Source: Acholeplasmataceae bacterium (GTDB lineage: Bacteria; Bacillota; Negativicutes; Acidaminococcales; Acidaminococcaceae). Taken from it: DNA of 32,977 bases. The notes beneath the pieces are model-generated. The model ran no database searches and had not been told where the DNA came from. It worked only from the letters and a program-made list of their open reading frames with translations. Position 1 is the first letter of the stretch. Every line of letters begins with the position of its first letter. The DNA lies in NCBI GenBank assembly GCA_012517145.1, contig JAAYVM010000181.1, positions 1 to 32,977 of the forward strand, given 5' to 3'. The translations under genes and the position numbers were made by a program. Positions 1 to 32,977 of this stretch are shown piece by piece.

Positions 1-9
1 ATATGACTT

Positions 10-38
10 ATTTTACTTCGCATTCCTAGCCTTGTCAA
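10..38 (-). promoter_or_regulatory. Sigma-A promoter reading out of the left window edge
   Basis: On the minus strand a perfect -35 TTGACA (33-38) is followed after exactly 17 nt by TAAAAT (10-15). Transcription would start near base 3 and leave the window, so the gene it drives is outside. It diverges from the TetR-type regulator at 270, an arrangement in which such regulators often control the neighbouring gene. The promoter match is read directly; the regulatory link is inference. Confidence 0.5.
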
Positions 39-113
39 GAGAACGCAGCAAAAAAATGTGCTACTAATTTAACATTTTTTCGCAGTTATTGCTTGATTTT
101 TATCGTTTTTGAA

Positions 114-129
114 AACATGCTGATATGTT
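114..129. promoter_or_regulatory. Palindrome, candidate TetR operator
   Basis: AACAT and ATGTT form a 5+6+5 inverted repeat in the divergent intergenic region between the leftward promoter and the TetR promoter. Its size suits a TetR-family dimer, but short palindromes are common in AT-rich DNA and it overlaps neither -10 nor -35. A candidate only. Confidence 0.2.
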
Positions 130-207
130 CTTTTTTCCCTTCGCGTAAAACATCCACCGTAAAAACATATTAAATCTGCATTTTCTGCTGGAATCCTTGA
201 AAAGATG

Positions 208-216
208 TGATATAAT
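208..216 (+). promoter_or_regulatory. Extended -10 promoter of the TetR gene
   Basis: TGATATAAT combines an extended -10 TGn with a perfect TATAAT (211-216). The -35 position (about 188-193, CTGGAA) is poor, as is usual for extended -10 promoters. It lies about 54 bases upstream of the TetR start codon. Confidence 0.4.
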
Positions 217-269
217 CGAGTATATGAGAAAAAAACCATCTACTCTGGGCGTTTCAGGAGGCAAATACT

Positions 270-869
270 ATGGCAGTAACATGTGCATCGTCGGCTGATA
301 AAATTTTGCATGCAGCGACAGAACTTTTTGCCAGTAACAATTTCGACGGTACATCAATTAAAGATATCTCTAAATTATCCGGTGTCAACAGTGCACTTAT
401 CTCCTATTATTTCGGAGGCAAAAAAAATTTATATCAGGAAGTTCTGAATAACCAGTCAGGTCTGTTTTTGGACCTGATTGAGCAGGTCAATAAACAAACA
501 CTATCTCCCATAGCCAAATTACATCTCTATACAAAAGAAGTCGCCTTAATACAAATGCAAAGACCTATGCAGGTTCATCTTATCTATCGCGAATTGTTGA
601 CCCCTTCTGGTTTCTGCAGCAATTTTGTTCAATCAAAGCTTTTCAAAATACACCAATTTCTTTTCGACCTAGTAGCCGAAGGCATTAAGTATGGCTGTAT
701 CAAATCTGACTTACAACCTACTTATGCAGCTTTTACAATAGAAAGTATCATCGTTTTTTTCTTTTTAACCCAAGACTTTGTTCGTGAGTTAGGTTCTTTT
801 TCTAAAGATGATGGAAATGAGTATCTGGAAAACGCTCTTACCTCTTATCTTAACTCCATAGCAAACTAA
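270..869 (+). CDS. TetR/AcrR family transcriptional regulator
   Basis: A 199-residue one-domain regulator of usual TetR size. Residues about 8-55 form the N-terminal helix-turn-helix: an opening helix ending in ATELFASNNFDG, then TSIKDISKLSGVNSALISYYFGGK, where the SYYF..K recognition-helix ending is typical of the family. The C-terminal half, the ligand-binding and dimer domain, is helical and not diagnostic. The ATG has AGGAGG at 256-261, 8 nt upstream. The gene stands alone on the plus strand, with an outward promoter on its left and a strong terminator on its right that separates it from the aromatic operon. Its target is probably the gene beyond the left edge, itself, or both. The family is certain; ligand and target are unknown. 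Confidence 0.9.
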   Translation: MAVTCASSADKILHAATELFASNNFDGTSIKDISKLSGVNSALISYYFGGKKNLYQEVLNNQSGLFLDLIEQVNKQTLSPIAKLHLYTKEVALIQMQRPMQVHLIYRELLTPSGFCSNFVQSKLFKIHQFLFDLVAEGIKYGCIKSDLQPTYAAFTIESIIVFFFLTQDFVRELGSFSKDDGNEYLENALTSYLNSIAN

Positions 870-874
870 TAGTA

Positions 875-927
875 AAAAATTAAAAGCCTTACCTTTGTTG
901 AAAACAAAGGTAAGGCTTTTAATTTTT
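875..927. terminator. Bidirectional terminator between TetR gene and aroQ
   Basis: A perfect 25-bp inverted repeat (875-899 and 903-927) with a GAA loop. Its A-rich and T-rich ends give a U-tract on both strands. It closes the TetR gene on the plus strand and the whole aromatic operon on the minus strand; the aroQ stop codon begins at the last base of the repeat. Confidence 0.93.
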
Positions 928-1385
928 CAATCACGAGGCGGAGTAAAAACCATTTGTTTTTTTAAATTTACTAAAGCGCGCATCGCTAAAGCATAACCAT
1001 CAAAACCTAATCCGCAGATTTGTCCTTTGCAGGCAGGTGCCGTAACAGATTTATGTCTGAATTCCTCTCTTGCGTGAATATTACTGATATGCACTTCTAT
1101 TGCTGGAAGTTTTACAGCTTTCAACGCGTCCAATAGCGCTATGCTATAGTGCGTATAAGCTGCCGGGTTAATTACAATACCGTCAGCATCCCCGTAGGCA
1201 TCTTGAATAAAAGATACTAATTCACCCTCGCAATTACTTTGCTTGATTTCCACTTCAATGCCAAGTTCCTGCGCAGCGGCCTTAATAAACTGGCAAAGAG
1301 CTACGTAATCATCAGATCCATAAATGGCGTTCTCTCTTACCCCCAACATATTGATGTTAGGCCCGTTTAAAACCAGTATTTTCAT
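927..1385 (-). CDS. aroQ: 3-dehydroquinate dehydratase, type II
   Basis: Converts 3-dehydroquinate to 3-dehydroshikimate, step 3 of the shikimate pathway, in the cytoplasm as a dodecamer. The 152 residues show the family signature from the first residues: LNGPNINMLGVRE, the catalytic Tyr in IYG, INPAAYTHYSIAL, and EVHISNIHAREEFRHKS with the catalytic His. The length is normal (about 145-155). The frame is open to 1451, but the ATG at 1385 is the start: it overlaps the aroK stop as ATGA and has AGAAGGTGG just upstream. The longer version would only add an unrelated 22-residue leader inside aroK. It is the last gene of the operon. Confidence 0.95.
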   Translation of the reverse strand: MKILVLNGPNINMLGVRENAIYGSDDYVALCQFIKAAAQELGIEVEIKQSNCEGELVSFIQDAYGDADGIVINPAAYTHYSIALLDALKAVKLPAIEVHISNIHAREEFRHKSVTAPACKGQICGLGFDGYALAMRALVNLKKQMVFTPPRD

Positions 1386-1882
1386 TTTTCCACCTTCTTT
1401 ATAATATTCAGTATTTCGCAGACAACAGTTTCCGGTTCTCCATTGTTGCAAACTGCAAAGTCCTTATATTTTTGGTATAAAGCATAACGTTCTTTATACA
1501 ATTCAAAAATATGCTGGCTCCCAGCCGCCAATAATGGTCTGCTCGCAACATCCACATCAGCGCAAATTAACTCCGGGCTGCGATCGATAAAGATGATGAT
1601 ACCAGTTGTTCTTAATAACTCCATGTTTTTCGCTCTTTTGACGACGCCACCGCCGGTTGCTATGACCAGGTCGCTTGCAGCTGAGAGTTTCTTGATTGTT
1701 CTGGACTCTGCCTCCCGAAAGGTTTCCTCACTCACCGCGAATAATTCCTTAATAGATTTGCCTTCCCACTCTTCCAGGAGATGATCTGCATCACAAAAAT
1801 TTCGTTTCAATTTATCTGCCAAAATTTTTCCTATTGTTGTTTTGCCGCTGCCTGGCATTCCAATTAATACGATATTTTTCAT
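1382..1882 (-). CDS. aroK: Shikimate kinase
   Basis: Phosphorylates the 3-hydroxyl of shikimate with ATP (step 5). The 166 residues contain the Walker A motif GMPGSGKTT (about 8-16), a DAD shikimate-binding motif near 32-34, the FREAES segment, the glycine-rich ATGGGVV substrate loop near 75-81, and the lid with SRPLL. This is a standard single-domain AroK. Both ends overlap neighbours by 4 bp (ATGA), with aroE upstream and aroQ downstream, so the three genes are translationally coupled. Confidence 0.95.
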   Translation of the reverse strand: MKNIVLIGMPGSGKTTIGKILADKLKRNFCDADHLLEEWEGKSIKELFAVSEETFREAESRTIKKLSAASDLVIATGGGVVKRAKNMELLRTTGIIIFIDRSPELICADVDVASRPLLAAGSQHIFELYKERYALYQKYKDFAVCNNGEPETVVCEILNIIKKVEK

Positions 1883-2703
1883 TGCTGCTCACCGCTTATT
1901 GCCTCAGCAATCTTCACAATAATTTTGTCCTCAATTTTACGTTGCAGCCAAATTTCTTCAGCAGCTACTGCTTGGGCAACCAGCATCAATAAGCCATTGG
2001 CTGCCAACTTGCCTTCTTCACGAGCATAACGCAAAACAACTGTTTCCACAGGATTATAGATTAAATCAACAACGGCAGCAAAATTGGCAACAGCTTCGCG
2101 TGATACCGGTGAAGCTTTTACATTGGGAAACATACCTAACGGCGTGCAATTTATCAAAACATCTCCGCGTTGGCCGGCAAACTCTTCATAATCGCAGAAT
2201 TGCAAAGGAACTGTCAGTTGCATTTCCAACAAATCAGCTGCTGCTTGCTGTGGATTGCGTGAAACAACAAAAATTTCTCTTGCTGCATTATCATTTAAAT
2301 ACTGCAAAACAGCTCTGGCCGCTCCACCAGCACCTAAAACAGCAATTGTTTTATTCTTTACTTCAATACCGTTATAGCTCAGCAAAAAACCAAAACCGTA
2401 ATAATCAGTATTGTACCCTTTGACTTCACCATCTTGAAAAGAAATAGTATTAACTGCGCCTATCGCTGCGGCTTCTTTTGTTATACTGCTCAAGCAAGGT
2501 ATGACTGCCGTCTTGTAAGGGATAGTAACATTCATTCCATCTAAATCATCTTTTGCTTGCGAAAGAAACAAAGGTAATTTCTCTCTTTCAACCTCAAGCA
2601 AGGAATAATCTCCCTCGATATTCAATTCTCGAAATATTAAATTGTGTATTTTGGGTGAAAGGCTATGTCCAAGTTTTTCTCCCAATAGGCCAAATCTTAC
2701 CAT
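1879..2703 (-). CDS. aroE: Shikimate dehydrogenase (NADP+)
   Basis: Reduces 3-dehydroshikimate to shikimate (step 4). The 274-residue protein shows GEKLGHSLSPKIHN for substrate binding near the N-terminus, the catalytic Lys in NVTIPYK, GAVNTI, GYNTDYYGF, the Rossmann loop VLGAGGAARAV, SRNP where NADP phosphate is bound, NCTPLGM, and a C-terminal NGLLMLVAQA helix. The length is normal. The start ATG lies 42 bp after the pheA stop and its ribosome site is a run of Gs rather than a clean AGGAGG. Its stop overlaps the aroK start. Confidence 0.95.
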   Translation of the reverse strand: MVRFGLLGEKLGHSLSPKIHNLIFRELNIEGDYSLLEVEREKLPLFLSQAKDDLDGMNVTIPYKTAVIPCLSSITKEAAAIGAVNTISFQDGEVKGYNTDYYGFGFLLSYNGIEVKNKTIAVLGAGGAARAVLQYLNDNAAREIFVVSRNPQQAAADLLEMQLTVPLQFCDYEEFAGQRGDVLINCTPLGMFPNVKASPVSREAVANFAAVVDLIYNPVETVVLRYAREEGKLAANGLLMLVAQAVAAEEIWLQRKIEDKIIVKIAEAISGEQQ

Positions 2704-2745
2704 AGCGACGCCCCCAGCCTTAAGAATCTCTTTACAATAATTTTC

Positions 2746-3888
2746 TTATATTTTGTCACCGACGTAATTGCCTAAAACTTTACAGTAAGTACTGCTGTTT
2801 TCGACTTCCGCAATTGCTTTTTTAACATTTGCATCGTGCAGATTGCCACTGACGTCAATATGGAAAAAGTATTCCCATGGTTTACCTTCGATAGGTCTGG
2901 ACTCAATATTCAGCATGTTCAGCCCGTTATGGTAAAAACTTCCCAGCATATGATACAAAGACCCTGGCTCGTGTTTTAAAGAAACAACAAGGGTAATTTT
3001 ATCTGCATTAGGAATTTCCTGCATTTCACTCGCAATGACAAAGAAACGCGTGTAATTGTATGTATTGGCATTAATATTGCTGGCAAGAATTTCCAAACCA
3101 TATAGTTCAGCAGCCTGTCTCCCAGCCACGGCGGCCATATAGTCTGTTTTCTTAAAGCTTACAAGTTCCGCTCCTTTAGCTGTATTAAAATAAGGGATCT
3201 GCATCATTTTTGGATACTGTTTAAAAAATGGGCGACACTGCGCAAAGCCTTGTGGATGAGAATAGACCTCTGTAACTTTGTCAAGTGAAGTGCCAGGATA
3301 AGCCAGCAAATTATGTTCTATTTTCACGCATATTTCGCCAACAATATGACAGTCATAACGGCGTACAAGATCATAAACTTCAGTAATACCGCCGGTAGAA
3401 GAATTTTCGATAGGCAGTAAGCCATAGGTGACCTCGCCTTCTTTCACTGCCTGCGCTACATCTTCAAACAAAGTGTAATTATGTTCTTCAATATTGGCAC
3501 CAGCAAAATATTTATGCAAAGCAAGATGGCTATAGGCACCCGGAACTCCTTGGTAACCAACAAATATTTTTGCACCATGCGGCTGAGCTGCAGCTTTTGA
3601 GGAAACTTCACTTTGCAAATATTCTTCTTCCTGACGACAGCTTATATCTATAATCTGGGCCATTATTTTTCTTAGGCCATCTGCATATGCAGAATTCTGA
3701 ACGCGCTTTTTGCAATTGTTTAAAACAATTTCTTCACGCGCCTTATCTCTGACAGGCAGTTGTTTTGTTTTCTTGTATTCAGCTACCTCATGAACAGCAT
3801 TCATACGCTCTTCAAAAAGTTTCGCTATCTCAGAATCGATCTTATCGATTCTTTCACGTATTTCTGCTAAATTTAGTTCTTTCATCAT
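2746..3888 (-). CDS. pheA: Bifunctional chorismate mutase / prephenate dehydratase (P-protein)
   Basis: Turns chorismate into prephenate and then phenylpyruvate, the committed Phe branch. Three parts are visible in 380 residues. Residues about 3-90 are an AroQ-type chorismate mutase helix bundle (IRERIDKIDSEIAKLFEERM). Residues about 108-285 are prephenate dehydratase (GYQGVPGAYSH, LLPIENSSTGG, and the catalytic NYTRFFVI). Residues about 295-375 are an ACT domain (EPGSLYHML, ESRPIEGKPW), which in this family binds Phe for feedback inhibition. The first ATG overlaps the aroC stop as ATGA and has GGTGA upstream; a second ATG follows directly. Confidence 0.95.
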   Translation of the reverse strand: MMKELNLAEIRERIDKIDSEIAKLFEERMNAVHEVAEYKKTKQLPVRDKAREEIVLNNCKKRVQNSAYADGLRKIMAQIIDISCRQEEEYLQSEVSSKAAAQPHGAKIFVGYQGVPGAYSHLALHKYFAGANIEEHNYTLFEDVAQAVKEGEVTYGLLPIENSSTGGITEVYDLVRRYDCHIVGEICVKIEHNLLAYPGTSLDKVTEVYSHPQGFAQCRPFFKQYPKMMQIPYFNTAKGAELVSFKKTDYMAAVAGRQAAELYGLEILASNINANTYNYTRFFVIASEMQEIPNADKITLVVSLKHEPGSLYHMLGSFYHNGLNMLNIESRPIEGKPWEYFFHIDVSGNLHDANVKKAIAEVENSSTYCKVLGNYVGDKI

Positions 3889-4985
3889 TTCACCATCAAT
3901 TTCGTATCAGACATTAAAAGCATATCTAAAACTATCCAGGCTGCAACGCCTTCAATAACAGGCACCGCACGCTGCACGATACAGGGATCATGACGCCCGG
4001 CAATCTGCAGTATAGTATTTTCGACTTTGGCCAGATTTACGGTTGTCTGTTGCTTTCCGATTGAAGGGGTTGGCTTGATGCCAACTTTGAATATCACTGG
4101 CATACCATTGGTAATACCGCCGAGTATGCCACCATTATTGTTTGTTTTAGTTCTGACAACGCCTTCCTCCAGATAAAACGAATCATTGGCTTCAGAGCCC
4201 AGCATGGAGCTCAAAGCAAAACCGGCGCCAAATTCGAGCCCTTTTACTGCTGGTACGGAGAAAAGCGCATGCGCTAACCTGCTCTCAACCGAGTCAAAGA
4301 AAGGAGAACCAATCCCCGCAGGTAAGCCTTGAACGATGCATTCAATACTACCACCAACAGAATCGGCCTGTTCACGCACTTTCAGAATCATGTCCTGCAT
4401 CTTTTCGCCTTGTTCATCATCAAGAACAGGCATAGTTTTTGATGCCAGAGAGTTCAAAATTTCCTCGTTTTCACCCAGAGGGTTGAACAATGAGTCCCTG
4501 ATACCATAAATCTCGGCTATATGCCCTCCCACTTTTATGCCCTGAAGTTCAAGGATCTGTTTGGCCAAAGCACCTACGAAAACAAGCGGTGCAGTGAGAC
4601 GTCCGGAGAAATGACCGCCGCCGCGGTAATCGTTAAAACCATGATATTTTATTCTACCGGAATAATCAGCATGTCCCGGGCGCATTACATCTTTCAGAAG
4701 GCTATAATCACCGGAACGTGTATCACTGTTCGGTATAAGAGCACAAATGGGAGTACCTGTTGTTTTCCCTTCAAAAAACCCGCTTTGAATAATAAACTCA
4801 TCTTTCTCTTTTCTCGGCGTCGACATAAGGTTTTGTCCGGGTGCTCTTCTTTTCATCTCTTGCAAAATAGCAGCCGTATTTATTGTCATTCCTGCCGGTA
4901 AGCCATCAATTACTATTCCGATAGCTGGGCCGTGCGACTCGCCAAAAATAGATACTTTTATTTTCTCACCGTGTATACCGCTCAT
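3885..4985 (-). CDS. aroC: Chorismate synthase
   Basis: Makes chorismate from EPSP (step 7), using reduced FMN. The 366 residues carry FGESHGPAIG near 14-23, RAPGQN, TRSGDY, RPGHADY, the RGGGHFSGR flavin/phosphate loop, NNGGILGGITNG and the C-terminal GRHDPCIVQRAVPVIE. The length is normal. The chosen ATG is preceded by an in-frame TGA and only a weak ribosome site. A much stronger AAAGGAGG lies about 55 bases further upstream (5039-5046) with no sensible ORF after it. It overlaps pheA by 4 bp and follows nhaA after a 117-bp gap, the largest gap inside the operon. Confidence 0.95.
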   Translation of the reverse strand: MSGIHGEKIKVSIFGESHGPAIGIVIDGLPAGMTINTAAILQEMKRRAPGQNLMSTPRKEKDEFIIQSGFFEGKTTGTPICALIPNSDTRSGDYSLLKDVMRPGHADYSGRIKYHGFNDYRGGGHFSGRLTAPLVFVGALAKQILELQGIKVGGHIAEIYGIRDSLFNPLGENEEILNSLASKTMPVLDDEQGEKMQDMILKVREQADSVGGSIECIVQGLPAGIGSPFFDSVESRLAHALFSVPAVKGLEFGAGFALSSMLGSEANDSFYLEEGVVRTKTNNNGGILGGITNGMPVIFKVGIKPTPSIGKQQTTVNLAKVENTILQIAGRHDPCIVQRAVPVIEGVAAWIVLDMLLMSDTKLMVK

Positions 4986-5102
4986 AGTTTTTCTTCAGCG
5001 AGTTCCAGAATAAAATTTTAGCACCTCGCCAAATCTATCCTCCTTTCACTTTTCAGCAATTGTTATTTCTATTAATCAAATGTATTATTTTCTTCCTGCA
5101 TA

Positions 5103-6437
5103 TTAACAATTATTACTCTTGCTTTTATTGGGAGCAACGTGCTTCAAGAAGGCCAAACCAACTAAAGCTGAGCAAAACGAGCCGACTGCAATTCCGATTT
5201 TAGCTGAATCAGCCGCATGTTGGCCATCGAAAACCAAGCTCGTCATAAACAGTGCTATTGTGAAACCAATTCCTGCAATGATACCCGCTCCAAAAATATG
5301 GTTCCAGGTAACATCCTGAGGCGGCGAAGCAATTTTAAGTAAAGTGGTAATTCTCGCCATTGCATAAATGCCAAGAGGCTTACCAACGAACAAGCCCATA
5401 AAGACGCCAATTGTTACCGTTGAAAATATTTCTGTTTCAGCCGAGAAAGTAAGCCCTGAATTTACAAATGCAAAAAACGGTAAAACAAGGTAATGAACAA
5501 AGGAATGAAGACCTACTTCCATTTTAGTCAAAGGAGTGAGTGCCCTTTCCGAAAGTTCCCCAATTGTAAAAATAGATTCCTTTGCCTTTTCGTCAGTCAA
5601 AATATTAACTCGCGATTTCTCTGAAATAATCAATTTTTTTAAATGATTACGTGAACGTTTTACATAGTCATGAAAAGCAACCTTGGGTTTTACCGGAATC
5701 ATCATAGCGGCTAAAACCCCAGCTATGGTTGGATGTATCCCAGATTTAGCAACAGCAATCCACACGAGTACAGATAATAAAGTATAGGCGAAAGTAGACC
5801 GTATGCCTATTTTATTAAGAATGTACATTAGCCAAAGAAATAAAACAGCAAAACCAAGTGGCACCAAACTAAGTTGGCTTGTATAAAGAATACCAATTAT
5901 AATGATGCCAATAATATCGTCAGCAATTGCCAACGTGGTCAAAAAAACCTTCAGTCCTATCGGTACAATTGAACTAATCAAAGACAAAACAGCGAGACTA
6001 AATGCGATATCCGTTGCAGTTGGAATAGCCCAGCCGATAACATTTGGACTGTTATGATTAAAAAGAAAATAAATTATTGCCGGGGCCATAACACCGCCCA
6101 CTGCCGAAACAACCGGAAAAAGAGCCATCTTGACTTTTCTTAAATGGCCCACCAAAATTTCTCTTTTGATTTCAAGTCCCACCAGAAAAAAGAAAAACAC
6201 CATCAGTCCATCATTTACAACATCTAAAATACTATGTGTATTGACATAGGATCCCATAGATATAGTGATAGGCATATGAATAAAATCAAAATAATATTTT
6301 TTGTATGGTGAGTTAGCAAACACCATTGCTAAAAATACACAAAATACCAGCAGCATACCTCCGAAAGACGGAGACTGCATGATTTTTAGGGTTCGTTTTA
6401 AAAATGAGTATTTGTACTTATTGTAAAGTTCTTCCAT
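5103..6437 (-). CDS. nhaA: Na+/H+ antiporter NhaA
   Basis: Exports Na+ in exchange for protons across the inner membrane for pH and salt balance. The 444 residues form roughly 11-12 membrane helices. The ion-binding residues are clear: the adjacent Asp pair in LAIADDIIGI (about 173-174), an Asp in ATDIAFSLAV (about 143), and the conserved FFFFLVGLEIKRE and GIGFTIALFMTSL segments. A ribosome site AGGGGGAG precedes the ATG. It lies between aroA (50-bp gap) and aroC (117-bp gap) on the same strand, with no terminator or convincing promoter on either side, so it is probably co-transcribed with the aromatic genes. No direct metabolic link to the pathway is known to me. Confidence 0.96.
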   Translation of the reverse strand: MEELYNKYKYSFLKRTLKIMQSPSFGGMLLVFCVFLAMVFANSPYKKYYFDFIHMPITISMGSYVNTHSILDVVNDGLMVFFFFLVGLEIKREILVGHLRKVKMALFPVVSAVGGVMAPAIIYFLFNHNSPNVIGWAIPTATDIAFSLAVLSLISSIVPIGLKVFLTTLAIADDIIGIIIIGILYTSQLSLVPLGFAVLFLWLMYILNKIGIRSTFAYTLLSVLVWIAVAKSGIHPTIAGVLAAMMIPVKPKVAFHDYVKRSRNHLKKLIISEKSRVNILTDEKAKESIFTIGELSERALTPLTKMEVGLHSFVHYLVLPFFAFVNSGLTFSAETEIFSTVTIGVFMGLFVGKPLGIYAMARITTLLKIASPPQDVTWNHIFGAGIIAGIGFTIALFMTSLVFDGQHAADSAKIGIAVGSFCSALVGLAFLKHVAPNKSKSNNC

Positions 6438-6487
6438 AGGCTCCCCCTAATAAATATTTCTTGTCTTGTCCGCAAATCTCATACATT

Positions 6488-7789
6488 TCAATCCTTTTCC
6501 ATATATGAAATTTGCCCGCCAAGAGCAACAAAGTCAGGCCAAAATTGAGGATACGACTTGTTAACACATTCAGCACCATGCATAACCACTCTATCACGGC
6601 ACTTTAAACTAGCTATTGCCAATGACATTGCAATACGGTGATCGTTCCATCCTTCCACTTCACCGCCAGTAAGATACTTTTTACCTTGTATAACCAATCC
6701 TTCTTCTAGCTCTGTTACATCAGCTCCCAATTTATTAAGCTCAGTAGTTACGGCTCTCAGACGATCACATTCCTTCAGTCTTAACCTACCTGCATTTATA
6801 ATTTCTGTTCTTCCTTCACTTACAGAGGCCAACACGGACAATACGGGTATTATATCAGGGCAGTCACTGGCATCAATAATAGTGCCAATTGTATTTGCAG
6901 GCGAAGATGTTATAATCATTTTCTCTTCATTATAATTAATTTTGCCGCCCATTGCAGAAATAATATCTATTATAGCCTTATCGCCTTGCAACGAATTTGC
7001 TAAAAGACCTTTGCAATCAATCTTGTTTCCAATTGCTCCCGCCACAAGCCAAAACGCAGCTTGTGAATAATCAGCTTCAACAATAGAATTCCTGCTATGA
7101 TATTTTTGCCCGCCACGAATATAGAACGCTTTGTATTCGTCGTTTTTTATTTCTATGCCATATTTTGCAAGGCATGAAAGCGTAAGCGCAACATAGCTCT
7201 TTGACTCAAGCGGCGAACTTATGGTAATCACTGAATCGTCATCCAGAAGAGGCAATGCAAATAATAAACCGCTGACAAATTGAGAACTTACATTACCCGG
7301 CAATTCAAACCTACCTGCAGAAAGCCTGCCGCAGATTTTTAGCGGTAATTTCCCCTCATCAGCTGTTTCGTATTCAATTCCCTGCCGGTCAAAAATATCA
7401 TAATAAGCATTGAGCGGTCTGGAAACAAGTTTGCCACTTCCCTTAAAAACCACTTGCTTGCTGCACAAAGCAGCTAATGGTATCATGAAGCGCAAAGTTG
7501 ATCCAGACTCACCACAATCAATTTCATTTGATAAAGCTTGTAATTCTCCGCCCTCAATTTTGAAAGCGGCCCTGCCAGGATACAAAGACGGCGCAGGCGT
7601 TATCTTTACACCAAGAGCTTGCAGTGCACGACAAGTGGCCTCAATATCTGCAGAAATACTAATATTATCCACTACAGAAGTTCCTTCTGCCAAAGCGGCA
7701 CATATTATTTCTCTATGTCCCATACTCTTTGAAGAAGGAACGTTGATCTCCCCTGACAGCGGCACTGGTTTAATGCTTATAGTGTCCAT
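6488..7789 (-). CDS. aroA: 3-phosphoshikimate 1-carboxyvinyltransferase (EPSP synthase)
   Basis: Condenses shikimate 3-phosphate with PEP (step 6). In 433 residues: PSSKSMGHR near 19-27 for substrate binding, GESGSTLRFMIP near 92-103, SSQFVSGLLF, DYSQAAFWLVAGAI, LRLKECDRLRA and WNDHRIAMSLA. The phosphate loop reads GESGSTLRF, not the GNAGTAxR of the E. coli-type enzyme, so it belongs to a divergent Firmicutes-like branch. I do not infer inhibitor sensitivity from this. The AGGAGA ribosome site overlaps the aroB stop codon 9 bp upstream, a sign of coupling. Confidence 0.95.
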   Translation of the reverse strand: MDTISIKPVPLSGEINVPSSKSMGHREIICAALAEGTSVVDNISISADIEATCRALQALGVKITPAPSLYPGRAAFKIEGGELQALSNEIDCGESGSTLRFMIPLAALCSKQVVFKGSGKLVSRPLNAYYDIFDRQGIEYETADEGKLPLKICGRLSAGRFELPGNVSSQFVSGLLFALPLLDDDSVITISSPLESKSYVALTLSCLAKYGIEIKNDEYKAFYIRGGQKYHSRNSIVEADYSQAAFWLVAGAIGNKIDCKGLLANSLQGDKAIIDIISAMGGKINYNEEKMIITSSPANTIGTIIDASDCPDIIPVLSVLASVSEGRTEIINAGRLRLKECDRLRAVTTELNKLGADVTELEEGLVIQGKKYLTGGEVEGWNDHRIAMSLAIASLKCRDRVVMHGAECVNKSYPQFWPDFVALGGQISYMEKD

Positions 7790-7798
7790 AACATTCTC

Positions 7799-8860
7799 CT
7801 ATCCGATATAATGCGTCAAATCTTTATATGGTATTTTCAATAATCTGCTCTTGCCGATTTTCTCTAAAATAACAATAGTTATTTCGCCGCCTTTTTTCTT
7901 TTTATCCAAGGCGATAGTTTTCAGCACTTCTTCTTTTTCCATTACGGCTTCGGTAGGCAGGCCATAATGTTGCAAAACATCTTTAATCAACGTAGTTGAA
8001 CCTTTTTCTGTAATACCCAATTGTTCGGTCTTACCAGTCAAAGCAACCATACCAATTCCTACGCCCTCACCATGCGTATACGTTTCGTAATTATAGTATT
8101 TTTCCACTGCGTGGCCTATTGTATGGCCAAAATTCAGCACCATACGTTCACCTGTATCGAACTCATCATTTTCAACTATTCGAGCTTTAATTTCACAGCA
8201 TTCTTTGATGATAACTTCAATATTGGCTAAAAGCTCTTCATCATCCTTAATTCCCTGTAGTTTTGCAAAAAGATCTGCACTGCGTATGCAGCCATATTTT
8301 ATCGCCTCCGCCAAGCCATCATGCAAATAACGCTTGGGTAAAGAAGTAAGAAGATCAGGATCAATGAGTACACCTAATGGCTGATAAAAACTGCCGACAA
8401 GGTTTTTGCCGGTTGGAAGGTCAATTGCAACTTTGCCACCGACACTGCTGTCTATTTGTGCCAAAAGAGAAGTCGGCACCTGAATAAAATCAATACCACG
8501 CAGGAAAGTTGCTGCAGCGAAACCGCCTAAATCGCCAGGGACGCCGCCGCCAAAAGTTATGACCAAATCACTTCTCGTCAAACCAAATGCTGCCATTCTT
8601 GCATAAACATCCCCAAGGGTTTGTAAAGTCTTGCTCTTTTCCCCTGGTTCAATTACAATCCGCTCGACAATAAAATCAGACTCTTCTAAGGTTTTCTGCA
8701 GTTTAGCACCATATAAAGAATCAACGTTTGCATCAGTAATAATTGCTGCCTTGCCAGCCTTGGATAGTTTTCTTGCTTCCTTACCCATTGCCGCCAATAA
8801 TCCTTTTTCAATTTTTATGTCATAAGATCTTTTATCCAAATTCACTGTTACCTTATGCAT
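7799..8860 (-). CDS. aroB: 3-dehydroquinate synthase
   Basis: Cyclises DAHP to 3-dehydroquinate (step 2), using NAD+ and a divalent metal. The 353 residues show EPGEKSKTL, ITFGGGVPGDLGGFAA (NAD loop), RGIDFIQVPTSLLAQIDSSVGGK, GKNLVGSFYQP, GLAEAIKYG and the metal ligands in NFGHTIGHAVE and YTHGEGVGIGM. The length is normal. It overlaps the end of tyrA by 8 bp and has AAGGAAGG upstream of its ATG. Confidence 0.95.
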   Translation of the reverse strand: MHKVTVNLDKRSYDIKIEKGLLAAMGKEARKLSKAGKAAIITDANVDSLYGAKLQKTLEESDFIVERIVIEPGEKSKTLQTLGDVYARMAAFGLTRSDLVITFGGGVPGDLGGFAAATFLRGIDFIQVPTSLLAQIDSSVGGKVAIDLPTGKNLVGSFYQPLGVLIDPDLLTSLPKRYLHDGLAEAIKYGCIRSADLFAKLQGIKDDEELLANIEVIIKECCEIKARIVENDEFDTGERMVLNFGHTIGHAVEKYYNYETYTHGEGVGIGMVALTGKTEQLGITEKGSTTLIKDVLQHYGLPTEAVMEKEEVLKTIALDKKKKGGEITIVILEKIGKSRLLKIPYKDLTHYIG

Positions 8861-9716
8861 TATATAAAGCCTTCCTTTTCATTGCAGCAGAACGCATCAT
8901 AGACTTAAGTTTTTCAGCATCATTTTTTTCTAAAGCCTCTGACCAAAGAGCCAATTCTTCTTTGAACATTTCTATTTCTGCAAGAACATTAGCCCTGTTG
9001 TACAAAAACAAGTCCGTCCATAGTTCAGCATTAATATCAGCTACCCTCGTTGCATCCCTGAAACTACCGGCAACGAAAAACCTGGTATCGTCGTTCATTG
9101 ATTTGCTGTTAACGAGCGCTACCGCTAATAGGTGCGGCAAATTACTTGTATAAGCGATGATTTTGTCGTGTTGTTCCTTAGTAACCTCAACGGTTCTTTT
9201 GCATCCTAACGCCATAGCCAGCGACTTTAGCCATTCCACGTTTTCTCTGTTATTATTCGGTCCTGGTACAACTATATAATTAGCCCCATTAAAAATCTGT
9301 TCTGATGATTGGCTGAACCCGCTGCCTTCCTTGCCTGCCATCGGATGCCCAGAAACAAAATCCATATCTTTCCCCAGCAACGGAGCAATACGTTCAATCA
9401 TGTCACCCTTAATACCTGCGGCATCAGTAAGTAATACAGAGGCTTTGAAATTTCCAACATTTTTTTTGACAAACTCAAAAATGGAAGCAGGATACACAGC
9501 AAAAATAATGACATCCGCTTCCTTCAAATTTTCATCAGGCAAAGCACAAGGTGTATCAATAACACCTTGTGCTTTTGCCTGTGACAAAATATCTTTATTG
9601 GAATCCACTGCTATAATTTTTTTTACACCCAGCAGGCGCAAGGCCTTTGCGTATGACCCACCAATGAGGCCCAGCCCTACGATACAAAACACCAGGTTCT
9701 TAAATTCTTTATCCAT
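8853..9716 (-). CDS. tyrA: Prephenate dehydrogenase (Tyr branch)
   Basis: Oxidatively decarboxylates prephenate to 4-hydroxyphenylpyruvate with NAD(P)+. The Rossmann loop GLGLIGGSYAKAL lies at about 14-26, followed by the family motifs SGHPMAGKEGSG, TKEQHDKIIAYTSNLPHL and FRDATRVADINAELWTDLF. The 287 residues contain only the catalytic domains and no C-terminal ACT domain, so feedback control is more likely at DAHP synthase or by attenuation. The start is ambiguous. The ATG at 9716 has AGGTAGG 9 nt upstream, but an in-frame TTG at 9737 also has a good site (GAGGTGA) and would add 7 residues. It overlaps aroB by 8 bp. Confidence 0.93.
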   Translation of the reverse strand: MDKEFKNLVFCIVGLGLIGGSYAKALRLLGVKKIIAVDSNKDILSQAKAQGVIDTPCALPDENLKEADVIIFAVYPASIFEFVKKNVGNFKASVLLTDAAGIKGDMIERIAPLLGKDMDFVSGHPMAGKEGSGFSQSSEQIFNGANYIVVPGPNNNRENVEWLKSLAMALGCKRTVEVTKEQHDKIIAYTSNLPHLLAVALVNSKSMNDDTRFFVAGSFRDATRVADINAELWTDLFLYNRANVLAEIEMFKEELALWSEALEKNDAEKLKSMMRSAAMKRKALYNA

Positions 9717-9801
9717 GCTACAAAACCTACCTGTCAAAAAGACTCACCTCATTATTTTTAACGCTTCATTACAATTCTACCATTCTACAAAGCTACCTTT
9801 T

Positions 9802-9807
9802 ATTATA
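9802..9807 (-). promoter_or_regulatory. Possible internal promoter before tyrA (-10 only)
   Basis: A perfect TATAAT lies in the 136-bp gap between the second aroF and tyrA, but the -35 region at proper spacing is poor (TTTTAA). If active it would give the lower operon some transcription independent of the attenuator. Weak evidence. Confidence 0.25.
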
Positions 9808-9852
9808 CCCTAAAAACAAGGTAATTAAAATTCACTTTTCATTTAAATTTAT

Positions 9853-10866
9853 TCAAATTTCACGCCCAACTATTTTCGCTATGCCTCGTAAATCATCCAT
9901 AAGAGAGGCAAACCTTTCAGGCTTCAAAGATTGGGCGCCATCGCACCATGCATTTTCGGGATCGTTATGTACTTCAATCATCAAACCATCCGCTCCAACA
10001 GCGACAGCTGCTTTGGCGAGCGGTTCGACCATCCACCACATGCCTGCTGCATGACTTGGGTCCACAATGACCGGCAAGTGGCTAAGCTTCTTAACTGCAG
10101 GAATAGCGCTCAAGTCCAACGTATTACGAGTGTAAGTTTCATAAGTACGAATACCGCGCTCACAAAGAATTACATTTTCATTGCCGCCCGACATTATATA
10201 TTCAGCTGACATAATCCACTCTTCAATAGTTGCAGCGAGGCCTCTTTTCAACAGAATCGGCACTTTGGTCTTCCCGAGCTCTTTCAATAACTCGAAATTC
10301 TGCATATTGCGAGCCCCAACCTGAATCAGGTCAACATCTTCAACAAATTTTTCGATTTTGTCCGCGGACATGATTTCAGTTACTATGGGCAGGCCATTAG
10401 CTTCACCAGCAGCCCTCAGCATACCCAAACCTTTTTCTTTCAGTCCTTGGAAGGAGTATGGCGACGTGCGGGGTTTGAAAGCACCACCACGCAGCATGGT
10501 AGCTCCTGCAGCCTTTACCGATGCCGCTACCGAATTCATTTGTTCATCGGTTTCAATAGAGCAAGGCCCTGCAATTACCACCAACTTCTTGCCGCCAACC
10601 TTCACACCGCTGACATCAATAATGCTGTTTTCCGGATGAAACATGCGGTTGGCGCGCTTGAAAGGCTCCTGCACACGCATGACTTTTTCCACATAGTCGT
10701 TGACAGTAATACGTTTGGGATCGAAAGCACTGGTATCACCGATTACACCAAGAATAGTCATATTAACGCCAACAATCTCATTAATCTGAAATCCTTCCCG
10801 CAAAAGCATTTCTTTTAGTTTTTTGGATTCAGCTTCTGGTGCTCCGGGCTTCAATACAATGATCAT
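9853..10866 (-). CDS. aroF: DAHP synthase, type I-beta, second copy
   Basis: Condenses PEP with erythrose 4-phosphate, the entry step of the pathway. The 337 residues comprise an N-terminal ferredoxin-like regulatory domain (about 1-70) and a TIM barrel with IAGPCSIET, GGAFKPRTSPYSF, QVGARNMQN, LLKRGLAAT, VDPSHAAG and the C-terminal IEVHNDPE. It is a tandem paralogue of the copy at 10928-11941: the barrels are nearly identical, whereas residues about 10-50 of the regulatory domain differ strongly. In this subfamily that domain binds Tyr or Phe for feedback, so the copies may answer to different amino acids (inference). GAGGAG precedes the ATG, and the gap to the first copy is 61 bp. Confidence 0.95.
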   Translation of the reverse strand: MIIVLKPGAPEAESKKLKEMLLREGFQINEIVGVNMTILGVIGDTSAFDPKRITVNDYVEKVMRVQEPFKRANRMFHPENSIIDVSGVKVGGKKLVVIAGPCSIETDEQMNSVAASVKAAGATMLRGGAFKPRTSPYSFQGLKEKGLGMLRAAGEANGLPIVTEIMSADKIEKFVEDVDLIQVGARNMQNFELLKELGKTKVPILLKRGLAATIEEWIMSAEYIMSGGNENVILCERGIRTYETYTRNTLDLSAIPAVKKLSHLPVIVDPSHAAGMWWMVEPLAKAAVAVGADGLMIEVHNDPENAWCDGAQSLKPERFASLMDDLRGIAKIVGREI

Positions 10867-10927
10867 AATCTGTTTCTCCTCTGCGAAATATTTTATTTGT
10901 GCTTTTTACAGCTTTGATAACAAAGTA

Positions 10928-11941
10928 TCACAATTCCCTGCCGACAATCGGTGCTATATTCTTCAGGTCTTGCATCAAATTTGCAAAGCGCTCAGGTTTC
11001 AAGGATTGAGCGCCGTCACACCATGCATTTTCCGGATCGTTATGTACTTCGATCATGAGCCCGTCTGCTCCGACAGCAATTGCTGCTTTAGCGAGCGGCT
11101 CTACCATCCACCACATACCAGCCGCATGGCTCGGGTCTACTACGACAGGTAAATGGCTAAGCTTCTTAACTGCAGGTATGGCACTTAAATCAAGAGTATT
11201 ACGTGTGTAAGTTTCGTAAGTGCGAATGCCGCGTTCGCAAAGAATAACATTTTCGTTGCCGCCGGCCATGATGTATTCAGCAGACATAATCCACTCTTCA
11301 ATAGTAGCAGCGAGACCTCTTTTCAACAGAATAGGTACCTGTGTCTTACCGAGTTCCTTCAGCAATTCGAAGTTCTGCATATTGCGTGCGCCAACTTGTA
11401 TTAAGTCCACCTTGCCAACAAATTGGTCCAATTTGTCAGCAGACATTATTTCCGTTACTATTGGCAGTCCATTCTTAGAGCCTGCTTCGCCAAGCATATC
11501 AAGTCCTTTTTCTTTCAAACCCTGGAAAGAATATGGAGAAGTACGGGGTTTGAAGGCGCCGCCGCGTAACAGTGAAGCACCAGCCTCTTTGACGGATTCA
11601 GCTACAGAATTCATCTGTTCATCAGTTTCAATTGAACAAGGACCTGCTATTACCGCTAACTTTTTGCCGCCAATTTGTACGCCACCGACATTGACAACTG
11701 TGTTTTCCGGGTGGAACATGCGGTTGGCACGTTTAAAAGGTTCTTGCACACGCATAACTTTTTCCACATAATCGTTGACCGTAATGCGCTTAGGATCTAT
11801 CATGCTGGTGTCACCGACAACACCGAGGATACAATAATTTAAACCCTTACTAACATTAATATAAAAACCTTGTTTTTCTAAACTTTCCTGGACTTTTACA
11901 GCTTCTGCATCAGGCGTTCCCGGTTTCATTACGATAATCAT
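10928..11941 (-). CDS. aroF: DAHP synthase, type I-beta, first copy
   Basis: First structural gene of the aromatic operon and first enzyme of the shikimate pathway. The 337 residues have a ferredoxin-like regulatory domain (about 1-70) and the catalytic barrel: GPCSIET from about 100, GGAFKPRTSPYSF about 127-139, QVGARNMQN about 182-190, VDPSHAAG and IEVHNDPENAW. The ATG has AAGGTGA 7 nt upstream and lies about 65 bases after the attenuator hairpin, so its expression should depend on read-through. It is the same length as the copy that follows; see that entry for how the two differ. Confidence 0.95.
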   Translation of the reverse strand: MIIVMKPGTPDAEAVKVQESLEKQGFYINVSKGLNYCILGVVGDTSMIDPKRITVNDYVEKVMRVQEPFKRANRMFHPENTVVNVGGVQIGGKKLAVIAGPCSIETDEQMNSVAESVKEAGASLLRGGAFKPRTSPYSFQGLKEKGLDMLGEAGSKNGLPIVTEIMSADKLDQFVGKVDLIQVGARNMQNFELLKELGKTQVPILLKRGLAATIEEWIMSAEYIMAGGNENVILCERGIRTYETYTRNTLDLSAIPAVKKLSHLPVVVDPSHAAGMWWMVEPLAKAAIAVGADGLMIEVHNDPENAWCDGAQSLKPERFANLMQDLKNIAPIVGREL

Positions 11942-12004
11942 ACTAACATCACCTTTTACCTTATATTTTTATTTTTTAGATAACTGATTCAGTGTTTTGA
12001 ACAA

Positions 12005-12037
12005 ATAAAAAAGCAGGCTCCGTAAAAGAGCCTGCTC
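12005..12037 (-). terminator. Intrinsic terminator in the leader of the aromatic operon (attenuator)
   Basis: On the minus strand, AGCAGGCTC (12036-12028) pairs with GAGCCTGCT (12020-12012) around a 7-nt loop, then a run of Ts with a single A. It sits 37 bases after the leader-peptide stop and about 65 bases before aroF, the position expected of an attenuator. I looked for an alternative antiterminator pairing by eye and found no convincing one (only a 5-bp CGATG/CATCG stem abutting it). Confidence 0.85.
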
Positions 12038-12074
12038 GATGACAACATTACATATCAAGAATTAATATCCATCG

Positions 12075-12212
12075 CTACCTTTTTCGGCCTCTATTCACGC
12101 TAATTGAGCTATTCAGTTGATTGCATGCAAAATACCAAGTGCTAAAGTAATAGCCTTGGTTAAAAGTAAACGCATATTCAACTGTCCAATTTTGCATTAA
12201 TTTAGCTTCCAT
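12075..12212 (-). CDS. Aromatic-rich leader peptide of the aro operon (45 aa)
   Basis: A short ORF between the operon promoter and the intrinsic terminator. It starts ATG at 12212 with AGGTGG (12220-12225) 7 nt upstream, and ends TAG at 12075. Of residues 9-28, ten are aromatic: Trp 9 and 26, Tyr 13, 21, 22 and 27, Phe 15, 17, 23 and 28, including the runs YYF and WYF. The remaining residues are ordinary, and the tail is basic (RGRKR). This is the classical design of ribosome-mediated attenuation, in which stalling at scarce aminoacyl-tRNA lets transcription pass the terminator. Having all three aromatic residues fits control of a common pathway. No homology is known to me; the function is inferred from content and position. 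Confidence 0.85.
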   Translation of the reverse strand: MEAKLMQNWTVEYAFTFNQGYYFSTWYFACNQLNSSISVNRGRKR

Positions 12213-12254
12213 TTTGTAGCCACCTGATACATATTTTTTGGATTAATTGTTGTT

Positions 12255-12283
12255 ATCTTACCTTGCACCAATAGACTTGTCAA
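12255..12283 (-). promoter_or_regulatory. Sigma-A promoter of the aromatic operon
   Basis: A perfect -35 TTGACA (12278-12283), a 17-nt spacer and -10 TAAGAT (12255-12260). The start of transcription should be near 12248, giving a leader RNA of about 36 nt before the leader peptide and about 240 nt to the end of the attenuator. Confidence 0.85.
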
Positions 12284-12319
12284 GGAAAATATTTACACTT
12301 TTATCAAATCTTTATTCAC

Positions 12320-12335
12320 TGTAAACAACATTACA
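12320..12335. promoter_or_regulatory. Palindrome upstream of the aro promoter, candidate operator
   Basis: TGTAA, 6 nt, TTACA: a perfect 5+6+5 inverted repeat 37 bases upstream of the -35 box, a place for an activator or an upstream repressor site. It resembles a TyrR box but with two bases less spacing, so I do not call it one. The rest of 12213-12425 holds the promoter and leader ribosome site; I see no clear terminator for the TauE/SafE gene there. Confidence 0.25.
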
Positions 12336-12425
12336 ATCTTTTGTGTATCTCATATAAGAATTTTAATCACTTTACGACAGCTTTTGCCAATAACCGCTAT
12401 CCGTAAATTCAAATTATGCTGGACG

Positions 12426-13163
12426 TTATGAAAAAAGACTACTTGCAATCGTCACAATTGAGCTGACAAGCACTGTACCTATAACTAATCTATTAAAAAG
12501 TACCGCATTGATTTTATAGAAAAGCCGCTCGCCTAAAAACCAGCCCAGCAGCATAGCCGGTATGGACAGCAATGTAATGTTAATTATTTCTCCCGGGCGA
12601 AAAGTTCCCCAGTAATAACTTAAGGCAAGAGTCCCGGCATTCCCCAAAATAAAAAACCTCACCAAGTTTGCCCGCATAGCTTCCTTGGGCAAGTTTTCAT
12701 TAAGATAGTAACAGACTATAGGCGGTCCATTTAAACCAGCAGTTGCTCCGCAAAAGCCGCTGATAAAGCCACATCCAATTTGTGCCAAATGCTGATGTAT
12801 TATCTTGAACTTTAGATTTTTCATTAGTGCCAAGGTGGCAAAAAGAAGGCAAAAACCAATAATGGCTTTAATCGTATTCACACTGGCTATTTTAAGGAAA
12901 TATGCCCCTGGTAACGCACCCAGCAAGCTACCCAAAAATAACACCAAGACCTGATTTGAATGCCCATCTTTCCAGGTCTTGTATACCATGACCGCCTTCA
13001 TGAACATTCCACTGAACAATAAAAATATCACTGTTTCCATGGGTCCCATGATGATAGCGAGAAATGGTGCCGCAACAAGAGCAAAGCCAAATCCTGTCAC
13101 CGCTTGTGCCAAACTGGCGGCGAAAATTACAACAGAAACTAAGAAAACATATTGTATTTCCAA
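12426..13163 (-). CDS. TauE/SafE family membrane transporter
   Basis: A 245-residue integral membrane protein with about eight hydrophobic segments and the family pattern: an N-terminal FAASLAQAVTGFGFALVAAPF segment, then GALPGAYFLK and the second-half signature GFCGATAGLNGPPIVCYY. Family members move small anions across the inner membrane (sulfite, sulfoacetate, other organic sulfonates or carboxylates); the substrate here cannot be read. The start is a TTG at 13163 with GGAGGGG 9 nt upstream; no in-frame ATG fits. It is divergent from mrp and lies upstream of the aro promoter on the same strand. Confidence 0.85.
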   Translation of the reverse strand: MEIQYVFLVSVVIFAASLAQAVTGFGFALVAAPFLAIIMGPMETVIFLLFSGMFMKAVMVYKTWKDGHSNQVLVLFLGSLLGALPGAYFLKIASVNTIKAIIGFCLLFATLALMKNLKFKIIHQHLAQIGCGFISGFCGATAGLNGPPIVCYYLNENLPKEAMRANLVRFFILGNAGTLALSYYWGTFRPGEIINITLLSIPAMLLGWFLGERLFYKINAVLFNRLVIGTVLVSSIVTIASSLFS

Positions 13164-13217
13164 AACCTTATCCCCTCCTGTTGCGATTTTCTACTATTCT
13201 AAGCTTAATTCTTATAA

Positions 13218-13246
13218 TTGACAAGGGAATTCAATATCTATATATT
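13218..13246 (+). promoter_or_regulatory. Sigma-A promoter of mrp
   Basis: -35 TTGACA (13218-13223), a 17-nt spacer and -10 TATATT (13241-13246). The predicted start is near 13253, about 30 bases before the mrp start codon. This fixes the mrp start: an ORF reading from 13064 would begin upstream of the promoter. Confidence 0.8.
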
Positions 13247-13285
13247 AATGAGTATGCCAGACAAATATTTTTTAGGAGTGATATG

Positions 13286-14134
13286 ATGAGCTGTGATAAA
13301 AACTGCGACACTTGTGCAACGAGTGATAATTGCAATGACAAGGCACTTAACGAACAAGACAAAAGAATCGATACCTTTCTCAGCAAGGTGAAACATAAAT
13401 TAATGGTCATGAGCGGCAAGGGAGGTGTCGGTAAAAGCACGGTAGCAGCTAATCTTGCTATTGCGCTTAGCGAAAAAGGCTATAATGTAGGTTTGCTGGA
13501 TGTGGATCTTCACGGCCCAAGCATAGCAGGCATTTTAGGTCTGACAGGCATTCCTCTCAATGCCGACGGCGACCGCCTGCTTCCTTATCAATACAATGAA
13601 CATCTGGAAGTCATGACAGTACAAGGTCTTTTGGCTGATCCTGACGAAGCCTTGATCTGGCGTGGTCCCTTGAAAATTGGTGTTATAAGACAATTTTTAG
13701 CAGATACAAAGTGGTCGGAGCTTGACTATCTAATTGTTGACTGTCCTCCCGGTACAGGTGATGAACCGCTTACTGTTATTCAAACCATTAAAGATGCTCA
13801 GGCAGTTATCGTTACAACACCACAGGAAGTTTCACTTTCAGATGTCCGTAAATCAATCAGCTTCTGTCAACAAACGCAGCTTGAAATTCTTGGCATTGTT
13901 GAAAATATGAGCGGGTTTGTCTGCCCTGATTGCGGTGCAGTTCATAATATCTTCAAAAGCGGCGGAGGTGCCAAGCTTGCAGCTGAACGCGGCATTAACT
14001 TTCTCGGTAAACTGCCAATAGATCCACAGGTAGTAGATAGCGAGGACATCGGCAATCCAACGGCAGCGATGAGTCCTAAAACCAAAGAAGCACTGGAAAC
14101 TGTGGTTAACAACATTATAGAGAAGGTAAAATAA
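13286..14134 (+). CDS. mrp: Mrp/NBP35 family P-loop ATPase, iron-sulfur cluster carrier
   Basis: Binds and transfers [4Fe-4S] clusters to apoproteins. The 282 residues open with a Cys cluster (Cys 3, 7, 10, 16), then the deviant Walker A SGKGGVGKST (43-52), LDVDLHGPSI (switch I), VDCPPGTGDE (switch II) and a CPDC motif at 213-216, which in this family bridges a cluster at the dimer interface. The N-terminal Cys cluster is found in NBP35-like and many anaerobe Mrp proteins, which lack the DUF59 head of E. coli Mrp. ATG codons lie at 13283 and 13286; AGGAG at 13274-13278 has better spacing (7 nt) to the second. It is monocistronic, with its own promoter and a hairpin after the stop. Confidence 0.9.
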   Translation: MSCDKNCDTCATSDNCNDKALNEQDKRIDTFLSKVKHKLMVMSGKGGVGKSTVAANLAIALSEKGYNVGLLDVDLHGPSIAGILGLTGIPLNADGDRLLPYQYNEHLEVMTVQGLLADPDEALIWRGPLKIGVIRQFLADTKWSELDYLIVDCPPGTGDEPLTVIQTIKDAQAVIVTTPQEVSLSDVRKSISFCQQTQLEILGIVENMSGFVCPDCGAVHNIFKSGGGAKLAAERGINFLGKLPIDPQVVDSEDIGNPTAAMSPKTKEALETVVNNIIEKVK

Positions 14135-14445
14135 AAATAGTGAGGAGCGGAACTGACTCATTCCGCTCCTCTTTCGATATGACTTCACGGGAAAACCCTC
14201 ACTGTCTTGTCTTCTGCCATCAAGACCTTTGGATATCGCCGGAAACCATATCCGAAACACCCTTGCGGGGTGTTTTCATCTATTGGGAGGGCAGCCATCC
14301 TGCCGCCCTCTTTTTACATAGGCTCGAGAGTTACTTCCATCAACAGTCTGTTCCATACAGAAACTTTCCGACTACTATGAGCAACCGTAACCCAAACGGC
14401 TCCAATCACGAAACTCTCTCGCAACCTATGGCCTCATCTTTTTCT
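14130..14445 (-). ncRNA. Probable structured small RNA of unknown family, about 315 nt
   Basis: A free-standing minus-strand unit: a strong promoter (14452-14480), no credible minus-strand ORF, and a terminator at 14142-14171 followed by ACTATTTTTATTTT. Between them lie consecutive inverted repeats. A long-range stem pairs CATAGG (14425-14430 as read on minus) and CGAGAG (14416-14421) with 14317-14322 and 14325-14330, enclosing about 85 nt with two small hairpins. Then follow GAGGGC/GCCCTC (14287-14310), an 8-bp AAACACCC/GGGTGTTT hairpin (14255-14275), GGATAT/ATATCC (14231-14253) and GTCTTG/CAAGAC (14204-14226). I looked for the conserved motifs of tmRNA, RNase P RNA, SRP RNA and common riboswitches and found none. 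6S RNA cannot be ruled out by eye. Ends are approximate. Confidence 0.55.
14142..14171. terminator. Bidirectional terminator between mrp and the small RNA
   Basis: An 11-bp GC-rich stem GAGGAGCGGAA (14142-14152) with TTCCGCTCCTC (14161-14171) and an 8-nt loop, 7 bp after the mrp stop. The plus-strand U-tract is short (TTT), so later hairpins with TTTT (to 14276) and TTTTT (14311-14315) may assist mrp termination. The minus side ends in ACTATTTTTATTTT and would end the small RNA. Confidence 0.75.
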
Positions 14446-14451
14446 GCTTTA

Positions 14452-14480
14452 ATTATAACCGAAAACCATCAAAACGACAA
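14452..14480 (-). promoter_or_regulatory. Sigma-A promoter of the small RNA
   Basis: -35 TTGTCG (14475-14480), a 17-nt spacer and a perfect -10 TATAAT (14452-14457) on the minus strand. Transcription should start near 14445, immediately before the region of inverted repeats, with no ORF after it. Confidence 0.65.
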
Positions 14481-14539
14481 GTAATTTTTCAGAAAATTTT
14501 GTGTATTGTTTGTAGCAGAAATGTGTATTTTTTTAGTCA

Positions 14540-14986
14540 TTATTTTTCAATTGCTATATTATTTATTCCCTTTTCCACAACATATTTAGTTATGCTTTTA
14601 AATATATTGTCTCTGATGCCGCCAGAATCAACCTTGCTCCAGCACATATTTTCACTTTGCTGAAAATCAAGGATAAGACCATAATCAGTATAATCAGTAT
14701 AACCTTTGACAGCACATTTCACTTCATGAGTACTAAGATTGAATTGGAAAAGAAAATGTTTTAAGGAAGTACCAAGATTCTCGTAGCCATTAGTAGGCAA
14801 TTTGTATTTCTGACGATTGATTATTCTTTTACGCCTACCCGTGTCCTTATAACCAACAAATACCCAGACATCGTATTCAACCCAAGGCTGCTCTTTAGCT
14901 GTTACCTTGAGTTTTGTAGTATCTAACCAATAACTTTCAGCATAGTTAGCAAACAACCTATAGTATTTTTTATAGAACTCTTCCAT
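14540..14986 (-). CDS. Hypothetical protein, 148 aa
   Basis: I do not recognise this gene. The 148 residues are cytoplasmic (no signal peptide, no membrane segment), rich in Tyr, Trp and Lys, with a mixed alpha/beta pattern: a helical start (MEEFYKKYYRLFANYAESYW), charged strands in the middle (WVEYDVWVFVGYKDTGRRKR) and a helical C-terminus (IFKSITKYVVEKGI). The ATG at 14986 has AGGTGG 5 nt upstream; a GTG three codons earlier overlaps that site and is unlikely. The gene stands alone, divergent from the SGNH gene. No hairpin follows its stop before the small-RNA promoter. Confidence 0.7.
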   Translation of the reverse strand: MEEFYKKYYRLFANYAESYWLDTTKLKVTAKEQPWVEYDVWVFVGYKDTGRRKRIINRQKYKLPTNGYENLGTSLKHFLFQFNLSTHEVKCAVKGYTDYTDYGLILDFQQSENMCWSKVDSGGIRDNIFKSITKYVVEKGINNIAIEK

Positions 14987-15117
14987 GGCAACCACCTCTC
15001 CATGAATTTCTAACTCTGATAAATCGTTTTTTCGTTACCAGCTATAAATTATCCTGCATAATTCATTTTATATTTAAGAAAAATTTAAATTTATTGGCTC
15101 CTTTACTTTCATAGGAT

Positions 15118-15146
15118 TTGTTATTTGCCGTTCTCAATGCTATAAT
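15118..15146 (+). promoter_or_regulatory. Promoter of the SGNH esterase gene
   Basis: -35 TTGTTA (15118-15123), a 17-nt spacer and a perfect -10 TATAAT (15141-15146). The predicted start near 15153 leaves about 25 nt to the GTG start codon, including TGAGGT. Confidence 0.7.
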
Positions 15147-15177
15147 CAGCAAATAAGAATAGAAATGAGGTTATCCT

Positions 15178-16584
15178 GTGAATATAAAAAAAGATCGTCT
15201 TACTAAAACAATAATATTAAGCTTAGGTTTAGCAACTATATTTTATTCCGTTAACTTCACGCAGCAAGAGGAACAAACAGACTCTGCCAGTGTCGAATAT
15301 TCTGTAGTCACAACAGCTCATGCCGCAGCTCCCCAGTGGCGAAAACCAGCTTCGCCGACAGTTCATTTTACCTCTAACACCCCTGCTTCTTTACGTCCTA
15401 TGCTGACCTGGACAAAAGTTAAGGGAGCTGTGATGTATGAAATTGAATTTCTGTCTTGCCCATTGCCTGCCTTGGATAGGAATGAACTTTCTGATAATCA
15501 TATTTTTTCCACCCGTCAGGTCTATGGCAACAGTTACAATCCAGACCTGCCTGATTTTGCGACTACAAGCCCAATTTACTGGCGTGTACGAGCGCTCAAT
15601 TTTGACGGTGAACCTATAAGCAGTTTTTCAAATCCAGAAAAACTGTATTTTGATGCTTCCATACAACCTGTCAATGCGCCTGTTCCACACTCTGACTTCG
15701 GAACAGTTAACGGCTCCACACTTCTCTACCCTGTATATGCCTGGCTGCCAATAGCACACGCAGTACAATACGAAGTTGAGCTTTTGGATGCGCCACCAGA
15801 AAACCCCAATGGGACCGAACCTTCCGTGCATCGGATCTGGTCTGCCATAACAGCGCTGTCAGACAAATACGATGATAAAGCACGTTACTCTTCCAAGCCA
15901 TTCTACTGGCGAGTCAGGGGACTGGATGAGAACGGCAATCCTGTAGGAGTTTATTCAGATGCCCAGGAATTCGTTGTCAACCCTGATGCCGGCTGGGAAA
16001 TTGCCACCTTTGGTGACAGTATAAGCCACGGCGGCGGCAGCATGTCTTATTCACCTGTTGATTGGGAATATAGTTACCAGACATATCTTGACTTTCCGGT
16101 TATCAATCTTTCTAATAGCGGCGACACCAGTGAAACTGCTGCTGATCGCTTTGAAGACGATGTATTGCCTTTCCATCCACGCTATCTTATCATTCTTGAA
16201 GGCTCTAACAGCATACGGGGCGGTACACCGGCCGAATCAGTTATCAGCGATCTAAAGGTTATAAAGACCAAGTGTGAAAGCAATAACATAGTGCCGATTT
16301 TTATGACGCTCCCACCCATTAATCCGGCAAGCATCGAAAAGGTATTTAATGAACCAACTTCTGATGATTGGCGCACTGAAATGGACAAGGTGAATCAATA
16401 CATCCGCACCAATACAATTTACATCGATCTGGCAATAAGAATGAATTACTCGGAAGGTGTCCTGCCAGAGAGGTTAGCGTTAGATGGTCTGCATCCGGAT
16501 ATCAACATTAAAAGAAAAATGGCTTCAATAATCAATTCAGAGTTTCCTAAAATTGTTAAGACTCTATCCCGAAAAGCAAAGTAA
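15178..16584 (+). CDS. Exported SGNH/GDSL hydrolase with two Fn3-like domains
   Basis: A 468-residue exported esterase or deacetylase acting outside the inner membrane, probably on an envelope or dietary polysaccharide (target unknown). An uncleaved anchor or long signal peptide (about 10-50) ends in TTAHA-A. Two beta-sandwich repeats follow (about 55-158 and 163-268), each closing with a YWRVRxLxxxGxPxxxxS pattern typical of Fn3-like modules. The C-terminal SGNH domain (about 273-465) has the nucleophile in FGDS (Ser 281), LSNSGDTS, EGSNSIRGG with the block-III Asn, and the Asp/His pair in DGLHPD (436, 439). The start is GTG with TGAGGT upstream. Monocistronic, with its own promoter and terminator. 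Confidence 0.88.
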   Translation: MNIKKDRLTKTIILSLGLATIFYSVNFTQQEEQTDSASVEYSVVTTAHAAAPQWRKPASPTVHFTSNTPASLRPMLTWTKVKGAVMYEIEFLSCPLPALDRNELSDNHIFSTRQVYGNSYNPDLPDFATTSPIYWRVRALNFDGEPISSFSNPEKLYFDASIQPVNAPVPHSDFGTVNGSTLLYPVYAWLPIAHAVQYEVELLDAPPENPNGTEPSVHRIWSAITALSDKYDDKARYSSKPFYWRVRGLDENGNPVGVYSDAQEFVVNPDAGWEIATFGDSISHGGGSMSYSPVDWEYSYQTYLDFPVINLSNSGDTSETAADRFEDDVLPFHPRYLIILEGSNSIRGGTPAESVISDLKVIKTKCESNNIVPIFMTLPPINPASIEKVFNEPTSDDWRTEMDKVNQYIRTNTIYIDLAIRMNYSEGVLPERLALDGLHPDINIKRKMASIINSEFPKIVKTLSRKAK

Positions 16585-16589
16585 GAAAT

Positions 16590-16630
16590 AAAACCATGCG
16601 CCTCCTGTTTTAGGAGGTATGCATGGTTTT
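16590..16630. terminator. Bidirectional terminator between SGNH gene and symporter
   Basis: AAAACCATGC (16590-16599) pairs with GCATGGTTTT (16621-16630), and an inner CCTCCT/AGGAGG stem (16601-16606 with 16612-16617) closes a 5-nt loop. AATTTTTT follows on the plus strand and a shorter T-rich tract on the minus strand. It serves the convergent ends of both genes. Confidence 0.88.
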
Positions 16631-16662
16631 AATTTTTTCGTTATAGAGTTATTAATGAAGGA

Positions 16663-17859
16663 TTATGCCTTTTTTCCTTCGCTCTTTCCAACAAGATATG
16701 CAACAACAGCATCTCCTGTAATATTAACAGTTGTACGGGGCATATCAAGTACACGGTCAATACCGGCAACCAAAGCAACACCTTCAAGTGGCAGGCCAAC
16801 GGATTGCAGAACCATAGTGAGCATGATAAGACCAGCACCAGGGACGCCTGCGGTACCGATTGAGGCAAGAGTTCCTGTAAGAATGATCGTCATCATTTGT
16901 GCTGAGGTAAGATCAATACCGTAAATCTGTGCTACAAACAAAGCGCAAACACCTTGGTACAAAGCAGTTCCATCCATGTTGATCGTCGCGCCCAACGGAA
17001 GCACGAAGCTGGAAATTTCTTTGGAAACACCCATTTTTTGTACGCACTCCATACTTACAGGCAATGTAGCAGAACTGGAACAAGTAGAAAATGCAACTAA
17101 TTGTGCAGGCAGAACATTTTTAAAGAATTTAATCGGGCTGTATCCTCCTACAAATTTCAACAAAGAACCATAAACAACCACAGCGTGCAGCAAGCAGCCC
17201 AAATATACACAAATAATAACTTTTAGCAGTGGCAGCAAGACGCTTGGGCCATTAGCAGCAACAACAGGCGCTATCAGGGCGAAAACACCAAGAGGCGCAA
17301 TAGTCATAATCATGCCGACAATGGCATAACATGTTTCTGCCAAACCATCAAAAAAGTTATAAACTGTCTTCGCTTTTTCACCTACAACTGCAATACCGCC
17401 TCCAATAAAAAGCGCAAAGACGATAATTTGAAGCATATTAGCTTTAAGCATAGCATCCATAGGATTGCTCGGGAAAATATCCACAATAACCTTCATAAGC
17501 GGTGGTGCTGCTTTTGCTGCAGTCTTTACTTCAGCGCCCGGCATGCTGAGTCCTAAGCCAGGTTGGAATATTGTTCCAAGTACCAAGCCCAAAACAATGG
17601 CGAAAGCGGTAGTACCTAAATAAAAAGCCAGAGTTTTCGTTCCGATACGACCAATTTTCTTGATATCACCTAAACCACAGACACCAATGATCAAAGAAGC
17701 AAAAACCAGTGGAACAATGATCATCTTGATCAAGTTTAGAAAAATAGCACCGAAAGGAGCAATCCATGCTTTTGCAAATGGCACCCCTTCGCTTCCCAAT
17801 CCCAAGCCGGCTAAAACGCCAAGACCCAGGCCAATCAAAATTTTTGTCGATAAATTCAT
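16663..17859 (-). CDS. Dicarboxylate/amino acid:cation symporter (DAACS, Glt type)
   Basis: Takes up an acidic amino acid or C4-dicarboxylate with Na+ or H+. The 398-residue protein matches the archaeal model GltPh in order: the TM3 pattern YLGTT, HP1 CSSSATLPVS, TM7 NMDGT, HP2 with GVPGAG, and TM8 where GIDRVLDMPRTTVNITGD keeps D390, D394, R397, T398, N401 and D405 (GltPh numbering, aligned by eye). An intact R397 supports an acidic substrate. The frame opens at 17913, but the ATG at 17859 has AGGGGGAAAG and starts the first helix. Monocistronic. Compare the second copy at 30540, where several of these residues differ. Confidence 0.92.
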   Translation of the reverse strand: MNLSTKILIGLGLGVLAGLGLGSEGVPFAKAWIAPFGAIFLNLIKMIIVPLVFASLIIGVCGLGDIKKIGRIGTKTLAFYLGTTAFAIVLGLVLGTIFQPGLGLSMPGAEVKTAAKAAPPLMKVIVDIFPSNPMDAMLKANMLQIIVFALFIGGGIAVVGEKAKTVYNFFDGLAETCYAIVGMIMTIAPLGVFALIAPVVAANGPSVLLPLLKVIICVYLGCLLHAVVVYGSLLKFVGGYSPIKFFKNVLPAQLVAFSTCSSSATLPVSMECVQKMGVSKEISSFVLPLGATINMDGTALYQGVCALFVAQIYGIDLTSAQMMTIILTGTLASIGTAGVPGAGLIMLTMVLQSVGLPLEGVALVAGIDRVLDMPRTTVNITGDAVVAYLVGKSEGKKA

Positions 17860-17974
17860 TTTCTTTCCCCCTGTTTTAATAACTGATGGCGTGCAACAAT
17901 TTTTAACTAACAAATAATATGCTTTTTATACTGTGCCTGCCATTTTAAAAAATAACAACGTTACAAATTTGACA

Positions 17975-17989
17975 GAATTTGCAAAATTC
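17975..17989. promoter_or_regulatory. Palindrome upstream of the symporter
   Basis: GAATTT, GCA, AAATTC: a perfect 6+3+6 inverted repeat about 115 bases upstream of the symporter start. No good -35/-10 pair was found in 17860-18125, so the promoter and the role of this site are open. Confidence 0.2.
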
Positions 17990-18125
17990 CTTCCGCATCT
18001 TGTCATGTATACAATATTCTTTATTTCTGTATTTCAGAATATCATAGAGGAAATAGTCTTCGTGCCAGTCTTACTCCAAAAACAGTAATGAGCACTCTAA
18101 CGAGATTGTGATTTATTACCAACAT

Positions 18126-18704
18126 TTATTCTTGCTTGCCCGATAATTTAAAATCAAATCTGGCGAGAGTTTTATAAATACGCTTACCATTTTCGAGACT
18201 GCTCTCTATAAGCGAAATTTTTTCCACCAACATCTGAGGAATTTTGGCTTTAAACATATTGTTATTGTTGCATTTAATTATATACTCATCTTTAAAATGG
18301 ACATCTCTGCCAACAGTAATATGCGGAATATAAGTCTTCTCAGTTCTTAAGAACCCCATCTTATGCATAGTCGCAGCAATCATTGCCTGCAATTTTCGCA
18401 ATGCCGGCAAATCACTTTTTACCCCAACCCAAACGACTCTGGCAGGATTTTTTGCATCGAAAGTCTCCAGGCGATTACTGAACTCAAGCTTAAACGGCAA
18501 ATTGTTTTCACCTAAGCTTTGCAAAGCCTTGCTGATTTCAGCGAGCTTATTTTCGGGCGTATTGCCAAGAAAGAATAAGGTTAAATGCAGGTTTTGCAGA
18601 GGTACAAACCTCATCTCATCAGCCTTTCCCTTAAGTTCCTCGTGCAATGAACAAAGAGCATCGATAACATCTTTTTCGAGCTCAACAGCAATAAATAGTC
18701 GCAT
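18126..18704 (-). CDS. thpR: RNA 2',3'-cyclic phosphodiesterase (2H family)
   Basis: Opens 2',3'-cyclic phosphates on RNA ends (historically called 2'-5' RNA ligase, LigT). The 192 residues hold the two 2H-family catalytic motifs: HLTLFFLG from residue 40 and HITVGR from 128. The length is typical. The frame is open to a TTG at 18722, but the ATG at 18704 has GGGGAGA at the right distance and gives the usual N-terminus MRLFIAVEL. It follows rtcB after 24 bp on the same strand, so both enzymes act on the same kind of RNA end and are probably co-transcribed. Confidence 0.92.
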   Translation of the reverse strand: MRLFIAVELEKDVIDALCSLHEELKGKADEMRFVPLQNLHLTLFFLGNTPENKLAEISKALQSLGENNLPFKLEFSNRLETFDAKNPARVVWVGVKSDLPALRKLQAMIAATMHKMGFLRTEKTYIPHITVGRDVHFKDEYIIKCNNNNMFKAKIPQMLVEKISLIESSLENGKRIYKTLARFDFKLSGKQE

Positions 18705-18728
18705 GAAATCTCCCCATTTCAAATCCGG

Positions 18729-19901
18729 CTACCCCTTCATGACACCGAGAGGCTGCAGCTTCACAATTGGTTTTACCAAATCTTTCTGCCATTTCATTAC
18801 ATTTTCAATATTCTTATAAGCTTGCGGTGCTTCTTCATACTTACCATAAAAACGTCCGTGTACTATACCTTCCATTGCTTGCTGAGCTTCTTGTTCCGTA
18901 ATTGTTTTGTTTGCTGCTGAGCGTGACATCCTTCGGCCGGCGCCATGGGAAGCCGAGCAGTAGCTTTCCGGGTTGCCTAATCCTTCAACAATGTAGGAAG
19001 GGGTTCCCATCGAACCCGGAATAATTCCTTCCTCACCAAGCCTCATCCTTATGGCACCTTTACGATGTACCCAAACATTTTTGCCAAAGTGTTCTTCGTG
19101 TGCTGCATAATTGTGTCGGGTTTGAATTTCTATTTCACCCAGACCACCGGTTACTTTAGTAAAAATGTTGAGTAATCTCTCCATCATTAATTGGCGATTT
19201 AATTCTGCAAAAGCCATACACCATTCCATTGCTGATATATATTCTCTGCCGATTTCCTTTTCAAGTGGTAAAAAAGCCAGATCCCACTCCTTTGGGACTT
19301 CCTTAGTTCCCCACTTAGCATTAAGAGACAATGCACGCTGGTTATAGTAATCGCAGACCCTTTTGCCAACATTCCTGCTGCCTGAATGCACCATCAACCA
19401 AATACGTCCATCACTGCCTTTTTGCAGTTCCACAAAGTGATTGCCTGAGCCAAGAGTTCCGACCTGGTACTGTGCTCTCTCCATTTCTTCCCTTACAATG
19501 GGTGATTGATGATTGCGGGCTGAAACGAATAGTTTAGTCCCATCATCACCAACCATCTGTTTATTTGTATGATGCTCATAACCTACTGGTATTGTCTTGC
19601 GTGCAATGGCAAGAATTTCAGTAATCTCTTCCTTACTTATATTATGTAAATTGCTGCGAACAGCAAGCATACCACAGCCAATGTCGACACCGACAGCATT
19701 AGGAACAATCGCACCTTCTGTCGCCAATACGCCGCCGATCGGCATGCCATAACCGCTATGACAATCAGGCATCAAAGCAATATGATGAAAAGCAAATGGC
19801 AAATTGGACAAATGAATCGCCTGATTAAGACACTCATCATCTATTTCTTCAAAAGCAATCCAATGCTTAATAGGCAAACGGCCAAACTTAAATTCTTGCA
19901 T
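18729..19901 (-). CDS. rtcB: RtcB family RNA ligase
   Basis: Joins RNA ends bearing 2',3'-cyclic or 3'-phosphate to 5'-OH ends, using GTP and Mn2+. The 390 residues show the family hallmarks: PDCHSGYGMPIGG near 45-57, VGVDIGCGM near 71-78 with the metal-binding Cys, GTLGSGNHFVEL near 148-159, VHSGSRNVGK near 171-180, and SHGAGRRMSR, where His 319 fits the guanylylated histidine. Slightly shorter than E. coli RtcB (408). No rtcA or rtcR is present, unlike the E. coli locus. It is followed by thpR and preceded, 69 bp away, by the DUF503 gene, with no terminator visible in between. Confidence 0.94.
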   Translation of the reverse strand: MQEFKFGRLPIKHWIAFEEIDDECLNQAIHLSNLPFAFHHIALMPDCHSGYGMPIGGVLATEGAIVPNAVGVDIGCGMLAVRSNLHNISKEEITEILAIARKTIPVGYEHHTNKQMVGDDGTKLFVSARNHQSPIVREEMERAQYQVGTLGSGNHFVELQKGSDGRIWLMVHSGSRNVGKRVCDYYNQRALSLNAKWGTKEVPKEWDLAFLPLEKEIGREYISAMEWCMAFAELNRQLMMERLLNIFTKVTGGLGEIEIQTRHNYAAHEEHFGKNVWVHRKGAIRMRLGEEGIIPGSMGTPSYIVEGLGNPESYCSASHGAGRRMSRSAANKTITEQEAQQAMEGIVHGRFYGKYEEAPQAYKNIENVMKWQKDLVKPIVKLQPLGVMKG

Positions 19902-19970
19902 AATGCCTGCGCCCTCCCTAAAAACAATTTCTTGTCTTAAATATGACCCTATTAATTAAATATTATTAGT

Positions 19971-20252
19971 TTATCTCATTTCTCTGTCGATTTGTACTAT
20001 TTCAGCTTCGGTACTGCTTTCAATAAGAGTCATAACATGGTCAATAATACTGTCAGCCTGGCTGACAGAACTTGTGACGCAAGCAATACCCAAAACAATT
20101 GTCTGATGCGTATCCTGTTCAGCAATTTCAGCAATCGAGACATTAAACTTATTGCGTGTTTTGGCAATAAGACTTTTAACTATCATCCGCTTTTCCTTTA
20201 AAGACTCAACCCATGCTGCATAAATTTTTATTTCTACAGTTCCGATGATCAT
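19971..20252 (-). CDS. DUF503 (YlxP-like) protein
   Basis: A 93-residue protein with the DUF503 pattern: MIIGTVEIKIY, SLKEKRMIVKSL, NKFNVSIAEIAEQD, VLGIACVTSS and a C-terminal helix. The family has a ferredoxin-like fold; in several Firmicutes it sits among translation and ribosome-maturation genes (nusA-infB-rbfA region), and its function is not settled. GAGG lies 8 nt before the ATG. Here it precedes rtcB and thpR on the same strand, so an RNA-related role is consistent but inferred. Confidence 0.88.
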   Translation of the reverse strand: MIIGTVEIKIYAAWVESLKEKRMIVKSLIAKTRNKFNVSIAEIAEQDTHQTIVLGIACVTSSVSQADSIIDHVMTLIESSTEAEIVQIDREMR

Positions 20253-20356
20253 AGCGACAGCCTCATTTCTATTTTAAAATGAATCTTCGTAGACTATTTT
20301 CTTAATATTCTGCTTTATTTTATGATATACCAATTTATTCTGCCTGTAAATGTAAA

Positions 20357-20392
20357 ATGGCAGGGATACGTTTATAACCGTATCCCTGCCAT
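20357..20392 (-). terminator. Terminator of the cbiK-porin unit
   Basis: A 14-bp perfect stem, 20357-20370 with 20379-20392 (ATGGCAGGGATACG and its complement), 8-nt loop. On the minus strand it ends in CCATTTTAC, 25 bases after the porin stop. On the plus strand AATTTTTT also follows, but no plus-strand gene needs it. Confidence 0.85.
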
Positions 20393-20417
20393 AATTTTTT
20401 AAACCTATGAATAATAC

Positions 20418-21608
20418 TTAAAAACTAAAGGTAACGTCAGTCCAGATCGTCTTGTTATTGCCTTCACCAATCTTGGCATCAAGGTCGAAGTATTGAACCG
20501 TAGTCACAATATTCTTTGCGACAGCATAGTTCACACCAACTCCGTAGCCTTTGAAGCCGCCGGCTGCATTATTATCAAACGAGTCATGGACGCCGTCTGT
20601 TGTGTGTGCATAATATGTCGTATTAGCTTGGTTGAAATACCTGCCCCACAAGCCATAGCTGCCTTTTTCCGCTGCTTCTGCTCCTTTATATTCCAGTGAA
20701 ACTACATAACCATCATCTTTGCCGGCTGCGTTTTTTTCGCTGCCTTTCAAGTATTCGCCGCCAACGCTTACATCACCCAAGTTATACTTGGCGCCTGCTG
20801 TCCAGATGTTATAGTCTGTATCCGCATTCTTGTCGTTAAAGGTATAGTAGGCTCCGTTCAGACCCAACTTGCCAACATCGCCGCTAACACGTCCCGTAAA
20901 CATTTCCACGTTGGTTTCTTTGTCGTCGCCGCTGTTTGGCTTGCCGTAATTCACTTCCACTTTGACTTTTTCACCAAAGCTAGCGCCAATACCGTCTATA
21001 TCATCATCGAATACGTTACCGTCGCCTACTACCAGATCATAGCGGCCGCCGACTACATCAAGACCGCCTAGCCTGCCGCTCACAAAGGCCCGTTTAAATT
21101 CCGCATCTGATTCCTGGCTGTTGGTATTCAGCGTTTGTGTGTTTTCCAGCATGCCGGTATAGCTCCAGCCGTCGTTGATTGCACCGTTCACCCACAAACG
21201 AGTACGCAGCTCTGGTAGATATTGTTTATCTGCGCCGTCTACATCTTCATATAGGGCACGTACTTCACCGGTAATTTTGACGTTATCGCTTTTCTTCTCC
21301 AATTTAGCCACGCGTACGCCAAGATTATCGAGTTCATCAGCGAATTCAGCCAGCAGCTTGTCGTCAGACTTGATTGCTCCTTTGGCGTAAGCTTTAGCGA
21401 CTATCTGTGCCATCTCATAGCGTGTCATCAGGTGGTCACCTCTGAAGGTACCATCAGGATAACCATCCACGACTCCTGCTACGGCAAGCTTATTGATTGA
21501 TGCATACGCCCAGTGGCCTTGCGGCACATCCGAAAATGGATTGGCGGCAAAGGCTGTTGCGGATATCCCCATAACCATAGTCATGGCTAAGACTAAAGAT
21601 TTTTTCAT
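20418..21608 (-). CDS. SLH-domain outer-membrane porin (OmpM type)
   Basis: A 396-residue outer-membrane beta-barrel tethered to peptidoglycan. A signal peptide ends ATAFA-A; an SLH domain covers about 24-80 (FSDVPQGHWAYASINKL, DGYPDGTFRGDHLMTRYEMA); a short coiled coil follows (about 84-108); then an amphipathic strand-rich barrel to a terminal Phe (TDVTFSF), the usual barrel-assembly signal. In Negativicutes such proteins bind polyamine-modified peptidoglycan and act as the main porins. GGAGG lies 7 nt before the ATG. It begins 44 bp after cbiK with no terminator and no usable promoter between, which suggests co-transcription and hence cobalamin-riboswitch control. This would be an unusual regulation for a general porin. 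Confidence 0.93.
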   Translation of the reverse strand: MKKSLVLAMTMVMGISATAFAANPFSDVPQGHWAYASINKLAVAGVVDGYPDGTFRGDHLMTRYEMAQIVAKAYAKGAIKSDDKLLAEFADELDNLGVRVAKLEKKSDNVKITGEVRALYEDVDGADKQYLPELRTRLWVNGAINDGWSYTGMLENTQTLNTNSQESDAEFKRAFVSGRLGGLDVVGGRYDLVVGDGNVFDDDIDGIGASFGEKVKVEVNYGKPNSGDDKETNVEMFTGRVSGDVGKLGLNGAYYTFNDKNADTDYNIWTAGAKYNLGDVSVGGEYLKGSEKNAAGKDDGYVVSLEYKGAEAAEKGSYGLWGRYFNQANTTYYAHTTDGVHDSFDNNAAGGFKGYGVGVNYAVAKNIVTTVQYFDLDAKIGEGNNKTIWTDVTFSF

Positions 21609-21652
21609 TGCTTATCCTCCCACTATTTGTTTTTCAAAAATATTGGTCAAAA

Positions 21653-22696
21653 TCATTGCTGGTCTTTTTTCATATGATGTCCGCTTTTTACAGGAGTCTC
21701 GGCTTGTAGTGCAGCTAAAGCTTCATCTGCCCTCTCCACGAACAATTTACGAACTTCAGCATTTTCACCCATACCATGAATATAAGTATCTACTTTGAAG
21801 CCTTCTTTTTCCAAAACAGATTTGTGAGAATCAGGTTCAGCACCAGCCATATCATTATTAGCATGATCACCGGCAACCATCATCATCGGAATAAGTGTCA
21901 CCTTTTTAATGCCTTTGGCTTTTAATTGCGGAATGACAGTATCAAGATGCGGCCAGCCTTCTACAGAATATATGTAAACATTTTTCATACCAAGTTCACC
22001 CAGACGATTTTGCATCACGGAATAATAGGCATTAGATGGATGCGGAGTTCCATGAGCCATCAAGAGTATTGCTTCTTTCTTTCCAATTGCTGGAAATTCT
22101 GTACTTAAAGCTTTCATCGACTCCATGATATCTTCACGTTGTCCTTCTTGACCCATCCAATACATGAGCGGTAATCCACAAACTAATTTTTTGAATTCCC
22201 CTTTGTGCAGGTTAAATACTGCTGCACTGTAGTCATATTCCATGCCAGGTATAATATTGAGCGAAGTAACAGCTACTCTGGTGTAACCTTCCGCCTTCAA
22301 TTGGCTCAAAGCTTCTTCCGGCGTAGGATAAGTCAAACCTTCATTCTCTTTGATACGGTCAATAATAATGTGCGATGTAAAGGCAACAACAACCTTGGTG
22401 TCAGGATGGGCTGCCTGAATAGCATTAACAGTAGCATCAATAGTTTTTTCTCTGGTCTCTTTAAAAGTTGTTCCAAAGCTTGCAATCAGGATTGCATCCT
22501 TATTCTCCAGGTTTTGCAAAGCAGCAGGCGCATCTACCTTCACACCAATTTGTGAAGCCTGCAGCAAAGCAGGTGTAGCTGTTTTAACCTCTGAGCTAAG
22601 CTGGTAGGCAGCATAAGCAGGCTGCATATTGACTCCCGTTACCAGTGCGGCACAAGCAAGAGACGCCAGCACCATTTTTTTCAAACCTTTGACCAT
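21653..22696 (-). CDS. cbiK: Exported sirohydrochlorin cobaltochelatase CbiK
   Basis: Inserts Co2+ into sirohydrochlorin in anaerobic B12 synthesis; exported homologues (CbiKP of Desulfovibrio) are linked to cobalt or heme handling in the periplasm. Of 347 residues, 1-29 are a signal peptide (LACAALVTG..., cut after AYA). The CbiK domain has ILIASFGTTFKETRE, AFTSHIIIDRI, the catalytic His in LMAHGTPHPSNAYY and the second metal His in MVAGDHANNDMAG. A His-containing tail (GHHMKK) follows. The ATG at 22696 has GGGAG. A cobalamin riboswitch with terminator lies upstream, and the SLH porin follows 44 bp downstream. No other cob/cbi gene is in the window. Confidence 0.92.
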   Translation of the reverse strand: MVKGLKKMVLASLACAALVTGVNMQPAYAAYQLSSEVKTATPALLQASQIGVKVDAPAALQNLENKDAILIASFGTTFKETREKTIDATVNAIQAAHPDTKVVVAFTSHIIIDRIKENEGLTYPTPEEALSQLKAEGYTRVAVTSLNIIPGMEYDYSAAVFNLHKGEFKKLVCGLPLMYWMGQEGQREDIMESMKALSTEFPAIGKKEAILLMAHGTPHPSNAYYSVMQNRLGELGMKNVYIYSVEGWPHLDTVIPQLKAKGIKKVTLIPMMMVAGDHANNDMAGAEPDSHKSVLEKEGFKVDTYIHGMGENAEVRKLFVERADEALAALQAETPVKSGHHMKKDQQ

Positions 22697-22744
22697 AAAT
22701 AAACACTCCCTTACATATTTTTTGGTGAGTTAATTGTAAAAAAT

Positions 22745-22776
22745 CCACTCACCGCTTTATGACGCAACGTGAGTGG
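22745..22776 (-). terminator. Riboswitch-linked terminator before cbiK
   Basis: CCACTCAC and GTGAGTGG (22745-22752 with 22769-22776) form an 8-bp stem, followed on the minus strand by ATTTTTT. It lies between the riboswitch aptamer and the cbiK start, so it is the expected off-state of transcriptional control. About 100 nt separate it from the aptamer, an unusually long expression platform. Confidence 0.85.
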
Positions 22777-22874
22777 AAGATATGCAAATACCAATAAAAC
22801 ATACGAATGCTACATGCAAAGTATCTGCGACAATAATCCCTTCTCCATCACACGTGGATCAACAGTGATTGTTA

Positions 22875-23022
22875 AACGGGCAGTTCTCCTGACTCAGCTT
22901 CATTGCTATCCTACCTTCCCGAAGAAATCTTCAGTGGTAAATCAGGAATCGCTCAGCATTACAGTGGCGGGACCGTAGCAGACTTTCACTGCTTTCTCTA
23001 TTGAGTATCAAATACACCCGTT
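22875..23022 (-). promoter_or_regulatory. Cobalamin riboswitch upstream of cbiK
   Basis: Read on the minus strand it carries the conserved cobalamin aptamer blocks in order: GTGAAAGTCTGC, ACGGTCCCGCCACTGTAA, the CCACTG element, GGGAAGG and GAGTCAGGAGAACTGCC. The closing P1 helix AACGGG/CCCGTT (23017-23022 with 22875-22880) is perfect. It regulates cbiK and probably the porin behind it. No clear promoter is visible between the btuB stop and the aptamer, nor a terminator, so read-through from btuB may feed it. The rest of 22697-23061 holds only the expression platform. Confidence 0.93.
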
Positions 23023-23061
23023 CCATCCATATTTTATTTTTAAGAATCAATCAAATCTCGG

Positions 23062-24978
23062 TTAAAAACTTAGTTTGTAACTAAGCAAGAAATTTATCGG
23101 TGTGGAATAATAGTAAGTTCCGGTATGACCCAAATTGTCCTCGCGGTCTAATAAATTATTAATTGACAGGTTGAGTTCCTGCTTTTCATCCATTTTATAG
23201 TTCACAGAAAGATCTGTCACCAGATAAGGTTTGGTGGCTGTGTTGCTGCTGCTCGACAGCATATAACGTTCAGCCAGATAGGTCGCAGTCAAGCTGGTAC
23301 GCCATTTATCCTTGGCATAAGTCACGCCGCCATTAAGCTGCAAACGGCCGTATTTGCGCAGCCATTCATCCGAAGCGGTAGTGCCGTTTTTGGTGTCATA
23401 TGGCTTGACCAAAGGATTCTGGTAGGTAACACCATACTGGTAATTCCACTCCTTGCCGTCAGCGATGGCACACGAGAGCTCAACACCTGTATTTTTGAAA
23501 TCTTCATTATCATAATAATAGCTTGAAGTGGTTTTGTCATAACGGGAAGTAATATTGTCTTTAATATCATAGTGGAACAGAGCTGCCTTCCACTGGTGAT
23601 CACCACTGTTCTTCTTCCAACCCGTTTCGTAATGCATGCCGGTCTCAGGTTTCACGTTAGGATTTCCTTCATATTTACCGTCATCACGTGCATAAATTTG
23701 TTTAAAGGTCGGCATTTTGAAAGATTGAGTAACACTAGCGTAGAGGCGCTCATTATCATTCAACTTATGTACAAACTGTCCGGAACCGCTGAGATTGTCA
23801 TAGTTCTTACCGCCGGTAGTATTTCCTGTCCAAGTTTCCCTCGCTCCAACAATAAGCGTATTTTTGTCATCAAGAGGTTTTTCATATTGCCCGTAGAGCG
23901 CATAATTATTACGGTCATAATCTGTCAATGTAGATGCATAATCATTTGGCAGGTAGTATTCGTGCTGATAAGAGCCGCCAAATAAAATTTTGCCATCACC
24001 GGCCATCCAGGTTTTTTGAACATCAAAACCATAAGTTTTATTTTTTTCCAGATTATAGGCAAATGTTGATTTGGTCACATCGTAATTAGTGTAGTCGATC
24101 TGCCCGGCATTATAATATGCTGTACCTTTGACTGCATCATCACTATATTGCAGCTGCAGATAGTCCTTCTTCGTTTCATACTTTCTATCATTAAGCGCCT
24201 TATCACTGGTTGCTGTAAATTGTCTGTATTGCGTAGCGGAGCTAGATTCATTATGTGTATAAAGCAAATTCAACTTATCATTAAAGCGATAATTCGTCGA
24301 AAAATTGTTCTTTTCTGAGCCTTTTGTATTGTTATATTTACTGCCATCATAGAGAGAAGTCCGGTCAACATTTCCCCATTTATCATAACTATAGCCAAAA
24401 CCAAGCTTGCCTTCCTGCAGGCTTATTTCTTGCTTCTGCTGGCCGAAATTACCATAACCCGTTTTTATATAATTTTGGCGTTCTTTTTTGGTAATTATAT
24501 TAATAATACCGCCGGTAGCCTCACTCCCATAAAGCACTGAACCAGCTGTTTTAATAATTTCTACACGTTCCACATCACTGACAGGTATATCATTAAGGTC
24601 ATATCTGTTATTCAGGTTTAGCGGCACACCATTCACCAAAACCAAGGTGCCACTTGAAACGCCGCGCATAACTATCTCTGAATTGCTGGCAGGATTGATG
24701 GCATTGCCGCCCGGACTGGATGAAAAAACAGTAACGCCGGTAACAGCTGCCAAAGCTTCTTCAAGGTTAGATGTTTCTGCATTTTGAAGTTGTTCTTGTG
24801 TAACAACTTCTGTAGAAGCAGGCACATCTAACACATTCTTTTCATAACGTTGTGCAGTCACAATAAGTTGGTCAAGGGTATAACTAGGCGATTGACTATC
24901 CCCCGCAAATCCTATTCCCATGCCGGTGAAAAAAATGCCATTAGCAACAATACCGGCAACTACATTTCTCAAATTCAT
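23062..24978 (-). CDS. btuB: TonB-dependent outer-membrane receptor, BtuB-like
   Basis: A 638-residue outer-membrane transporter for cobalamin or a related corrinoid, energised by TonB. An N-terminal signal region is followed by a TonB box (DQLIVTAQR, about 36-44), a plug domain (VVTQEQLQNAETSNLEEAL, IVMRGVSSGTLVLVNGVPL, DVERVEIIKTAGSVLYGSEA, GGIINIITKK), then a 22-strand-type barrel with aromatic girdles ending in SYKLSF. The B12 riboswitch in front is the main support for substrate class. No ABC transporter (btuFCD) or tonB/exbBD gene lies nearby. Ribosome site GGGG 7-8 nt before the ATG. Confidence 0.9.
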   Translation of the reverse strand: MNLRNVVAGIVANGIFFTGMGIGFAGDSQSPSYTLDQLIVTAQRYEKNVLDVPASTEVVTQEQLQNAETSNLEEALAAVTGVTVFSSSPGGNAINPASNSEIVMRGVSSGTLVLVNGVPLNLNNRYDLNDIPVSDVERVEIIKTAGSVLYGSEATGGIINIITKKERQNYIKTGYGNFGQQKQEISLQEGKLGFGYSYDKWGNVDRTSLYDGSKYNNTKGSEKNNFSTNYRFNDKLNLLYTHNESSSATQYRQFTATSDKALNDRKYETKKDYLQLQYSDDAVKGTAYYNAGQIDYTNYDVTKSTFAYNLEKNKTYGFDVQKTWMAGDGKILFGGSYQHEYYLPNDYASTLTDYDRNNYALYGQYEKPLDDKNTLIVGARETWTGNTTGGKNYDNLSGSGQFVHKLNDNERLYASVTQSFKMPTFKQIYARDDGKYEGNPNVKPETGMHYETGWKKNSGDHQWKAALFHYDIKDNITSRYDKTTSSYYYDNEDFKNTGVELSCAIADGKEWNYQYGVTYQNPLVKPYDTKNGTTASDEWLRKYGRLQLNGGVTYAKDKWRTSLTATYLAERYMLSSSSNTATKPYLVTDLSVNYKMDEKQELNLSINNLLDREDNLGHTGTYYYSTPINFLLSYKLSF

Positions 24979-25045
24979 CCCTTTAACCCCATCCCATTAA
25001 TAGTTTATCAATTCCCCATGATAAATAACTTTTTAAAAAACAAAA

Positions 25046-25072
25046 AACCTTCCTGACAAAATCAGGAAGGTT
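25046..25072 (-). terminator. Riboswitch-linked terminator before btuB
   Basis: AACCTTCCTGA/TCAGGAAGGTT (25046-25056 with 25062-25072), 11 bp with a 5-nt loop, followed on the minus strand by TTTTGTTTTTT. It lies between the aptamer and btuB and is the likely B12-induced off-state. Confidence 0.9.
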
Positions 25073-25143
25073 ATAAAAGCATACAAAGGCCCTTTAGGCG
25101 CGTGCTTCACTTTCCCATCTCTCGCAGGTTAAGCGTAAAACAT

Positions 25144-25296
25144 AATCAGGCAGTTATTCTGGCTCAGAATCATCGCTTGCTTCGCCTTCCCAAGTCTCTA
25201 AACTCAGTGGCATTTTGAAGCTCGCTCCTCTTTACAGCGGCGGGACCGCATCGGCTTTCAACCGATTTCTCTTTTAAGCGTTTGGTGCACCTGACT
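25144..25296 (-). promoter_or_regulatory. Cobalamin riboswitch upstream of btuB
   Basis: On the minus strand: AGTCAGGTGCACC at the 5' end, GAAATCGGTTGAAAGCCGA, GCGGTCCCGCCGCTGTAA, ATGCCACTGAG, GGGAAGGC, and GAGCCAGAATAACTGCC at the 3' end. P1 pairs TCAGG (25290-25294) with CCTGA (25146-25150). Together with the promoter at 25322-25350 and the terminator at 25046-25072 this is a complete transcriptional riboswitch. It fills most of the gene-free stretch 24979-25475. Confidence 0.94.
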
Positions 25297-25321
25297 ACTT
25301 ACATATTAAGTTTACGTGTTA

Positions 25322-25350
25322 ATATTAGCACTGTCTCCGCGCAGTGTCAA
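25322..25350 (-). promoter_or_regulatory. Sigma-A promoter of the B12 regulon
   Basis: A perfect -35 TTGACA (25345-25350), a 17-nt spacer and -10 TAATAT (25322-25327). Transcription starts near 25315, about 19 nt before the aptamer. Confidence 0.85.
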
Positions 25351-25423
25351 CGGTCATCTGTTTTATATAGCCATAAAATACAGTTAAAATCAGGGTTTTG
25401 TTAATAAGCTGATGAATAAATAA

Positions 25424-25446
25424 GCCTGCGTCTATGAAACGCAGGC
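25424..25446 (-). terminator. Terminator after the WG-repeat gene pair
   Basis: GCCTGCGT/ACGCAGGC (25424-25431 with 25439-25446), 7-nt loop, followed on the minus strand by TTATTTATTC. The U-tract is interrupted, so efficiency is uncertain. It lies 29 bases after the stop of the small exported protein. Confidence 0.7.
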
Positions 25447-25475
25447 CTCAGTTCAACTTATAAAAGCATCTTCTT

Positions 25476-25874
25476 TTATTTGGCATATCGTAGGGCAAGA
25501 TTAATCATCCCATCAAAGAAGTCACCCGTATAAACATTCCACCAATTGCTGGGGGTTGGTTCGTAATAGAATTCTTTGTTATTGGAATCATAATCGTGGT
25601 ATTCCAGCTCTCTCATTGTTCTTGGGCTTGTTAGTTTAACCTCGTATCTGATTGTCGACCTATCACCGGCCAAATAGTAGACACCAGAATCCTTATCATA
25701 CATGACCAATTCCCAAAAATAAAGCGTATTTCCGCTTCTGTACACTGTTTCCGTATCAATGTAGCTTCTCCCATCACTGAAATTATTGTAATACACCCAG
25801 TTGGTAGCCAAAGCAGTATTAGCAAACATAAACAAGAAAAGCATCATAAATACTAAGATCCTTTTTCTTCTCAT
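25476..25874 (-). CDS. Small exported protein, adhesin-E-like fold (hypothetical)
   Basis: A 132-residue exported protein: a signal peptide (RRKRILVFMMLFLFMF, cut near ALA-T) and a short beta-rich domain beginning NWVYYNN and containing YIDTETVYRSGNTLYFWELV. The pattern YIDxxTV, about 8 residues, then a hydrophobic strand ending FWEL or YWDL recurs in the C-terminal part of the SUMF1-like protein at 29088-30254, so the two share a domain. It resembles surface-adhesin-E-like proteins of Negativicutes; function unknown. The ATG at 25874 has AAGGGTGG 8 nt upstream, while a GTG at 25886 overlaps that site. It follows the WG-repeat gene after 24 bp. Confidence 0.75.
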   Translation of the reverse strand: MRRKRILVFMMLFLFMFANTALATNWVYYNNFSDGRSYIDTETVYRSGNTLYFWELVMYDKDSGVYYLAGDRSTIRYEVKLTSPRTMRELEYHDYDSNNKEFYYEPTPSNWWNVYTGDFFDGMINLALRYAK

Positions 25875-25898
25875 AATAAATACCACCCTTCTCGTCTG

Positions 25899-27359
25899 CT
25901 ATTTTAAGCTCCAGGGCTCGGCTGTACCATCAGGCCTAATATATCCCCAATGCCCTTTTAGTTTTACTCCAGCCAACCCATCCCACGAAAATTCCTGTGC
26001 CTCTTCATATTTGGGTACGATAACTTCTTTTCCCGTTGGATCAATGTACCCCCATTTGCCGTCTCGTTTGACCGGCATCCTTTCATTATGCCAAAGCAAG
26101 CCAACTTCATCATACTTTGGTTTTACAATTTCTTGCCCATCATTATTAATAAAACCCCACTTGCCATTTTCTTTTACAGCAGCCAAATTTTCCATTAATC
26201 CCCAAATTGATAGGTTTTCATATTTTAGCGGTGTGATTTTTCTGCCATTACCGTCAATATAACCCCACTTACCGTCAATCATTACGGGGATTAAGCCGCC
26301 TCGCAGATAATTTATCTGGTCATATACCGGAGCAATTATCTCCACTCCGCTTCTATCCATAAAACCCCATTTCCCGTTTTGTTTGACAGGGATAAGCTGG
26401 TCAAACGGATAATCTACTTTTTCGTATTTTGCGGGAACAATTTCCTTGCCTTCCATATCAATCATCCCATATTTACCGTTAACCGAAACAACAGCTACTC
26501 CTTCATAAAAATTATCAGCTGAATCGTAAATAGCCGCCAGAACTGTATTGCCAGACTTATCGATATATTTCCACTTAGTAAACAACTTTACCGGCGCCAG
26601 CTCACTCATGAACTCGCCAGCTCCCTTATAAATAGGTTTTATTACCTCCTGGGCGTTAGTATCAATATACCCCCATCTATCGTCGCGCAAAACTGCCGCC
26701 AGGCCATTAACAAACAACCACTGGGAAGTTTCCTGATACTTCGGCGGAATGACTTCTGTTCCTTTCCGATCGATAAATGCCCATTTACCATTGCGCTTAA
26801 CTGCGGTTAAGCCTTCTTCAAAACCCCATGGATAAATTTTTTCATATATCAACTTACCGATTACTTTACCATTTTTATCGACAAATCCCCATTTGCCATC
26901 TTTCTTTACTTGCGTATAATCGCCGCTATAAAACTGTGCTTCATCATAAAGTAACGGAACTATTTCTTTACCGGCTTTATCAACGAATCCCCATTTGCCG
27001 TCAGCCATAACTTTACCGCGGTCGTCCACAAAATCCGTTGTTAAATCATATTTCGGCGCAACAATCTCTTTGCCAGTACGGTTGATGTAACCCATCTTAC
27101 CATCGCGTTTTATTGTTGCCATGTCATCCAATTCAAACCAGCCAAAACCGCCAATTTCATCATAGACAGCCGGGATGATTTCCACGCCATTTTTGTCAAT
27201 ACATCCCCACTTACCATTTATCTTCACCTTGGTCAGATTTTCGCTGTAATAACCCATATCATCATATTTAAAATTGCTTTCTTGGGCAAAAACAACGGCA
27301 CTCGTTAAAATAACAGATGCCGCAGCTAATATTCCTGCCAACTTACGTCCCATCAGCAT
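25899..27359 (-). CDS. Exported WG-repeat protein, 13 repeats
   Basis: A 486-residue exported protein. The signal peptide ends VVFA-Q. The rest is about 13 tandem repeats of roughly 35 residues with the core (N)GKWGxIDxxGxEIxPxxYD, the WG/KWG repeat (Pfam WG_beta_rep). The seventh unit (TKWKYIDKSG) and the last (GHWGYIRPDG) are degenerate. These repeats build a beta-rich binding surface; members are secreted or cell-surface proteins without known activity. Two ATGs (27359 and 27353) follow an AAGGGGGCGG site; the first is used here but the second is better spaced. It precedes the small exported protein in what looks like a two-gene unit. Confidence 0.88.
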   Translation of the reverse strand: MLMGRKLAGILAAASVILTSAVVFAQESNFKYDDMGYYSENLTKVKINGKWGCIDKNGVEIIPAVYDEIGGFGWFELDDMATIKRDGKMGYINRTGKEIVAPKYDLTTDFVDDRGKVMADGKWGFVDKAGKEIVPLLYDEAQFYSGDYTQVKKDGKWGFVDKNGKVIGKLIYEKIYPWGFEEGLTAVKRNGKWAFIDRKGTEVIPPKYQETSQWLFVNGLAAVLRDDRWGYIDTNAQEVIKPIYKGAGEFMSELAPVKLFTKWKYIDKSGNTVLAAIYDSADNFYEGVAVVSVNGKYGMIDMEGKEIVPAKYEKVDYPFDQLIPVKQNGKWGFMDRSGVEIIAPVYDQINYLRGGLIPVMIDGKWGYIDGNGRKITPLKYENLSIWGLMENLAAVKENGKWGFINNDGQEIVKPKYDEVGLLWHNERMPVKRDGKWGYIDPTGKEVIVPKYEEAQEFSWDGLAGVKLKGHWGYIRPDGTAEPWSLK

Positions 27360-27419
27360 TTGACCGCCCCCTTGCGATTAATGTGTCGAATAAAATTTAC
27401 AGGTTCTTTTTTCCATTGT

Positions 27420-27428
27420 ATTATGCCA
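27420..27428 (-). promoter_or_regulatory. Possible extended -10 promoter of the WG-repeat gene
   Basis: TGGCATAAT on the minus strand is an extended -10 (TGn plus CATAAT). No good -35 lies at proper spacing. It is about 60 bases upstream of the start codon, and the terminator of the previous unit (27485-27505) isolates the gene, so a promoter is needed in this interval. Confidence 0.35.
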
Positions 27429-27484
27429 AGGTAATAATAGCAATCTCTTTGTCTGAAAATTGTAATTATTTTTTGAATAAAAAA

Positions 27485-27505
27485 AGCCTGATTTTTTATC
27501 AGGCT
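27485..27505 (-). terminator. Terminator of the six-gene cluster
   Basis: AGCCTGAT/ATCAGGCT (27485-27492 with 27498-27505) with a 5-nt loop, followed on the minus strand by TTTTTTATTC. It lies about 90 bases after the stop of the gene at 27595. Confidence 0.85.
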
Positions 27506-27594
27506 CAGACTGTTAATATGATCAATATGTTACTTTAAAACTCGACACTTTTAGGCCGGTGTGGAAATATTTATATTGCTTATAAATATACGCC

Positions 27595-28038
27595 TTAATG
27601 CTTATTTGAACTGAATCTGTTCCACACATAGCGCGCTGCTTTGAAAAGCAGTGCAATGATCATAAGATCGAAGAGCAATCCCATAATCTCAGAAAACATA
27701 CCGTGAGAACCAAACCCAAACATATTACCGAGCATACTGCCCATCAGCATGCCGCCGCCAAACATCGCTGCGGAGCGCAGAAAGCCATTACCCGTTGACG
27801 TTGTCTGCTGCGGTTGCTGCTTGGTTGCCGCAGTTGGGGCTTTTTCGCTGTAGCTGCTTGCCGGAGCTGAAGACTTATACCCGGATGACGTATTCGGTGA
27901 CGTCTGCGAAGTGCTAGGTGCCTTTTGAGTCACACTGGTTGAAGTCCTTGGTGCCCCTTTCGAACTGCTAATGGCTGCGAGGCCAACTGACTGTATGGCA
28001 AAAATAAATAAAAAGGTTAGTACCAATAATTTTTTCAT
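27595..28038 (-). CDS. Exported low-complexity membrane protein (hypothetical)
   Basis: 147 residues: a signal peptide (MKKLLVLTFLFIFAIQ..., cut near GLA-A), a disordered Ser/Thr/Pro/Gln/Lys-rich linker (about 23-84), a glycine/methionine-rich hydrophobic segment (GGGMLMGSMLGNMFGFG) and a second membrane helix (IMGLLFDLMIIALLF) with a basic tail. The layout recalls the N-terminal part of Tim44-like bacterial proteins, but the Tim44 domain itself is absent. Function unknown. It starts 1 bp after the stop of the upstream gene and is the last gene of the cluster. Confidence 0.75.
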   Translation of the reverse strand: MKKLLVLTFLFIFAIQSVGLAAISSSKGAPRTSTSVTQKAPSTSQTSPNTSSGYKSSAPASSYSEKAPTAATKQQPQQTTSTGNGFLRSAAMFGGGMLMGSMLGNMFGFGSHGMFSEIMGLLFDLMIIALLFKAARYVWNRFSSNKH

Positions 28039-28039
28039 C

Positions 28040-28318
28040 TTATTCCTCCGTATGAGTTTTTACATCTTCCGGGAAGACATAAATTTCTGCCAGGTTGGGC
28101 AGCTCACCTGCTAAATATCTGTCTATATCGTGTACATCCACATAAAAAGTACAAGCTACTTCTAAATACCCTTGTTCTTGGGCATTGCTTTGATTACGAA
28201 TTGCCATTAATTTTTCGCGCAACTTCAAGCACTCTAATTCTGTAGCTGTGACATCAAGCTTAACCAAAGGATGTCCATAGTCACGTATTACTTCAAGCAA
28301 ATCTAATCTTTCTGACAT
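28040..28318 (-). CDS. Hypothetical small acidic protein, 92 aa
   Basis: Not recognised. A cytoplasmic, acidic protein without signal or membrane segment: a helix (SERLDLLEVIRDYG), a central ELECLKLREKLMAIRNQ helix, then YLEVACTFYVDVHDIDRYL and an acidic tail. GGAGA lies 7 nt before the ATG. It overlaps the upstream small ORF by 16 bp and is separated from the downstream gene by 1 bp, so it is translated within the same operon. Confidence 0.65.
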   Translation of the reverse strand: MSERLDLLEVIRDYGHPLVKLDVTATELECLKLREKLMAIRNQSNAQEQGYLEVACTFYVDVHDIDRYLAGELPNLAEIYVFPEDVKTHTEE

Positions 28319-28497
28319 ATCATGTTCTCCTTTTTATTTCTGAAATTATCTGCAAAAATCTTGGTCAACATAACTTCTCGGCTATGATAATTAACGCTAA
28401 TGATAGCACCAATTGGACTTAAATGCAAAATGTCACCAGCAAATATTTGTAACATGTTTTTGAATTTTACATCTAAAGTCATTTTATTCTTTATCAT
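28303..28497 (-). CDS. Hypothetical small protein, 64 aa
   Basis: Not recognised. A beta-rich short protein, basic at its ends, with a hydrophobic core (LQIFAGDILHLSPIGAIISVNY). The ATG at 28497 comes 7 nt after the stop of the upstream gene and has no clear ribosome site, so it would depend on coupled translation; an ATG at 28482 is an alternative. The tight fit between neighbours is the main support that it is real. Confidence 0.45.
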   Translation of the reverse strand: MIKNKMTLDVKFKNMLQIFAGDILHLSPIGAIISVNYHSREVMLTKIFADNFRNKKENMICQKD

Positions 28498-28504
28498 CAA
28501 CTGT

Positions 28505-28876
28505 TTATTTTATTGCGTCGATCCATTCCCAGAAATGTTTTTCACCGCCCCAGACTTCAAAAGCAGCAAGCACTCGCCGTTGGTTTTCGTTAAGAGAATC
28601 TCCGAATCTATCGTACAGAAAATGTACATCATTATAACCTGATTTTTCCCGCCACCAGGCAAGCCAATCCAATAAATCTCCGTTATCGTCGTCTTTTTTG
28701 ATATGTTCAACAGACATCATCTGCCGCCATTCGTAAACAGCCCACGTCAAAACAACGAAAAGTGATCCCGGCAGCTGGCGTTCTGGTGGCAGTTTCTTAT
28801 TTAAGGTTTTCAAATGGTCCATCAGGTCATACATATCAGCGTTCAGACAAGCCAAATCCATTTCATTAATTTTCAT
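28505..28876 (-). CDS. Hypothetical protein, 123 aa
   Basis: Not recognised. A soluble helical protein rich in Trp, Asp and Glu, with a long helix at the start (MDLACLNADMYDLMDHLKTLNKKL), a hydrophobic segment (SLFVVLTWAVYEW) too short and polar for a sure membrane helix, and an aromatic, acidic end (LLDWLAWWREKSGY, KHFWEWIDAIK). The ATG at 28876 overlaps the upstream gene by 11 bp with GAGG 8 nt ahead; a GTG at 28891 is less likely. Confidence 0.65.
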   Translation of the reverse strand: MKINEMDLACLNADMYDLMDHLKTLNKKLPPERQLPGSLFVVLTWAVYEWRQMMSVEHIKKDDDNGDLLDWLAWWREKSGYNDVHFLYDRFGDSLNENQRRVLAAFEVWGGEKHFWEWIDAIK

Positions 28877-29081
28877 CTGCCTGTTCCTCACATTTGTCTG
28901 TAAAACGTGACTTTTCCCATTTAATCGCTACTATTTCACTGATACGCACTTCATCTAACTCGTCAAACTCCTCCCAAACACCGACAAATTCCTCCGCTTC
29001 CTCCAGTGTCTCAAAATAGCGGAAGATATCACCTTTGTACATTCTCGCGGTCACCACATACTTATCCATACTCAACACCAT
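28866..29081 (-). CDS. Hypothetical small acidic protein, 71 aa
   Basis: Not recognised. A short, very acidic cytoplasmic protein (FETLEEAEEFVGVWEEFDELDEV) in a ferredoxin-like strand-helix-strand order. The start is unclear: the ATG at 29081 is only 1 nt from AGAAGG, so TTG (29075) or ATG (29069, MDKYVVTARM) may be used instead. It begins 6 bp after the SUMF1-like gene and overlaps the next gene. Confidence 0.6.
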   Translation of the reverse strand: MVLSMDKYVVTARMYKGDIFRYFETLEEAEEFVGVWEEFDELDEVRISEIVAIKWEKSRFTDKCEEQADEN

Positions 29082-29087
29082 GCCTTC

Positions 29088-30254
29088 TTATTTTTTGTGA
29101 GACAAATGAGGTAGTTTCGGCACATCATAAACTAATTTTCCTTCACGGACAAAGGTCAAAGCAAATTTAAAAGCTTTTTCCTGATAACTTCCAGGCTGAA
29201 TAGCGAGGGAATGAGCTCTGATGATATCACTGTTAAATTGATCATCCTGATCGTACAAAAAACCTTGTATGATCCAGGCATGCAGCGGCGATAGGTCAGT
29301 TCGAACACCATACTGGATAAGGCGCTTGTAATATCCTTCCGGATCAATATACAAATCCCAATAAAAAATCATATCGCCGTCTTTGATCACAGTATCTTTA
29401 TCAATATAGGTATGCTGGTCAGACACTTTCATCCAGGAAGTCGCCGATTTCTCGCCAGCCGTTCTTGCAACTCTGAAACCAACACATACACTTGGCATAT
29501 CTAAACCATTAATATTACCACAGGCAATGTTAACGTCACTGCGCCAACTGCCGCCCCTGCAGGCACGCATACTTTTTTCCGGTTTCGTATACTCATCACG
29601 CCAATAGTAGGCATCCCAGCACCATTCTTCCACATTTCCGCTCATATCGTAAAGTCCCAATTCATTCGACAATTTGGCGCCTACCGGATGCGTCCTTTGC
29701 TTAGAGTTTCCCGTATACCAGGCAACAGCATCTGCGTCATTGCCGCCGCTGAATTTAAAGTCCTTGCTCTCTGCTCCGCCTTTAGCTGCATACTCCCACT
29801 CTGCCTCTGTCGGCAGTCGATAGCCATTGGCATCGAAATTACAACTTGTTTCCATCCCTCTGCCTGCATAAACCCGTTGCAAGCCTTCCAGTTCGCTCCG
29901 CCAATTACAGTAATCTATCGCATCCTGCCATGATACGTTGATAACCGGATGAAGTCCGCGGCTCCAGCCATTATCTTTCGGCATATTGCGTCCTGTGAAT
30001 AAACAAAAAGTATCATATTCGGCAAAGGTTACTTCATACTTGCCGATATAAAAATCTTTGACAGTTACCTGCCGCGGCTGCTTCTCCGGACCAGGACCAT
30101 CACGCAGTTCCGGCGATTGCCAGTAGGTTCCGCCTTTTACCAAGACCATCGTACCAATTTCATCCTGCGCGTGTGCTGACGGCGAGAATACAAATAATGA
30201 AAATATAAATAAAGCTAACCCCAGTGACCTCCAAAATATTTTTACTTTTTTCAA
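29088..30254 (-). CDS. Exported SUMF1/FGE-fold protein with C-terminal adhesin-E-like domain
   Basis: 388 residues. The signal peptide ends AHA-Q. Residues about 33-270 are a formylglycine-generating-enzyme (SUMF1) fold: MVLVKGGTYW, FYIGKYEVTFAEY, HPVINVSWQDAIDYCNW, YRLPTEAEWEYAAKGG, GLYDMSGNVEEWCWD, RGGSWRSD and GFRVAR. Aligned by eye with human FGE, the two catalytic Cys positions after GGS are Ser and Ala, so it is probably not a formylglycine oxidase. Residues about 275-380 form a second domain (YIDKDTVIKDGDMIFYWDL) like that of the protein at 25476. The start is a TTG with GGAGG 7 nt upstream. First gene of a six-gene run; role unknown. Confidence 0.85.
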   Translation of the reverse strand: MKKVKIFWRSLGLALFIFSLFVFSPSAHAQDEIGTMVLVKGGTYWQSPELRDGPGPEKQPRQVTVKDFYIGKYEVTFAEYDTFCLFTGRNMPKDNGWSRGLHPVINVSWQDAIDYCNWRSELEGLQRVYAGRGMETSCNFDANGYRLPTEAEWEYAAKGGAESKDFKFSGGNDADAVAWYTGNSKQRTHPVGAKLSNELGLYDMSGNVEEWCWDAYYWRDEYTKPEKSMRACRGGSWRSDVNIACGNINGLDMPSVCVGFRVARTAGEKSATSWMKVSDQHTYIDKDTVIKDGDMIFYWDLYIDPEGYYKRLIQYGVRTDLSPLHAWIIQGFLYDQDDQFNSDIIRAHSLAIQPGSYQEKAFKFALTFVREGKLVYDVPKLPHLSHKK

Positions 30255-30341
30255 AACAATTCCTCCTTAGAAATACGGAGACCTTTACTTGTTTTAATAA
30301 AAACAAAATTTTGCAGCGCCCATATCTTAGCTGAATATTAT

Positions 30342-30353
30342 GACTGAACAGTC
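30342..30353. promoter_or_regulatory. Palindrome upstream of the six-gene cluster
   Basis: GACTG, AA, CAGTC: a perfect 5+2+5 palindrome about 90 bases before the SUMF1-like start. Nearby CATAAT and TAATAT could be -10 boxes but have no matching -35. A candidate operator only. Nothing else is seen in 30255-30454. Confidence 0.2.
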
Positions 30354-30454
30354 CACTCACGCCCTAAGATTATCATATTATCAATATTTGCACAATTAGC
30401 CCTTTTGGTTGTAAAATACTATTTTTTATAAAAAATGTACACCGCCTATAAAAA

Positions 30455-30490
30455 AGATAAACCTCTGAGCAATTGTTCAGAGGTTTATCT
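30455..30490 (-). terminator. Terminator of the PLP enzyme-symporter unit
   Basis: A 16-bp stem (30455-30470 with 30475-30490, one G-U pair) around an AATT loop, followed on the minus strand by TTTTTATAGG. It lies about 50 bases after the symporter stop. Confidence 0.88.
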
Positions 30491-30539
30491 GAAATAAAGA
30501 CTATTACTTATATTTAACTAGCTATTCTTTCTTCATTCT

Positions 30540-31787
30540 TCAAGCCCTGTCGGGGTTACTTACAACGGAATCTTCATCATAAACACTGTCATTAATAGCA
30601 TTTTCACTTCTGGCAATACAAAGAGATGTAATAACATCGCCGGTTACATTCAGCGTAGTATGCCCCATATCAATGATACGATAAATTCCGGCAATCATAC
30701 CAACTATTTCCATCGGCAGGCCCATAGTAGTCAGCAGCATGATAGTCATGACAATCCCACCACCTGGAATGCCTGGCGAACCAATGGAAATGATCGTTGC
30801 TAAGATGATAATCAACACCTGCTGCGACAAATCCATCGCTACTCCATATATTTGCGAAACAAACATGACTGCAGCAGCATAATAAACAACAGCGCCGTTC
30901 ATGTTCATTGTGGCACCGAGCGGCAGAATGAATTCTGCAAGTTCATCGGAAACACCATATTTTTTCTTGGTAACGGAAATAGTAACTGGCAAAGTCCCGG
31001 AACTACTGGTCGTACTGGCTGTAACCATCCAGATCTGCAATACCTTTTTAAAGAAATAACCAAGCGGAATTTTTGCTATGAATTTTACCATAGGAACATA
31101 TAACAATAAAATTACTGCTGTCAGACCTAAGTAGTCAGTGAGAATGAATTTTCCCAGAGGCCCGAAAATTTTCAATCCGTATTCACCAATAGAACACGCC
31201 ATTAAAGCAGCAACACCGATAGGAGAAAAGTTCATGACTATTGCCGTCATTTTATACATTGCTTCTGTGCCAATATTAAATAACTCAATAGCTTTCTTGC
31301 CTTTTTCACCAAGCAATGTCAAGGATATTCCCAAGAATAACGAGAATACAATTATTTGCATGAGATTACCATCAACTAAAGCTTTTATTGGGTTAGAGGG
31401 GAACATGTCAAGCAATGTCTTTGCCAGAGTAGGCATTTCCTTCGCCTGGTACTTACTATTTGCTTGTATCATGTTGAGTTCGACGCCTGAACCAGGTTGT
31501 ACTAATTGAGCAATCACGAGACCAATGATGCCAGCTAGCATCGTTGCCACTACAAAATAAATTAAAGTTTTACTGCCAATTCGTTTTAATTTACTTATAT
31601 CGCCGATACTGGCAACACCGCTAGTGATAGAACAGAAAACCAAGGGAACAACAATCATCTTTATCAAAGTCAGAAAAATATCTCCCAGCGGCTTGAGTAC
31701 AGTTACCTTTTCACCAAATACAAGCCCAAGGATTATGCCCAAAGCAAAACCAATAAAAATTTTTGAGGTTAATCCAAGTTTATTCAT
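30540..31787 (-). CDS. DAACS-family symporter with atypical binding site
   Basis: A 415-residue secondary transporter of the Glt/DctA fold. The fold marks are present: TTSSSGTLPVT (HP1), FILPLGATMNMNGA (TM7), GSPGIPGGGIVMT (HP2) and GIYRIIDMGHTTLNVTGD (TM8). Against GltPh, aligned by eye, D390 is Tyr, R397 is His, T314 is Ala, D312 is Asn, and the TM3 pattern Y89/T92 reads Phe/Ala, while D394, T398, N401 and D405 stay. R397 holds the side-chain carboxylate of aspartate, so the substrate is probably not an acidic amino acid; the third Na+ site also seems lost (both inference). GGAGGGG precedes the ATG, 17 bp after the PLP enzyme gene, which suggests uptake of that enzyme's substrate. Confidence 0.9.
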   Translation of the reverse strand: MNKLGLTSKIFIGFALGIILGLVFGEKVTVLKPLGDIFLTLIKMIVVPLVFCSITSGVASIGDISKLKRIGSKTLIYFVVATMLAGIIGLVIAQLVQPGSGVELNMIQANSKYQAKEMPTLAKTLLDMFPSNPIKALVDGNLMQIIVFSLFLGISLTLLGEKGKKAIELFNIGTEAMYKMTAIVMNFSPIGVAALMACSIGEYGLKIFGPLGKFILTDYLGLTAVILLLYVPMVKFIAKIPLGYFFKKVLQIWMVTASTTSSSGTLPVTISVTKKKYGVSDELAEFILPLGATMNMNGAVVYYAAAVMFVSQIYGVAMDLSQQVLIIILATIISIGSPGIPGGGIVMTIMLLTTMGLPMEIVGMIAGIYRIIDMGHTTLNVTGDVITSLCIARSENAINDSVYDEDSVVSNPDRA

Positions 31788-31804
31788 TTTTCCCCTCCAT
31801 CAAA

Positions 31805-32977
31805 TTACAGAGCAGCAATCTCTGCAGTAATTCTTAAAAATTCGTCAATCTCTTCGCAAGTATGGCAATGTAATGGTGATACACGAATTGCCCCCTGGAA
31901 ATTTAGTGCTTCTACAATGCGTTTGGAATAGATGCTGGTATTTACTCTCTCATAAACAGTTATGCCTCTTTTTTGGTATTCCTTTACGCATTCGGTCAGG
32001 TCCTTGCCATTAATATCAATAGCAATAATAAAGTCTTTACGTTCCAAGTCGTTATTATCAAGAAATAATGTTACGCCGTCAATTTTTCTCAATCCCTCAA
32101 TAGTATAATTCATGAGCGCTCTTTCCTGCAAAGCAATCCTCTTCATGCCTTCGCTGAATAACTCCCGGCGGTCACTTGCCTTAACGAAATGTCCACCTAT
32201 CCAGCATACGTAATCAACAACAGCAGAAATCGAAGCAAATAATGAAGGTGTCGGCGTTCCTAATTCCCAAACTTCATCTCCTTTTCCTAATAATTTGTGG
32301 TGAGGCAGCTTGCACATACGGTCTGAGACATAAGCTACGCCAATGCCACGGCTTGCCATAAACTTGTACGGTGCAAAGTTGACAAAATCCAGCTTCAATT
32401 TATCCACGTCCATCAGACCATGTGGCACATGTTGTACAGCATCACTAATGATATATACATCAGGGTTCTTTTCTCTGACCAGTTTCACAATGTTTTCCAG
32501 ATCCATAATATTACCGGAAATATTGGAAGAAGCCATAATGCTGACTACAATTGTATTTTCATCAACCAATGCGGCAACTTTTTCCGGTTCTACGAAACCA
32601 GTGAGTGGATTAGCTTCTGCTACTCGAAATTCTCTATTATTCTTTTGACAGTAAAATTTCAAAGCGTCATAGGCTGAAGGATGTTCGACATTACTGGTAA
32701 CTGCGTTAGTTCCTTCAACATTTTCCAAGATTGTAGAAATACCTTGAAAAATTGTTTGTGATGCAGTCATTTCGGTCATTAAGGCACCATCTTTGGCACC
32801 TAAAATAACTTTTAAAATGTCATTGGTTCCTTTTTGAATTACTTCATTAAGCAAATCAGCTCTTTCATGGTAACGTTCCGGACAATCAGGGATAAGATCC
32901 AATTCAGTTTTTGCGTCTATTGCAGCCTGCAGGCGCAAGGAGCCACCTGAATTGTCAAAAAATAAACGTTTCCCCAA
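31805..32977 (-). CDS. Class V aminotransferase-fold PLP enzyme (5' partial)
   Basis: The 390 residues visible run to the window edge without a proven start: the first codon seen is TTG and the frame is open, so the N-terminus may lie outside. The fold is fold-type I, class V (NifS/isopenicillin-epimerase group): FFDNSGGSLR near the start, TSNVEHPSAYDALKFY, SIMASSNISGNIMDLE, SDAVQHVPHG, then NFAPYKFMASRGIGVAYVS, where the Lys fits the PLP aldimine, and IRVSPLHCHTCEEIDEFL at the end. Relatives include cysteine/selenocysteine lyases, kynureninase-like enzymes and epimerases; the reaction cannot be fixed here. The symporter gene follows after 17 bp in the same unit. Confidence 0.85.
   Translation of the reverse strand: MGKRLFFDNSGGSLRLQAAIDAKTELDLIPDCPERYHERADLLNEVIQKGTNDILKVILGAKDGALMTEMTASQTIFQGISTILENVEGTNAVTSNVEHPSAYDALKFYCQKNNREFRVAEANPLTGFVEPEKVAALVDENTIVVSIMASSNISGNIMDLENIVKLVREKNPDVYIISDAVQHVPHGLMDVDKLKLDFVNFAPYKFMASRGIGVAYVSDRMCKLPHHKLLGKGDEVWELGTPTPSLFASISAVVDYVCWIGGHFVKASDRRELFSEGMKRIALQERALMNYTIEGLRKIDGVTLFLDNNDLERKDFIIAIDINGKDLTECVKEYQKRGITVYERVNTSIYSKRIVEALNFQGAIRVSPLHCHTCEEIDEFLRITAEIAAL

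Follow-up and report, generated by a model that had tools for sequence, protein, structure and literature searches.

The locus analyzed here poses the question of how an operon of shikimate pathway genes is regulated in a member of the Acidaminococcaceae whose genome is rich in T-boxes. Between a promoter-like site and an intrinsic terminator ahead of the operon there is a 45-codon open reading frame that is crowded with aromatic codons. A first-pass annotation, made from the sequence by itself, had proposed that this frame is a leader peptide whose translation controls transcription of the operon. The comparative evidence indicates that the leader element is real and very probably functional.

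The leader region and the downstream operon

The window, i.e. the entire stretch of DNA analyzed, is 32,977 nt long, and the leader and operon are on its minus strand. A sigma-70-type promoter is predicted at positions 12255–12283, with a -35 sequence TTGACA (12283–12278), a 17-nt spacer and a -10 sequence TAAGAT (12260–12255). The site has 10 of 12 consensus matches in a consensus scan of the minus strand, and a TTGAC...TAAAAT-like sequence can be seen by eye at the equivalent place in relatives. The leader open reading frame, which has homologues in relatives, is at positions 12075–12212 with its ATG at 12212, and its 45 codons have the translated sequence MEAKLMQNWTVEYAFTFNQGYYFSTWYFACNQLNSSISVNRGRKR. 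It is preceded by a Shine-Dalgarno sequence, AGGUGG, at 12220–12225; GGCGG or GGTGG is found at the equivalent place in relatives. All ten aromatic codons are within positions 12188–12129 and encode Trp 9 and 26, Tyr 13, 21, 22 and 27, and Phe 15, 17, 23 and 28. The intrinsic terminator and its U tract are at 12005–12037, where a stem of 11 pairs (12037–12011) is followed by a T-rich tail. The promoter, ribosome site, 45-codon frame and terminator of the first-pass annotation are thus all in place on the minus strand, and its count of two Trp, four Tyr and four Phe in residues 9–28 is exact.

The density of aromatic codons was compared with that of forward open reading frames after the 485-nt intergenic region had been shuffled 5000 times with its dinucleotides preserved, the statistic being the number of aromatic residues per 20. 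The shuffled frames have a mean of 4.4 and a maximum of 9 aromatic residues in 20, and none of the 5000 reaches the native value of 10. Formation of the leader open reading frame by chance is excluded.

The Rfam T-box model (RF00230) gives no match in the leader region at gathering scores, which agrees with the absence of a T-box motif remarked on earlier, and no other Rfam family matches it at these scores. No Rfam, Pfam or NCBIfam model matches the leader, and Rfam is also negative at 20 related loci. The best sub-threshold match, to the Rfam L20_leader model, is at 11999–12087 of the minus strand (score of 26.5 bits where the cut-off is 58.7, E-value = 0.003 in a 359-nt search); it probably represents a shared terminator shape.

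The operon that follows, assigned from NCBIfam matches and contiguity, is aroF-aroF-tyrA-aroB-aroA-nhaA-aroC-pheA-aroE-aroK-aroQ at positions 927–11941, and its intergenic gaps range from -8 to 145 nt. After the attenuator the next strong terminator is at 924–878 with no strong one in between, and the consensus scan of the minus strand shows no promoter-like site from the terminator to aroF. Leader control of all eleven genes is suggested because the operon is contiguous, and this is a weaker conclusion than those on the leader itself. The first-pass annotation had counted eleven genes under control; the number is correct, however one of them, nhaA, encodes a Na+/H+ antiporter and is not a shikimate gene. 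The nhaA gene (5103–6437, minus strand) sits between aroA and aroC with no obvious metabolic reason. The two aroF genes (9853–11941, minus strand) are 84% identical; aroF is similarly paired in many members of the family and single in some. The sequence at 878–924 is an extended, almost perfect inverted repeat that carries runs of T on both strands, and is likely a bidirectional terminator that closes the operon.

Distribution of the leader and conservation of its codons

The first search, with the 45 amino acid peptide alone, found short open reading frames directly ahead of aroF in many relatives, and a leader profile (A1) was built from the frames of 26 of these. The profile matches 51 of 59 Acidaminococcaceae genomes, and in most of the matching genomes that were inspected the leader homologue is upstream of aroF. 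Comparison with named GTDB loci identifies the family as Acidaminococcaceae, related to Phascolarctobacterium. The eight unmatched genomes include genus g15, which has no aroF match or a fragment only, and genus g7, where the leader is decayed; some of the others are incomplete. Across the Negativicutes the profile matches 103 of 380 genomes at E ≤ 0.01, about a quarter, a figure in which absences may be profile misses. The inspected Negativicutes leaders end 77–314 nt ahead of aroF where that gene falls within the fetched stretch.

When the 450 nt preceding aroF were inspected in other Firmicutes independently of the profile, the same peptide (FYFSWGYFYFSAGYFFCKK) was found in Clostridium species as well as in one bacterium each of the Peptococcaceae and Eubacteriaceae; it was not found in the same 450 nt in Erysipelotrichaceae and Alkalibacterium. 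Clostridia were also sampled by an even draw of genomes across the phylum. The leader is present in 12 of the 398 genomes drawn, eight of which are from outside the Negativicutes, and in all eight it is ahead of aroF. As judged from these homologues, conservation of the leader extends over much of the Negativicutes and into parts of the Clostridia, and the leader is nearly always ahead of aroF. In some Negativicutes, leaders of the same family precede aroK, aroA-aroC-aroK, aroE-aroK, pheA-aroK or tyrA (genes named from sequence). The leader is found ahead of several different shikimate genes and is therefore an element of the pathway rather than an accident specific to one gene.

Two further loci display unusual arrangements. 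In locus L277 (G039 C1:1817000–1824900) the leader, aroF and tyrA appear to be duplicated in tandem; one aroF copy has stop codons, and there is a third leader. In locus L276, around 5150–5746 (G344), a second leader of the family precedes a short ACT-domain-like protein and no shikimate enzyme.

Codons of the leader core were compared with positions numbered backward from the core end. Columns -8, -7, -6, -2 and -1 are 81%–100% aromatic, in the family and in other clades alike. Within these columns TAT and TAC are switched synonymously and Phe and Tyr interchange, whereas the non-aromatic codons drift among relatives. An alignment upstream of aroF had been suggested earlier as a check on whether the aromatic codons are kept while the others drift, and this is the pattern observed.

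The first-pass annotation further held that all three aromatic aminoacyl-tRNAs are sensed at once. For Phe and Tyr the comparison agrees, as practically every leader core has codons for both. Trp codons are optional in the family, being present in 26 of 49 leader cores, however they are found in 59 of 64 leaders outside the family. Sensing of all three tRNAs is plausible from this distribution, and is also in keeping with the position of aroF, which feeds all three aromatic branches. The closest competing explanation is that the same attenuator reads Phe and/or Tyr only, the Trp codons being either fortuitous or present because UGG fits the stems of the RNA, and its likelihood is put only slightly below even. 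Besides the irregular presence of Trp in the family, it draws on the location of both Trp codons of the window in pairing segments, Trp 26 in the 3′ stem of hairpin H1 and Trp 9 in segment 1 (both described below), and on the Corynebacterium glutamicum leader aroR (Phe-Tyr-Phe), which is described as responding to Phe limitation and not to Tyr availability (PMC11802643).

Hairpin H1, alternative pairings and the proposed attenuation

The Ser codon at core position -5 is AGC in 70 of 71 cases despite variable Gly codons at -3, which is a hint of an RNA constraint. A hairpin, H1, is predicted here at positions 12134–12160 (minus strand) and comprises ACCAAGGCUA, a loop UUACUU that carries aromatic codons, and UAGC-A-CUUGGU. 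The native core RNA is more stable than its synonymous recodings (mean z of -3.0 in the family and -3.4 elsewhere), with z about -1.0 once the recoded codons are drawn from core usage. In an alignment of 58 sequences, 87.9% of H1 cells are paired, as against 25%–44% in slid controls. There are 34 double-sided changes, and the covariation score is reached by none of 500 shuffles.

H1 bears on the possibility of a nascent-chain arrest peptide, in which stalling would be caused by the peptide itself rather than by codon supply, possibly with the help of a free aromatic amino acid as a TnaC-like co-ligand. This was considered on account of the Ser, Gly and Ala residues, non-aromatic and yet conserved between classes. 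The hairpin accounts for these residues, i.e. the Ser codon is almost invariant, recodings are far less stable and stem changes are compensated; in addition, Phe and Tyr interchange freely. The arrest peptide was largely rejected on the H1 evidence and is now regarded as improbable. Conserved non-aromatic residues in a leader peptide can thus be RNA structure in disguise rather than the mark of a functional peptide.

The antiterminator could not be seen by eye in the first-pass annotation. Its 5′ strand, CGUGAAUAGAGGCC, is placed at 12099–12086 by folding, a swap scan, pair counts and geometry; it forms the 3′ part of segment 2, starts 29 nt downstream of the last aromatic codon (codon 28) and stops 8 nt short of the stop codon. 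Its partner is segment 3, GGCUCUUUUACG, at 12021–12032, which belongs to the 5′ arm and loop of the terminator and was located by folding, the swap scan and pair counts. When the transcript ends in the terminator loop (at 12018), the minimum-energy structure has CGUGAAUAGAGGCC paired with GGCUCUUUUACG, and when the 3′ arm of the terminator is added the terminator is favored over the antiterminator. Terminators are present in nearly all of the relatives' leaders.

An unrestricted duplex search of the post-core region against the terminator arm proved too permissive and was replaced by positional scans with swapped partners. Among 101 leaders, native antiterminator-terminator pairs exceed swapped pairs most at +24 to +48 past the core, by -2.2 ± 0.3 kcal/mol, and the signal is about 0 for windows that adjoin the core and for those from +40 onward. 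In the family, pairing is found in 83.8% of antiterminator cells, versus 38%–58% when the strand is slid; covariation is modest, with six double-changed cells. The strand reads CGUAA..AG.GCC in Acidaminococcaceae and AAUGAGU or CAUGAG elsewhere, and the terminator loops change to match. A MAFFT alignment of the mixed antiterminator fragments misplaced the motif and was left out of the pair counts. The terminator pair count is weak because loop lengths differ, and was likewise left out of the evidence.

A second pairing is predicted upstream. Segment 1 (12171–12197), in the first half of the open reading frame, pairs with the 5′ part of segment 2 (12097–12130), which overlaps the start of the antiterminator strand. 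Both are supported by constrained folds and by the native-versus-swapped scan, made for segment 1 in two separate sets. The pairing follows a nested order, i.e. +0 to +20 with about -58 to -32, +14 to +34 with -74 to -48, and +24 to +44 with -82 to -64, and in the family and the other clades, taken separately, the native-over-swapped signal amounts to about -2 to -3.5 kcal/mol. In the constrained folds of the window, AUGC/GCGU, AAUUGGA/CAAUU and CAGUUG/CAACUG together build an extended stem that is capped by H1, and this pairing shares only about 3 nt with the antiterminator strand. For want of a visible 1:2 pairing, it had been considered that untranslated RNA reads through; this was dropped once the positional scan revealed segment 1.

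The open reading frame, its conservation, the alternative pairings and their spacing are computed results, and the 1:2 and 2:3 pairings are supported by the comparison between genomes. The spacing in the window is compatible with the classic scheme, and constrained folds in which an assumed ribosome footprint is masked give the antiterminator with the ribosome at codons 22–28 and the terminator with the ribosome at the stop codon; these are consistency checks, not proof. The partial transcript of the window still folds the antiterminator when it is unconstrained and without a ribosome, and therefore energies alone do not settle the default state of the untranslated RNA. About 28% of all leaders have a stop codon that lies over 60 nt downstream of the core. 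A ribosome at such a stop codon would therefore be off the antiterminator strand, and 1:2 would have to re-form behind it.

The mutually exclusive hairpins that had been asked for as a check, antiterminator versus terminator together with an upstream 1:2 pairing, and the kept aromatic codons both support the earlier reading of the leader as a ribosome-mediated attenuator. With high confidence, the leader appears to be a classic three-state transcription attenuator, and its translation very probably decides transcription of the operon. In the scheme that follows, the ribosome footprints, stalling, termination efficiency and relevant tRNAs are those that we infer. The leader RNA would start near 12249. 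If it is not translated, segment 1 can pair with segment 2 in a structure capped by H1, and the terminator (3:4) would form. If charged aromatic tRNA is plentiful, the ribosome would proceed to the stop codon, which is 8 nt beyond the antiterminator strand, and cover that strand, so that the terminator would end transcription near 12005. If an aromatic aminoacyl-tRNA is short, the ribosome would stall on codons 13–28 and keep 1:2 open. The strand 12099–12086 would then be free to pair with the terminator's 5′ arm and loop (2:3), and the polymerase would enter the shikimate operon.

A T-box, a TRAP-type or another protein- or ligand-binding leader, with the open reading frame incidental, is very unlikely. 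T-boxes are common in the same genome, where the RF00230 model finds 18 strong ones elsewhere, however the Rfam searches of the leader and its related loci are negative and the open reading frame is the best conserved part, with conservation at the codon level. Least likely of all is a small functional protein, or a chance frame, before an unregulated terminator: the leader frames are short and have no annotation of their own, but they precede shikimate pathway genes and are absent where aroF is absent, the alternative RNA structures are conserved, and the shuffles exclude chance.

Relation to known attenuators and to the T-boxes of the genome

The trp, pheA, his and ilv attenuators of enterobacteria operate by a 1:2/2:3/3:4 logic, and the ilv leader is an example of one leader that carries codons of several amino acids. 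The ribosome-mediated attenuator proposed here would share this logic with a different peptide and RNA. Unlike the enterobacterial leaders, it has its control codons in an extra hairpin, the apical H1, and these codons cover Phe, Tyr and Trp.

The aroR-aroF attenuator of C. glutamicum is ribosome-mediated and has been studied experimentally (Neshat et al. 2014, as described in PMC11802643). According to that description it is similar to the present leader in that a leader with Phe and Tyr codons precedes a DAHP synthase operon under transcription attenuation; it differs in having three aromatic codons, a response to Phe alone of these two amino acids, and a location in Actinobacteria. Stav et al. 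(2019; PMC6429828, Fig. 6b), who surveyed five genomes including that of Clostridium novyi, mention two candidate uORFs that contain Phe and Tyr and are located at shikimate genes. These resemble the present leader as short frames with Phe and Tyr codons before shikimate genes, however the main text of that paper gives no mechanism, pairings or regulon for them. From the figure legend, they may be the Clostridium branch of the leader family, already glimpsed. The uORFC-13-1 motif upstream of aroF, for which Phe-dependent attenuation was proposed (Brewer et al. 2021; PMC8632094), has the same order of uORF, terminator and aroF. It differs in that its 24 representatives are from Acholeplasma and environmental sequences only and have at least one Phe codon, and it is not described as a 1:2/2:3/3:4 system.

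The His leader attenuators of Firmicutes are likewise cases of leader-peptide attenuation where T-boxes might be expected; they differ in having runs of His codons, his or hisS genes and occurrence in narrow groups (PMC2965389; PMC9413887). As of 2010, leader-peptide attenuation of the ordinary type was not known outside Proteobacteria and Actinobacteria (PMC2965389). A literature search, with subscription papers outside its reach, found no description of such a leader in Negativicutes, nor of its regulon or RNA mechanism. Leader-peptide attenuation is regarded as rare in Firmicutes, and the present leader, conserved in two of its classes, is wider and better conserved than expected there, although the kind itself (a trp/pheA-type attenuator) is known. 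Its RNA anatomy has been worked out computationally, and it has no Rfam entry.

The genes downstream of the T-boxes of this genome include tyrS, pheS, trpE and a TrpB-like gene. Single-amino-acid genes of this genome therefore have T-boxes, and the common pathway has a peptide reader. This suggests that a leader peptide may have been retained, in a genome with T-boxes, since one peptide can read several tRNAs at once. As a tentative proposal, to which we give not quite even weight, the leader may act as an OR gate that reads Phe-, Tyr- and Trp-tRNA, and may be the shared regulator of shikimate operons in two classes of Firmicutes, with T-boxes, for one tRNA each, running tyrS, pheS and trpE. 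The element may then date to the split of the classes or have travelled with aroF. Two cobalamin riboswitches are also present in the window, at 22862–23036 and 25132–25309 of the minus strand.
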